Shown: positions 1-53,207 of the stretch, one piece after another
Layout: each line of letters opens with the position of its first letter
Position numbering within the stretch: the stretch's first letter is position 1
Source of the DNA: Bacillota bacterium
Lineage (GTDB): Bacteria > Bacillota > Sulfobacillia > JACIYH01
DNA: 53,207 bases
Direction: 5' to 3'
Assembly (NCBI GenBank): GCA_014360055.1
Contig: JACIYH010000009.1
Span: forward strand, 1 to 53,207
Notes under the pieces: generated by a model
Database searches by the model: none
The model's input: the letters and a program-made list of their open reading frames with translations, nothing else
What the model was told of the DNA's origin: nothing
Position numbers and translations under genes: made by a program

Positions 1-385
1 CCCGCCCTCCCCTGAAGATGACTTCCTCCGTGAGCGGTGGCGACGGCAGGCCGTCGTCAACGACCGGCCAGCAGGCAACTCTCCAGCAACTCCGAGGTAG
101 CACCCCGGCACAACCTAGCCGCGGTCGAGCCCCGCCAGAGCCCACACCCCCGGCCCCGGGGCGCACGCCTCCCCGCCCTCGAGGGCCAGGCCCATCCGCT
201 CGCCGATGCCCACGGGTGTGAACCCCGTACTCTCGAAGGCGGCCATCACCTCGGGACAGGCTGGGGCAGCCGCCACCACGCGCGCACCGGGCGGGGCGCC
301 GCAGAGGTCCCTCGAGACGCCGCCTGCAGCGCCGGCGGTGCCGGCAGGCCCGCCCGCGTCCCCGGGCCCCATCTTCCTGATCACC
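1..385. other. No confident gene; GC-rich remnant region
   Basis: I see no gene I can support here. A short open frame on the minus strand (115-399, 94 codons) begins inside the end of the acetamidase remnant. Its translation, including a stretch reading AFESTGFTPVGIGERMG, has some protein-like character, but I do not recognise a family. It could be a fragment of another decayed gene. The plus-strand frames through this stretch are compositional artefacts. Confidence 0.4.
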
Positions 386-747
386 TCACCCAACGGCATC
401 TACACCTCCAGGTGATATCCCACCGGCTTGGGGAAGCACATGCGAGCCACCGGGCGTCCCGCAGGAGACCGCCACCATCACGCCCCGGGAAGCCACCTCC
501 ATGCGAAGGATATCCACCACCAGGGCGTCCCCCGGCTCTGCGCCCTCCACCGCCAGGGACCGGTGGCGGGATTGATGGTGGCCCAGCCCACGCTGGCGAA
601 GAGATCCCGTTCTGGGAGGATCTGGCTGGAGAAGCAGTTCCTGGTCTCGAAGACCACCTCTTCCCCCGGTTCAGCCACCGCCACCGGCGCGTTCTCCGGC
701 GACAGAGCGTACACTACCAGGTCGTCCCCGATGACCTTCACGCCCAT
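386..747 (-). pseudogene. Acetamidase/formamidase family remnant (N-terminal part, frameshifted)
   Basis: Translation from the ATG at 747 (preceded by a G-run that could act as ribosome binding site) gives an acetamidase/formamidase N-terminus: VIGDDLVVYALSPENAPVAV, then EPGEEVVFETRNCFSSQI and WATINPATGP. The family's next block (AVEGAEPGDALVVDILRMEV, then ASRGVMVAV) follows in a different frame, so there is one frameshift near 550. The frame closes at 386 after about 120 codons, against roughly 300 in intact members, and the C-terminal two thirds are missing. Intact enzymes hydrolyse short amides to ammonia and the acid. The truncation makes this a decayed gene rather than a sequencing slip. 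The family call rests on the N-terminal pattern only. Confidence 0.65.
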
Positions 748-897
748 CCCCCCGAATGTCTCTTTGCGTCCCCTGGTACATTCGCCGCCGCCCCGCGGAC
801 TCCCCCCGGGGGGTGCCTCGACGGTCGTGCGGAGTCGTATAATGTTGGGAGGAGAGTTTTTCGGGGCCGGCAACCGCGTCACCTGGGGGGATCTGCG

Positions 898-1479
898 GTG
901 AGCGCAGATGGGCGCAGGCGATGGGCCAGACGGTTTGCCAACACCTTGACGGCCATGAGGGGAGCCATCACCCTGATGATAGTGCTGGAGGCCAAACGCC
1001 TCCCCGCCGAGGCCGTCCGCCGCGTGATCCTCCTCAGCCTGGCCGGCTGGACCACGGATGTGCTCGATGGCAAGCTGGGGCGCTACTCGCGCCTCCCCGG
1101 CGGGATCTGGGCCCGGCTCGATCTCCCTCTCGACATGGCCATGACCTGGACCATTGGCTGGGTGTTTTCCGTCTGGGGGTACTACCCCCAGGACGTCTAC
1201 CTGGGATACACCCTTTTGGCGACGGTGGCCACCCTGTTCCGGCCCAACCGCACCACCGTGATGGCTTTTTCGGCGCCCGTGACCGCCCTCCCCCTGTGGA
1301 TGAGCTGGCGGACCGACCCCAGGCTCGGCCTCGCCTACCTGGCCTGGGTCCTGGCCGTGCTGTACCTGGACTGGCGCCGCTTCTGCGGGGTGGTGGCCTC
1401 ATTCATAAACGGCCTGCCTCCGCGCCAGCGCGAGTACTTCCTGCGCCTGCTCCACCCCTGGCTCAAGGACGCCGAGTAG
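898..1479 (+). CDS. CDP-alcohol phosphatidyltransferase-like membrane protein
   Basis: This 193-residue protein starts at GTG 898, with a GGGGGG ribosome binding site 7 bases upstream; longer in-frame extensions are not protein-like. The N-terminus carries the ANTLTAMRG-type entry helix of phosphatidyl-transferases. It is followed by a degenerate catalytic motif around residues 45-62 (DVLDGKLGR then RLDLPLD) that keeps all four aspartates of the D-x2-DG-x2-AR-x8-G-x3-D-x3-D signature, but has Gly for Ala and no Gly before the third Asp. Several hydrophobic segments follow. Intact members make phosphatidylglycerophosphate or related phospholipids in the membrane. Substitutions in the motif make the substrate uncertain. 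It stands alone, downstream of an acetamidase remnant on the other strand. Confidence 0.7.
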   Translation: MSADGRRRWARRFANTLTAMRGAITLMIVLEAKRLPAEAVRRVILLSLAGWTTDVLDGKLGRYSRLPGGIWARLDLPLDMAMTWTIGWVFSVWGYYPQDVYLGYTLLATVATLFRPNRTTVMAFSAPVTALPLWMSWRTDPRLGLAYLAWVLAVLYLDWRRFCGVVASFINGLPPRQREYFLRLLHPWLKDAE

Positions 1480-1598
1480 CGGCGTTTACCTGCGGCCCTC
1501 ACCACCATTGGGCAGCCGCCAAGCTCACCCCAGCTCACCCGGGTCCTCCCCACACAATAGCAGTTACGGTGCAGCGCCGGATTCTGTAACACCACCCT

Positions 1599-1626
1599 TT
1601 GAGTTGGGTCGGCGAAAAATCATAAT
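1599..1626 (+). promoter_or_regulatory. Predicted sigma-A promoter of the PucR-type regulator gene
   Basis: A -35 TTGAGT (1599-1604) and -10 CATAAT (1621-1626) are separated by 16 bases. This is the best housekeeping-like promoter in the 275-base gap before the regulator, and would start transcription near 1633. Confidence 0.45.
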
Positions 1627-1754
1627 GTGCCGTTCAAGGCGGAACTTGGGCCCCTATGTGGCTACCCGGGAGGCAGGACACAGACAGAGGGGGTCGAAAT
1701 ACCACTTTGACGCGCCTACCCGCCATTCGGTCGGGAGGAGAGCAGATAGCATTG

Positions 1755-3443
1755 GTGTTGTCTTTACGGGAAGCACTCAACATGGGGGCGCTGAAGCGTG
1801 CGGTCCTGCTGACCGGGGAGCACGGGCTGGACAGGCCCGTCGAGTGGGTGGAGGTCCTGGAGACTCCCGACGGCGCCCGATGGGTCCGTCCGCGTTCCCT
1901 GGTATTGACGACCTTCTACTCCGTCAAGGACGACCCACAGGCACAGCGCACCGCGGTGGATCAACTCATCTCCGTCGGTGCATCCGGACTGGCGGTGGCG
2001 CTCAGACCCGGGGTCAGGCTTGCCACGGAAGTATGGCTGCCCGTGGCGCAGGCCGCTGACTTCCCCGTGGCGCAACTTCCACCCGATGTGGCCTACTGGC
2101 AGGTCATGGCCCCCGTCATCGAGGCAGTAGTGGCAGGCCGTCTGCGCCCGGCGGAAGGGGGGGTTGGCTTGGGTTCCGCCCCCGCCGCCACCCCCGCTGG
2201 CCCCGGCGGACGTAGCCTGCAGGAGTTGATACAGGAGCTGTCCCTGTTACTGGGCGGGCGCCCTGTAGCAGTGGCCACCCAGGACCGCAGCATCCTCGCT
2301 TCGACCGTTCCCATTCTGCCCCCCTTGCGTCACGCGTTCGCCGCGGCTCTGGCGCAGGGAGAGGGCCAACCCGGCAACTGCGGGGGCTGGCGCATCACTA
2401 CCGGCGACAACGGGGCATGGAGAACCTGCTGGGCTTACCCCATCCGGGTGGAGCACCGGTTACTGGGGTTTCTACTCCTGGGGTTCAGCGAAGAACCGGC
2501 CGGGGGAGATGCTCTCACCCTCAAGCGGGGTATAGCGTCGGCCGCCCTGGCTCTTGCCAATCACCGCGTGACGACGGAGGCGGCCTGGAGGATGCAAAAC
2601 GAACTCCTGGTGCAACTGCTGTCGGGTCAGGTCCATGACGACCGCGAGGTGGCAACGGACGCCGCCGCTCTCGGGTGGTCTTTGGGGGGTTCAAGGGTGG
2701 CACTTGTCATCGAACTCGACCTTCACCCCGGGGTGGCGCTGGCAGAAAGGGTAGACTCCATGCGGGCAGCCGCAGAGGCCGTCTCCGGTGCCTTCCTGGA
2801 GAGAACCGGGGAGCGACGCGCGCCCGCCGGGACTTTTGAGGGAACCGTAGTGTCTTTCCCCGCCGTGGTATCCCCCCGTCGGGGAGGAGAGGTGGACGAT
2901 CTCCAGCGGGAAGAAGCAACCGGCGCCGTCGTCGTTCAGGCCCTGAAGGGCTCCCTTGGTGTCCCCTTCCGGTGCGGGATTGGGCCGCCCTTCCGGGGCG
3001 TTGACAAGCTCAGACACAGTTGGACACGCGCGCGGCTTGCCCTCGATATCGGCAAGACGGTCCAACCCGACCGGAACCTGCACCTGTGGGATGAGATCGA
3101 GCTGTTCCACATTGCTTCCGTGGTGGCCGATACGGACGCGGCCCGGGAACTGCACGCCCGCATCGTAGAACCGCTGGCCCGTTACGATGCCGACCACCAG
3201 GGGAAGCTGCTACCCACGCTGGAGGTCCTCATCCGGGCGGGCGGAAACCGGAGCGTCGCGGCACGTCACCTCTACCTGCACCGGGGAACCGTGAAATACC
3301 GCGTGCAGCGCATGGTAGAAGTGCTGGGATTCGACCCGCTGGCCCCGCGCATGTTGCCCAAGGTGGCCCTGGGCGTGGCGCTCTGGCGCCTGGGATCCCG
3401 TCGGTTTCGCCACATTGGACAAGCGGACGGGTGCCAATTTTGA
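1755..3443 (+). CDS. PucR-family transcriptional regulator
   Basis: The protein has about 562 residues. The N-terminal PucR domain (residues 1-130; SLREALNMGALKRAVLLTG, then VEWVEVLETPD) is followed by a variable middle and a C-terminal PucR helix-turn-helix (about 490-545: LLPTLEVLIRAGGNRSVAA, LHRGTVKYRVQRM). I chose GTG 1755 because it matches the family's usual start and lies behind GGGAGGAG (1733-1740); TTG 1752 is an alternative. PucR-type proteins activate or repress genes for purine, amino-acid or other nitrogen-compound use. It sits 170 bp upstream of, and in the same direction as, the ABC importer operon, so that operon is its likely target. The ligand is not predictable from sequence. 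Confidence 0.85.
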   Translation: MLSLREALNMGALKRAVLLTGEHGLDRPVEWVEVLETPDGARWVRPRSLVLTTFYSVKDDPQAQRTAVDQLISVGASGLAVALRPGVRLATEVWLPVAQAADFPVAQLPPDVAYWQVMAPVIEAVVAGRLRPAEGGVGLGSAPAATPAGPGGRSLQELIQELSLLLGGRPVAVATQDRSILASTVPILPPLRHAFAAALAQGEGQPGNCGGWRITTGDNGAWRTCWAYPIRVEHRLLGFLLLGFSEEPAGGDALTLKRGIASAALALANHRVTTEAAWRMQNELLVQLLSGQVHDDREVATDAAALGWSLGGSRVALVIELDLHPGVALAERVDSMRAAAEAVSGAFLERTGERRAPAGTFEGTVVSFPAVVSPRRGGEVDDLQREEATGAVVVQALKGSLGVPFRCGIGPPFRGVDKLRHSWTRARLALDIGKTVQPDRNLHLWDEIELFHIASVVADTDAARELHARIVEPLARYDADHQGKLLPTLEVLIRAGGNRSVAARHLYLHRGTVKYRVQRMVEVLGFDPLAPRMLPKVALGVALWRLGSRRFRHIGQADGCQF

Positions 3444-3612
3444 TTAAGCAGTTCAAAGGACACTCCCCTTTACTGTGCGAAATGGTCAGTCAACTGCGGA
3501 CCGGCCGGGGCACACAAACGGAGGGGGTGACGAAACTGCTTGAGGATAACTTGTCCCCAGGAATCGCCCTTCGCCGAAACGTGGCAGAAGTGGTCAGAAA
3601 AGGAGGGACACG

Positions 3613-5241
3613 GTGATGCGGGCAGGGTGGACGGGGAGACGCCAGGGGGTGTGGCTGGTGGCCCTGCTGGCAGCGGTTCTGGGAGTGGCGCTGGTAGCTG
3701 CCTCTTGTACCAGATCGGCGGCGCCCCCCCAGCCCAAAGAAACCAGGTTAACGCGTGTGGACCTCTACGGTGACCCGGAGAATCTGGATCCCATCCTCAA
3801 AGACAAGATCACCGCGCTGGTGCTGAACTCGGCCATTTTCGAGCAACTGCTCAACTACGACGTGGTGGAGAAAAAGCTCACCGCCGAACTGGCCACCAAG
3901 TGGAGCGCGAGCCCCGATGGTCTGACCTATACCTTCGAGCTGCGTCAGGGAGCTAAGTTCCACAACGGTCGCGAAATCAAGGCCGACGACGTCAAGTATT
4001 CGTTCGAGAGGCTGCTCAATCCGGACAACATGTCACCCCTCTCTTCGACGCTGGCATCCATCAAGGGAGCCAAGGAGTTCACGGAGAAGAAGGCAACCGA
4101 GGTTGCCGGCATCAAAGTGACCGGCCCGTACAGCCTCACTATCGAGCTGGCCGAGCCCGATCCCACATTCCTCCTCCGGCTGACCAACATCTGCTGTTCC
4201 GTAGTCCCCAAGGAGGAAGTCCAAAGGCTGGGGGCGGACTTCGGCATGAAGCCGGTCGGAAGCGGGCCTTACAAGTTCGACTCATGGGTGAAGGACTCCA
4301 AGGTGGTGCTCAAGGCCAACAAGGAGCACTGGGCGGGTCCCCCCAAGACCGAAGTCATCGAGACCGTGATCGTCAAGGAGGCCGCCACCCGGGACGCCAT
4401 GTTCGCCGCCGGGCAGATCGACTACATGCTGATCGGGGATCCCCAATACCTGAAGTACAAGAACGACCCCAAGTGGGCCAACAACCTGGTCGAAGTACCC
4501 GAGCTCTACACCCGGCACATCGCCTTCAACTGCCAGAAGCCTCCCTTCGACAACAAGCTGGTGCGGCAGGCCATCAACTACGCCATAGATCGTAAGGCAC
4601 TGGTAGACACCCTGCTGCAGGGAAAGGCGTACCCGGCCACGGGACTCTTCCCTCCCACTCTGATGGGATATGATCCCGAACTCAAGGGCTACTCTTACGA
4701 CCCCGAGAAGGCCAAAGCCCTGCTGAAAGAGGCGGGATACGCCAAGGGCTTTGAGTTCGAGATCGTGTGCACCTCCCACCCCGCCTGGGGCCTGCCGGTG
4801 GTGGAAGCCATACAGCCCTACCTGGAGGCCGTCGGCATCAAAGTCAAGCCGGTCCTGGCCGAGTGGGGGGTTATGATCGACCGAGGCAACTCAGGGGACT
4901 TCCAGGCCTATATGTACTCCGTGTGCGGAGCCGTGCACCCCTACGACTGGGTGCTTCTGTTCCACAGCAAATCCTTCGGGGGTGCCGGCAACCGCATGCG
5001 GTACAGCAACCCGGAGGTCGACCGGCTGGTGGACCAGATGAAGGTCACCACGGACGAGTCGGAGATGGTCCGGCTCGCCCGGGAGGCGGAGAAGATCATC
5101 GTGGACGATGCACCCTGGTGGTTCTTCAATTACAACAAGGCGGTCATCGTCCATCAACCGTGGGTGAAGGGTCTCATCCCCAACCCGGTGGACATGGACT
5201 ACCAGCCCCTCGACAAGCTCTCCATCGAAGGCAAGCCATAA
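3613..5241 (+). CDS. ABC transporter substrate-binding protein, family 5 (oligopeptide/dipeptide type)
   Basis: This 542-residue lipoprotein captures peptides or related solutes outside the membrane. A signal peptide (basic start, hydrophobic residues 12-30) ends at a lipobox-like AAS-C. The mature part has family SBP_bac_5 hallmarks: the early LDPI segment, YTFELRQGAKFHNG, ADDVKYSFERLL, then GSGPYKF. The ribosome binding site AGGAGGG (3601-3607) serves either GTG 3613 or ATG 3616. Two permease genes and two peptide/amino-acid enzymes follow in the same direction. A GC-rich structure lies between this gene and the first permease, which may favour excess binding protein. No ATPase genes are in the operon. 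Confidence 0.92.
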   Translation: MMRAGWTGRRQGVWLVALLAAVLGVALVAASCTRSAAPPQPKETRLTRVDLYGDPENLDPILKDKITALVLNSAIFEQLLNYDVVEKKLTAELATKWSASPDGLTYTFELRQGAKFHNGREIKADDVKYSFERLLNPDNMSPLSSTLASIKGAKEFTEKKATEVAGIKVTGPYSLTIELAEPDPTFLLRLTNICCSVVPKEEVQRLGADFGMKPVGSGPYKFDSWVKDSKVVLKANKEHWAGPPKTEVIETVIVKEAATRDAMFAAGQIDYMLIGDPQYLKYKNDPKWANNLVEVPELYTRHIAFNCQKPPFDNKLVRQAINYAIDRKALVDTLLQGKAYPATGLFPPTLMGYDPELKGYSYDPEKAKALLKEAGYAKGFEFEIVCTSHPAWGLPVVEAIQPYLEAVGIKVKPVLAEWGVMIDRGNSGDFQAYMYSVCGAVHPYDWVLLFHSKSFGGAGNRMRYSNPEVDRLVDQMKVTTDESEMVRLAREAEKIIVDDAPWWFFNYNKAVIVHQPWVKGLIPNPVDMDYQPLDKLSIEGKP

Positions 5242-5245
5242 ACTG

Positions 5246-5298
5246 CGGGGGAGGGGTCCCGGACCCCCGGGATAACGGCGCCCGGGGCTCCTCCCCCT
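5246..5298 (+). other. Intercistronic GC-rich RNA structure between binding protein and permease
   Basis: GGGGGAGG (5247-5254) can pair with CCTCCCCC (5290-5297), enclosing a small hairpin (5253-5267, GGGGTC/GACCCC). There is no T-tract, so I read it as an RNA-stability or translation-tuning structure rather than a terminator. This is inferred from base pairing only. Confidence 0.35.
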
Positions 5299-5319
5299 CG
5301 CGCGCGGAGGTAACGGACC

Positions 5320-6252
5320 CTGAGCAGGTATGTATGGCGTCGCCTGTTGATGCTGCTTCCTCTCGTCGTGGGCATTACCCTGGTAACCTTCGTGCTCATG
5401 AACGTGATACCGGGCGACCCCACCATCAGCCTCATGGACCCCAAGCGCGGCCAACTGGATCCTCAGGCGGCCGAGCGCATCCGGCAGAGGTGGGGGCTCA
5501 ACGACCCCGCCTACCTGCAGTACCTCAAGTTCCTGTTCAACGCCGTACGCGGGGACCTGGGCTTTTCCTTCCGCTTCAACCAGCCCGTCACCCGCATCAT
5601 CCTGGAGCGCTTTCCGGCCACCCTTGAACTGGGCCTGGCCGCCCTGGTGATCGCCACGGCGGTAGGTGTGCCGGGCGGCATCGCGGCCGCCGTGCGCCAG
5701 GGGGGCTGGCTGGACGCCTCCCTGATGGGATTCTGCGTGGCGGGCGTGTCCATGCCCGTGTTCTGGCTCGGGCTTCTCCTCATGTATCTCTTCGCCGTGA
5801 AGCTGGGCGTGCTCCCGGCAGGGGGGTACGGGTCTCCCTCCTTCCTGGTGTTGCCCAGCCTGACGCTGGGCCTTTCCTCCATGGCCATGCTTTCCCGCAT
5901 GACTCGCTCCGCCATGCTGGAAGTCCTCCGCCAGGACTACATCCGGACCGCCCGTTCCAAGGGACTGGCCGAGCGGGTGGTGGTGTACAAGCACGCGCTG
6001 CGCAACGCCCTGGTACCCATGGTGACGGTCATGGGTGTGCAGGCGGGATGGCTGCTCACCGGTGCAGTGATCACTGAGAACGTCTTCGGGTGGCCCGGGG
6101 TGGGCAGGCTCCTCGTAGACTGCATCGGCCAGCGCGACCTGCCCGTGGTGCAGGGGTGCGTGCTGTTCACGGTGGGCATGTTCGCCCTGGTAAACCTGGT
6201 GGTGGACGTGCTCTACGCATACATTGACCCCCGCATCCGGCTGGGACGCTGA
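5320..6252 (+). CDS. ABC transporter permease, DppB/OppB type
   Basis: This inner-membrane permease of a peptide-type importer has about 310 residues. It begins with the family's RYVWRRLLMLLPLVVGITLV helix and has the typical MNVIPGDP segment. The EAA-type loop that contacts the ATPase lies near residue 205 (DYIRTARSKGLAERVV), followed by HALRNALVPMVT. The only ribosome binding site (GGAGG, 5306-5310) stands 9 bases before a CTG at 5320. That CTG begins exactly where family members normally start, and a stop (TAA 5311) lies just upstream. The first conventional start, TTG 5347, would remove the basic N-terminus. The gene precedes its DppC-type partner. Confidence 0.9.
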   Translation: MSRYVWRRLLMLLPLVVGITLVTFVLMNVIPGDPTISLMDPKRGQLDPQAAERIRQRWGLNDPAYLQYLKFLFNAVRGDLGFSFRFNQPVTRIILERFPATLELGLAALVIATAVGVPGGIAAAVRQGGWLDASLMGFCVAGVSMPVFWLGLLLMYLFAVKLGVLPAGGYGSPSFLVLPSLTLGLSSMAMLSRMTRSAMLEVLRQDYIRTARSKGLAERVVVYKHALRNALVPMVTVMGVQAGWLLTGAVITENVFGWPGVGRLLVDCIGQRDLPVVQGCVLFTVGMFALVNLVVDVLYAYIDPRIRLGR

Positions 6253-6272
6253 GGGAGGGAGAGACAACGCCG

Positions 6273-7103
6273 CTGGGCAGGCAGCTGTGGCGCCATCGAT
6301 CGTTCCGCGTGGGGGCCATCCTGCTCGGGGCAGTGATGCTGGCGGCCCTGTTCGCCCCCTGGCTGGCCCCGTACGACCCTATCAAGTACTTCGACAACCG
6401 CAACGCCCTCCGGCCGCCCGGTCGCGAGTTCCTGCTCGGAACCGATAACATTGGCCGCGACCAGCTCAGTCGGCTCCTCTTCGGCGCCCGCATCTCCCTC
6501 ACCGTGGGGCTAGCGGTGGAGGGGGTGGCGGTGGCGGCAGGAACCCTGGCCGGACTGCTGGCCGGGTATTTCGGCGGCCGGGTAGATGAAGTGGTGAGTT
6601 GGCTGGTTAACCTGACCTTTGCGTTCCCGGGGCTGCTGCTCGCCATCGCCACCATGGCTGTCCTGGGGCCTGGGCTCACCAACGTGATCGTAGCCCTGGC
6701 GCTCGTGAGCTGGCCGGGGATAGCGAGGCTGGTGCGGGGCGAGGCCCTGCGCGTGCGCGAGCAGGAATTCGTCACCGCAGCACGGGCGCTGGGAGCCAGG
6801 GATGCCCTGATCCTTGTGCGCCACGTGCTCCCCAACTGCGTGGCTCCCCTGCTGGTGGCGGCCACGCTGGGCATGGCAGGCGCCATCCTGGATGAATCCG
6901 CGCTCAGCTTCCTGGGCCTGGGGGTGCAGCCCCCGCATCCCAGCTGGGGGTCGATGCTGGGGAGGGGTCGGGACTACCTCTGGGCGGCACCCTGGCTGAC
7001 CACCTTCCCCGGCGTATGCATCCTGGTGACCATCCTGGGTCTCAACCTCCTGGGGGACGGCCTCCGCGACGTCCTCGACCCACGCATGCGCGGTTCCAAA
7101 TAA
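6273..7103 (+). CDS. ABC transporter permease, DppC/OppC type
   Basis: This is the second membrane subunit, about 276 residues, forming a heterodimer with the DppB-type protein. It shows the family's LFAPWLAPYDP first-helix end, the FLLGTDNIGRDQLSRLLFGA segment, the EAA loop (about residues 165-185: EFVTAARALGARDALIL) and the final GDGLRDVLDPRMRG tail. The upstream stop and GAGGGAGGGAG ribosome binding site (6252-6262) again point to a CTG start, at 6273, which restores the usual cytoplasmic leader (GRQLWRHRSFRV). GTG 6309 is the first conventional codon. ATP-binding partners must be encoded elsewhere. Confidence 0.9.
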   Translation: MGRQLWRHRSFRVGAILLGAVMLAALFAPWLAPYDPIKYFDNRNALRPPGREFLLGTDNIGRDQLSRLLFGARISLTVGLAVEGVAVAAGTLAGLLAGYFGGRVDEVVSWLVNLTFAFPGLLLAIATMAVLGPGLTNVIVALALVSWPGIARLVRGEALRVREQEFVTAARALGARDALILVRHVLPNCVAPLLVAATLGMAGAILDESALSFLGLGVQPPHPSWGSMLGRGRDYLWAAPWLTTFPGVCILVTILGLNLLGDGLRDVLDPRMRGSK

Positions 7104-7256
7104 TGAGGGCATGGCCCGGCACGCACCGGGCCGCCGCGCGTACCAGGACGGCTGGCACGCACCAACCGGCCACATGGACCAGACGGCCATGGAACAGGCG
7201 ACCACGCAGACAGATGGCGGACCAGAGGACTCTCATGAAAGGTGGGACTACCGGAC

Positions 7257-8213
7257 ATGGCACTAAAAGGGAAGATCCTGCGCCCGGGAGACACTATCGC
7301 CCTGGTGTCGCCCGCATCCCCCGTGCACCCGGATGCTCATGTCTCCATGGAGATGCTGGAACTGGCGAGAAAGCGGCTGCATGACATGGGCTTCCATACC
7401 GTGCTCTCGCCCAATGCCCTCAAGCTGCGGGGATACCTGGCGGGCCAGGACGAGGAGAGGGCGGCGGACCTGATGTGGGCCTTCCAGAATCCAGAGGTGC
7501 ACGGCATCGTGTGCATCCAGGGCGGATACGGCACGCCCAGGATCCTCCCCCTGCTCGACTACACCACCATAGCACGGCACCCCAAGGTGTTCGTCGGGTA
7601 CAGCGACATCACCGCCATCCACTGCGCGGTGGCCAAGTTGGTTGGGCTGGTCACATTCCACGGGCCCATGGCCGGTTTCGACATGAGCAAAGAGTTCGAC
7701 TACACCAAGAAATGGTTCTGGCGGGCGGTGGCCCAGCCCGAACCTATTGGGCTACTCTGCAATCCGCCCGAGGGACCGGTCATGGAGACCATCTGCCCCG
7801 GTCGGGTTACCGCCCCCATCATAGGGGGTAACCTGTCCCTGCTGGTCACCACGCTCGGCACCCCGTACGAAATCGATACCACCGGAAAGATCCTCCTCTT
7901 CGAAGACGTGGGTGAGGTTCCCTACCGCTTCGACCGCATGCTCACCCACCTCAAGCTGGCCGGGAAGCTGGAGGCCGCGGCGGGATTCATCATCGCCGAA
8001 TGCGTGGACTGCGTCCCCGGCAACACCAAGCGGCCCATGCTCACCCTGCGCGAGATCATCGGCGACCTCATCGAACCTCTCGGCAAGCCCGCCATATACG
8101 GGCTGGCGGCCGGCCACGGCGCGCGCCGCCTCACCATCCCCCTGGGCGTGCGAGTCACCCTCGACGCCACCTGTTGCGCGGTGACCGTGGAGGAAAGCGG
8201 GGTGCAGGCGTGA
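7257..8213 (+). CDS. LD-carboxypeptidase (peptidase S66, LdcA/MccF type)
   Basis: This protein has 318 residues. S66 enzymes cut the amide after an L-centre before a D-residue, typically removing D-Ala from murein tetrapeptides during wall recycling, or hydrolysing related acyl-amino compounds. The catalytic serine is in GYSDIT (about residue 120), the glutamate in LLFEDVGE (about 222), and the histidine in GLAAGHGARR near the C-terminus, followed by the typical PLGV strand. ATG 7257 is chosen for its AAAGGTGGG ribosome binding site. It follows the importer by 153 bp and overlaps the racemase start (GTGA), so the two are translationally coupled. Context suggests processing of imported peptides or wall fragments. 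Confidence 0.88.
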   Translation: MALKGKILRPGDTIALVSPASPVHPDAHVSMEMLELARKRLHDMGFHTVLSPNALKLRGYLAGQDEERAADLMWAFQNPEVHGIVCIQGGYGTPRILPLLDYTTIARHPKVFVGYSDITAIHCAVAKLVGLVTFHGPMAGFDMSKEFDYTKKWFWRAVAQPEPIGLLCNPPEGPVMETICPGRVTAPIIGGNLSLLVTTLGTPYEIDTTGKILLFEDVGEVPYRFDRMLTHLKLAGKLEAAAGFIIAECVDCVPGNTKRPMLTLREIIGDLIEPLGKPAIYGLAAGHGARRLTIPLGVRVTLDATCCAVTVEESGVQA

Positions 8214-8971
8214 GGATCCTCCTGGCGACCCCCGTCCTCGGAGCCAACCTGGCGGGCTGGCGAGAGTATGTCACGCACCTGGGTCTCCCCGGGTCGGTGT
8301 CGGTGGAGTGCTGGGGCTTGCAGGAAGGACCGCGGGCGGTGGAGACCCTGTACGACGAGGGCGAGGCCGCCCACTATCTGGTGAAGGGCGTACTCGCCCG
8401 CTGCCGGCGGGAACCCGCCGTAGATGCGGTGGTCATAAACTGCTTCGCCGACCCCGGCCTGCACCCTTTGCGCGAGTTGCTGGACATCCCTGTGGTGGGA
8501 GCGGGGGAAGCGGCCTGGCTGCTGGCCTGCTCGCTGGGATGGCGCATCGGGCACGTCTCGATCCTGAATAACTCCGTTTCCCACACCTACATGCGCACCG
8601 CCCAACTGGGCCTCGCTCACCGCCTGGCCGCCAGCATTCCCGTCCCCATGGGGGTGCTCGAACTGGGCACCGATCGGGATAAGACGCTAGCCGCGATAGT
8701 GGCATGTGCGCGGGAGGCGATCGACCTCCACGCCGCCGACGTCATCGTCCTGGGATGCACGGGCATGTATCCGTACGTGAAGGCGGTGCGGGACCAAGTG
8801 CCCGCCCCGATAGTGGAACCCACAGAGGCGGGGCTATGGCTGGCAGTAACCCAGGCTCACATCGGTTTCCGGTACTGCCGCAAGTGGCTGTATATGCCCC
8901 CCCCTGGACCAGGCGCTGCATCTAGCCCAGCAGGAACTTGCGCAAGAGGGACGCCGCCTGCTCGGGGATGA
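8210..8971 (+). CDS. Asp/Glu/hydantoin racemase family protein
   Basis: The protein has about 253 residues and starts at GTG 8210 inside the stop of the LD-carboxypeptidase gene (GTGA overlap). The Asp/Glu racemase superfamily interconverts enantiomers of acidic amino acids or hydantoins using two cysteines. Here the first is in VVINCFADPG (about residue 80) and the second in VIVLGCTGM (about 183). Both are present, and the order matches hydantoin-racemase-like members. The last ~20 residues are Gly/Pro/Ala-rich and lie antisense to the end of the convergent aldolase gene, so the natural C-terminus may be recently extended. Together with LdcA it suggests handling of D-amino acids. Confidence 0.85.
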   Translation: MRILLATPVLGANLAGWREYVTHLGLPGSVSVECWGLQEGPRAVETLYDEGEAAHYLVKGVLARCRREPAVDAVVINCFADPGLHPLRELLDIPVVGAGEAAWLLACSLGWRIGHVSILNNSVSHTYMRTAQLGLAHRLAASIPVPMGVLELGTDRDKTLAAIVACAREAIDLHAADVIVLGCTGMYPYVKAVRDQVPAPIVEPTEAGLWLAVTQAHIGFRYCRKWLYMPPPGPGAASSPAGTCARGTPPARG

Positions 8972-9557
8972 GCACCGGAGTGCGATGCAGGAGCCGGCAC
9001 CTGATGAGCAACTGGCACACGTCTTCCAGGGCCAGGGCGGCGTTGGCGGCCTCGCGCAGGCTACCACCGTAGGTCAGCAATCCGTGGTTCTGCAGCAGCA
9101 CCGCCGGGCTGTCGCTGAGGACCTTCTCCACGGCGGCAACCAGCTCAGGACTACCCGGCATCTGGAAGGGTACCAGGGGCGTCTCCAGGAAGCGTACCGC
9201 CTCCACCGTTATCGGCTCCACCTCCATCTCCAGCAAGCCGAACAGGGTGGCCCAGGGGGCATGGGTATGGATCACCGCTGCACACCGGGGGCGGATCTCG
9301 TAGATCTTCAGGTGCATGGGGGTCTCCACCGACGGCCTCCCCTTCGCCCCTGCGGACGGTTTCCCGTCCGGGCCCAAACGGATCATGTCTTCGGCGCACA
9401 GGCTCCCCTTGTGTAACATGCTGGGTGTGATCAGATATCCCTGCCCCTCAGGCAGCCGCACACTGAGATTGCCGCCCGTGGGTGTGATGAGGCCCGCCTC
9501 ATACAGCTCGCGTACCGTCGCCACCATCTGTTGCCGCAACTCGGCTTCCGCGGCCAC
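8922..9557 (-). CDS. Class II aldolase/adducin family protein
   Basis: This is a zinc-dependent aldolase-fold protein of about 211 residues, of the L-fuculose-phosphate aldolase/ribulose-phosphate epimerase group. It carries TPTGGNLSVRL near the N-terminus, the catalytic-type VETPMHL glutamate, the zinc ligands in VIHTHAPW, and a third histidine in LLQNHGLL. GTG 9557 is chosen because GGAGGT lies 6 bases upstream; an ATG at 9590 would overlap the preceding gene. It lies 19 bp after the EamA exporter gene and is probably co-transcribed with it. The sugar-phosphate or methylthio-sugar substrate cannot be told from sequence. Its 3' end overlaps the convergent racemase gene by 50 bp. Confidence 0.85.
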   Translation of the reverse strand: MAAEAELRQQMVATVRELYEAGLITPTGGNLSVRLPEGQGYLITPSMLHKGSLCAEDMIRLGPDGKPSAGAKGRPSVETPMHLKIYEIRPRCAAVIHTHAPWATLFGLLEMEVEPITVEAVRFLETPLVPFQMPGSPELVAAVEKVLSDSPAVLLQNHGLLTYGGSLREAANAALALEDVCQLLIRCRLLHRTPVLIPEQAASLLRKFLLG

Positions 9558-9576
9558 GACAGCACCTCCATCCGCG

Positions 9577-10506
9577 CTACAGGCCGACAAGGATCACGCC
9601 GCCGCACATCAAGCCCACTGCGAGCACCGCCCCGGGCGATAGGTGTTCACGCCCACCGAAGAGCAGGTAGCTGAGAAGCATGGTGAAAACGGGTTCCAGG
9701 CTCGAGGCGGCGTGGGTAACGGCAGAAGCAGTGACCTGTAGGGACAGGAACACGAGAAGCTGCGCCAGGCTGCTCGCCGCACCCGCGCACAGGAAGTACT
9801 TCATCCTGCGGGGAGAAGTGCGAAGCAGGGCGCGGATCTCCCCGCGCGAGATCGAAAAGGGGAGCCATCCCAAACACGCGCTGGCTGCACCTATGGCACT
9901 GCCCACCGCGGGGTTCGTCCAGCCCTGCAGACCCGCCTTCCTCAGCAACACGCCCGTCGCAAACGCCAGACCGCTTGCGATGCCGAGGAAGAGGCCGACG
10001 CGAGGTGCCCCTCCCTCCGTACCTATGTGGAAGCGCCCGCCCCCGCCACCTGCCGAAACGAGAGCCCCCGAACGCTCCGAAGCCACCTGCTCCCGCCCCA
10101 ACAGTACCATGCCCGCCAGGGTGAGGAGCACCCCTCCCACAGTCAGGGCGGGGAGAAGCTCTCCGAGGAACAGGGCGCCTCCCAACAGCGTGTATATGGG
10201 AGACGCGTTCTTCCATGCGCTCGCCCTCGACGGCCCGATCCTGAAGATGCTCTCGAAGTACAGGGTCCGACCCAGCAGGGTGGTAGAAAAACCAGCCAGC
10301 ACAAAGAACAACACGGCAACCCGGTTCCGGAGCGGTGCACCGGCACCGGGTAGCGGAAGCTGGGTGAAGGCAGCGGTGGCGGCAACATTGATAAGCAGCG
10401 TAAGAAGGAAACCCGCCCCCGCATCCATCTCATCCCGACCGCGCCGCACGAAAAGGTTATAGGCACCCCAGCACAGGGAGGCCAGCACAGCAAAAGCAAC
10501 ACCCAT
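9577..10506 (-). CDS. EamA/DMT-family membrane transporter
   Basis: This is a drug/metabolite-type transporter of about 309 residues with ten predicted membrane helices in two EamA repeats. The first begins at VAFAVLASLCWGAYNLFVRR, and the second ends with LEPVFTMLLSYLLFGGREHL. ATG 10506 has a G-rich ribosome binding site (GGGGG). A Gly/Arg-rich cytoplasmic loop (about residues 150-175) joins the repeats. Members export amino acids, metabolites or sugars. The neighbouring aldolase does not reveal the substrate. Confidence 0.85.
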   Translation of the reverse strand: MGVAFAVLASLCWGAYNLFVRRGRDEMDAGAGFLLTLLINVAATAAFTQLPLPGAGAPLRNRVAVLFFVLAGFSTTLLGRTLYFESIFRIGPSRASAWKNASPIYTLLGGALFLGELLPALTVGGVLLTLAGMVLLGREQVASERSGALVSAGGGGGRFHIGTEGGAPRVGLFLGIASGLAFATGVLLRKAGLQGWTNPAVGSAIGAASACLGWLPFSISRGEIRALLRTSPRRMKYFLCAGAASSLAQLLVFLSLQVTASAVTHAASSLEPVFTMLLSYLLFGGREHLSPGAVLAVGLMCGGVILVGL

Positions 10507-10761
10507 CGAAAACCCCCGCACACGCAGCCACCTGGCGAGAATCAACCCTCGTGGGGCAGGACGCTCCCACCGGACGCAGGGCACCGTCTCAGCCGCACGG
10601 CGCGCCACTCCACCGTCACACCCGCACGGCGAGCCCCTCCACCTTTGTACGCTCTCGTGTATTCGCGCTATGCAAGCACGATCCCTTTGGGAACGTTGTC
10701 GCACCGCGCTGACGCATAGCCCCAAGCAGCTACTGAACGGGGCGGATCACGATGCCGACAC

Positions 10762-11161
10762 CTATTTCCCTAGGAGCGGCACTGACATCCCCGGCGGAAC
10801 GCAGCGGATTCCTTCCAGCGAGCCACCGGGCAGCTCAGGCCCCAGCTTCAACCCACTGAGTGGCACCACGGGAAGAAGGAGACGCGAGGAATGGGCACGG
10901 TCGTGGTAAACGGTGTTCACCGAAGGCGTCCGCCGGGGCACATGCACGTAGGTGCTGTCCACAAGCGGAGGGGCGTGGATCTTGACCACCAGGCGGTGCC
11001 CTTCGCGGAGGAGAGCATGTGGTAGAGGGGCCGGTGCCCACGGGGGACCGGGCAAAATCCCCGCCCTTGGCCTTCACCACCGCATCCGGTACGATGGAGG
11101 CCACCGGGTGCGTGAAGTGATAGAGGATGGGGGCGAAGGGGTCCTTCGTGGTGACCGTCAC
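10762..11161 (-). pseudogene. C-terminal remnant of a CocE/NonD (X-Pro dipeptidyl-peptidase-like) hydrolase
   Basis: Two minus-strand frames together give the end of a CocE/S15-type hydrolase. The first (11161 to about 11030) reads KDPFAPILYHFTHPVASIVP then AVVKAKGGDFARSP. The second (about 11030 to 10762) reads LLREGHRLVVKIHAPP, NTVYHDRAHSSRLLLPVVPL and GLKLGPELPG. The C-terminal jelly-roll of this family typically has a TVYHD..HPSRLLLPV motif. The N-terminal catalytic alpha/beta-hydrolase domain is absent and one frameshift separates the pieces, so the gene is dead. A degenerate 33-bp tandem repeat separates it from the M24 peptidase. Confidence 0.6.
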
Positions 11162-11189
11162 CGTATAGTCGTCATCCCGGCCCGACGGA

Positions 11190-11289
11190 GGCCGGACGCA
11201 TGCCCGCCCTTCGCGCCCTGGGGGGCCTGTCGCATGACCCGCTTCGCGCCTCCGGGGGCCGGACGCATGGCCCGGTTTGCGCCTTTGGG
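11190..11289. repeat. Degenerate tandem repeat, 33-34 bp unit, three copies
   Basis: Three imperfect copies share a CGCATG-CCCG-TTCGCGCC core, with GCATG at 11198, 11232 and 11265 (spacing 34 and 33). The block lies between the stop of the M24 peptidase gene and the CocE-like remnant. It resembles in size and composition the other GC-rich tandem repeats in this window. Confidence 0.7.
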
Positions 11290-11305
11290 AACCCCGGGTG
11301 CCATC

Positions 11306-12352
11306 TCACAGCACCATCAGTTCCTTGGGATAGGAGTGCAGGACCTCGCGGCCGTCGGGCGTAATGGCCACGGTGTCCTCGATGCGGACGCCGCCGAAGC
11401 CGGGGATGTACACGCCCGGCTCCACCGTGATCACCATGCCCGCCAGCAGGGGCCGCTCCACCCCCGGAGCCACCAGGGGCGGGCCACCCACCCCGTGCCC
11501 CACCGGGTGGATGAAGAACGGGCCGTATCCCGCCTCCTCCAGCACCGCCCGGGCCGCCCGGTCTACTTCCGCACAGGAGACGCCCGGACGACAGACCTTC
11601 AGGGCCGCCTCCTGCGCTCTGCGCACGCTTTCGTAGATCCTCTCCACCTCCGAGGAGCAGGGGCCGAAGACGACGGTCCGGGTGGCATCGGAGGGGTAGC
11701 GGGCCCACGTCGGACCCATGTCGATCGTGAGCAACTCGCCCGCGCCGGCCTCGCGGGCGGAGGGGCGCCCGTGCGGGAAAGCACTGCGGGGACCCGAGAC
11801 CACTTTGCTGGGGAACCAGAAACCGTCCGCCCCCCGGCACCGGGCCGCGAATTCCAGCCGCGCTGCCATCTCGTTCTCGCTCATGCCCGGCCGCAACTGG
11901 GGCACGACTTCCTCCATCATGCCGTCGAAAACCCGGCAGGCTTTCCGGATGAGTTCCAGCTCCCAGGCCTCTTTGACGGCTCGCATCTCGCCCACAAGGT
12001 CGGCACCGGGGACAAGATTCACTCTCTCAGGAAGGCGCGCGCGCAGGGACTCCAGGCGTTGCACGCTGAGGGAGGGCGGCTCGAAGGCCACCGCCCCCAG
12101 GCCGGCCATGGCATCCGCAACCATGCGCTCCATTTCCTTACCCTCCGCGACCCTCACCTCGCAGGCGTGGGTACCGGCCCGGGCCTCCTCGTACTCGGTG
12201 GGCCGGACCACCAACACGGCCCTGTCCCCGCGCACCAGCAGGTAGTCGTGCTGGCCCCACGTGAAGCCGGTGAGATACCACACGTGATCGGGATGGGTGA
12301 CCAGCATGGCGTCGAGCCCCTGTTCCTCCAGGAGGGCACGCAGGCGCTCCAT
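11306..12352 (-). CDS. M24-family Xaa-Pro peptidase (PepQ-like)
   Basis: This intact metallopeptidase has about 348 residues. The N-terminal creatinase-like domain (RLRALLEEQGLDAMLVTHPD, then VWYLTGF) precedes the pita-bread catalytic domain. All five metal ligands are visible: LLTIDMGPT, SDATRTV, HPVGHGVGG, TVEPGVYIPG and VRIEDTVAI. Such enzymes cleave the bond before proline in dipeptides or short peptides. The start is uncertain: ATG 12352 follows GAAGGAAGG closely, and GTG 12382 is an in-frame alternative. Decayed genes lie on both sides (an M42 peptidase upstream, a CocE-like hydrolase downstream), suggesting it is the survivor of a peptide-hydrolysis cluster. Confidence 0.88.
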   Translation of the reverse strand: MERLRALLEEQGLDAMLVTHPDHVWYLTGFTWGQHDYLLVRGDRAVLVVRPTEYEEARAGTHACEVRVAEGKEMERMVADAMAGLGAVAFEPPSLSVQRLESLRARLPERVNLVPGADLVGEMRAVKEAWELELIRKACRVFDGMMEEVVPQLRPGMSENEMAARLEFAARCRGADGFWFPSKVVSGPRSAFPHGRPSAREAGAGELLTIDMGPTWARYPSDATRTVVFGPCSSEVERIYESVRRAQEAALKVCRPGVSCAEVDRAARAVLEEAGYGPFFIHPVGHGVGGPPLVAPGVERPLLAGMVITVEPGVYIPGFGGVRIEDTVAITPDGREVLHSYPKELMVL

Positions 12353-12461
12353 CCTTCCTTCAAAGGCCGCCTCCCCCTGCACCAGAATGTCCGCCCCCTG
12401 CTGAAGGACACCTTCCCCGCGTGGCTGATGCGATACTCGCTCGGCCAATACCACTGACCCC

Positions 12462-13113
12462 CTACTCCGGCAGCATCCGTTGCCACGAGGCCGCGTCCAG
12501 GTCCTCGAGTACCGCCACGACCAGGGCAGCCACAGCTTCCACATCCCTCATATCGACCACCTCGTCACGCCCGGCGGGGCCAGGAAGCCACCCAATGCCC
12601 CGGGGATGTTGTCCATGAGCTTGACTGCCGCGCCACCGCCGAGGGTCACCTCGTACTCCAGACCCTTGGGGGTATCCCCGGCGGGGGTGACATCCACCAC
12701 CACGGCGAAATCCGGCTGCCAGCCCTGGGCCGCCACCCGGGCACCCCTCACACCCACTTCCTCCTGGGCGGTGAAAGCAGCGCATATCTCGTGCGCCAGC
12801 CCCTCCCGGGACGCCAGCCGGCGCAGGCACTCGACGACGATCGCGCAGCCCACTCGGTCATCCAGGGCCTTGGCCACCAACTGATGGTCCCGGCGGACAA
12901 GGATGGAGCAGAACGAGGCCGTTTCCCCGATGGATATGCGAGCAAGGGCCTCCTCCCTGGTCGCGGCGCCCTACAGGCCAGCAGGTTGCCCAGCGGGTCG
13001 CTGAAGACGCGATCCACCAGGCCCTCCAGGTGGCGCCGCAGCGCCATGCGCACCTGCCCTTCCTGCCCCGATACCCCCGTGAGTTCAGTCAGTTCCCCGA
13101 TCAGTTCCAGCAA
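12462..13113 (-). pseudogene. M42-family aminopeptidase, decayed by deletions and frameshifts
   Basis: Pieces of one M42 (FrvX/glutamyl aminopeptidase) gene appear in order but in different frames. The N-terminus reads LIGELTELTGVSGQEGQVR, then SDPLGNLLACR. The metal-site block reads LVAKALDDRVGC, followed by FTAQEEVGVRGARVAA and VDVTPAGDTPKG. A C-terminal piece reads VVDMRDVEAVAALVVAVLED. About 110 residues are missing between the first two pieces, including the first metal-ligand histidine and most of the dimerisation domain. A further segment is lost before the C-terminal piece. The deletions show real decay rather than a sequencing error. Confidence 0.8.
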
Positions 13114-13222
13114 ATTACCTTACCCCCTGCTACCTCCCTCTGCTACGTCAAAGGCCCCAGGCAGATGCTTCTGTCTATTCGCCGCATGCAACCGAAATCC
13201 TTGTGGCCTGCGCTGCCATCTA

Positions 13223-13447
13223 CTGGCCCCTTTTCTTCGTAAAACATGCACCGCCTTCCGGCGGTGCATGGTGGACAGGCGTGCGGGTCCTGAAGGCATC
13301 TCCGTAGGTGCTGGCGGGACGCCGACTTCGCGTCTCCGTAAGGCGGAGGTTGCGTCGCAGCCGGCGGTCCGGGATCAGTGATCCCCGGGTTCGCCGGAGG
13401 GACAGGCCACGCTCACCAGTTCGCAAACCGGGTCCTAACCCGAGCAC
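13223..13447 (-). pseudogene. Possible 3' end of an IS605-type tnpB gene
   Basis: The minus frame just upstream of 13447 reads CAHAKNVLGLGPGL and continues RTGERGLS into a basic tail ending FTKKRG. This resembles the end of the TnpB RuvC/zinc-finger region (DINAAKNVL...) and its variable tail. Only the last 75 or so codons exist, after an in-frame stop, and a perfect hairpin lies beneath the end (13245-13270), as found at the right end of IS200/IS605 elements. No transposase or TnpB body remains. This is a pattern-level call that needs a profile search. Confidence 0.35.
13245..13270 (-). terminator. Perfect 11-bp hairpin followed by TTTT on the minus strand
   Basis: CATGCACCGCC (13245-13255) and GGCGGTGCATG (13260-13270) form a perfect stem with a TTCC loop. 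On the minus strand it is followed by TTTT. It could be an intrinsic terminator or the subterminal hairpin of an IS605-type right end, next to the possible tnpB remnant. Confidence 0.5.
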
Positions 13448-13869
13448 GTTCTTGGCGTGGGCACATCATCAGAGCTGCCCTCTCCTGGGCAAATCGCCCG
13501 ACAACCAACCTGGTCTCAACTCCACCCATGACGATAGCGTGGGCCCCCCTCCTATGCCAAGATTGGACTTGAACCTGATTTGATGCTGGGCGGTAGAGAG
13601 GTTGAGGTGATGCGATGAGGCGGAAGGGCGAGAAGGAAGGGCAATCGAAGACCACTACCTGAACTACCACCCGGGCATCCCGAGTTTCCCTGGGGAGGCT
13701 CAGGCCCCCCTGGTGGAGCAATCACCAAAGAAAGACCAGCCCCCCAGGGAACAGCCTTAGGCCAACCACCGATAGGGTGACGTGCCCCGCAAGGGAGCAC
13801 CGCAGCTTTAGGAGGCAGTCGGAGGCCGGCGCAGCTACCTGGTGCCTGGGGACGAAGGAGGGAACCGGA
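13448..13869 (+). other. Non-coding left flank of the IS110 element; candidate bridge-RNA region
   Basis: No gene is visible in these 420 bases. The last 300 bases directly precede the IS110-family transposase and are rich in possible stems, for example GGGGAGGCTCAGGCCCCCC near 13690-13712. In characterised IS110 elements the non-coding end encodes a structured bridge RNA with target- and donor-binding loops. The position here fits, but I cannot fold it or assign loops. The region before about 13560 is flanking DNA with no recognised content. Confidence 0.4.
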
Positions 13870-15160
13870 TTGCTGTACGTAGGCATCGACTGGGCGGAAA
13901 AGGCTCACCGCGTCTGCATCAGGGACGACGAGAGAATCCACGCCGAAATCGAGGTCCCCAACTCCGCCGTAGGCGCCGCGGACTTGCTCGCGAAGATCGC
14001 CGCCATCGAACCGGACAAGCGAAACGTCCTCTTTGCCATCGAAGCCAACCACGGCCCCTTCATCGACGCCATCCTGGACGCTGGCTACACCATCTACCCC
14101 CTGAACCCCAAGGCCGTAGAACGCTACCGCGACAGGTTCCGCCTGGCCCGCGCCAAAACCGACTGGATCGACGCCCGCGTCCTCGCCGACATCCTCCGCA
14201 CCGACCGCCAGGCCCACCAGCCCCTCAAGCCCGACAGCGAGGAAACAACCATGCTCCGCCTGCTCACCCGCGACTGCGCCGAGCTTGAGAAGACCCAGAC
14301 CATGCTCAGGAACCAGCTCCGCTCCGCCCTGCTCTGCTACTTCCCCTTGGCCACCGAACTGTTCTCCGACCTGGCCAGCCCCACGGCCCTGGCATTCCTC
14401 AAGGCCTACCCCACCCACCAGGAGGCCCGCAGAGCCACGCCAGAGGCCCTGGAAGCCCTCCTCCGCGCCCAGCGGTACCCGAGGGCTGCAAAGAAGGCAA
14501 GGGAACTCTACCAGGCCCTGCAACAGGCTCCGTTCGCCGTGCGGCCCGCCATGTCTGCCGCCAAGCAAATGCTGGTCGCCACCCTGGTGGCCCAGCTGGA
14601 GGTGCTCAACGCCCAGATCTCCAGCTACAGGAAGGAGATCGACGCCCTGATGCAAGAGCATCCTGACAGCGCGATCTTCACCAGCCTCCCCGGGGCTGGT
14701 ACGCGCCTCGCTGCCAGGATGCTCGGGGAGCTGGGCGACGACCGGAACCGCTACCCGGGCGTCCGCGTCGCCCAAGCCCGCGCCGGAACGGCGCCCGTCA
14801 CACGCCAGTCCGGCAAATCCCGGGTGGTAGTGTTCCGCAGGGCCTGCGTAAAACCCTTCCGCGAAACCATGCAGCTCTTCGCCTTCTGCAGCACCAGGTG
14901 GTGCTCCTGGGCCAGGGACTACTACCTCCAAAAGCGGGCGGCGGGCAAGAAGCATAGCGAAGCCATCAGAGCCCTCGCCAACGTCTGGCTCAAGATAATC
15001 TTCGCCATGTGGAAGAACCGTACGCCCTACGACGAGGCCCGCCTCATGGCTGCCAGACTGACCGCTGCCCAACACCGCACCCCCGCTCAGCAAGTTGCTT
15101 AACACCGCCTACCCGCCCCACTTGACATAGGGTGTCTTTCCCAACAGGATTCCCACGCTA
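13556..15160 (+). mobile_element. IS110-family insertion element (boundaries approximate)
   Basis: The element is defined by an intact DEDD transposase (13870-15102) with about 300 bases of non-coding DNA upstream and a short downstream flank containing TTGACATAGGGTGTC (15122-15136). IS110 elements lack obvious terminal inverted repeats, so neither end can be fixed by inspection. It separates the decaying peptidase cluster from the sigma-54 operon. Confidence 0.6.
13870..15102 (+). CDS. IS110-family transposase (DEDD recombinase)
   Basis: This protein of about 410 residues starts at TTG 13870 behind GGAGGG. The N-terminal RuvC-like DEDD domain shows VGIDWAEKAH (first Asp), LFAIEANHGPF (Glu) and AKTDWIDARVLAD (Asp pair), with a coiled central region. 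The C-terminal transposase_20 domain shows SLPGAGTRLAARMLGELGDD and the AGTAPVTRQSGKS block that holds the catalytic serine region. Length and all motifs look complete, so it is probably active. Such enzymes act with a bridge RNA from the element's non-coding end to recombine donor and target DNA. A long antisense frame over the same DNA is a shadow. Confidence 0.92.
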   Translation: MLYVGIDWAEKAHRVCIRDDERIHAEIEVPNSAVGAADLLAKIAAIEPDKRNVLFAIEANHGPFIDAILDAGYTIYPLNPKAVERYRDRFRLARAKTDWIDARVLADILRTDRQAHQPLKPDSEETTMLRLLTRDCAELEKTQTMLRNQLRSALLCYFPLATELFSDLASPTALAFLKAYPTHQEARRATPEALEALLRAQRYPRAAKKARELYQALQQAPFAVRPAMSAAKQMLVATLVAQLEVLNAQISSYRKEIDALMQEHPDSAIFTSLPGAGTRLAARMLGELGDDRNRYPGVRVAQARAGTAPVTRQSGKSRVVVFRRACVKPFRETMQLFAFCSTRWCSWARDYYLQKRAAGKKHSEAIRALANVWLKIIFAMWKNRTPYDEARLMAARLTAAQHRTPAQQVA

Positions 15161-15282
15161 TCCTCTCAGATCCCGTTGGTTCTCTCAGGTTCCCCTACGC
15201 GACTCCTGACCCCGGGGCCGTAAGTACCTAGGCTCGGGTGAAGATTGAGGTCGCGCGCTCGGTGTCGCGCCGGACCAGCAAC

Positions 15283-16563
15283 TCAGGGACGCAGATCCTC
15301 CCCGCGACCAACGGTTAACAGCCAGTAGACGAGGAATGCCACCGCCATGCCCTGCAGAGCAGGGATACCACCCTTGACCAGCCAGCTGAACGCGGTACCC
15401 GCCAACCAACTCACCACCCCAGGCCAGTGCACGGGCACCAGCGACCGCTTGCCCCTGCGCGCGTAGTACTCCGCCAGGAGCACACCGCCTACCGGAGGTA
15501 CGGCTATGCCCACCACTTTGAGCTGAGCGTTGAACGCAGCCGTAATGCCGCTCTGAATCATGAGGACACCGATCGTGAAGGCGATGATGGAAGCGAGCGT
15601 CACCCACCCGGCCCGGCCCACCTTCTGCCGGCCGGTGAGCGACTTCTCAATGTTGGTGAACCCCAGGGAGAACGACCAGAGCAGGTTGTCCCCTGACGTC
15701 CACATGAGCCCCCAGTAGAGAAGGAAGGCGGGGATCACCAGACCCACCTTGGTGAGCAGGATCACCAGGTCCCCGGTGCCCGTCCCCACGGCCAGGATGA
15801 GGGCGATCGCTTCCAAGCCAGCGGTACCCACACCCCAGGACAAGACGGTGGCGATGCCTACGTCCTTTAGACTCCGGGCATAGCGACCGGTGTCTGCACA
15901 CAGGGTGGTGTAGGTGGCCCAGACGCTGAACACGGCGGAAATGCCCGCGGCCAGGGACATGGACCCTTTGGGCTGGAACTGCCACAGGTGAGCAAAGGAT
16001 CCGATCTGACCCCGCATGACGTACATGCCCCAAAGAGCCACGAAGACGATCACGGGGAGCATGACCTCGGTGAGGTGGGCGAGACCCCTGAAGCCCATGA
16101 TCGCCGACGACCACAGCATGAGCATAAAGGCAAGGCCCGCAATCACAGCGGGCACGCCGGGCCAGAGGGTGTGGACCAGGTTGCCGAAGAGGGACATGTA
16201 GACTCCCACGAACCCCAGCAGCACAATCACCGTTACCCCTGTGCTGAGAGCCTGTCCTTTCTCACCGAAGGCCAACTTGGATACCATAGCGGTGGACAGC
16301 CCGTGCCTCCTGCCGATCTCCGAGGTCAGGATCGCGTAGCCGGCCAGCAGGAGGTTGGCGATGATGATGGCCGCCAGCCCTTCGCCGAAGGTCAGGCCCT
16401 TGGCGAGCAGCGGGCCCACCAGCCAGGCCGTCACACTGAGGGCACACCCCATATAAACCATGGTGAGCTCGAAGAGGCCTTTGCGCCTCTCGAGCGGCAC
16501 GGGGGTTACGGCGAAGTCGTCGATGAACTCCTTCAGTCCCCTGGAAACTGGCTTCTCGTTCAA
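15283..16563 (-). CDS. NCS1-family nucleobase/hydantoin/allantoin permease (CodB-like)
   Basis: This integral membrane transporter has 426 residues and about twelve helices. The N-terminus carries DFAVTPVPLERRKG, typical of cytosine-permease-type NCS1 proteins, and later segments include SSAIMGFRGLAHL and ADTGRYARS. TTG 16563 lies 7 bases after GGAGGT, and 3 bp after the creatininase-family gene, so the genes are tightly coupled. NCS1 carriers import cytosine, uracil, allantoin, hydantoins and similar cyclic amides with H+ or Na+. The operon partner (a cyclic-amide hydrolase family) suggests a cyclic N-compound, but the substrate is unknown. Confidence 0.85.
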   Translation of the reverse strand: MNEKPVSRGLKEFIDDFAVTPVPLERRKGLFELTMVYMGCALSVTAWLVGPLLAKGLTFGEGLAAIIIANLLLAGYAILTSEIGRRHGLSTAMVSKLAFGEKGQALSTGVTVIVLLGFVGVYMSLFGNLVHTLWPGVPAVIAGLAFMLMLWSSAIMGFRGLAHLTEVMLPVIVFVALWGMYVMRGQIGSFAHLWQFQPKGSMSLAAGISAVFSVWATYTTLCADTGRYARSLKDVGIATVLSWGVGTAGLEAIALILAVGTGTGDLVILLTKVGLVIPAFLLYWGLMWTSGDNLLWSFSLGFTNIEKSLTGRQKVGRAGWVTLASIIAFTIGVLMIQSGITAAFNAQLKVVGIAVPPVGGVLLAEYYARRGKRSLVPVHWPGVVSWLAGTAFSWLVKGGIPALQGMAVAFLVYWLLTVGRGEDLRP

Positions 16564-16566
16564 CCC

Positions 16567-17391
16567 TCACACCTCCGTTCGTTTGCCTGCCGAACCGACC
16601 GGCCCACCGTAAGTGCGTATCCAGGAGATAAACTCCACCAGGCGATCCACCATGTAGTCGTGGTATGCCTTTCCCTTCTCGGGAGAAGCCTTGCTCGCGT
16701 CGGAAAACGCACCGGTGGGAGCAAAGGCCTTCTGCTCGCGGCTGTTCCAGACCACCTCGATGGTGTCCCCGTTGGGGCCCAGGAGGTCGCGGGTGCAGAA
16801 CCCCGAGAGCACCTGCTCAAGGGGAACGCTGGCTGCGGGAATGCGCTCCGGGTGTATCAGGTGGGGAAACCGGTACCACACGTGCGAGATTTCCAGTTCG
16901 CCCGCATGGTGCTCGAAAGTTTCCTTCACCCGGGCCGCTATGCCCCGGGCCAGGTACATGGGATCGATGACGGCAAAGAGCACGTGGGGCAGTTCATGCT
17001 CGTGCAGGTACCTGGTTGCGGAGAGCAGGGCGGGAAGGTTAGAACTCTTGTGGCCGTTGATGATGAGGATGCGCCGAAACCCATGGCGGGCCAAGCTGCG
17101 GCAGATGTCCTTCACCACCGCGGCCAGGGTCTCCGTAGAAAGCGATATGGTGCCGGCGAAGCCCAGGTGATGGGCGGAATCACCGAACCACAGGGGAGGG
17201 GTGCTGAGCACACCCGCCTTCTGGGCTACATCCTCGGCCAGGGCAATGGCAGCATAGGTGTCCAGGCCCAGAGGCCCCGCGGGACCGTGCTGTTCCGTAC
17301 TGCCTACAGGTACCAACACGATGTCGTCTTTCTCGAGGTACTCGGCCACCTCTTCCCAGGTGAGGTCGTTCATCCACACAGACTTGCTCAC
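16567..17391 (-). CDS. Creatininase-family amidohydrolase
   Basis: This 274-residue protein starts at GTG 17391, with GGAGGT six bases upstream. It has the metal-site motifs of the creatininase/creatinine amidohydrolase family: VPVGSTEQHGPAGPLGLDTY (Glu, His, Asp ligands, residues 28-47), LIINGHKSSN (His) and HHAGELEISHVW (Glu). The family includes creatininase, FAPy deformylase and MftE, so the name does not fix the substrate. It generally opens cyclic or N-formyl amides. It lies 4 bp after the fumarate-reductase-like iron-sulfur gene and directly precedes the NCS1 permease, so import, ring opening and reduction steps may belong together. Confidence 0.85.
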   Translation of the reverse strand: MSKSVWMNDLTWEEVAEYLEKDDIVLVPVGSTEQHGPAGPLGLDTYAAIALAEDVAQKAGVLSTPPLWFGDSAHHLGFAGTISLSTETLAAVVKDICRSLARHGFRRILIINGHKSSNLPALLSATRYLHEHELPHVLFAVIDPMYLARGIAARVKETFEHHAGELEISHVWYRFPHLIHPERIPAASVPLEQVLSGFCTRDLLGPNGDTIEVVWNSREQKAFAPTGAFSDASKASPEKGKAYHDYMVDRLVEFISWIRTYGGPVGSAGKRTEV

Positions 17392-17395
17392 GATT

Positions 17396-18931
17396 TCACC
17401 TCCTCTCCAGGCTGCGGGCCAGGACGTCGGCCACGTGCAGCACTTCTATGGGTAGGCGCTTCTTTTGCAGCGCCCCGGCGAACTGGCGCATGCAGGTCGG
17501 GCAGGCCGTAACCACAGCCTGCGCTCCGGTGTCACCCACCATCCCCGCCTTGTGGGAGATCATGGCCTCGGCCAGGGCCGGGTTGGTCAGGGGCACCTCT
17601 CCCCCGCCACCGCAGCAGCGGTCAGGCTCGGCCATCTCGCGCAGTTCCAGGCCCGGCACCAGACGGAGCAGGCGGCGCGGCTCCTCGCGCACCCCCTGGC
17701 CGCGGCTCAGGGTGCAGGGGTCGTGGTAGGTGACGGAGCTCAAACCAGCGACTCCCCCGATCAGATCGCGGGCGGCACCATCCAGGCTCTGGGCGAGGAA
17801 CTCACTGAAATCGTAGATACGGAAGGGAAGAGTGCCGCCGCTCGTCGGCCAGAAGGTCTTGGCGGTGTGCCCACAACCAGAGCAAATGGTGACCACCGCG
17901 TCCAGGCCCAGCCCGGCGAAGGCGTCCCGGTTCTTCCGCACCAGTGAGGTAGCCCGTTCACCCAGGCCGACTTCCTGTAGCGGCAGGCCGCAGCACACCT
18001 GGCCGGAGGGGATCACCACCTCCCAGCCGGCCGCGGAGAGAACCTGCACCGCCGACTCCGCCACACGGCGCAGTCGGGGGTGGGTGTTTATCAGGCAACC
18101 CACAAACAGGCCCACCGTACCCCTGGTCTCACCCCTCGCCCTGACCACTTCGGGGGTATCCTGCAAGAACGTGGTCCGGCCCCTGGGGACCGGGAACGCG
18201 GAACCGGCCTGCGGTAGCGTGGCGGCCAGATCGGATACGGCCGCCGGCAGCAGACCGGCCCGGGCCGCTTTGACCTTCATCCCGGCGATCACACCGGAGG
18301 GGTCCAGGTCGTGGGGGCAAACGGTCGAGCAAGCTCCGCAACCGGTGCACTCGTACAGCCCTTCGTCGCATGCCACCAGTTCCCGGTTCAGGCCGTCGCG
18401 CGGGTCGAACAGGTGACGGGCGAGCCGCACCAGCATGGCCGGCCCCGCATACCCGTGGGGATCTGCCGGGTACACCGGACAGCGCGAGACGCAGTTCAGA
18501 CACCGCACGCAGCGGCTGGCCACGCGGAAGGCGGCAAAGGCTTCCATGTCCACCTGCTCCGGCCCCTGACCCCGCTCCATCACCCGCTCCAGGAAGGTGC
18601 GCAGGGAGTCCTCCCGGCGGGTATAGGCGTCCAGGTCCACCTGCAGGTCTCTTACCACGGGCACGTTCCTGAGAGGCTCCACCGCCATCTCGGGGCGGGC
18701 CGGCTCCCGGCACATCAGCACCGGCCGTCCATCCACGCAGGCGGAGCACAAACCGCAGTGGCTGTTGCGGCAACTGTAGGAAAAGGAAAGAGTCCCATCC
18801 AGGTGGCGATAAACGTAGTTCACCACGTCGAGCACCGTCATGCCGGGTTCGTAGGGGTACTCGTACTCCCGCCACTTGGGCGCGGCGTCCCTTTCCGGGT
18901 CGAACCGCAATATCTTGACCCGCCCGGTCAT
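17396..18931 (-). CDS. TfrB-like iron-sulfur subunit: SdhB/FrdB fused to CCG (HdrB-type) domains
   Basis: The protein has 511 residues. Residues 1-100 form a plant-type [2Fe-2S] domain (SCRNSHCGLCSAC, further Cys in LMCREP). Residues 130-215 bind two clusters (CVRCLNCVSRCPVYP; CTGCGACSTVCPHDL). Residues 270-500 carry two cysteine-rich CCG domains (CCGLPLQEVG with CSGCGHT; CCGGGGEVP with CPTCMRQF), as in HdrB and GlpC. This architecture is that of thiol:fumarate reductase subunit B, which couples thiol oxidation to fumarate reduction in the cytoplasm. The gene is adjacent to the flavoprotein gene (stop TAG 18932, ATG 18931). No membrane anchor gene is present. The electron donor is unproven. 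Confidence 0.85.
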   Translation of the reverse strand: MTGRVKILRFDPERDAAPKWREYEYPYEPGMTVLDVVNYVYRHLDGTLSFSYSCRNSHCGLCSACVDGRPVLMCREPARPEMAVEPLRNVPVVRDLQVDLDAYTRREDSLRTFLERVMERGQGPEQVDMEAFAAFRVASRCVRCLNCVSRCPVYPADPHGYAGPAMLVRLARHLFDPRDGLNRELVACDEGLYECTGCGACSTVCPHDLDPSGVIAGMKVKAARAGLLPAAVSDLAATLPQAGSAFPVPRGRTTFLQDTPEVVRARGETRGTVGLFVGCLINTHPRLRRVAESAVQVLSAAGWEVVIPSGQVCCGLPLQEVGLGERATSLVRKNRDAFAGLGLDAVVTICSGCGHTAKTFWPTSGGTLPFRIYDFSEFLAQSLDGAARDLIGGVAGLSSVTYHDPCTLSRGQGVREEPRRLLRLVPGLELREMAEPDRCCGGGGEVPLTNPALAEAMISHKAGMVGDTGAQAVVTACPTCMRQFAGALQKKRLPIEVLHVADVLARSLERR

Positions 18932-20626
18932 CTACATCCCCTCCGGCTTGATCACTGACAGATCGGTGGGCCTGAAGCTCACCCGCAGGCCCTCTCCACT
19001 CCGTTGCAACACCACGTGCCGCAACCAGCCGACGTTGTCGGTGTCGGGATAGTCGCTGCGATAGTGCGCACCCCGGCTTTCGGCCCGGTGGGCAGCGCCC
19101 TCCAGCACGCACTCGGCAACCGACAGGAGCATCTCGTTCTCAAGCGCCTGCCTGAGATCCGCGTTCCACAAGAGTGTGGACGTGGCCAGCGAGGTCGCCG
19201 GCAACACCTCACCGCGCAGGCGCGATATGGCCTGTCTTGCTGCCTCCAGGCCCTGGGCGTTCCTGATCACGCCCACGTGCTGCCACATGATCTCTCTCAA
19301 CTGCTCACGTACCTGCCACGGGCGCGGTCCTGGGCTCCCGCTGGAGGCGAGCAGCCTCCGCACCTTCTCCTCCTCGCTTCGCACTTCGCCGGGGTCAGCC
19401 GCCCGCCACCGGGCATCACGGGCGTGGCGGGCCGCGGACCTTCCCGCCCTTACACCGGAGACCAGCAGTTCCGCCAGCGCATTCTGGCTGAGGCGGTTGG
19501 CCCCATGCACGCCCGCGGCTACCTCGCCGGCGGCGAACAGGCCAGGTACGGTGGCAGCCCAGTCCTCGTCCACCACAAGCCCTCCCATGAAGAAGTGGGC
19601 CGTGGGAGCCACTTCGATCATGTCCTTCTCGGGGTCCAATCCGATCTGACGGTAGGTCCGGTACAGGGCGGGGGTCTGGCGGGCGATAAAGCCGGGCGGC
19701 TGGAACCTCATGTCGCAGTACACGCCTCCCCGGGGGGAACCGCGGCCTTCCGCCACTTCGGTCACGATGGCGCGCGCCACCCGGTCCCGCGTCGACAGTT
19801 CCAGTCGCTCGGGGTCGTACCGCTCCATGAACCGCTCCCCCCGGCTGTTGAGCAGGCGGGAGTAGTACAGCAACCCGGCCAGAACCCCACGCAGGGAAGG
19901 CGGGTGCAAGAAACCAATAGGATAGAACTGTACAAACTCCATGTCCATGAGTTGAGCGCCCGCCTCCAGGGCCAGCGCATACCCATCCCCCGTGACGTCA
20001 GTGGGACAATCAGTGTTCTGGTATACATTCCCCGCTCCACCCGTGGCCAGCACCAGCGCCCGACACTGGAACAGAAGGGGCTCCGCCCTGGTCAGGTCGA
20101 CCCCAACCGCACCGAACACACCTTCTTGATCCACCAACAAGCGGGTGATCATGATGTTTTCATGGACGGGCACGTGCCGCCGGGCGAGGACGCTACCCAG
20201 GGTGCGCACTATCTCGCGGCCAGTGCGGTCCTCGAGGTACACGCACCGGTGGAACGAGTGACCACCGTCTATGCGCAGGAGATATGAGCGCCCGTCCTCT
20301 GACCTCTCCCACAGAGCCCCCATGCGCTCCAGTTCCACGATCCGCTCCGGCGCTTCGTCTACCAGCAGCCTGACCAGCCGCTGCTCGTTCATGAAGGCGC
20401 CACCTGCGACCGTATCCCTGAAATGGAGGTCGCGGTCGTCTCCGGGACGACCCCATGACCCCACCCCGGCAACGGCTCCCGGGGCCATGATGGTGGCACC
20501 GGAACGCTCCCTCTGCCCCTTGAGCACTACCGCCACCCTCACGCCATGCCTGCTGGCCTCACACGCAGCCATGAGACCTGCACCGCCGCCGCCAATCACC
20601 AGGACATCGGCGTCAAGCCGCGTCAA
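18932..20626 (-). CDS. TfrA/FrdA-like FAD-dependent reductase flavoprotein subunit
   Basis: The protein has about 564 residues. The FAD-binding VLVIGGGGAGLMAACEA (residues 8-24) is followed by the fumarate-reductase core: VLATGGAG, PTAHFFMGGLVV (His), HGANRLSQNAL (substrate Arg) and TRDRVARAI. The helical C-terminal domain is present. The usual histidine that binds FAD covalently is missing (SGATIMAPGAVAG at that place), so the flavin is probably non-covalent, as in soluble enzymes. TTG 20626 has AAAGGGG 8 bases upstream; GTG 20635 is an alternative. The substrate could be fumarate or another enoic acid, and NadB-like activity is less likely given the TfrB partner. Confidence 0.85.
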   Translation of the reverse strand: MTRLDADVLVIGGGGAGLMAACEASRHGVRVAVVLKGQRERSGATIMAPGAVAGVGSWGRPGDDRDLHFRDTVAGGAFMNEQRLVRLLVDEAPERIVELERMGALWERSEDGRSYLLRIDGGHSFHRCVYLEDRTGREIVRTLGSVLARRHVPVHENIMITRLLVDQEGVFGAVGVDLTRAEPLLFQCRALVLATGGAGNVYQNTDCPTDVTGDGYALALEAGAQLMDMEFVQFYPIGFLHPPSLRGVLAGLLYYSRLLNSRGERFMERYDPERLELSTRDRVARAIVTEVAEGRGSPRGGVYCDMRFQPPGFIARQTPALYRTYRQIGLDPEKDMIEVAPTAHFFMGGLVVDEDWAATVPGLFAAGEVAAGVHGANRLSQNALAELLVSGVRAGRSAARHARDARWRAADPGEVRSEEEKVRRLLASSGSPGPRPWQVREQLREIMWQHVGVIRNAQGLEAARQAISRLRGEVLPATSLATSTLLWNADLRQALENEMLLSVAECVLEGAAHRAESRGAHYRSDYPDTDNVGWLRHVVLQRSGEGLRVSFRPTDLSVIKPEGM

Positions 20627-20733
20627 AGGATGCACCCCTTTCGATGGGCTTTGTCTCACCAAGATAAACCGTCCCGCGCCAACCGAGGCTAACAGCGACC
20701 CCGCACACATATAACGATCAACAGAAAGGACTG

Positions 20734-21990
20734 TCAATGGATGGGGTAGGCAGCGCAGAGAGCCCTGACCTCCTCCCGCACGGCTTCGGCGGGTGAGCGG
20801 TCGAGCAGCACGTCGGCGATGAGGCGTCCTATGGTGCGCATCTCCGGCTCCTTCATACCCCGGGTGGTAACTGCAGGCGTGCCGATACGGATGCCGCTGG
20901 CGGTCATGGCCGGGCGGGGGTCAAACGGTATGGTGTTCTTGTTGACGGTGATGCCCGCCTGGCCCAGCAACCTTTCGGCCTTCTTACCCGTCATGCCACG
21001 GGCGCCCACGTCAACCAGCATGAGGTGGTTGTCCGTCCCGCCCGAGACCAGCCGGAACCCCTCCTGCACCAGGGTCTTCGCCAGCACGGCGGCGTTGCGC
21101 ACTACCTGCTGCTGATACTGCCTGAAGCCCTCGGTCAGCGCAAGCTTCAGGGCCACCGCCTTGGCGGCGATCACGTGCATGAGGGGACCGCCCTGGATGC
21201 CCGGGAACACCGCCTTGTCGATGGCCTCGGCGTACTTCTTCCGGCACAGGATCATGCCGCCCCGTGGCCCGCGCAGGGTCTTGTGGGTGGTGGTGGTCAC
21301 GAAGTCGGCATAGGGCACGGGGCTGGGGTGGACGCCCGCCGCGATCAGCCCGGCGATGTGTGCCATGTCCACCATCACCATGGCTCCAACCTCTTCCGCG
21401 ATCTGGGCGATGCGGGGGAAGTCGATGACCCGCGGGTAGGCACTCGCCCCCGCCACGATCAGCCGGGGACGGTGCTCCCTGGCCAGCCGGGCCAGTTCGT
21501 CGTAGTCGATGGTCTCGGTATCCCGCCTCACCCCGTAAGGCACAAAGCGGTAGTACTTACCCGAGATGTTGAGGGGATGCCCGTGGGTCAGGTGCCCGCC
21601 GTGGCTGAGGTCCATCCCCAGCACCACGTCCCCAGGCTGCAGCACCGCGAAGTACACGGCCGTGTTCGCCTGGGCCCCGGAATGGGGTTGCACGTTGGCG
21701 TGTTCGGCGCCAAAGAGCTGCTTGGCCCTTTCCCGCGCCAGGTCCTCCACCGCGTCTACATACTCGCAGCCGCCGTAGTACCTGGCGCCCGGCAAGCCCT
21801 CTGCGTACTTGCTGGTCAGCACCGACCCCTGCGCCCACATCACCTCCGGTGGAGCGTAGTTCTCGGAAGCAATCAGTTCCAGGCCATCCTCCTGCCGCTC
21901 CAGTTCACGCTCGATGGCCTCCGCCACCTCGGGATCGACGGCCCGCAAACCCTCCTGACTGTAAGAAGCCGACATGCGCCAGCGGCTCAC
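20734..21990 (-). CDS. glyA: Serine hydroxymethyltransferase
   Basis: This PLP enzyme of 418 residues interconverts serine and glycine with tetrahydrofolate. Complete family motifs are visible: [25 protein letters not shown], the PLP lysine in [14 protein letters not shown], and TAVTTRG near the C-terminus in the form [13 protein letters not shown] 21990 follows a GGGGGGAGAG site; ATG 21975 is an alternative. It lies 30 bp downstream of the cysteine-synthase-like gene and 108 bp upstream of the reductase flavoprotein gene. It is thus likely part of the sigma-54-controlled transcript rather than a stand-alone housekeeping gene, which is unusual for glyA. Confidence 0.93.
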
Positions 21991-22020
21991 TTCTCTCCCC
22001 CCCAACCGCCGTTCAGTGGC

Positions 22021-22947
22021 CTACTCGACCAGCCCTGCCGACAGGTATCTCTCACCTCCATCGGGTAGCAAGGTGACCACCGTCTTACCCGGTCCGAGTT
22101 CCTCCGCCACTTTGATGGCGGTCCACACGTTGGTCCCCGAGGAGACACCCACGAAGAGCCCCTCCAGGCGCGCCAGCGACCGTGCCGTGCGCAGAGCCTC
22201 CTCGTCGGGAACCACCAGGATGCGGTCGATCACCTGCCGGTCCAGAACCTCCGGGATGAGTCCGTCCCCGATGCCCTGCTGGATGTGGTGTCCCATTTTC
22301 CCGCCCGACAGGACGGCGGCGTTCTCCGGCTCGGCCGCCACCACCAGGCAACCCGGATAGCGTGACTTGAGTTCCCGGCCGACGCCCGTGATGGTGCCGC
22401 CGGTGCCGATCCCGCTCACGAAGGCGTCCACGGGGCCGTCCACGTCCATCAGGATTTCGTGGGCCGTCACCTTGCTGTGCACGTCCGGGTTGTCAGGGTT
22501 GGCAAACTGGTTCACCCAGAACACCCGGGGGTCCTCTTCCGCCATCCGGCGGGCCGCCTCCATGGCTCTGCGGATGGCCTCCCCGATGTCCTCACCGGCC
22601 GGGGTGAGCACAACCTCGGCCCCGTAGGCCCGCATCAGCAACTGCCGCTCGCGGCTCATGTTCTCCGGCATCACGATGCGCACCCTGAGCCCCAGCGCCG
22701 CACCGACCATGGCCAGGCCGATGCCCTGGTTGCCGCTGGTCGCCTCTACCAGGATGGTGTCGGGGCGGATCAGACCCCGCTGGCGCGCGCACTGCACCAT
22801 CCACCAGGCGGTGCGGCTCTTCACGCTGCCGCCCGGGTTGAGGTTCTCCAGCTTCACCAGGAGCCGGCACCCGGTGTGTCCCCCCACCCTCTGCAACTGG
22901 ACGAGGGGCGTCCCGCCGATGACGTCCAGCAACGAACGGTAGACCAA
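22021..22947 (-). CDS. Cysteine synthase family PLP enzyme (CysK/CysM type)
   Basis: This 308-residue fold-type II PLP enzyme forms cysteine or an analogue from O-acetylserine or a related activated serine. Motifs are VIGGTPLVQL, the PLP lysine in NPGGSVKSRTAWW, EATSGNQGIGLAMVGAA, GIGTGGTITGVGREL and VGVSSGTN. The usual Asp after the lysine (SVKDR) is Ser here, so substrate preference may be altered. TTG 22947 is chosen behind GGGAGAGG; GTG 22953 is possible. It is the first gene after the predicted -24/-12 promoter at 23106-23120 and lies 30 bp before glyA. Confidence 0.88.
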   Translation of the reverse strand: MVYRSLLDVIGGTPLVQLQRVGGHTGCRLLVKLENLNPGGSVKSRTAWWMVQCARQRGLIRPDTILVEATSGNQGIGLAMVGAALGLRVRIVMPENMSRERQLLMRAYGAEVVLTPAGEDIGEAIRRAMEAARRMAEEDPRVFWVNQFANPDNPDVHSKVTAHEILMDVDGPVDAFVSGIGTGGTITGVGRELKSRYPGCLVVAAEPENAAVLSGGKMGHHIQQGIGDGLIPEVLDRQVIDRILVVPDEEALRTARSLARLEGLFVGVSSGTNVWTAIKVAEELGPGKTVVTLLPDGGERYLSAGLVE

Positions 22948-23105
22948 TAGCACCTCTCCCTTGTCAACAACGTTTCCCGGCACGCCACCCACGCCCGAGC
23001 CCGCCGAACGACCCCCTGCTACACCCCCCTTCCCCTGTCGACGGCATGGGGACCGCAGGCGGTCATGAGTCCCGCCTGCGGGGAGTCTCCCCGCGTTATC
23101 GTGGC

Positions 23106-23120
23106 GCAAGAAATGTGCCA
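23106..23120 (-). promoter_or_regulatory. Predicted sigma-54 (-24/-12) promoter of the cysK-glyA-tfr operon
   Basis: On the minus strand the sequence reads TGGCAC-ATTTC-TTGC, an exact match to the TGGCAC-N5-TTGC core of sigma-54 promoters, with GG at -24 and GC at -12. Transcription would start near 23095, about 150 bases before the cysK-like start. A gene for a sigma-54 activator diverges from the same intergenic region. Confidence 0.8.
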
Positions 23121-23173
23121 CTCTGCCGACGGCGGATTGTCCAGAATCTCAACGGTCCGGCCCGCACCGCACC

Positions 23174-23200
23174 GTCTCACGGCGTCTCATTCTGTCTCAT
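23174..23200. promoter_or_regulatory. Predicted upstream activator sites: three GTCTCA[C/T] repeats at 10-bp spacing
   Basis: GTCTCAC (23174-23180), GTCTCAT (23184-23190) and GTCTCAT (23194-23200) are exact helical-turn repeats. GGGAC follows at 23204 and again at 23216 in the opposite sense. They lie about 80-125 bases upstream of the predicted sigma-54 start, the usual position for enhancer-binding-protein sites, and just before the activator gene, which allows autoregulation. Confidence 0.65.
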
Positions 23201-23277
23201 TTTGGGACGCAGAACGGGACAAACGACAGGGATCGGGCGGGTCAACCGCGAATAACCCCCCGGGGGGTGGTGGGGCT

Positions 23278-25125
23278 GTGACGAGTATCATGGAGGAGCG
23301 CCTGCAGAGTTTCCTGCAGCGGGTGTGCCAGGCGGTGGCGACCGTACTCCAGTTGGACGTTACGGTGGTGGACCACCAATTGCGGCGGGTGGCCGGGACC
23401 GGCCCCTACGCGGCGCAGGTGGGTCAGCCGGTGCCGCCCTCGTCTTCCTTCGCGGAAGTCATGCGCACGGGCAAACCCCGCATCATACTCCATCCCCGGG
23501 AGGACCCGGCCTGCCAGAGCTGCGAAGCCGCAACCGAGTGCCAGGAGACCTGCCACGTCTCCTACCCCCTCGAAGCCGCGGACCGCCCCATCGGCGTCCT
23601 CGCACTGGTGGGTTTCACCCGGGAACAGCAGCAGCGCATGTCCGACCAGGCCCCCCAGTACCTCGCCTTCATCGAGCAAATGGCCCGCCTGGTGGAGAAC
23701 GCGGCCGAGAACATCGACATCGCCCGCGCCCTGCAGGAGGCACGCGACCAGCTGCGGGGCGTGGTGGAGGCGGTGCGGGAAGGCATCATTGCGGTGGATG
23801 CCCAGGGGAAGGTCATCTGCTGCAACCGTGCGGCCGCTGCCATCCTGCGCCTCGGCGACGTAGACCCGGTCGGGAGACAACTATCCGAGTTCCTCCCCCA
23901 CGCCCCCATGCTCGACATCCTGTCCACGGGAGCCGGTTACGTCAACCGGGAGGTGACCATCCCTTCGCCGGCGGGGACGCTGCGTCACATGAGTACGGGC
24001 ACGCCCCTGCTCAGCAACGGCAGCGTGGTGGGCGCGGTGGCACTCCTGAAGAGCCTGGAAGAAGTGCACCAGATGGCCTACGACCTCTCGGAAGGCCAGC
24101 CCGACCAGCCCATCGACCACATCCTGGGGGTGGCGCCCTCCCTGCAACAGGCGAAGCAGCTGGCCCTGCGGGCAGCGTCCGGTTCGGCCACCGTCCTCCT
24201 GCTGGGGGAAAGCGGAACTGGCAAGGAGCTGTTCGCCCGCGCCATCCACTACCACAGCCCGCGCGGCACCCGGCCCTTCGTGGCCGTCAATTGCGCCGCC
24301 GTGCCCGAGGACCTGCTGGAATCCGAGTTGTTCGGATACGAAGAGGGCGCCTTCACGGGTGCCCGCAAGGGCGGCAAACCGGGCAAGTTCGAGCTCGCCC
24401 ACGGCGGTACCCTGTTCCTGGACGAGGTGGCGGACTGCTCGCTCCGGCTGCAGGCCAAGCTCCTGCGCGCCCTCGACCGGGGAGAAGTGCAGCGGGTGGG
24501 GGGCACCCGGGTCCTCACCGTGGACGTCAGGGTGGTGGCTGCCACCAACAAAGACCTGGAAGAGATGGTGCGGCAGCGGGAGTTCCGCGAGGACCTCTAC
24601 TTCCGGCTCAATGTGATCCCCATCCAGATACCGCCCCTGCGCGAGCGCAGGACGGACGTCCTCCCCCTGTTCGGGCACTTCCTCCACAAGCACGCCCTCA
24701 ACATGCACCGCACCGTGCCCGATGTCGCCCGCGAGACCGCGCGCCTGCTGGAGCAGTACTGGTGGCCGGGAAACGTGCGGGAACTGGAGAACGTGGCCCA
24801 GTACGTGCTGCACGCCTGCCGGGGTGAGGTGGTCGAGCCGCAGCACCTGCCCCCCCGCCTCCTGCGATCCCTTCAGCCCGCAGAGCCCCCCGCACAAGCA
24901 GCCCACGGCGCGGTGTGCTCGGCCTGCCATGGCGTCCACACCACGGGGGCGGGCGGAGGCGACAGTGGGAACCTGATTACCTCCGCGGAGTGGGAGCGAC
25001 AGGCCATTGCCGACGGCCTGCGGCGCCTGGGTAAGACTCCCCGCGCGAAGGAAATCCTGGCGGCGCAACTGGGCATGAGCCGCTCCACCATCTACCGCAA
25101 GATAAAAGAGTACGGCCTCCACTAA
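23278..25125 (+). CDS. Sigma-54-dependent transcriptional activator (GAF/PAS, AAA+, Fis-type HTH)
   Basis: The protein has about 615 residues. An N-terminal GAF-like sensor (1-150) has a cysteine cluster at about residues 79, 82, 88 and 92 ([15 protein letters not shown]). A PAS-like segment follows ([19 protein letters not shown]). The AAA+ domain (about 285-520) has Walker A GESGTGKE, the sigma-54-contacting GAFTGA loop, Walker [11 protein letters not shown] and the arginine fingers. A Fis-type HTH ends the protein ([20 protein letters not shown]). GTG 23278 has a GGTGGTGGGG ribosome binding site; ATG 23290 is an alternative. Transcribed away from the cysK-glyA-tfr operon, it is that operon's probable activator. 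Confidence 0.93.
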
Positions 25126-25226
25126 CCCATCTCGCCCGGGTCACGGCCAACCCGTCCGAACGTGGTACTGGCGCACCGGCCCACACCGGCACGCAGCGGG
25201 CGGACACCGGCTCGCGCGGTTCCCTG

Positions 25227-25691
25227 TCAGGCGAGGTGGCGGCGCAGGTTGGCCATCTCGATGGCGGCTTGGGCGGCGTCGAAGCCCTTGTTCCCCATTT
25301 TGGTGCCCGCCCGCTCGATGGCCTGCTCCAGGTTGTCGGCGGTGACGATGCCGAAAATGGTGGGTACGCCGGTATCCAGGCCCACCTTGGCGATCCCCTT
25401 GGTGACCTCGGCGGCCACGTACTCGAAGTGGGGAGTCGACCCCCGGATGATGGCGCCCAGGCATATCACGGCGTCATAGCGGCCCGACCGCGCCATGTGC
25501 AGCGCCACGCCCGGGATCTCGAACCCGCCCGGCACCCAGGCGACGGTGATGTCCTCGTCGGCCACCCCGTGACGGGAGAGGGCATCCAGGGCCCCGCCCA
25601 GCAGCCGGGAGGAAATGAACTCGTTGAAGCGGCTGACTACGATGCCGATCTTGAGCCCCTGGCCCAGCAACTCACCCTGGTAAACCTTCAT
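25227..25691 (-). CDS. ribH: 6,7-dimethyl-8-ribityllumazine synthase
   Basis: This protein has 154 residues. It condenses 5-amino-6-ribitylaminouracil with dihydroxybutanone phosphate, the penultimate riboflavin step. Family motifs are present: [46 protein letters not shown] (with the catalytic-region His) and [17 protein letters not shown], then [12 protein letters not shown] 25691 gives the standard length. It is the last gene of the ribD-ribE-ribBA-ribH operon, 121 bp after ribBA. Confidence 0.96.
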
Positions 25692-25812
25692 TTCTCCACT
25701 GCCCCTCTCTATCGTTCGTGTAGGTGCCCGCGGGTTACACGGGCCGCAGTCTGTAAGGCGGTCTACGTCCGCGTCGTAGCAAGCCGCCCCCGGTAGAAGT
25801 ACCGGCTGCCCC

Positions 25813-27033
25813 TCAGTCGTCCAGGCCATCCAGGAGATGACCCAGCTTCTCCCGCTTGGTCTTCAGGTAGCGGGCGTTGATGCGGTTGGGCTTCACCTGG
25901 ATGGGGACGCGCTCGACGATCTCCAGCCCGTAGCCGGCCAGGGCCGCATACTTGCGGGGGTTGTTGGTGAGCAGCAACATGCGGCGCACCCCCAGGTCCG
26001 CCAGTACCTGGGCCCCGGTGCCGTAGTCGCGGGCGTCAGGAGGAAAGCCCAGCTTCACGTTGGCCTCCACCGTATCCAGTCCGGCATCCTGCAGCGCGTA
26101 GGCACGGATCTTGTTGGCCAGGCCGATGCCCCGGCCCTCCTGGCGCATGTAGAGTACGACCCCCCGGCCGGCCTCCTGCACCATGTGCATGGCCCGCTCC
26201 AGTTGCTCGCCGCAATCGCAGCGCAACGAGCCAAAGGTATCGCCGGTGAGACACTCCGAGTGCACCCTCACCAGGACGGGCTCATCCCCGGCGATCTCCC
26301 CCTTGACCAGGGCCACGTGGCACTTGCCCGTGAGGAGGTCCTCGTAGGCATGGAGCTGGAAGTCTCCGTACCGGGTGGGCAGCACCGTGCTGGCGATGCG
26401 TCTTACCAGCCGGTCGGTGCGCATGCGGTACTTGATGATCTCTTCGATGGTAATGATCTTCAGGCCGTGCTCCCGCGCGAACTCGACCAGTTGCGGTAGC
26501 CTGGCCATGGTGCCGTCCTCGTTCATGATCTCGCAGATCACGCCGGCCGGGTAGAGCCCGGCCATGCGGGCCAGGTCCACCGCTGCCTCGGTATGCCCGG
26601 GCCGGCGCAGCACTCCCCCCTCTTTGGCGCGCAGGGGGAAGATGTGTCCCGGCCGCACCAGGTCCTCGGGCCGCGTAGCGGGGTCGATGACCGCCTTCAC
26701 GGTCATGGCCCGCTCGTGGGCCGAAATGCCGGTGGTGCAGTGGCGGGAATCCACGGACACCGTGAACGCCGTCCCCATATGGTCGCCCTGCGCGGGCACC
26801 ATGATGGGGATCTGCAGTTCGTCCAGGCGCTCCCCCACGATGGGCAGGCAGATCAGTCCCCGCCCGTACCGGGCCATGAAGTTGATGGCCTCCGGGGTGA
26901 CCTTCTCTGCCGCCATGACCAGGTCGCCCTCGTTCTCGCGGCTCTCGTCGTCGACCACGACCACCATGCGGCCCTGCCGGATCTCCTCCAGCACCTCGGG
27001 CACGGTAGCGAATATTGCCGTGTCTTCAGCCAC
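25813..27033 (-). CDS. ribBA: Bifunctional DHBP synthase / GTP cyclohydrolase II
   Basis: The 406-residue fusion supplies both riboflavin precursors. The N-terminal RibB domain makes dihydroxybutanone phosphate ([51 protein letters not shown]). The C-terminal RibA domain opens GTP, with zinc ligands in [19 protein letters not shown] and the [10 protein letters not shown] block. Length and motifs are complete. It follows ribE by 96 bp in the operon order ribD-ribE-ribBA-ribH typical of Bacillota. Confidence 0.96.
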
Positions 27034-27129
27034 TTCCGCGCCTCCCTCGCCCCTCCATATCCCAAACTGCCAACCGCCCTGCCGGGTCCCGGAACCACTG
27101 TCGTGGCGGACCAGGCGCGTTGGCGCCCC

Positions 27130-27849
27130 TCACAGGAAGCCGGCCTCCCGCAACCGCTCCAGCGTGAGGCCGCGCTCTGGGGTCGTGCCCTGCCCGCCTG
27201 GCCGTACTCCCGCTCTGGCCTCCCGGGTGCGGGCTCCGCCCTCCCCCGGCGCCGGGGCGGTCCCCGCGTCGAGCAGGTGCTTCACGTAGCGGGCGACCAC
27301 GTCCACCTCCAGGTTCACCACGTCCCCGGGACGCCGCCTCGCCAGGTTGGTGACCGCCAGCGTGTGGGGGATCAGGGAGGTCCGGAAGTGCCCCCCCACC
27401 GAGTCGACGATGGTCAGGCTCACGCCGTCCACCGCCACCGAACCGCGGGGAGCCAGGTAGGGCGCCAGTTCGGCAGGGGCAGCGACCTCCATGATGATCG
27501 CCTCACCCTCCGGCCGCAGCGAGATCACGGTGCCGGTGGCATCCACGTGACCGGTAACCAGGTGGCCACCCAGCCGTCCCCCCAGGGGCAACGCCCGCTC
27601 CAGGTTGACCGGGTCACCGGGAGCCAACCCACCCAGATTGGTGCGCCGCAGGGTCTCGGGCATGACCTGAGCCACGAACCCGTCCCCGCCTGCGCGCACC
27701 ACGGTCAGGCAGACCCCGTTGACCGCCACGCTCTCGCCGGGGCGCAGGTCCTCCCCCACCCGCCGGCAGGATATGTCCAGCTCCGCACCCCCGGAGGATC
27801 GGCGCAGCGACCGCAGCCGGCCCACTTCCTCTACGATCCCGGTGAACAC
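27130..27849 (-). CDS. ribE: Riboflavin synthase, alpha chain
   Basis: This 239-residue enzyme dismutates two lumazine molecules into riboflavin. It has two lumazine-binding repeats, beginning [11 protein letters not shown] and, near residue 98, [12 protein letters not shown], with [11 protein letters not shown] and [11 protein letters not shown] in the two halves. GTG 27849 follows GGAGGT closely. After the usual end (about residue 205, [11 protein letters not shown]) there is a Gly/Pro/Arg-rich tail of about 35 residues, which resembles the low-complexity extensions in other genes here. It lies 35 bp after ribD. Confidence 0.95.
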
Positions 27850-27884
27850 CGCGACCTCCCCCTCCTGCCTGACACGGTCGCCGC

Positions 27885-29012
27885 CTAAGCCACTGGCGTC
27901 GCTGCCGCGGCCGCCCAAGTTGCCCCCGCTGTGGCCCCGTTGGCAACGTAGGCGGTGACCAGGATGTCCTCGCCCACCCGTTCCACCCTCACATCCCGCA
28001 AGCGGCGGGCATCCCCCAGGCGTGCCACGCCTTCTCCCCCCAGCGGCGAGGGCGCTCGGGCACCGCCCACCAGCAGGGGAGCCAGGAAGAACATGATCTT
28101 ATCCACCCACCCTCCCGCCACCAGCGAGGCAGCCAGGGTGGGACCCCCCTCCAGCAGGACGGAGGTGATCTCCCTCTCTCCCAGGGCTCGGAGCAACGCC
28201 TCCGGGTCGACCCGGCCCCCGCTGGACGCGACTTCCATTACCTCCACCCCGGGAATGGCTTCCAGGGCGGCCCTGGTTTCCCCCGGCATGGCCGCCGTGG
28301 TGGTCACCAGGGTACGCGCCCGTGACCCGGAATGGAGCAGGCGGGCGTTGAGAGGGAGACGCCCCCGGCTGTCCACCACCACCCGCACCGGGTCCCGACC
28401 GCCTTCCAGCCGACAGGTAAGCAGGGGATCGTCCGCCAGCACGGTTCCCACCCCCACCATGACGGCGTCGTACCGGTCCCGCAGGCGGTGCACCAGCCCC
28501 CGCGACTCCTCCCCGCTGATCCAGCGGGAATCGCCCCCGGCGGTGGCCACCTTGCCGTCCAGGCTGAGGGCGGCCTTGTAGGTCACGAAGGGGACCCCGG
28601 TGGTGATGTACTTGCAGAAGGCTTCGTTGAGGCGGCGGGCTTCCTCCTCGCGGCACCCCACCCGCACCTCGACCCCCGCCCGCCGCAACTCCTCCACGCC
28701 CCCACCGGCCACCCGCGGGTTGGGGTCGAGCATGGCCACCACCACCCGCGTCACCCCGGCCCCGATCACCTCGCGCGTGCACGGTGGAGTACGTCCGTAG
28801 TGGCAGCACGGCTCCAGGGTCACGTACAGGGTGGCACCGCGGGCGGCTTCCCCCGCCTGGCGTAACGCCACCACTTCCGCGTGGGGCTGGCCGGCCGCAG
28901 CGTGGTAGCCCTCGCCCACCACCCGGCCGTCCCTGACCACCACGGCCCCCACCATGGGGTTGGGGCTGGTCCGCCCCGCCGCCCGCTCCGCCAGGGCCAG
29001 GGCCCTGTCCAT
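27885..29012 (-). CDS. ribD: Diaminohydroxyphosphoribosylaminopyrimidine deaminase / reductase
   Basis: The 375-residue bifunctional enzyme performs the second and third steps from GTP to riboflavin. The deaminase domain (1-145) has zinc motifs GQPHAEVVAL and LEPCCHYGRTPPC. The reductase domain (150-360) has VTYKAALSLDGKVAT, SRWISGEESR, VGVGTVLADDP and VLLEGGPTLA. ATG 29012 lacks a strong ribosome binding site; the same frame is open further upstream without a better start. A short Ala-rich tail ends the protein. It is the first operon gene, 276 bases downstream of the FMN riboswitch. Confidence 0.94.
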   Translation of the reverse strand: MDRALALAERAAGRTSPNPMVGAVVVRDGRVVGEGYHAAAGQPHAEVVALRQAGEAARGATLYVTLEPCCHYGRTPPCTREVIGAGVTRVVVAMLDPNPRVAGGGVEELRRAGVEVRVGCREEEARRLNEAFCKYITTGVPFVTYKAALSLDGKVATAGGDSRWISGEESRGLVHRLRDRYDAVMVGVGTVLADDPLLTCRLEGGRDPVRVVVDSRGRLPLNARLLHSGSRARTLVTTTAAMPGETRAALEAIPGVEVMEVASSGGRVDPEALLRALGEREITSVLLEGGPTLAASLVAGGWVDKIMFFLAPLLVGGARAPSPLGGEGVARLGDARRLRDVRVERVGEDILVTAYVANGATAGATWAAAAATPVA

Positions 29013-29080
29013 GAACCGCTCGTCTATGGCTGTCCATCCGGGTTCCGTATGCGATCTCCCCTCTGCCTCTGGGACACCCT

Positions 29081-29180
29081 CGCGGTCATCCCGCGCCCCG
29101 GGTTCCGGACCACCCCCGCGCGGGCGCCCCCGCGGTCATCCCGCGCCACGGGTTCGGGGTGCCCCCCGGAAGCGCCCCCC
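29081..29180. repeat. 50-bp GC-rich tandem duplication in the ribD leader
   Basis: Two imperfect 50-bp copies start at 29081 and 29131, each beginning CGCGGTCATCCCGCGCC. They lie between the riboswitch and the ribD start, so they lengthen the transcribed leader. The rest of 29013-29287 holds no gene. A strong hairpin at 29230-29251 (CCCCGGGC / GCCCGGGG) follows the aptamer. Confidence 0.65.
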
Positions 29181-29229
29181 GCGGGCCAGCCGGCCCATGC
29201 CGGGCCGACCTTGCCGGCGCAGCAAGATG

Positions 29230-29251
29230 CCCCGGGCAACCGGGCCCGGGG
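29230..29251 (-). promoter_or_regulatory. GC hairpin downstream of the FMN aptamer (possible expression platform)
   Basis: CCCCGGGC and GCCCGGGG form a perfect 8-bp stem with a 6-base loop, 37 bases after the aptamer on the minus strand. No T-tract follows, so if it terminates transcription it is not a classical intrinsic terminator. It may be part of the riboswitch's switching structure. Confidence 0.4.
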
Positions 29252-29287
29252 CAGGTGACACACAAGGCTTCCCGCGTGGCGGAATGC

Positions 29288-29485
29288 GCCTTCTCCCATC
29301 CAGACTGTACTGTCGGCCCCGGAATTCCACCGGATCGGCCACGGGCGGGTGCCGTGGTTCGCGGGCTCTCACCGCCGGTCAGGAATCGAAGGATGCCGGA
29401 GTCGCTCTACCCAGAGCAACCGGTGGAGCCGGCCTGCCGGACGTGTCAGCCGACCCGGCCATCCCTCTCACCTTGCCCCGAAGGC
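29288..29485 (-). promoter_or_regulatory. FMN riboswitch (RFN element) of the rib operon
   Basis: The minus strand shows the diagnostic RFN pattern: GCCTTCGGGGCAAGGTGAGA at the 5' side, GACCGGCGGTGAGAGCCCGC in the centre, then CCGGTGGAATTCCGGGGCCG and ACAGTACAGTCTGGATGGG, closed by GAAGGC pairing with the initial GCCTTC. On binding FMN it is expected to reduce rib operon expression. It is fully conserved and about 198 nucleotides long. Confidence 0.95.
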
Positions 29486-29505
29486 CCCTGATTTGTTTCA
29501 ACCCA

Positions 29506-29534
29506 ATTGTAACGACTCGAGTCCCCGCGCGCAA
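29506..29534 (-). promoter_or_regulatory. Predicted promoter of the rib operon
   Basis: A -35 TTGCGC (29529-29534) and -10 TACAAT (29506-29511) are separated by 17 bases. The start near 29499 would place the riboswitch about 14 bases into the transcript. Confidence 0.5.
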
Positions 29535-29561
29535 TCCCCGCCCCTTGGGACTTGCCCCTTG

Positions 29562-29657
29562 GGGCACCCCGGTGCGGCGGACCGCCGGGGTGTGGGCGCC
29601 CCAGTCGGGGCGGCGATCCGGGTGTGGGCACCCCGGTGCGGCGGGCCACCGCGGTGG
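29562..29657. repeat. GC-rich tandem repeat, 32-bp unit, three copies
   Basis: Copies start at 29562, 29594 and 29626, each exactly 32 bp and beginning GGGC[A/G]CCCC. The first and third are most alike. The 276-base gap 29486-29761 holds this repeat and the rib promoter, but no gene. Confidence 0.8.
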
Positions 29658-29761
29658 CCTGCGCGCTGGCAAAGCGCACACCCCTCGGTTTCCTCGACGA
29701 GCCCACGCGCTGTCGAGACCTCATACGGGCTCCGCGAGGCGGGCGACCTCCTCGGCCACCA

Positions 29762-30206
29762 TTAGTGCTGCCGTCCATCTGTTGAACGTTGCACGAAATC
29801 TGCAACCTCGCGGATGAACCGCTCCAGGTCGGGGAGGCCGCTCTCCATGATGCCATACAGCTCTTCGTCTGATACATCGTGGTATAAATGAACCAACCTC
29901 TTTCGATACCCGGCCATCTGCACGAGGACCTCCGACAGCGACTTACTGACCACGCCGCGGTCGCCGAGTCCCCGAACTATTGACTTGTATTCGCCCGCAA
30001 GGCTCACGCCGCCAGTTTTCGCGAGGATGTGCCGCCCTATGTCGAAGACCGCCTCCAGCGACCGCCGTAGATAGCTCTCCGCGGCGGCTGGCTTGTCCGG
30101 ATCGGCGAGAAACTCGTCGCGCGGCAGCCTCCTGAATAAGCTTCATGCGAGCGACATAGCTGCCCAGCATGTCCAGCTTTTCCATCACTCTTCTGGTGTC
30201 GATCAC
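29762..30206 (-). pseudogene. HepT-like HEPN toxin (DUF86), frameshifted
   Basis: Two frames join into one HEPN protein of about 147 residues. The first begins at GTG 30206 (IDTRRVMEKLDMLGSYVARM, then KLIQEAA). The second continues with DEFLADPDKPAAAESYLRRS, LEAVFDIGRHILAKTGG and, from 30007, VSLAGEYKSIVRGLGDRGVV. The RNase motif R-x4-H-x-Y is intact in RKRLVHLYHDV. One base is gained or lost in the CGCGCG run near 30117-30122. HepT toxins cleave RNA and are silenced by MntA-type nucleotidyltransferases; here the mntA gene overlaps it by 4 bp (GTGA). Either the toxin is inactivated, or the frameshift is an assembly error in a slippery run. Confidence 0.8.
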
Positions 30207-30733
30207 ACCCTCGCCTCGCCCTCTCCTTCTCTCAAGATCGGGTACTCTGGGCGCGTCGCCAGGTCAGCGGTCCTCTCGCGGAGGTAGGTTTCCAGCACAT
30301 AACGGAAATCGGCGGCTTTCCTGGCGACCATCTCTTCGTAGTCGTTGCGAACGTCCGCCGACGCCTCGTACACGCATATCCCTCTGACAGCCTCGAACTG
30401 GAACACCGAATGGTTCTCCTGAAGCAGGACGAGGTCGAGTTCATACGGGGCAAAGAGGTCAGCCATTGAGCCGTAAAGCCTAGAGTGCAAGAGGTGAAGC
30501 TGGCGGGCTCGCGCCAGGTGGTCGAAGTCAAGCAGGACCACGCCCACGTCTATGTCTGCTAAGGTATCCTCGATGTGCACTCGCCCGCCGAGCAGCATCT
30601 GGTAGGCGTTCTCGGCCTGCGACCCGAAGACGTAGCAGAGGGCTACCCCGTTCCTCTCGCATATATGCCTCAGCGTCTCAATCTTATCCGCCCCTACGAG
30701 TAAAGACCGTGACTGACCGCTCATCCCTGGCAC
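30203..30733 (-). CDS. MntA-like nucleotidyltransferase antitoxin
   Basis: This minimal nucleotidyltransferase-fold protein has 176 residues. The catalytic pattern is CYVFGSQAENAY, then DIDVGV, with a third Asp in ELDLVLL. About ten extra residues lie between GS and DID compared with the classic spacing. In type VII toxin-antitoxin systems MntA transfers AMP to a tyrosine beside the HepT active site. The gene starts at GTG 30733 with GGAGGAAGGAG 6 bases upstream and overlaps the HepT start, the usual operon layout. The C-terminal part (DVRNDYEEMVARKAADF) is typical for partners of DUF86. Confidence 0.85.
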   Translation of the reverse strand: MPGMSGQSRSLLVGADKIETLRHICERNGVALCYVFGSQAENAYQMLLGGRVHIEDTLADIDVGVVLLDFDHLARARQLHLLHSRLYGSMADLFAPYELDLVLLQENHSVFQFEAVRGICVYEASADVRNDYEEMVARKAADFRYVLETYLRERTADLATRPEYPILREGEGEARV

Positions 30734-30796
30734 AGTCGGCTCCTTCCTCCAAGAATGTGCGAAGCTAGACGCTGCGTGAACCTCGCCACTGAAGCT

Positions 30797-30805
30797 ATTA
30801 TACCA
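30797..30805 (-). promoter_or_regulatory. Extended -10 promoter of the mntA-hepT pair
   Basis: The minus strand reads TGGTATAAT, a perfect -10 TATAAT with an upstream TG extension. No good -35 lies at 16-18 bases. The start would be near 30790, about 57 bases before mntA. Confidence 0.5.
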
Positions 30806-30951
30806 CGGCTGGTGAAGCCTACCACCCGATACCTACCTGCCACCGCCTGCGACCGTCGGCCAGCCACCCACCTGCAGCCGAAACGGGAGACGAGGTTTGC
30901 GGATGAAGCCGCCGGCGGACAGGGCTTGAAACTGCTTGGCGCCGGTAGCCG

Positions 30952-31338
30952 CTAGCGGGGCCGGTCGGGGGCGGCTATGCTGCAGGCCCTGGTGCCCCGC
31001 GGCACCACGCAAATGAATTCGATGGCGTGGTCGGCGGCGGCGCGGAACTGGTGCATCTCCCCCGGGGGAACGAAGACCACGCTGCCCGGCTCGAGCAGCA
31101 TATCCCCTGACTCGCTCCGGGCGAAGCCGCGCCCCGCCACCACGAACACCTCATGCTCCCAGGGGTGCTGGTGCCACTCGGTGTTCATCCCCTCGTCCAG
31201 GTGGAAGAGGCGCATCTCGAAGTTGGGTGCGCCCTGCTCTTCCGATATCACCCACCGTACCGTGGCCCGCCGGCCACCGGGGGTCTCGCCCTGCACGATG
31301 CTGCTCTCGGGAACCCGGGACACATGCGTCACATACAC
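30952..31338 (-). CDS. Cupin-domain protein
   Basis: This small single-domain cupin has 128 residues. The two cupin motifs are visible: HLDEGMNTEWHQHPWEHEVF (metal-type His/His/Glu) and PPGEMHQFRA (His). All the usual metal ligands are present. GTG 31338 lies about 10 bases after GGAG. Such proteins often bind or isomerise small molecules, or act as sensors. The function cannot be told from sequence. It follows the nucleotidyltransferase gene by 28 bp and may be co-transcribed with it. Confidence 0.8.
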   Translation of the reverse strand: MYVTHVSRVPESSIVQGETPGGRRATVRWVISEEQGAPNFEMRLFHLDEGMNTEWHQHPWEHEVFVVAGRGFARSESGDMLLEPGSVVFVPPGEMHQFRAAADHAIEFICVVPRGTRACSIAAPDRPR

Positions 31339-31366
31339 CGCTCACCATCTCCTCTATCCTCCAGCT

Positions 31367-31747
31367 TCATAGGCGCACTCCCTCTTTCAAGGCACAATCC
31401 ACGAGCGGAGGACTGGCGTCCTCCGAACACACAAGGCTCACCACGAAGGGGGCTGCGACACGCTCCGCACTAAGATAAGCGTCCCAGTAGGACCCGCTCA
31501 GACCCTCCACCAGCAGATCGATATCGGATCCTTCCCGGAAATCGCCACGGGCGAGAGAGCCGTACAGAATCACCTGCCGTGCGCCATACCTCTCCTTTAA
31601 TATGTCAGCCACCAGACGGGCCTTTTCTCTCGCCCGTTCCCTCAGGGCTTCCGCCCGCTTCTGCTCCAGGTCGGCAAGCCTTGCGGCGATCGCTTGGGGA
31701 TCTATTCGTTGCGTTGCTGCACTCCTGTCACCGCCCGCCCCGACCAT
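31367..31747 (-). CDS. Minimal nucleotidyltransferase-domain protein
   Basis: The protein has 126 residues. A helical N-terminus (ADLEQKRAEALRERAREKAR) precedes the pol-beta-like motif VILYGSLARGDFREGSDIDL. The third strand, where a catalytic Asp is usual (VDLV), reads VVSLVCSEDASPP, so one metal ligand appears replaced. The C-terminal KEGVRL is typical of the family. No HEPN partner is adjacent, unlike the MntA gene 634 bp downstream. It may be an orphan antitoxin-like or degenerate nucleotidyltransferase. Confidence 0.75.
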   Translation of the reverse strand: MVGAGGDRSAATQRIDPQAIAARLADLEQKRAEALRERAREKARLVADILKERYGARQVILYGSLARGDFREGSDIDLLVEGLSGSYWDAYLSAERVAAPFVVSLVCSEDASPPLVDCALKEGVRL

Positions 31748-31844
31748 CCCCCTTCCTGGTCACCGGGAGTCACTGCCCCTCTCAGCGCAGCCTCCGGGTC
31801 TGCCTGTGTACCTGGCCCATCAGGGCAATCACCTATGCACCCCG

Positions 31845-31873
31845 ATTCTACCCAACGCTCCGGCACCACACAA
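31845..31873 (-). promoter_or_regulatory. Predicted promoter of the nucleotidyltransferase-cupin unit
   Basis: A -35 TTGTGT (31868-31873) and -10 TAGAAT (31845-31850) are 17 bases apart on the minus strand. It lies in the 350-base gap 31748-32097, in which I see no gene; short frames there have no family features. Confidence 0.4.
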
Positions 31874-32097
31874 CGGGTCCCATCAGCCCGACCCGCTTGA
31901 CAGGGCTGATCTGACGCGCAGTTCCGCCTTCGCCGTGACGACGGTTGAGGGCCGGCGCCCTCGCCGACCCTCCAGGAGCAACCGCACAATCTTCCGCTGG
32001 GGAGCGCACACACCCACCGGACGGGCCAACGCGCCGCGCCCGGAGGCACCCCACCTCCTTCACGGAGGCCACCATCACGGCTTCTACGGAGCAGTAG

Positions 32098-32205
32098 TCA
32101 CGCCTTCTTCACGAAGGTGTCCTTGCCGTTACACTGCGGGCACTTCTTGGGCTTACAACGCGCTTCCTTCTCAAATCCACACGACGAGCAACGCCACACC
32201 GCCAT
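32098..32205 (-). CDS. RCKP-type rubredoxin-like microprotein (35 residues)
   Basis: This very short gene has a strong AAGGAGGT ribosome binding site (32213-32220) 7 bases before ATG 32205. The protein has two cysteine pairs: WRCSSCGFEKEARCKP, then KKCPQCNGKDTFVKKA. This is the whole of an RCKP-type rubredoxin-like zinc-ribbon, a small metal-binding fold found free-standing in many anaerobes. It binds iron or zinc through four or five cysteines. Its role is unknown; electron transfer or stress protection are possibilities. It is too short for usual gene callers. Confidence 0.85.
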   Translation of the reverse strand: MAVWRCSSCGFEKEARCKPKKCPQCNGKDTFVKKA

Positions 32206-32230
32206 TTCAGCCACCTCCTTCCTGGGCATC

Positions 32231-32259
32231 ATTCTACATCGTAATCATTCCTAAGACAA
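32231..32259 (-). promoter_or_regulatory. Predicted promoter of the RCKP microprotein gene
   Basis: A -35 TTGTCT (32254-32259) and -10 TAGAAT (32231-32236) are separated by exactly 17 bases, placing the start near 32225, just before the ribosome binding site. Confidence 0.6.
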
Positions 32260-32392
32260 GCCCCCATCGACCCACCGTCGCCTCGGCACCAACGGGGGAC
32301 AGGCCCGTAGGCGTGACCGGGACGCCGACCGGGAGGTCGGCTGCGAGGGAAACTCACCGGATTGCCGAAGCTAAATGCGGGGAGGGGTACAG

Positions 32393-34168
32393 GTGCCCTT
32401 CGATGCCCTGGTCATGGCTGCGGTGAGGCGTGAAATCGAGGAGGTACTGCCGGCGCGGGTGGACAGGGTTTACACCGTTGCGCGGCGGCACCAGACGCCA
32501 TCGGAGGTGGCGCTGGTCCTCTTCCGACCGGGAGTCCGCACACAGGTCCTGGTTTCCCTGCACCCCCGCTTCGCCCGCGTGCACCTGAGCTACCGGGAGC
32601 AGCCTGCTGCAGCTCCCACGCCCTTCGTGCAGGTTCTGCGCAAGCACCTTGAGGGTGCTCACCTGGTGGCTGCAGAGCAGCTAGATCGAGACCGCGTGCT
32701 CATCCTCCATTTCCGCACCGCCCTCGGTACCAACCCCCGCCTGGCGGTAGAAATCATGGGGCCGGGATCGAACCTCGTCCTGATCGACGGCGAAGGCCGT
32801 ATTGTCGACGCCTGGCGGCAGGAGGGGCCGCGCCCGGACCGCACGCGGCGTATCCTGCTCCCGGGCGTTCCCTACGAGCCCCCAGCGCCTCCGGCCTCGG
32901 GGGCATGGGGCCCTTTCTCGGCCCGCGAGATCGCCGCCCGCGTGGGCTCCACCTCCGACCACCAGGACCCGCCAGGCGGCGCTACCCGCGGGGCCAGCGA
33001 GGTGGCCGATGGGTTGTGGGAGGAGGCCGGGGTCCGTCCCCGGCCGGTGGTGATCACCGACGCAGACGGTCGGCCGCGAGACTACTGGTGCCTGGTGCCG
33101 GTAGCCCACGGGCCGGTCGCCCGCGAATACCCCACCATGAGTCGCCTGCTGGACGACTTCTACGAGGACGTGCAGGCCGGCGAGGAATTGAGCGCGTGGG
33201 GGGATCGCCTGGGCCGCATCCTGTCCCGCCAGCGCGAACGGCAGGCGCGGCTGGTGGAATCCCTGCGGGAGGATCTGGAGCGCGCACGGGCGGCGCTCCG
33301 CTACCGGACCTGGGGGGAACTCCTGCTGGCGCAGGCCGCCCACCTGCCCGCCGGACACGACCGGATCGAGGTGACCGACTACTACCAGGAAGAGCCGCGG
33401 CCGCTGGAGATCCCGCTCGACCCCGCCCTTTCCGCCCGCCAGAATGCACAGGAGTACTTCCGCCGGTACACCAAAGCACGCCGGTCTCTGGAACCCCTCA
33501 AGATGCGGCTCGACTCGGAAAGCACCCGCCTGGCCTACCTGGAGCAGTTAGAAGAGGGACTGGGCCGCGCCGCCGACCGCGATACCCTGGAGGTCCTCGA
33601 GCAGGAGATGCTCAGCGCGGGGATACTCTCGGTGGAGCAAGGCGACCGTGCGGCAGGCACCCACGCCGCAGCGCGCACGGGGGCCCACCTTGCAGCGGGT
33701 AGCCAGCGGGGCGGCGTGGCACGTGCGGGGGATCGGCGCGGGGCGCATGGCGGGACCGGGGCCCGGACGCCGCGCCCGGTAGCCGCCCACCGGGTCCTGC
33801 GCTTTTCCCTGCCCGGAGGAGAAGAGGTCATCGTGGGCACGGGGGCGGAGGCGAACGACTTCGTGACCTTCGTCCTCGGCCGCCCGGATGACATCTGGAT
33901 GCACGCCCGGGGGGTGCCGGGAAGCCACGTCCTCCTGCGCCCCCTGCCCGGCCGCGCGGCCAGCCCGGAGGCTATGGTGCGGGCAGCGTCGGTGGCCGCC
34001 TACTTCAGCCACCTCCGGCGGTCCGCCAAAGCGGAGGTCGACTGGACCCTGCGCAAACACGTGCGCCGCAGGCCCGGGGGAGGACCGGGCCAGGTGCTCT
34101 ACCGGGAGGAGCACACACTGCTGGTAGAACCGGCCCCGCCGCCCCGTCCGGAGGCATCGCGGGGTTAG
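32393..34168 (+). CDS. rqcH: NFACT/RqcH-family protein (Rqc2 homologue, FbpA-like)
   Basis: The protein has about 591 residues. The NFACT-N domain (MPFDALVMAAVRREIEEVL, LPARVDRVY) is followed by coiled segments with the central ADEYF-like block (ARQNAQEYFRRYTKARRS). The NFACT-R domain ends the protein (GAEANDFVTFVLGRPDDIW, MHARGVPGSHVLLRP, SAKAEVDWT). Bacterial RqcH binds stalled 50S-peptidyl-tRNA and directs C-terminal alanine tailing. GTG 32393 is chosen: GGGGAGGGG lies 6 bases before it, and MPFD is the normal start. A Gly/Ala/Arg-rich insert (about residues 421-463) separates coil and NFACT-R. Confidence 0.9.
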   Translation: MPFDALVMAAVRREIEEVLPARVDRVYTVARRHQTPSEVALVLFRPGVRTQVLVSLHPRFARVHLSYREQPAAAPTPFVQVLRKHLEGAHLVAAEQLDRDRVLILHFRTALGTNPRLAVEIMGPGSNLVLIDGEGRIVDAWRQEGPRPDRTRRILLPGVPYEPPAPPASGAWGPFSAREIAARVGSTSDHQDPPGGATRGASEVADGLWEEAGVRPRPVVITDADGRPRDYWCLVPVAHGPVAREYPTMSRLLDDFYEDVQAGEELSAWGDRLGRILSRQRERQARLVESLREDLERARAALRYRTWGELLLAQAAHLPAGHDRIEVTDYYQEEPRPLEIPLDPALSARQNAQEYFRRYTKARRSLEPLKMRLDSESTRLAYLEQLEEGLGRAADRDTLEVLEQEMLSAGILSVEQGDRAAGTHAAARTGAHLAAGSQRGGVARAGDRRGAHGGTGARTPRPVAAHRVLRFSLPGGEEVIVGTGAEANDFVTFVLGRPDDIWMHARGVPGSHVLLRPLPGRAASPEAMVRAASVAAYFSHLRRSAKAEVDWTLRKHVRRRPGGGPGQVLYREEHTLLVEPAPPPRPEASRG

Positions 34169-34277
34169 CACGCCGCAGGGCGCACGCATTCCCCCGCCCG
34201 CGGGCACCGCCAGCAGCACGCGACCGCTGCCCCGCGCGTGGCGGGTCTCCCGGTAGCAGCCCATAGTGCGGGGCCGA

Positions 34278-35135
34278 TCAGGAAGGCTGGTGGGGGCGGG
34301 CCCGGACGAGGCGCTGCTCCAGCCACTGCCGCAGCCGGCCCAGGGGTTCCTCTTTCGCCTCTTCGTTGAAAAGCTCGTGGAAGTAGCCCGGGTAGATATG
34401 CATCTCCTTGTCACGGGTCCCCAGACGCACGAAAACGTTCTCGGCCACGGGAACGGACACCAGGCCGTCGTCTCCAGCCAGCAGGAGCAGGCAGGGGGCG
34501 TCAAGCTGCACGGCCCGCCGGGACACGCGCTCCATGGCGGAAAGCATCTCCGCGTATAGGCGGGCGCTCACCCGGTCGGTCACCAGGGGATCGCGCCGGT
34601 ACCTCTCCACCACCTCGGCGTCGTGGGAAAGCAGGGCGGGGTCAATGCCGTTCGGCATGGAGAACCTGGGGAGGAACCGGGACAGGAGCATACCGGCATT
34701 GTGCTTCCAGCGGGGCACCTGCAGGGCCAGGCCCAGGCAGGGGCTGGACAGGACCAGCCCGGCCAGGCGCCCCGGCCGGCAGATGGCATAGTGGAGGGCG
34801 ATCAGCCCGCCGAAGCTGTGCCCGAGCAGGAACAGGGGGAGTTCGCCCTCCTGGGAGCGCACCTGATCGAGGAAGCGGTCGAGGTCCTCCATGTAGTCCC
34901 AGAAGGAATCCACGTGCCCCCTCTGTCCCGTCGAGCGGCCGAAGCCCCGCAGGTCGTGGGCCCAGATGGACAGGGGCAGGCCTTCAAGGGCGTCAACCAC
35001 GTTCTGATAGCGGCCGCTGTGTTCCCCCAGGCCGTGCACCACCAGCAGGACGGCCCGGGGCCGGGAGGTCCGCCAGCATTGCCAGAACAGCTCCGCTTCA
35101 CGGGCACCCGCTACGGAACCCGTCCCGTGCTCCAC
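34278..35135 (-). CDS. Alpha/beta hydrolase, monoglyceride-lipase-like
   Basis: The 285-residue hydrolase has VVHGLGEHSGRYQNVVDAL near the N-terminus, as in monoacylglycerol lipases and lysophospholipases. The nucleophile serine is in LLGHSFGGLIAL, the Asp in LAGDDGLVSV, and the His in PGYFHELFNE. It probably hydrolyses monoacylglycerols or lysolipids in the cytoplasm. It sits 16 bp downstream of pyrE and may be read through from the pyrimidine operon, though the function is unrelated. Confidence 0.88.
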   Translation of the reverse strand: MEHGTGSVAGAREAELFWQCWRTSRPRAVLLVVHGLGEHSGRYQNVVDALEGLPLSIWAHDLRGFGRSTGQRGHVDSFWDYMEDLDRFLDQVRSQEGELPLFLLGHSFGGLIALHYAICRPGRLAGLVLSSPCLGLALQVPRWKHNAGMLLSRFLPRFSMPNGIDPALLSHDAEVVERYRRDPLVTDRVSARLYAEMLSAMERVSRRAVQLDAPCLLLLAGDDGLVSVPVAENVFVRLGTRDKEMHIYPGYFHELFNEEAKEEPLGRLRQWLEQRLVRARPHQPS

Positions 35136-35151
35136 GTGCCATCACTCCTCT

Positions 35152-35724
35152 CTAGAGCGCGGCACCCTTGGGGTAGATCAGGGGTACCCCCGCCCGGCAC
35201 AGGGGACACTCAGCCGGGGAATACGAGGGCACGTCCAGGGTGACCAGCGCCACCTGAGGTACGCCGAATCCCACCTTGCCCCCACTGCGGTCCACCAGCA
35301 CACCCACCCCCACGGCGCGGGCCCTGGCCTGAGCGAGGAGTTCCAGCACCTCGTTGACCGATCCGCCCGTGGTGACGGCATCCTCCACCACCAGGAAGCG
35401 TTCGCCCGGGGAGATGGTGAACCCTCGCCGCAGGCGCATCTGGCCCTCTTCCCTCTCTGCGAAAATGGCCCGCACGCCCAGGGCGCGGGCGGTTTCATAA
35501 GCAAGGATGATGCCGCCCACCGCCGGGCCAATCACCGCCTGTACGCCGCTACCCGCGAAGGGGGCGGCCAACTGACGGCATAGCAGTTCGGCATGGTGGG
35601 GATACTGGAGCACCTGCGAGCATTGCAGAAAGGTGGGACTGTGCCTGCCCGAGGTCAGCCGGAAGTGCCCCTCCATGATGACGCCCGTCTCTCGCAGCAA
35701 CCGCACGATCTCCTCTTCAGTCAC
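35152..35724 (-). CDS. pyrE: Orotate phosphoribosyltransferase
   Basis: This 190-residue enzyme joins orotate to PRPP to give OMP. The PRPP-binding motif is FLVVEDAVTTGGSVNEVLE, and the substrate loop is EGHFRLTSGRHS. Family features of the Bacillota/thermophile type include the C-terminal CPLCRAG pair of cysteines. ATG 35724 overlaps the pyrF stop (ATGA), so the genes are coupled. It is the last pyrimidine gene of the operon. Confidence 0.95.
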   Translation of the reverse strand: MTEEEIVRLLRETGVIMEGHFRLTSGRHSPTFLQCSQVLQYPHHAELLCRQLAAPFAGSGVQAVIGPAVGGIILAYETARALGVRAIFAEREEGQMRLRRGFTISPGERFLVVEDAVTTGGSVNEVLELLAQARARAVGVGVLVDRSGGKVGFGVPQVALVTLDVPSYSPAECPLCRAGVPLIYPKGAAL

Positions 35725-36683
35725 CGCCCTGACTCCTTTCCCATCTCCTCCACCACCGCCCGTGCCGCTGCCAGCGGATCGGGGGCGCGTGTGATGGGTC
35801 GCCCCACCACCAGCCAGTCTGCCCCCGCAGCCACCGCCAGGGCGGGGGTGGCCACCCGCACCTGGTCGTCGCCTCCCGGGCGTCCCCCACGCGGGGCCGC
35901 ACCGGCCCCCGCAGGCCCCTCCGGACGCGCGGCCGGGACCCCGCGGCCCTCCAGATGCGACGGGGCAGGCGAGGGGCGGATACCCGGTGTGACTATGAAC
36001 GGGTCGGGGCCGAACTCCTTCCTGAGCAGGGCGGCTTCGCGCGCAGAGGCCACCCAGCCGTGCAGCCCGGCGTCCAGGGCCAGGCGGGCCAGGGCCACCA
36101 CCTGCTCCGCCAGGCCACGGCTGACGCCCAGGGCGCCAAGCTCCTCCTCGCCCAGGCTGGTGAGCACGGTGACCCCCAGCAGGATGGGCCCCGGGCCCGC
36201 ACCCGTCCCGCCAAGGTCCGCGTCATCCCCCGCGGCCGCGGCGGACGACGCCGCGGCGGCGCCCGCCGCGTCCACACCCGGCAACCAAGCCACACCCGCC
36301 GCGTCCACGGCCGACCGCCAGGCGCTGCGGGTGGCTGCCACTGCCTCTGCCATCATAGCCGTCCCGCCCGCAGCGTGCAGACTGATCATGTCCGCCCCCA
36401 TGCGGGCCAGGGCCGCCGTGGCGCGGGCGACGGTGTGCGGGATATCGTGCAGCTTCAGGTCGACGAAGACCCGCCCGCCTTCCGCCTTCACCATCTCCAC
36501 GGCAGCCGGACCCGCCACCGAGTACAATTCGAGCCCCACCTTGAACCAGGTCACCAGGGGACGGAGGGTCTTCACCAGGGTATGTGCCTCGTCGAGGTGG
36601 GCCACGTCCAGGGCCACCACCAACCGTTCTTCGGGCGCCCGCGGCCGCACCGCCCGCGCACGAGGGACGTGCGGGCCAGGCAC
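35721..36683 (-). CDS. pyrF: Orotidine 5'-phosphate decarboxylase, with low-complexity insertions
   Basis: The protein has 320 residues, against about 230-250 usual. It decarboxylates OMP to UMP. The core is complete: LVVALDVAHLDEA, VTWFKVGLELY, the catalytic VFVDLKLHDIPHTV, and LVVGRPITRAPDP at the end. Two Ala/Gly/Pro-rich insertions enlarge it. One (about residues 120-165) contains VDAAG repeats with a 33-bp DNA period. The other (about 230-265) lies after FIVTPGIRP, in the phosphate-gripper loop region. GTG 36683 is the annotated start. It overlaps pyrE by 4 bp. Confidence 0.92.
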   Translation of the reverse strand: MPGPHVPRARAVRPRAPEERLVVALDVAHLDEAHTLVKTLRPLVTWFKVGLELYSVAGPAAVEMVKAEGGRVFVDLKLHDIPHTVARATAALARMGADMISLHAAGGTAMMAEAVAATRSAWRSAVDAAGVAWLPGVDAAGAAAASSAAAAGDDADLGGTGAGPGPILLGVTVLTSLGEEELGALGVSRGLAEQVVALARLALDAGLHGWVASAREAALLRKEFGPDPFIVTPGIRPSPAPSHLEGRGVPAARPEGPAGAGAAPRGGRPGGDDQVRVATPALAVAAGADWLVVGRPITRAPDPLAAARAVVEEMGKESGR

Positions 36684-36730
36684 CCGGCTCCAAGGGGTGC
36701 ACGGATCTGAGGCGGGGGCCGGACCGGTAG

Positions 36731-37693
36731 TCAGCTCTGCTCACTCCCCTCCGCCAAAGGTTCGAGCGCGGCACGGTGGGCCAGTCCCACCACTTCCCTC
36801 ACGCTGCGGAAGCCCTCCCCGGCCAGGCAGGCGGCCATCTCGGTCACGATGCGGGGCGCCGCCAGAGGATCCACCAGGGTGGCGCTTCCCACTGCCACCA
36901 CGGTGGCGCCGGCGAGCAGGAACTCCACGGCATCGCGCCCGGTCATGATACCGCCGCAGCCCACGATGGGCAAATCCACGGCCGCGGCCACCTCCCATAC
37001 CATGCGCAGTGCCACCGGCTTGATGGCGGGGCCCGACAATCCCCCGCTGATCGCCCCCAGCAGGGGTCGGCGGCGGCGCACATCGATGGCCATCCCCTTG
37101 AGGGTGTTAATCAGGGTGAGGGCATCGGCGCCCGCTTCCCGGGCCGCCCGCGCCACGGCCACGATGTCGGTGACGTTAGGCGTAAGCTTGACCAGCAGGG
37201 GCAGGCAGGTGACGGCCCGCACCGCCCTCACCACCGCCGCGGAGGCGGCGGGATCGGTGCCGAACAGCATGCCCCCGGCCCGCACGTTCGGGCAGGAAAC
37301 GTTCACCTCGAGTCCGCTTACACCTTCCACCCCATCCAGTTTGGCCGCCAGGGCGGCGTACTCCTCCACCCTCTCCCCGGCTATGTTTACGATAATCGGC
37401 ACACCGAACTGGCGCAGGAAGGGGATTTCCTCGCGGATCACCGTCTCCACGCCCGGGTTCTCGAGGCCGATGGAGTTGAGCAGCCCGGCAGGCGTCTCGG
37501 CGATGCGGGGCGGCGGATTACCCGCGCGCGGGGCCAGGGTGGTTCCCTTGGTGACGATCCCGCCCACCAGGCGCAGGTCAAACCAGCGCGCCATCTCGCG
37601 CCCGTATCCGAAGGTGCCCGAGGCCACCAGCACGGGGTTGGCCAGGGGAATTCCGGCCAGGTCAGCCCGCAGATCTGGCCCCGCAGGCCCCAA
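36731..37693 (-). CDS. pyrD: Dihydroorotate dehydrogenase B, catalytic subunit
   Basis: The protein is 320 residues from TTG 37693. With PyrK it oxidises dihydroorotate to orotate using NAD. Motifs are PVLVASGTFGYG, VGGIVTKGTTLAPRAGNPPP, NSIGLENPG, LEVNVSCPN (catalytic Cys) and GCGGIMTGRDAVEFLLAGA. The frame stays open upstream across a 39-bp tandem repeat and into pyrK. Starts there would add a Cys/Glu/Gly repeat (CEEG...GAG) with no counterpart in the family, so I prefer TTG 37693; the true start is uncertain. Confidence 0.92.
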   Translation of the reverse strand: MGPAGPDLRADLAGIPLANPVLVASGTFGYGREMARWFDLRLVGGIVTKGTTLAPRAGNPPPRIAETPAGLLNSIGLENPGVETVIREEIPFLRQFGVPIIVNIAGERVEEYAALAAKLDGVEGVSGLEVNVSCPNVRAGGMLFGTDPAASAAVVRAVRAVTCLPLLVKLTPNVTDIVAVARAAREAGADALTLINTLKGMAIDVRRRRPLLGAISGGLSGPAIKPVALRMVWEVAAAVDLPIVGCGGIMTGRDAVEFLLAGATVVAVGSATLVDPLAAPRIVTEMAACLAGEGFRSVREVVGLAHRAALEPLAEGSEQS

Positions 37694-37707
37694 CGGCCCC
37701 GCCGGCC

Positions 37708-37824
37708 ATGCACCCGCGCCCTGCCCGGCCCCCTCTTCACACGCCGATGCGCCCGCGCCCTGCCCGCGCCCCTCCTCGCACGGCCATGCGCCCGCGCCGT
37801 GCTCGAGCCCCTCCTCACACGCCA
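37708..37824. repeat. 39-bp tandem repeat, three copies, at the pyrK/pyrD junction
   Basis: Copies start at 37708, 37747 and 37786 (exact 39-bp period), and the sequence ATGCG begins again at 37825. On the minus strand each copy contains a GAGGAGGGG-like ribosome binding site. The first copy also contains the pyrK end (..RIGV stop), and the pyrK-frame RIGV-stop recurs in the second. The junction signal has therefore been multiplied. Confidence 0.9.
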
Positions 37825-38741
37825 ATGCGGGCCACCCCCTCGAGATCCACGGCACCGGCCGGGAACACCGGCCCATCCTGGCACACGTGCAGGTACCCGC
37901 CTCCGCGCGCGGGCACGGCACATCCCCGGCAGACGCCGAAACCGCAACCCATGCGGGCCTCAAGGGACACGTAAAAGGGCCATACCTCCTCTGCGCTACC
38001 GTGCCCCGTCACCTGCGCGGCCCCCTCCCGGGCCAGGAGCCGGTCCACCGCCGCCAGCATGGCGGGTGGCCCGCAGGCAAAGACGGTCACGCGCGTACCC
38101 TCCCCCGGCGGAACGGCTGCGGCTCCTCCGGGGGGCCCGGCTGGCGGGGCGCCACCAGACGGGACCGACTCGCGGAGGAGCGCCGGCAGGGCATCGGTGA
38201 CCACCCCCCGCACGCCCTGGGAACCGTCCTCCGTGCAGGTGATGACCTCCGCCCCGGCCTCCTGCAGTTCCCGCACCCCCAGGAGGAGCCCGGCCGTACG
38301 GGCACCCACCACCGCCCGTACCGGCACCCCCGCCGAGGCTGCCGTCCTGGCCACGGGAGGGAAGGGCGCCACTCCCACCCCGCCCGCCACCAGGAGCAGA
38401 GCGCCTTCGCTCACGGGGGGGAACCCGTTCCCGAAGGGCCCGGTGAGGAGCAACCCGTCCCCGGGGCGACAGGAGGCCAACGCCCGCGTCCCTTCACCCA
38501 CCACGCGCACCAGAAACGATATCACCCCGCGGGAGGGATCGATGTCGAAAAAGCTCAGCGGGCGGGCCAGAAACGGCCCCCCGCCGACGGTATCGGGACC
38601 GGGGCCCACCCGTACCATGGCGAACTGCCCGGGCCGGACCCGCGCGGCCGTACCGGGAGCCAGGACATCCAGGCGGAAGTGCCCGGTCGCCACCTCGGCG
38701 CGCCCGAGCACCCGCCCAACTTCCCTGATCCACTCCCTCAA
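37815..38741 (-). CDS. pyrK: Dihydroorotate dehydrogenase B, electron-transfer subunit
   Basis: The protein has about 309 residues. It carries FAD and a [2Fe-2S] cluster and passes electrons from PyrD to NAD. The FAD-binding part has PGQFAMVRVG and RPLSFFDID. The NAD part has LLLVAGGVGVAPF and FACGPPAML. The cluster ligands are CGFGVCRGCAV plus the Cys in LHVCQDGPVF. A Pro/Gly-rich insert (about 210-232) is absent from typical members. TTG 38741 behind GGGAAG is chosen; ATG 38762 is seven codons upstream. The stop lies inside the 39-bp repeat. Confidence 0.92.
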   Translation of the reverse strand: MREWIREVGRVLGRAEVATGHFRLDVLAPGTAARVRPGQFAMVRVGPGPDTVGGGPFLARPLSFFDIDPSRGVISFLVRVVGEGTRALASCRPGDGLLLTGPFGNGFPPVSEGALLLVAGGVGVAPFPPVARTAASAGVPVRAVVGARTAGLLLGVRELQEAGAEVITCTEDGSQGVRGVVTDALPALLRESVPSGGAPPAGPPGGAAAVPPGEGTRVTVFACGPPAMLAAVDRLLAREGAAQVTGHGSAEEVWPFYVSLEARMGCGFGVCRGCAVPARGGGYLHVCQDGPVFPAGAVDLEGVARIGV

Positions 38742-38857
38742 TTCCCCACTTCCCTTACCTGGCATCCGCCCTGCTGCCCCCGGGTGAGCGCGCACTGCGG
38801 GCGCGTGCCAGTCGCGGTAGGCCTACCCCCCAACCGGAGCCGCACCTCCCAACCGGC

Positions 38858-41800
38858 TCACCCGGGGTGATTATACCGGGGGTCAGGCCCACCCCACAAC
38901 CTGTCCTGCAGGCACACGGGCTCGCCGGGGTCGGGACGGGACGCCCAGGCTTCCACCAGCGCCCGGGCCGTGTCCAGGCAGGTGAGGCAGGGGACGCCGG
39001 CCTCCGCGGCTGCCCGGCGGATGGCAAACCCGTCCCGCTCGGCACGCCGGCCCGGTGAGGGCGTGTTGATGACCAGGTGCACGTCCCCGCCGGCGAGGAG
39101 ATCGAGGACGTGGGGGCTGCCCTCGCTCAGCTTGTTCCAGGCCCGGACGGGGAGGCCCCGCTCGGACAGGAAGGCAGCGGTGCCGCGGGTGGCATGGAGG
39201 CGGCAGCCCATCTCGTGCAACCGGACCACAGAGTCCAGCGCCACCTTCTTGTCTTCGTCCGCCAGGCTGACCAGCACCCCCGCCCCCGCCCGCAGGCTCA
39301 CCGCCGCCGCGCGGTAGGCCTTGACCAGGGCGGAGGGCAGGTCGGGGCCGAAGGCCATGACCTCGCCCGTGGACTTCATTTCGGGTCCCAGGGTGGTGTC
39401 CACCCCCAGCAGTTTGGACCAGGAGAAAACGGGTGCCTTGACCGCCACCCCCGGGGGAACCGGGTGGAGGCCGCCGCGGTACCCCTGCTCCCGCAGGCTC
39501 CGGCCCAGCATGGCACCGGTGGCCAGCCGGACCAGGGGGACACCGGTGGCTTTAGTCAGGAAGGGGACGGTGCGACTGGCGCGGGGATTGGCTTCCAGCA
39601 CCCACACCCGACCGTCGTAGATCACGTACTGGACGTTGAGCAGCCCCACCACTCCCAGGGACAGGGCCAGCCGGGTGGTGCAGTCCACCACCGCCTCCAC
39701 CTGCCCCGGTGACAGGGACTGGGGCGGGTAGATGGCGGTGGAGTCGCCCGAGTGGATGCCCGCCCGCTCCAGGTGCTCCATCACCCCGGCCACCAGCACC
39801 TCCTCACCGTCAGACACGGCGTCCACTTCCACCTCCCGCCCCGGCAGGTAGCGGTCCACCAGGACGGGGGCGGCCGGGGAGACGGCAGCGGCCTGCTCTA
39901 TGTAGCGTGCCAGGTCCTCGTCCCCGTACACGATCTCCATGGCACGGCCGCCCAGCACCCAGGAGGGGCGCACCAGGACGGGGTACCCCACCCGCCGCGC
40001 GATGGCGAGGGCCTCCTCCAGGGAAGTGGCCGTGCCGCCGGGAGGACGGGGGATGCCCAGACGCTCGACCAGCGCATCGAAGCGGCGGCGGTCTTCGGCC
40101 AGGGCGATGGCCTCCGGGGAAGTCCCGGGCACGGGCACCCCCGCCCGTGCCAGCCCGGCGGCCAGATTGATGGCGGTCTGCCCGCCGAACTGCACCAGCA
40201 CCCCTTCCGGTCGCTCGCGCTCGCACACGGCCAGCACGTCTTCCAGGGCGAGGGGCTCGAAGTAGAGGCGGTCCGCCGTGGAGTAGTCGGTAGACACCGT
40301 CTCGGGGTTGCTGTTCACCACGACGGCACGGTAGCCCATCTCCTGCAGGGCCCGCACGGCATGCACGGTGCAGTAATCGAACTCGATGCCCTGCCCGATG
40401 CGGATGGGCCCGGCCCCCAGGACCACCACCCGCCGGCCGGGCAGGGGCTCGGCCTCGTCTTCCCGTGCTTCCCCGGGGCCGGGGGCCCCGGCACCCGTGT
40501 AGGTGGAATAGAAGTAGGGTGTGGCTGCCTCGAACTCGCCGGCGCAGGTGTCCACCATCTTGAACACGGGGCGAGCCCCCGCCTCCAGCCGCAGGCGGCG
40601 CACTTCCTCCGCCTCCAGGCCGGCCAGCCGCCCCAGGTCGGCGTCGGACAGCCCGGCCGCCTTCAGCCTTCGCCAGCCGCGGCCATCCAGGCACCGCAAC
40701 CCCGCAGCCCCCGCACCCCGCACCTCCTGCAGTACCTCGGCCACCCGGGCCAGGCCGTGCAGGAACCAGGGATCGATGCCCGTCCGTTCGGCCAGGTCGT
40801 CTACCGGGTGACCCCGCCCCAAGGCCTCCAGCAGCCGGAACAACCTCCTGTCGTCGGCCTCCGCCAGATCCTGTGGACCGTCCGGCACGCCGGCCCCCGC
40901 CCGGTCCACACCACATGGCGCGGCGGCCCCCACCGGGTCCGCACCCGACGCTGCGGCCCTGGCGACCGCCCTCCCGGCGACCGGCACCGCGAGGCCCCCA
41001 CCGTCTTCCAGTGCGCGCACCGCCTTGCCCAGGGCCTCGGGGAAAGTGCGCCCGATGGCCATCACCTCGCCGGTCGACTTCATCTGGGTGGCCAGACGGC
41101 GGTCGGCCGACGGGAACTTGTCGAAGGGCCAGCGCGGCACCTTCACCACCACGTAGTCCAGGGCGGGCTCGAAGCAGGCACGCGTGTAACCCGTGACCGG
41201 GTTGATGATCTCGTCCAGGCCCATCCCCAGGGCCAGCTTGGCCGCCACCCGGGCGATGGGGTAACCGGTGGCCTTGGAGGCCAGGGCCGAGGAGCGGCTC
41301 ACCCGCGGATTGACCTCGATGACGAAGTAGGCGCCGCTCCGGGGGTCAAGGGCAAACTGGATGTTGCAGCCGCCCCTGATTCCCAGGTGGCGGATAATGC
41401 GCAGGGCCGCTGAGCGCAGCATCTGGTACTCGCGGTCGGAAAGGGTCTGGGTGGGAGCCACCACGATGGAGTCCCCGGTATGCACCCCCATGGGGTCGAA
41501 GTTCTCCATACTGCATACGGTGATGCAGTTGTCGCGGGCGTCCCGCATGACCTCGTACTCGATTTCCTTCCACCCGAGCAGGCTCTTCTCCACCAGCACC
41601 TGGCTGATGGGTGAAAAGCGCAGGCCACGGGCCGCCACCTGCTCGAGTTCCCGGGGTGTCCCGGCAATACCCCCGCCCGTACCACCCAGGGTGAAGGCCG
41701 GGCGGACCACCACCGGGTAGCCGATACGCTCCGCCAGTGCGAGGGCCGCGGGCACCGAGGAGACGGTGCCGCTGGGGGGCACGGGCTCGCCCAGCGCCTC

Positions 41801-42202
41801 CATGGCGGCACGGAACTTCTCCCGGTCTTCCGCCGTCTCGATGGCCTCCAGCGGGGTCCCCAGCAACTCCACCCCGAACCGGGCGAGCAGGCCCGCCCGG
41901 TGCAGTTCCACCGCCAGGTTGAGGCCCACCTGCCCGCCCAGGGTGGCCAGGATACCGTCCGGCCTCTCCCGTGCCAGGATGGCGGCCGCAGCATCCACGG
42001 TGAGGGGTTCCAGGTACACCCGGTCGGCCATGTGGCTGTCGGTCATGATGGTGGCGGGGTTGGGGTTGCACAGGACGACCTCCACCCCTTCCTCGCGCAG
42101 GGACTGGCAGGCCTGGCTGCCGGCGTAATCGAACTCCGCCGCCTGCCCTATCACGATGGGACCCGACCCTATCACCAGCACCCTGCCCGGCTTAGCGCCC
42201 AT
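38858..42202 (-). CDS. carB: Carbamoyl-phosphate synthase, large subunit
   Basis: The protein has 1114 residues, slightly longer than usual. It makes carbamoyl phosphate from bicarbonate, ammonia and ATP. Both ATP-grasp halves are seen: [20 protein letters not shown] and [20 protein letters not shown], with [20 protein letters not shown] and [20 protein letters not shown]. The C-terminal MGS-like allosteric domain follows. A short 33-bp repeat in the first half's linker (about residues 410-440) encodes Gly/Ala/Pro-rich sequence. ATG 42202 follows GGGGGG by 7 bases. Confidence 0.96.
40889..40954. repeat. Two-copy ~33-bp repeat inside carB
   Basis: GGCCCCCGCCCGGTCCACACC and, about 34 bases later, GGCCCCCACCGGGTCCGCACC lie in the linker region. 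They encode in-frame Gly/Ala/Pro segments ([22 protein letters not shown]). The period matches the other repeats in the window. Confidence 0.5.
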
Positions 42203-42250
42203 CCCCGTTCCCCCCAGCACCGCCCACCGTCCGCCACTCCAGCCTGGCGG

Positions 42251-43399
42251 CTAGCCGGCCCGGCGCTCCTCGTTATGGTGCGCCGACCCGTGTCCCTGGC
42301 CGTACGCACCGGCCCGCCCGTCGCGGCCGGCGACGAGGGTGAGGAAGCGGTCGAACAGGTAGCCCGTATCACCCGGGCCCGGCCCGGCCTCGGGGTGATA
42401 CTGCACACTGAACGCCTGCCGTTCCGGGAACTCAAGGCCCTCCACCGTGCCGTCATTGAGATTGCGCGCCGTCACCGTTACCCCGGCGGGCAGACCCTCG
42501 TCGGCGACGGCGTAACCATGGTTCTGCGAGGTTATGAACACCCGCCCGAGGGTTAGGTCGTGAACGGGGTGGTTGGCCCCCCGGTGGCCGTACTTGAGAC
42601 GGAAGGTGCGGGCTCCGGCGGCCAGCGCCATAATCTGGTGACCCAGGCATATGCCCAACATGGGCACCCGGCCCAGCAGCTCCCGGGCGGCGGCAATGGC
42701 CCAGGTGGCGTCCCCGGGGTCGCCGGGACCGTTGGACAGCACCACCCCCCGCGGTCGGAAGGACATGATCTCCGCCGCCGTGGAGGTGGCGGGCACCACG
42801 GTGATGCTGCACCCCCGGCGCAGCAGGGCCTGCAGGATGCCCGCCTTCACCCCCAGGTCGACCACCACCAGCCGGGGTCCGCGCCCGGAAAGGTGGTAGG
42901 GGCGGGAACAGGTGGCACGGTAAACCACCCCGCGCAGGGAAACCGCCCGCGCCGCCTGCACCAGTTCCTCCGCCCAGCCGTGTGAGCCGTCTCCGGCAAC
43001 CCGGGAGGTGATCACGCCCCGCATGGTACCGTGACGGCGCAGGTGGCGGACCAGCGCCCGCGTGTCAACTCCCTGCAATCCCACCACCCCGTGGGAGCGC
43101 AGGAAGTCGTCCAGGCTCCAGCAGGCCTCGCGGTGGCTGGGAGCGAAGCAGGCCTCGTGCACCACCAGGCCGCTCACCAGCGGGCGGGCGGACTGCAGGT
43201 CGCTACCCGACACGCCGTAGTTGCCCACCAGGGGGTAGGTGAGGGTGACAATCTGCCCGCAGTAGGAAGGGTCGGTGAGGATCTCCCCGTAGCCGGTCAT
43301 GCCGGTGTTGAACACCACCTCGCCCCCCGCCGTCCCGCAAGCACCCAACGGTTCCCCCGGAAAAACCGTGCCGTCCTCCAGGACCAGGGCACCCGTCAT
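42251..43399 (-). CDS. carA: Carbamoyl-phosphate synthase, small (glutaminase) subunit
   Basis: This 382-residue protein releases ammonia from glutamine for CarB. Motifs are ALVLEDGTVFPGEPLGA, FNTGMTGYGEILTDPSY, and the glutaminase triad in MLGICLGHQ (Cys) and FSVQYHPEAGPGP (His, Glu). ATG 43399 follows a GGGGGTGG site; GTG 43408 is an alternative. It lies 48 bp before carB and 68 bp after pyrC. Confidence 0.96.
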   Translation of the reverse strand: MTGALVLEDGTVFPGEPLGACGTAGGEVVFNTGMTGYGEILTDPSYCGQIVTLTYPLVGNYGVSGSDLQSARPLVSGLVVHEACFAPSHREACWSLDDFLRSHGVVGLQGVDTRALVRHLRRHGTMRGVITSRVAGDGSHGWAEELVQAARAVSLRGVVYRATCSRPYHLSGRGPRLVVVDLGVKAGILQALLRRGCSITVVPATSTAAEIMSFRPRGVVLSNGPGDPGDATWAIAAARELLGRVPMLGICLGHQIMALAAGARTFRLKYGHRGANHPVHDLTLGRVFITSQNHGYAVADEGLPAGVTVTARNLNDGTVEGLEFPERQAFSVQYHPEAGPGPGDTGYLFDRFLTLVAGRDGRAGAYGQGHGSAHHNEERRAG

Positions 43400-43476
43400 C
43401 CCTTCCACCCCCGGCCTGCATACTTATGCACTCCGGCTCATTATATTCCACCGCCGCCCGCCCGGCAACCCCCCGA

Positions 43477-44868
43477 TCAGGCCAGTACCTCGCCGTCGCG
43501 CATGACCACGTGGCCGGCCACCACGGTGAGGACGGGCCACCCCCGCAGCTTCCTGCCCCCCAGAGGGGTGTTCCTACCCTTGGAGTAGAAGCGCTCCGGG
43601 TCCACGGTCCTCTCCAGCCCGGGATCGATCACGGTGACGTCGGCGCAGCCGCCCACCCGCAGGCTGCCCGCCCCCACCCGCCGGCAGCCCGCCACCACCG
43701 GCGCGCTACCCGCCGCCGGCTGGCGGCCTACCGGCAGGCTGCCGGCGCCCAGGCCCAATATGCGGGCGGGACCTGCCGTAAGCCGCTCTATCAGGGTCCC
43801 GGGGGCGATAAGCCCCGGGTGCACCAGCTCGGTGAGGAGGAGGGGCACGGCCGTCTCCAGTGCCGAGATGCCGAAGGCGGCATAGTTGTATTCCACGTCC
43901 TTATCGTCCAGGTGGTGGGGGGCATGGTCGGTGGCGATGGCCTCTATGACACCTTCGGCGAGGGCTCGGCGCAGGGCCTCCACGTCCTCCGCCGCGCGCA
44001 GGGGCGGGTTGACCTTGGTGTTGGTGTCGTACCAGGTATCGTGAACCAGCCGGTCGGTCAGGCAGAGGTGGGTGGGGGTGACCTCGGCGGTTACCGGCAG
44101 CCCCTCGGCCCGGGCCCCGCGCAGGAGGTCCACCGTGCCACGGGTACTGGCGTGGGCAATGTGGACCCTGCCGCCGGTCAGCCGGGCCAGCATGATGTCG
44201 CGTGCCACCATGATCTCTTCCGCCGCGGCCGGCATCCCCCGCAAACCCAGCACCGTGGACCAGTAGCCCAGGTGCATGACCGCGTCCCGCGTCAGCGAAG
44301 GCTCCTGACAGTGGTCGATGATGGGCTTCCCGAAGACGCACCCGTACTCCAGCGCGCAGCGCATGACCTCGGCGTCGGCGATGGGGTGGCCGTCGTCGGA
44401 GAAGGCCACCGCGCCCGCCTCCGCCATGTCACCCATCTCCGCCAGCTCCTTACCCTCCAGGCCGCGGGTGACCGCCCCCACCGGGAGCACGTGCACCACG
44501 GCCTTCTCGGCCGCCCGGGCCAGAATCGAATTCACCATGGAGGCATCGTCCACGGGAGGGCGGGTGTTGGCCATAGCTACCACGGTGGTGAATCCCCCCG
44601 CCGCGGCCGCCCGCGTGCCCGAGGCGATGTCTTCCTTCCACTCCTCGCCCGGCTCGCGGAGGTGCACATGCATGTCGATGAGACCGGGCACCACCCAGAG
44701 CCCGCGGGCCTCGAACACCCGGGCGCCGTCGGCCTCCAGGCCGTGGCCCAGCTGGCTGACCACCCCGTCGGCCAGGAGCACGTCCATCTCCGCGTCGATC
44801 CCCTGGGCGGGGTCGATCACCCGCCCGCCCCGGATGAGCAGCGGTTCGGGCTTGCCGCGCAGCTTCAT
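43477..44868 (-). CDS. pyrC: Dihydroorotase
   Basis: The 463-residue zinc enzyme closes carbamoyl aspartate to dihydroorotate. The metal motifs are [37 protein letters not shown] and [11 protein letters not shown]. About 26 extra residues ([14 protein letters not shown] onward) are inserted just before [18 protein letters not shown], as an apparent duplication of that segment. The start overlaps the pyrB stop by 4 bp (ATGA). Confidence 0.95.
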
Positions 44869-45794
44869 TTCTCCTCTCCCCCTCCCAGCAGCAGGTACAG
44901 GATGGCCATGCGCACCGCCACGCCGTTGGTGACCTGGTCCTCTATGGTGGACTGGGGCGAATCGGCCACTTCCGACGCGATCTCGATACCCCGGTTCATG
45001 GGCCCCGGGTGCATGAGCAGGGCGTCGGGCTTCGCCAGGTTAAGACGCTCGCGGGTGATCCCCCACAGGCGGGAATACTCGCGGGCGCTGGGGAACAGGC
45101 CCCGCTGCTGCCGCTCCAACTGCAGCCGCAGCACCATCACCACGTCGGCGTCCTTCACCGCCTCTTCCACCCGGGTGGTGGCCTCCACCCCCATCTTCTC
45201 TATCTCGGGCGGCAGCAGGGTGGCCGGCCCGCACACCACCACGGATGCGCCCATCTTCTTCAGACCCCAGATGTTGGAACGGGCCACCCGCGAATGGTAG
45301 ATATCGCCGATGATGGCCACCCGCAAACCTTCCAGGCGACCCTTTTTCTCCCTCATGGTGAACATGTCGAGCAACCCCTGGGTGGGGTGCTCGTGCATGC
45401 CGTCTCCGCCGTTGATGACGGGGATGTCCAGCACCCGCGCCAGGAAGTGGCACGACCCCGAGACGGGATGGCGCATGATCACGCAGTCGGACCCCATCAC
45501 CCGCAGGGTGCGGGCGGTGTCCTTGAGCGTCTCCCCCTTCTGCACGCTGGAGGTGGCGGTGGCGATGGACACCGTGTCCGCCGACATGTACTTGGCCGCC
45601 AACTCGAAGGACGTGCGCGTACGGGTGCTGGCCTCGTAGAAGAGCGTCACCACCGTCTTGCCCCGCAACGTGGGCACCTTCTTGATGGGGCGGTAGATGA
45701 TCTCCTTCATGGAGCTGGCGGTGTCCAGGATCAACTCCATGTCCTCGCGGGGCATCTCCTCCAGGGCGAGGATGTCCCGGCTTTTCAGCTTCAC
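44865..45794 (-). CDS. pyrB: Aspartate carbamoyltransferase, catalytic subunit
   Basis: The 309-residue enzyme joins carbamoyl phosphate and aspartate. Motifs are [18 protein letters not shown] (carbamoyl-phosphate site), the [11 protein letters not shown] loop, [33 protein letters not shown] and [11 protein letters not shown]. No regulatory subunit gene (pyrI) is present, as usual in Bacillota. The leader between pyrR and pyrB contains a second PyrR attenuator. Confidence 0.96.
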
Positions 45795-45818
45795 CCCAGA
45801 ATCCCCCTTTCCAGCTCA

Positions 45819-45847
45819 AACCCCCTGGCCGGGCCGGCCAGGGGGTT
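45819..45847 (-). terminator. GC-rich terminator hairpin of the pyrR-pyrB attenuator
   Basis: AACCCCCTGGCC and GGCCAGGGGGTT pair in a perfect 12-bp stem with a 5-base loop, followed on the minus strand by TTTGAG. The T-tract is short. It lies just downstream of the second PyrR-binding loop. Confidence 0.7.
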
Positions 45848-45854
45848 CCCCTCT

Positions 45855-45889
45855 GCCCTTGCCGGCCTCGCGGTGCCGTCTTAAAGGGC
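45855..45889 (-). promoter_or_regulatory. PyrR-binding loop between pyrR and pyrB
   Basis: The minus strand reads GCCCTTTAAGACGGC, then ACCGCGAGGCC and GGCAAGGGC. This matches the CCTTTAA...CNGNGAGGC...AAGG pattern of the PyrR-recognised anti-antiterminator. It begins right after the pyrR stop. UMP-bound PyrR would stabilise it and favour the terminator at 45819-45847. Confidence 0.8.
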
Positions 45890-45890
45890 C

Positions 45891-46543
<653 letters not shown>

Positions 46544-46558
46544 CAGGTTGTCCCCTGT

Positions 46559-46587
46559 ACTCTACCACCGCGCCCCACCCCTGTCAA
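46559..46587 (-). promoter_or_regulatory. Predicted promoter of the pyr operon
   Basis: A perfect -35 TTGACA (46582-46587) and -10 TAGAGT (46559-46564) are separated by 17 bases on the minus strand. The start near 46552 leads straight into the PyrR leader. Confidence 0.8.
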
Positions 46588-46625
46588 GCACCCCCCGCCC
46601 GTCCGCAAAGGCGCCCCCGGGGTGC

Positions 46626-46658
46626 TTGCAATTTTGCAGTGGAAATGCAAAATTACAA
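46626..46658 (+). promoter_or_regulatory. Inverted repeat before the AAA/DUF4143 ATPase gene (probable operator)
   Basis: TTGCAATTTTGCA (46626-46638) and TGCAAAATTACAA (46646-46658) are inverted with one mismatch around GTGGAAA. The repeat abuts the ribosome binding site AAGGAGG (46660-46666). It is AT-rich in GC-rich surroundings, and a bound protein would block expression. Autoregulation is inferred. Confidence 0.65.
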
Positions 46659-46672
46659 GAAGGAGGCGCGCC

Positions 46673-47896
46673 GTGATCCAGAGGTATATCAAGAGGTCGT
46701 TGGAGACGGTCCTCGAGAAGGCGGTGTCCGAGTTCCCCGCAGTTGTGCTGACCGGTCCCCGGCAGTCCGGGAAGACGACACTCCTGAAGCATCTGTTCGC
46801 CGGGTACTATCGCTACGTATCTCTTGAGCCTCCCGACGTCCGCGCGGTCGCCAGGGAAGACCCCAGGGGATTTCTGGCCATGCACCCGCCCCCGGTCATC
46901 GTCGACGAGGTCCAGTACGCGCCGGATCTCTTGCCCTACGTGAAGGAGCAGATAGATGCCCACCGGGACCGGGCCGGGCAGTACCTGCTCGCGGGCTCCC
47001 AGAACCTCTTGCTCATGGAAAAGATCACCGAGTCCCTGGCCGGGCGTGCGGCCATGCTTCGCCTGTTGCCGCTATCCCGCCGAGAGGCAGAAGGACGGCC
47101 CCACGCCCCTCTTCCGTGGGAGTCCACGGAACCGGCCAGCACTGAGAAAACGAGCATATACCGCGAGATCTGGCACGACTTCCTCCGCGGCGGCTACCCT
47201 GAACTGGTGGCCAACCCCGGGCGCGACGTTAGCTTGTGGCACGCGAGCTACGTCCAGACCTACCTCGAGCGGGACGTGCGCATGCTCCGCCAGATCGGTG
47301 ATCTCTCCCAGTTTCAGAGTTTCCTCAGGGCGTTGGCGGCACGAAGCGCCCAGCTCCTGAACCTGTCCGACCTGGCCAGGGACCTCGGCGTGGCAGTGAA
47401 CACCGTCAAGGCCTGGCTTTCCGTCCTGGAAGCTACTTACCAGATCATCATAGTAAGGCCGTATTTTGCTAACCCAGGAAAACGGCTTGTGAAGACCCCG
47501 AAGGTCTATTTCATCGATGTCGGCACGCTCTGTTACCTGACCGGCCTCAAAGAGCCCGAACATGCGGCTTCCGGGCCCATGGCCGGGCCCATCATGGAAA
47601 CCGCGGTCCTTGCCGAGATCGTCAAAACGCTCACGCATCGGGGGATAGATCCGCAAGTCTACTTCTGGAGGACTTTCGCGGGCACCGAAGTGGACTTCGT
47701 GGTCGAAACCGCGGGGAAACTCGTGCCCATCGAAGTCAAGCTTTCGGCAACGCCGCGACCGGCGTTTGCCGCCTCTATCAGGGCATTCCAGAAGGATTTC
47801 GGTAACCGGGCCATGCCCGGCTACGTGGTCCATCCCGGCGATATCCGCCTCCCGCTGGGGTCAAATGTGACAGCTCTCCCGTACGCCCAACTATAG
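46673..47896 (+). CDS. AAA-family ATPase with DUF4143 domain
   Basis: The protein has 407 residues and starts at GTG 46673, with AAGGAGG 6 bases upstream. The P-loop is VVLTGPRQSGKTTLLKHL (residues 24-41), Walker B is PPVIVDEVQYAPD, and sensor-like YLLAGSQNLLLM follows. DUF4143 (about 185-350) has a winged-helix-like part (DLARDLGVAVNTVKAWL). It ends in a PD-(D/E)XK-type fold with EVDFVVETAGKLVPIEVK. These are the residues of a nuclease-like site, usually of unknown activity. The family is common in mobile or defence-related gene pools, often as a single gene behind a TTTGCA palindrome. Function is unknown. Confidence 0.88.
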   Translation: MIQRYIKRSLETVLEKAVSEFPAVVLTGPRQSGKTTLLKHLFAGYYRYVSLEPPDVRAVAREDPRGFLAMHPPPVIVDEVQYAPDLLPYVKEQIDAHRDRAGQYLLAGSQNLLLMEKITESLAGRAAMLRLLPLSRREAEGRPHAPLPWESTEPASTEKTSIYREIWHDFLRGGYPELVANPGRDVSLWHASYVQTYLERDVRMLRQIGDLSQFQSFLRALAARSAQLLNLSDLARDLGVAVNTVKAWLSVLEATYQIIIVRPYFANPGKRLVKTPKVYFIDVGTLCYLTGLKEPEHAASGPMAGPIMETAVLAEIVKTLTHRGIDPQVYFWRTFAGTEVDFVVETAGKLVPIEVKLSATPRPAFAASIRAFQKDFGNRAMPGYVVHPGDIRLPLGSNVTALPYAQL

Positions 47897-48084
47897 AGCC
47901 TCCCGGACCACCCCTCCCGAGGAATCCCGTACTCGCACCCGGCAGGGCTGTCGCCCCCCTCCTCTCTCAGGGTCTTCCTCCGGTCCGCGCCTGGGATCGC
48001 TGCGCCGGGATGACCGCTTGCCAATGAACCGTATGGAGGAAGGCGCATCGAGCTAAGATGATGGGGCGGGAAAGGGGCCGTACT

Positions 48085-48683
48085 ATGGTGAGGTGCCGCA
48101 TCTGTGGAAGGGGCAACGCCGCCCAGGTCCTGGGTGTGTGCGGTCCCTGCATCCGGGCTTCCTGGACGCAGGTCCAAGAGGCCGCCCGGGCAGCCCACGG
48201 GCTTAGCAAGGCACCGCTTCCCGCCGAGCCGCCGCGGGCAGCAGGTGGCGTGACCTGCACGGTGTGCGCCAACCGGTGCGCCCTGGGAGAGGGCGACGTG
48301 GGCTTCCGCGGCGTGCGCGCCCGCCGGGCTGGCAAGCTGGCCACGGGCGCAGCGACCACCACCGCATGGCAGCTTCCGGTGCACCGCTGGCCACGGCCCA
48401 AATGCTGGCCTCAGCAGCTCTCGAGCGGGTGGCCTGTGTCTGTTTCTTCGGCGGCGATCCCTCCCCCCAGATGCCCTTCCTGCTCAAGGCCGCCCGCCTG
48501 GCACGTCAGCGCGCCGCCCGGGTCGACCCCGACACGCCCTACGTCCTCCTCGCCTTTTACCCCTGCCACCTCATGAGCGATCTACCCCCTACTTCCCGCC
48601 GCCAGGCGGAGGCCTGCCTCCAGGCGGCCTGCCACGCCGGGCTGACCCGCGTCCGCGTCGGCAACGTGCACTTACTGCAATAG
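48085..48683 (+). pseudogene. Radical SAM (PflA/AmmeMemoRadiSam-like) deletion derivative
   Basis: The first frame (from ATG 48085) has CRICGRGNAAQVLGVCGPC, then TCTVCANRCALGEGDVGFRG. It then shifts near 48345 to a frame giving ASAALERVACVCFFGGDPSP, LLKAARLARQRA and TPYVLLAFYPCHLMSDLPPT, ending RVRVGNVHLL. These correspond to separate parts of a radical SAM activating-enzyme-like family of about 350-400 residues. The CxxxCxxC cluster region, which should lie between the first two parts, and a segment after ARQRA are missing. It cannot be functional as a radical SAM enzyme. The family assignment is from memory of these patterns. Confidence 0.65.
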
Positions 48684-48720
48684 CCTCTTGAGGCAGCACA
48701 CGTACGAGGGTGCCGCTGGG

Positions 48721-50520
48721 CTATTCGGTGATGTGCAGCAACCAGAAGACGGTGCGGGCGTCCCAGCCCAGGTCCCAGGGGACGTGGTAGCGGTCGCCGG
48801 TGTGGCTGTTCACCAGGGGGTAACCGGCGGGGTCGTGACCCACCACGAGGGAGACATGGCGGATCTCCCCGCCCTGCTCGTAGCCGATCACGTCCCCGGG
48901 CAGGAGGCGGTAGACGGCACCGTCGGGGGCGGGTCCCACCTCCGGGTAGCGCCCGCGTCCCACCAGGGTAGCACGGCCGCTGTCGAGGAGGTAGTACACC
49001 AGATCCGCCGCGCGCACCCAGGCGCGCGTTCCCTTCCCCCCTGCGTACCGCCACGTGTAGTCGGTGGAAAGGCCCCCCGCCTCGGGGTCGCTCAGGGCCT
49101 GCGAGACGAAGTTGGCGCAGTCACCCCCCAGGTAGCTGTAATCCCGGTAGTCGCGGTTGTAGTGAGAATCCGGACCCGCGGCCGGCCCGCAGTACCGGTC
49201 GGCATAATGGACCGCAGCCTCGCGGCGGTACTTTCCCTCCGCCGGGGTCCCATCCTGGGACCCCGCCCGTGCCGGCTCGATGGGCGGCGAGCCGGCCCGC
49301 GGTGGTCCGCCGGGTTGATGCGGCGGCCGGGGGCCGGGGGACGGCACCCGCGAGGCCGCCCCGTCCGCCACCACGGGCGCCTCGTGCAGGGGATCGGAGA
49401 ACCAGTCCTTGTGTACCAACCACCTGCCTTCACGCCGCACGAACTGCATAACGTGCCAGGCCCCCACCCCGAAGGAGTGACTCATCCCCGGCGCCGCAGT
49501 GTGGTGGTAAGTGATGCGCTCGGTCACGCCCATCTCCAGCCAGGCCCGTTCGCGCTCCACTTCGGCGAGGGCCACACGGACGTGAACCTGCACCCCCTCG
49601 ATGGCTACCTGCCGGGCGGCTGCCCAGGCGGCGAGATGAGCAATGCGCGTATGGTCGTGCTCGCGTGCCCAGCGTCCTACCTCGCGGTCTTCATCGTAGA
49701 AGGCTTCCACGGGGGTGGAATCCGCTGCCAGCAGCCCCGCGGCCCGGGCCTGGTACAAGGTCCGCACCGTATGCGCCAGATCCGCGGGGATGGCGATACC
49801 GGGGGCCACCACCAGGTCACAACTCGCTGCGTCCGTTGGCCCTCCCGCCCGGATGCCCAGGCTGGCCGCCATGGCTACCCCGAGCAACCCCAGGCCCAGG
49901 GTGAGGGGGCCTGGCCAGCGCCCGCTGTTTGTGCGCTCCCGCACTGCGGTGGCGAACCGGCGGGTGGGCTCACGCGTTCCCGGGGCGAGGCGGCCGCCTG
50001 CGCGCAGGGTCAGGCACCAGCACGCGCCGAGCCACGCTGCCCCCAGCACCCAGCCCCCGAGTACATCGGTGGGGTAGTGCACTCCCAGGTAGACCCGGCT
50101 GACCCCAACCACCAGCACCAGCAGGAGGAGGACTACCCTCGTGCCGACCCGCCGGGGGGCCAGCCGACCCAGGAGCAACGCCAGGTATCCGTACAGGACC
50201 AGCGTCACGAAAGCATGCCCGCTGGGAAAGGCATACCCGCCGACCGCGACCAGGTGGGGCAGGTCCGGGCGGGCACGGTGAACCAAGACCTTGAGCAGCG
50301 CCTGTACCAACCACCCCAGTCCGACCGAGGCCGCCAGCCCGCCGGCAAAGGTGCGCTCGCCACGGTGGAGGAGGTAGGCTGCCACCAGGCACACCTGGGC
50401 GATGACCGCAGAGGCAGAACCGAGAGCGCTGAAGAAAAGCATGAGCGGCAGGGCGCACGGGGGCACCAAGCCGCCCACCACGGAAAACCCCAGTGCATCC
50501 AGCGCATGCCACCAGGGCAA
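48721..50520 (-). CDS. PAP2 phosphatase fused to a C-terminal amidase_6 domain
   Basis: The protein has 599 residues. The membrane PAP2 domain (1-190) carries the three phosphatase motifs: KVLVHRARP, YAFPSGHAF and SRVYLGVHYPTDVLGG. A further membrane helix (about 205-225) leads to an extracellular part. That part ends in an amidase_6-type cysteine peptidase-like domain (about 440-599): HYNRDYRDYSYLGGDCANFV with the Cys, and IRHVSLVVGHD plus LVNSHTGDRY with His. The linker (about 385-430) is Pro/Gly-rich. TTG 50520 has an AGAGGG site. A lipid (undecaprenyl or phosphatidate) phosphatase joined to a wall-type amidase suggests a role in envelope maintenance or sporulation. Confidence 0.82.
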   Translation of the reverse strand: MPWWHALDALGFSVVGGLVPPCALPLMLFFSALGSASAVIAQVCLVAAYLLHRGERTFAGGLAASVGLGWLVQALLKVLVHRARPDLPHLVAVGGYAFPSGHAFVTLVLYGYLALLLGRLAPRRVGTRVVLLLLVLVVGVSRVYLGVHYPTDVLGGWVLGAAWLGACWCLTLRAGGRLAPGTREPTRRFATAVRERTNSGRWPGPLTLGLGLLGVAMAASLGIRAGGPTDAASCDLVVAPGIAIPADLAHTVRTLYQARAAGLLAADSTPVEAFYDEDREVGRWAREHDHTRIAHLAAWAAARQVAIEGVQVHVRVALAEVERERAWLEMGVTERITYHHTAAPGMSHSFGVGAWHVMQFVRREGRWLVHKDWFSDPLHEAPVVADGAASRVPSPGPRPPHQPGGPPRAGSPPIEPARAGSQDGTPAEGKYRREAAVHYADRYCGPAAGPDSHYNRDYRDYSYLGGDCANFVSQALSDPEAGGLSTDYTWRYAGGKGTRAWVRAADLVYYLLDSGRATLVGRGRYPEVGPAPDGAVYRLLPGDVIGYEQGGEIRHVSLVVGHDPAGYPLVNSHTGDRYHVPWDLGWDARTVFWLLHITE

Positions 50521-50611
50521 GCCTGCCCTCTCCCCGCCCGGCCCTCCCTCCTAAGATTATGAACAGCAGCGGCTGTCTCTACATTAGCCCTCGCAACCGC
50601 CGCGACTCTGG

Positions 50612-51688
50612 TCAGCGGAAGAGGACTTCGGCCACCCTCTCCAGCATCTTGAGGCCCTGGACTTCCGTCTCAAAGAGGGGCACCACCGCCCGCACGTCGG
50701 GGAACAGGTCCCTGATCTGGGCCAGGTACTCCTGCTGCATCATGACGCGGTTGAGCACGAACTCCGAGGTGCTGGCGGAGATAACACCCGGGTCGATGAC
50801 GCCGTTTACCACCACTCCTCCCACGGGGATGCCGAAGTCGTGGAACCAGCCGATGAAGCGCCTGATCACGGCGATGGGCAGGGCCTCGGGCAGGGTCACG
50901 AAGTAGAAGGCCGTGCGGGAAGCATCGGTGAGCAGGCGGTTGGCCTGGCCGATGCGGCCCCGGAAGGAAATTAGGTAGTCCATGAGGGGGTCCTTCTCCT
51001 GCCGCTTGCGGAAGGAGAGGGCCAGGCGCATGGCCTGGGCCTCCTTACGACTTTCCACCATCTTCTCCACCCAGAGGGAGTAGACCTTGGACATGCCCAG
51101 CAGCCGGCGGGCGTTGGCGGTGGGGGCGGTGTCGAAGACGTACACCTCGTACTTGTCTTCGAACATGATGTTAATCATGTTCTCGAACATGGCCGACTCC
51201 TCGAAGGAGGGGTTCATGGTGGCGGTCTCCACGAAGGCATCCGACTCGGTGGGGATGTCGGCGTACTTGAGGAACCAGCGGATCTTCTCCCGGATCTCCT
51301 CTTTAGAACGCTTGATCGTGTCGGCGGTATCGATCTCGTAGGCGTAGAACCCCGGCACCCCCGCCACCTGGCGCTCGGCCCCGAACACGTTCTGCCCCAG
51401 CAGGGCGGAAAGGCTGTGCACGGGGTTGGTGGAGGCCAGCAGCGTCCTGCGGCCCTGGCGGGCGTACCACAGGGCAGCCGCGCCCGCCATCACCGTCTTA
51501 CCCACCCCGCCCTTGCCGCCGAAGAACACGTACTTCAACTGGGGGTGGTTCTGCGTGAAGGCCAGCAGGCTCTCCCTGACCAGTTCCTCTGCCGGTATGA
51601 ACGACACCTGCCTGGCGTTTTGCCCCGTTCCCTGGATCGATTCCCCGGCGCTCTCCGGGACCGTCCCCCGGGTTGCCGATGCTACCAC
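50612..51688 (-). CDS. ArsA/Get3-like ATPase, copy 1
   Basis: The protein has 358 residues. The deviant Walker A is FFGGKGGVGKTVMAGAAAL (about residues 55-73), with the intra-dimer signature Lys present. Switch I reads STNPVHSLSALLG, with Asn in place of the usual Asp (DPAHSLSD). Switch II reads VYVFDTAPTANARRLL, with Asn for the His of PTGHT. A short extra N-terminus (1-40) is present. GTG 51688 has GGGAGG 9 bases upstream. It lies 15 bp after the other ArsA-like gene. Similar proteins energise membrane insertion or oxyanion pumps; no arsB or arsR is nearby. Confidence 0.85.
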   Translation of the reverse strand: MVASATRGTVPESAGESIQGTGQNARQVSFIPAEELVRESLLAFTQNHPQLKYVFFGGKGGVGKTVMAGAAALWYARQGRRTLLASTNPVHSLSALLGQNVFGAERQVAGVPGFYAYEIDTADTIKRSKEEIREKIRWFLKYADIPTESDAFVETATMNPSFEESAMFENMINIMFEDKYEVYVFDTAPTANARRLLGMSKVYSLWVEKMVESRKEAQAMRLALSFRKRQEKDPLMDYLISFRGRIGQANRLLTDASRTAFYFVTLPEALPIAVIRRFIGWFHDFGIPVGGVVVNGVIDPGVISASTSEFVLNRVMMQQEYLAQIRDLFPDVRAVVPLFETEVQGLKMLERVAEVLFR

Positions 51689-51703
51689 GATTCCACGCCT
51701 CCC

Positions 51704-52678
51704 TCAGTTGCCGAACAGCACGCCGGCCATCTTCTCGATCATGGCCATACCGCGGATATCCCGCTCCATCTCGGGCACCTCGGCCAGGATGCGCCCCGCG
51801 AACTCCTCGCGGATGCGCTCCATGTTACCCTTCTGCATGAGGATGCGGTTGCGCAGGTAGTCGGGGATGTCCTGCTCCAGCAGGGCGGGCGGTACCACCC
51901 GGTTCACCACGTACCCCCGGATGGGCACCTCGTACTTACTGAAGAGGCCGGCCGCCTTGACGGTGTCCTCGATGACCATCTCCTCGGGGGTCACCACGAA
52001 GAAGAAGGCGGTGCGCTGGGGATCGGTCAGGATCGAGGACGACTTGTTGATCCGGTCGCGGATGTAAACGAGTTCGTTCAGGATGCGGTCCTCCTCCGTC
52101 TCCTTCTCCCGGCGGATGGTGGCCACCACGGCATCGTACTTGCGCATCTCCTCCCGCAGCCCAGTGATCTTGGTGATCCAGGCGTCGTACACGGAGGCCA
52201 TGCTGAGGTAATAGAGGGCGTGGCCCAGGGGTACCAGGTCGTAGATGTAGTAGTCGTAGCCCCCCTTCACCACGATGTCCACCACCTGGTCGAAGATGGC
52301 GCTCTCCTCCATGGCCGGCTCGGCCGACGCGGCCCGGATGTAATTCTCGATTTCGTCGGGGATCTGGTCCATGCCGTACATATCCCGGATCTTCTGGCGT
52401 ACCTCTTCCTGATATTCGGCGATACGGCGGTCGGCGTCGATCTCGCAGGCGTAAAGGTTGGGTGCGATCTCCACCTCGCCCTTGCCGAAGATATCGCGCT
52501 CAAAAATATCCGAGAGGGAAGCCTGGGGGTCCACGGAAAAGACCAGCACCCGATGCCCGCGATCCGCCAGCCAGCGGGCAGCGGCAGCGGAGAAGGTGGT
52601 CTTGCCCAGGCCGCCCTTGCCCCCGAACATGATGTAGCGGATGCCGGGATTATCGCGGAAAAACTGCGCCAGTGACAA
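51704..52678 (-). CDS. ArsA/Get3-like ATPase, copy 2
   Basis: The protein has 324 residues. The Walker A is MFGGKGGLGKTTFSAAAA (about 17-34). Switch I reads VDPQASLSD, keeping the Asp lost in copy 1. Switch II reads YIYDLVPLGHALYYL, keeping GH but with Leu and Val substitutions. The C-terminal halves of the two copies are alike (MQKGNMERIREEFAGRILAE versus MMQQEYLAQIRDLFPDVR). The start is TTG 52678. It probably forms a heterodimer with copy 1. It follows the 100-residue protein gene by 133 bp. Confidence 0.85.
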   Translation of the reverse strand: MSLAQFFRDNPGIRYIMFGGKGGLGKTTFSAAAARWLADRGHRVLVFSVDPQASLSDIFERDIFGKGEVEIAPNLYACEIDADRRIAEYQEEVRQKIRDMYGMDQIPDEIENYIRAASAEPAMEESAIFDQVVDIVVKGGYDYYIYDLVPLGHALYYLSMASVYDAWITKITGLREEMRKYDAVVATIRREKETEEDRILNELVYIRDRINKSSSILTDPQRTAFFFVVTPEEMVIEDTVKAAGLFSKYEVPIRGYVVNRVVPPALLEQDIPDYLRNRILMQKGNMERIREEFAGRILAEVPEMERDIRGMAMIEKMAGVLFGN

Positions 52679-52811
52679 CGGCCTCGCTACCCCCCTTACC
52701 GTTCCGATTCAACACAGGCGTCCGCCTCACACCAGCGCGCGCTGCACGGTCAGGCGCAGTCCCGGCCGGAGCCCCCGTCCGGAGGCACGTGGCGGGCAGG
52801 TCGGGACGCCG

Positions 52812-53114
52812 TCAGTAGATGGCGTCGGTGAGGTCCTTCTCCCTCAACATACGGCGCTTCCACGTGGCGATCTGGGGAACCACGTAGGGCAGCAGGCGAA
52901 GAGAATAGTACGGCGGCAGGATGGGTACCCCGAGCAGGTCGCCCATGGTGATGAGGATGAAGAGATGCTCCATGCTGGAGCGTGTCTTGAGTGCAAAGCG
53001 GGCCATGTCGTGGGCCGCCATGCCGTAGATGAACTCCTTCACCGCGGACCCCACGGTCTCCCGCGGGGTTCCGCGGTCCGCCGACCGGCCTCCACCCTGT
53101 TTCCAAAAGCGCAT
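52812..53114 (-). CDS. 100-residue protein upstream of the ArsA-like pair
   Basis: The start ATG 53114 follows GGGG by 7 bases. The protein has a polar N-terminus, then alternating hydrophobic segments (EHLFILITMGDLLGVPILPP, then YYSLRLLPYVVPQIATW) and a basic C-terminus (KRRMLREKDLTDAIY). I do not recognise the family. Amphipathic or membrane-associated helices are likely, and it may be a partner or client of the ATPases. It appears to head the three-gene operon. A hairpin (53146-53165, GGGCTGCC/GGCAGCCC) lies in the upstream leader. Confidence 0.7.
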   Translation of the reverse strand: MRFWKQGGGRSADRGTPRETVGSAVKEFIYGMAAHDMARFALKTRSSMEHLFILITMGDLLGVPILPPYYSLRLLPYVVPQIATWKRRMLREKDLTDAIY

Positions 53115-53207
53115 TGATTATCCCCTTTCCCCCGGGCGGCGCCGGGGGCTGCCCCAGGGCAGCCCATCAAGGCCCCCCGTGGCCAGGCCCCCGGCACCCG
53201 CCTGCAG

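Follow-up and report, generated by a model that had tools for sequence, protein, structure and literature searches.

Operons that combine a gene for a CstA-family carbon-starvation transporter of the pyruvate/peptide type with genes for a small protein, CstX, and for ArsA homologues have been in print since 2010, when Castillo and Saier reported 26 of them (PMC2963123), a report that an earlier, sequence-only reading of the locus described here had overlooked. In these operons, which make up clusters 14 to 18 of that study, adjacent ArsA pairs were noted in two organisms, "Sth" and "Par" (cluster 15), and either Asp or Asn was noted at switch I across the single-domain proteins, a variation that was not tied to pairing (PMC2963123). 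It was proposed that ArsA energizes CstA, with CstX as the linker, and that the ATPases may be homodimers (PMC2963123). Our search of the literature, which took in few subscription journals, turned up no subsequent paper in which CstA and CstX are both named. In Escherichia coli, CstA requires its small neighbor YbdD for pyruvate uptake (PMC5847655) and is driven by the proton gradient, without an ArsA-like ATPase (PMC7730263). In yeast Get3, residue D57 positions and activates the attacking water (PMC10248533).

The window, by which we mean the whole stretch of 53,207 nucleotides that was analyzed, carries at its right end three minus-strand open reading frames, of which S is transcribed first, then copy 2, and then copy 1; the list also gives the end of the contig, which lies upstream of S:

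52812..53114, minus strand: S, ORF of 100 aa, CstX-like protein of the cory-CC-star superfamily without the CC C terminus
51704..52678, minus strand: copy 2, ORF of 324 aa, ArsA/Get3-fold ATPase, predicted hydrolyzing subunit
50612..51688, minus strand: copy 1, ORF of 358 aa, ArsA/Get3-fold ATPase, predicted nucleotide-binding, non-hydrolyzing subunit
53125..53207, no strand: final 83 bases of the contig, overlapping an 83-base terminal stretch of C100, another contig of this genome

Upstream of S the contig has just 93 bases left, which is why the window shows no transporter partner for these proteins. The earlier statement that no partner lies nearby holds for the window alone and is otherwise not supported, as the partner is CstA, encoded on C100 and cut off by the contig end. 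C100 (16,151 bases) stops directly after an intact cstA gene, and its final 83 bases aligned with the window's final 83 bases, taken as reverse complement, with four mismatches and one gap (pairwise alignment). The gene order on C100 is LytS-type kinase, LytTR regulator, CstA (5TM-5TMR_LYT and LytTR matches for the regulators; PF02554 at 7.8e-110 for CstA), and the reading frame leads straight into the CstA sequence. Across the contig join, the operon of the source genome is lytS - lytT - cstA - S - copy 2 - copy 1.

The same genes are contiguous in a genome of the same genus (G001), where the order is lytS - lytT - cstA - S - copy 2 - copy 1 - pyrR and where CstA matches PF02554 at 3.8e-124. 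The best NCBIfam match of the G001 response regulator is BtsR (1.7e-47), at 162 bits and so below the 246-bit cut-off. BtsR is the pyruvate-responsive regulator of E. coli. In the window, a DUF4143/AAA_14 ATPase gene (46622-47896, plus strand) lies between the ATPase-pair region and pyrR, and positions 48721-50520 (minus strand) encode a 599-aa protein with a PAP2 phosphatase domain and a C-terminal Amidase_6 domain; both genes look like an insertion in the source genome, because in G001 pyrR, pyrB, and pyrC come straight after copy 1.

Both ATPases passed the family cut-offs, with PF02374 matching copy 1 at 7.9e-60 (203 bits) and copy 2 at 8.1e-68 (229 bits; cut-off, 24.3) and TIGR00345 (GET3/ArsA/TRC40) giving 206 and 222.7 bits, respectively (cut-off, 135). 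The two copies are 36% identical to each other, and the nearest PDB sequences for both are archaeal Get3/TRC40. Copy 1 was modeled with AlphaFold2 (pLDDT 84, pTM 0.82), and the best PDB match of the model was Methanothermobacter thermautotrophicus TRC40/Get3 (3zq6; E 3.5e-24). Set against the canonical switch I STDPAHSL and switch II FDTAPTGH, copy 1 reads STNPVHSL (Asp to Asn) and FDTAPTAN (Gly-His to Ala-Asn), whereas copy 2 reads SVDPQASL (Asp kept, His to Ala) and YDLVPLGH (Gly-His kept, TAPT changed). The losses are complementary, such that copy 2 retains the Asp and the switch II Gly-His and copy 1 retains the switch I His and TAPT. A P-loop with the signature lysine, GGKGGxGKT, was found in copy 1 (GGKGGVGKT), in copy 2 (GGKGGLGKT), and in all relatives covering the P-loop, with AGKGG in symbiobacterial copy 2. 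The sequence-only reading had already recorded the loss of the switch I Asp and the switch II His from copy 1 and the intact P-loop with its signature Lys in both copies, and these motifs bear it out; it had also described copy 2 as keeping the Asp and the His and altered elsewhere, which is correct as far as it goes, with the addition that copy 2 has lost the switch I His that copy 1 keeps.

We gathered 80 relatives through copy 2, to which they are 67-77% identical, and found that the S - copy 2 - copy 1 order recurs in all 80 as far as the contigs extend. In every relative covering the motif, switch I was S[TL]NPVHSL in copy 1 and S[VT]DPQASL in copy 2, with Asn in 99 of 99 copy 1 ORFs and Asp in 98 of 98 copy 2 ORFs, counts in which some loci represent one genome fetched twice, so that not all are independent. 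These relatives come from Bacillota, Chloroflexota, Acidobacteriota, Desulfobacterota/Myxococcota, and Rokubacteria-type genomes. A divergent symbiobacterial lineage follows the same pattern: its copy 1 (VFDTAAVANA) has Asn without Asp, and its copy 2 (IFDMPPFGHG) has Asp with Gly-His. In a tree of 55 ATPases, with thin outgroup sampling and a program warning of long branches, copy 1 and copy 2 each formed a single clade and the two were sisters, with archaeal Get3, the single CC-linked ATPases, and the split arsenic ATPases falling outside them. The asymmetry of the two copies is old and not a local decay.

The pairing also held when whole genomes were sampled. Among 119 Bacillota genomes, the pair was present in 5, all of which have both copies adjacent, together with S and CstA; among 101 genomes of a Chloroflexota-type phylum (that of G176, locus L065), copy 1 was present in 10, and copy 2 adjoined it in 10 of 10, one of the copy 2 genes being truncated by a contig end. 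No genome in these two samples carried copy 1 or copy 2 alone. The median spacing between copy 2 and copy 1 is 38 bases, and their distances gave the strongest correlation among all protein pairs (rho 0.67; permutation maximum, 0.26), a value also expected from shared descent alone. The search for genomes with a single gene had been put forward by the sequence-only reading as a check on its proposal of an obligate heterodimer with unequal sites, and its outcome in both phyla agrees with that proposal: the adjacent pair is obligate (5 of 5 and 10 of 10 genomes) and its unequal motifs are fixed, a pattern that suggests, at one remove, a physical heterodimer.

A different arrangement was seen in three further genomes (G078, G100, and G119), in which a small protein related to S stands beside one ATPase with canonical motifs, without an adjacent CstA. 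The small protein could be read to its end in G078 and G100, where it terminates in ...DWCC. The coordinates of single ATPases with CC-star-like proteins are 7802-8137 and ~8770-9695 in L142 and 1981-3212 in L144, both with the ...DWCC ending, and in L143 ~8004-8135 for the small protein with the ATPase running to ~9190. At least two arrangements therefore exist in the superfamily. In one, which is possibly ancestral, a CC-ending protein accompanies a single symmetric ATPase; in the other, the ATPases come as an asymmetric pair, together with CstA and one or two small proteins that lack the CC ending.

S is the best conserved of the four proteins compared, with mean identities of 82% for S, 75% for copy 2, 71% for copy 1, and 52% for CstA (44 loci), and its alignment across 60 relatives has 28 invariant columns. 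It consists of a conserved, moderately hydrophobic core, EHLFILITMGDLLGVPILPPYYSLRLLPYVVPQI, followed by a basic WKRRMLREKD; its most hydrophobic 19-residue stretch (mean, 1.59 Kyte-Doolittle) lies in the middle of the protein and has an Asp inside. S matched NCBIfam cory-CC-star (NF041419) at E 1.2e-8 and 34.9 bits, under the 80-bit cut-off, while the CC-ending proteins of the single-ATPase loci scored 53-54 bits; S is homologous to the ...DWCC proteins beside single ATPases (hhalign E 7.8e-13), and its own C terminus, ...LTDAIY, lacks the Cys-Cys-stop of cory-CC-star. S is a member of the CstX/cory-CC-star superfamily, its likeness to the CstX of Castillo and Saier being one of description. 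Their type of CstX has a single transmembrane segment, for which the hydropathy peak of S is borderline. An assignment to YbdD/YjiX (PF04328) was rejected, with no Pfam match and an hhalign P of 0.39 against E. coli YbdD. A PDB profile search with S returned no match at E <= 1, and the AlphaFold2 model of S made from 60 relatives (pLDDT 55, pTM 0.22) was uninterpretable. A second, divergent S paralogue is present in 46 of the 80 loci, so that S occurs once or twice per operon. It had been suggested earlier that S is the client or the adaptor of the ATPases; adaptor is plausible, and client is less so for the most conserved protein of the four, present in one or two copies per operon.

CstA lay inside the fetched flanks in 61 of 80 relatives, or 61 of 68 when only those with enough flanking sequence are counted. 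The other 19 comprise 12 with <2.5 kb of upstream sequence and 7 with at least 4 kb; when 12 genomes lacking CstA in the flanks were searched, 11 had CstA on another contig. The CstA-CstX-ArsA operon type of Castillo and Saier was found in the source genome, in G001, and in these 61 relatives. Two further proteins were seen near the trio. One, of ~210 aa with an N-terminal hydrophobic segment, occurs in loci of Chloroflexota and Acidobacteriota, where its gene usually separates cstA from the second S gene and runs in the opposite orientation (L096, 4542-5162; L058, 4549-5247; L091, 4473-5114, all minus strand; about 20 further loci), and no Pfam family matched it over the cut-off. The other, a 160-195-aa protein of no known family, occurs in 8 loci (among them L080, 4901-5392; L037, 2306-2800; and L083, 7976-8560).

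From the order of the genes, the obligate pairing of the two copies, the complementary motifs that stay fixed, the CstA link, and the predicted fold of copy 1, we favor, with moderate confidence, the reading that the three proteins serve a CstA-type transporter operon as its ATPase module, in which a heterodimer of copy 1 and copy 2, docked through S, would act on CstA. The Get3 signature lysine extends into the site of the partner subunit, and since it is kept in both copies, each copy could complete the other's site in a Get3/ArsA-like heterodimer. Copy 2 would then carry out ATP hydrolysis as the fast site. As D57 of Get3 positions the attacking water, copy 1, with Asn in place of Asp, should bind ATP and not hydrolyze it; copy 1 would thus be the natural equivalent of Get3 D57N, a latched site that binds ATP and holds it. 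S, whose C-terminal tail is basic, would be an adaptor associated with the membrane that docks the heterodimer on CstA. ATP-driven opening and closing would then work on CstA in the way that ArsA works on ArsB, a secondary transporter, so as to energize, gate, or lock uptake, with pyruvate or a related compound as the substrate and a two-component system of the BtsS/BtsR kind in control. The action on CstA may be energizing, gating, or assembly. E. coli CstA runs without such ATPases, and the ATPases would therefore add a function rather than serve a general need for transport. Counting against this reading are the 7 loci in which 4 kb or more of upstream sequence contains no adjacent CstA. 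We advance only tentatively, as something less probable than the module itself, the further idea that an asymmetric heterodimer with an adaptor makes the proton-driven CstA (predicted LeuT fold) ATP-driven or ATP-gated, as a counterpart of ArsAB with an unrelated transporter in several phyla.

The strongest competitor, which we judge unlikely though by no means negligible, is a Get3-like targeting or assembly factor, in which the heterodimer would deliver S or a CstA helix to the membrane co- or posttranslationally, outside any transport cycle. Both copies are nearest to archaeal Get3/TRC40 in sequence, copy 1 is so in fold as well, both pass the TIGR00345 cut-off, and S is small, with a hydrophobic stretch that is borderline. 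Moreover, conservation is far stronger in the ATPases and S than in CstA, as in a general biogenesis device, a pattern that fits biogenesis at least as well as a pump and therefore keeps this explanation alive. However, neither copy has the CxxC zinc motif of Get3, with [ED]FVxNR or YLRNR in its place, and on inspection of the alignment the helical insert of the client groove is present but looks shorter and less hydrophobic, without the archaeal Met/Leu-rich run. The mid-protein position of the hydrophobic stretch of S, with its Asp, also implies that S is no typical tail-anchored client.

It is improbable, in our estimate, that the two copies form separate homodimers on S or CstA, with copy 2 catalytic and copy 1 sensing nucleotide. 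The canonical single-gene relatives beside a CC* protein must be homodimeric or monomeric, and Castillo and Saier allowed that single-domain proteins may be homodimers (PMC2963123), but no copy 1 was found that lacked copy 2, the spacing between them is short, and the degenerate motif halves are complementary. An arsenic-resistance ArsA split into two genes does exist elsewhere, in the ArsD-ArsA1-ArsA2 clusters of G093 and G095 (L145, 7600-9690, and L146, 6428-9302, the latter with ArsR and a neighboring Acr3-like transporter in addition). As an account of the present pair we give it almost no credence: the two copies reached just 92 and 88 bits with TIGR04291 (arsenical pump ATPase; cut-off, 650), no ars gene was found in the G001 operon or as a recurrent neighbor in the relatives, and the G093 and G095 halves form a separate clade. 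Both of those halves keep canonical TTDPA and DTAPTGH, and motif degeneration is for that reason specific to the CstA-linked pair. Orthology with mycobacterial BagA/BagB (Rv3679/Rv3680), likewise a two-gene Get3-like pair and one that has been cocrystallized (6bs3-6bs5), is very improbable, with NF053622/NF053621 scores of 42-53 bits for BagA and 33-38 bits for BagB (cut-offs, 400 and 521) and PDB matches to 6bs3 of just 23-37 bits. Get3d was ruled out by family score (NosAFP, 59-72 bits versus 325).

Although the gene neighborhood was published in 2010, no earlier description of the fixed asymmetry between the two ATPases seems to exist. What is added here is the obligate complementary asymmetry and its spread, the paired S paralogues, the LytS/LytTR link, the relation of S to CC-star, and the relatives with a single symmetric ATPase and CC*. 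If our favored reading is true, the Get3/ArsA family would have in this pair a member that is asymmetric by nature, with one site in a state otherwise made artificially (D57N), so that no mutation would be needed to study what each ATP site does. The pair would also put to the test the proposal of 2010, apparently not taken up again in the literature that we searched, that ArsA-like ATPases power transporters of substrates other than arsenic, and would give a role to several uncharacterized proteins, very highly conserved, of Chloroflexota, Acidobacteriota, Desulfobacterota, and deep Bacillota.

Among known systems, archaeal Get3/TRC40 (3zq6, 3ug6) shares with the pair its fold, the nearest PDB sequence, and the P-loop with signature lysine, but it is a homodimer with intact DPAH and DTAPTGH motifs, a CxxC zinc motif, and a hydrophobic client groove. 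Like the ArsA of arsenic pumps, split forms included, the pair would put two unequal ATPase units on a secondary transporter, whereas arsenic ArsA has canonical motifs in both halves and is linked to ArsB, Acr3, ArsD, or ArsR. Mycobacterium tuberculosis BagA/BagB (Rv3679/Rv3680, 6bs3) is also a two-gene Get3-like pair, and a heteromeric one; the copies described here fall far under those family cut-offs, and BagA/BagB belongs to Actinobacteria. We know of no link between BagA/BagB and CstA. The E. coli cstA-ybdD and btsT-yjiX-yjiA operons resemble ours in joining a CstA-family transporter to a small accessory protein under LytS/LytTR (BtsS/BtsR) control, except that the NTPase of btsT-yjiX-yjiA is the GTPase YjiA and not an ArsA-type pair. 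With the operons of Castillo and Saier this locus shares CstA, a CstX of ~90 aa, single-domain ArsA ATPases of ~330 aa, and the absence of arsR; their account took the ATPases to be homodimers and contains no description of fixed complementary motifs, LytS/LytTR regulators, or relatives with a single ATPase and CC*.
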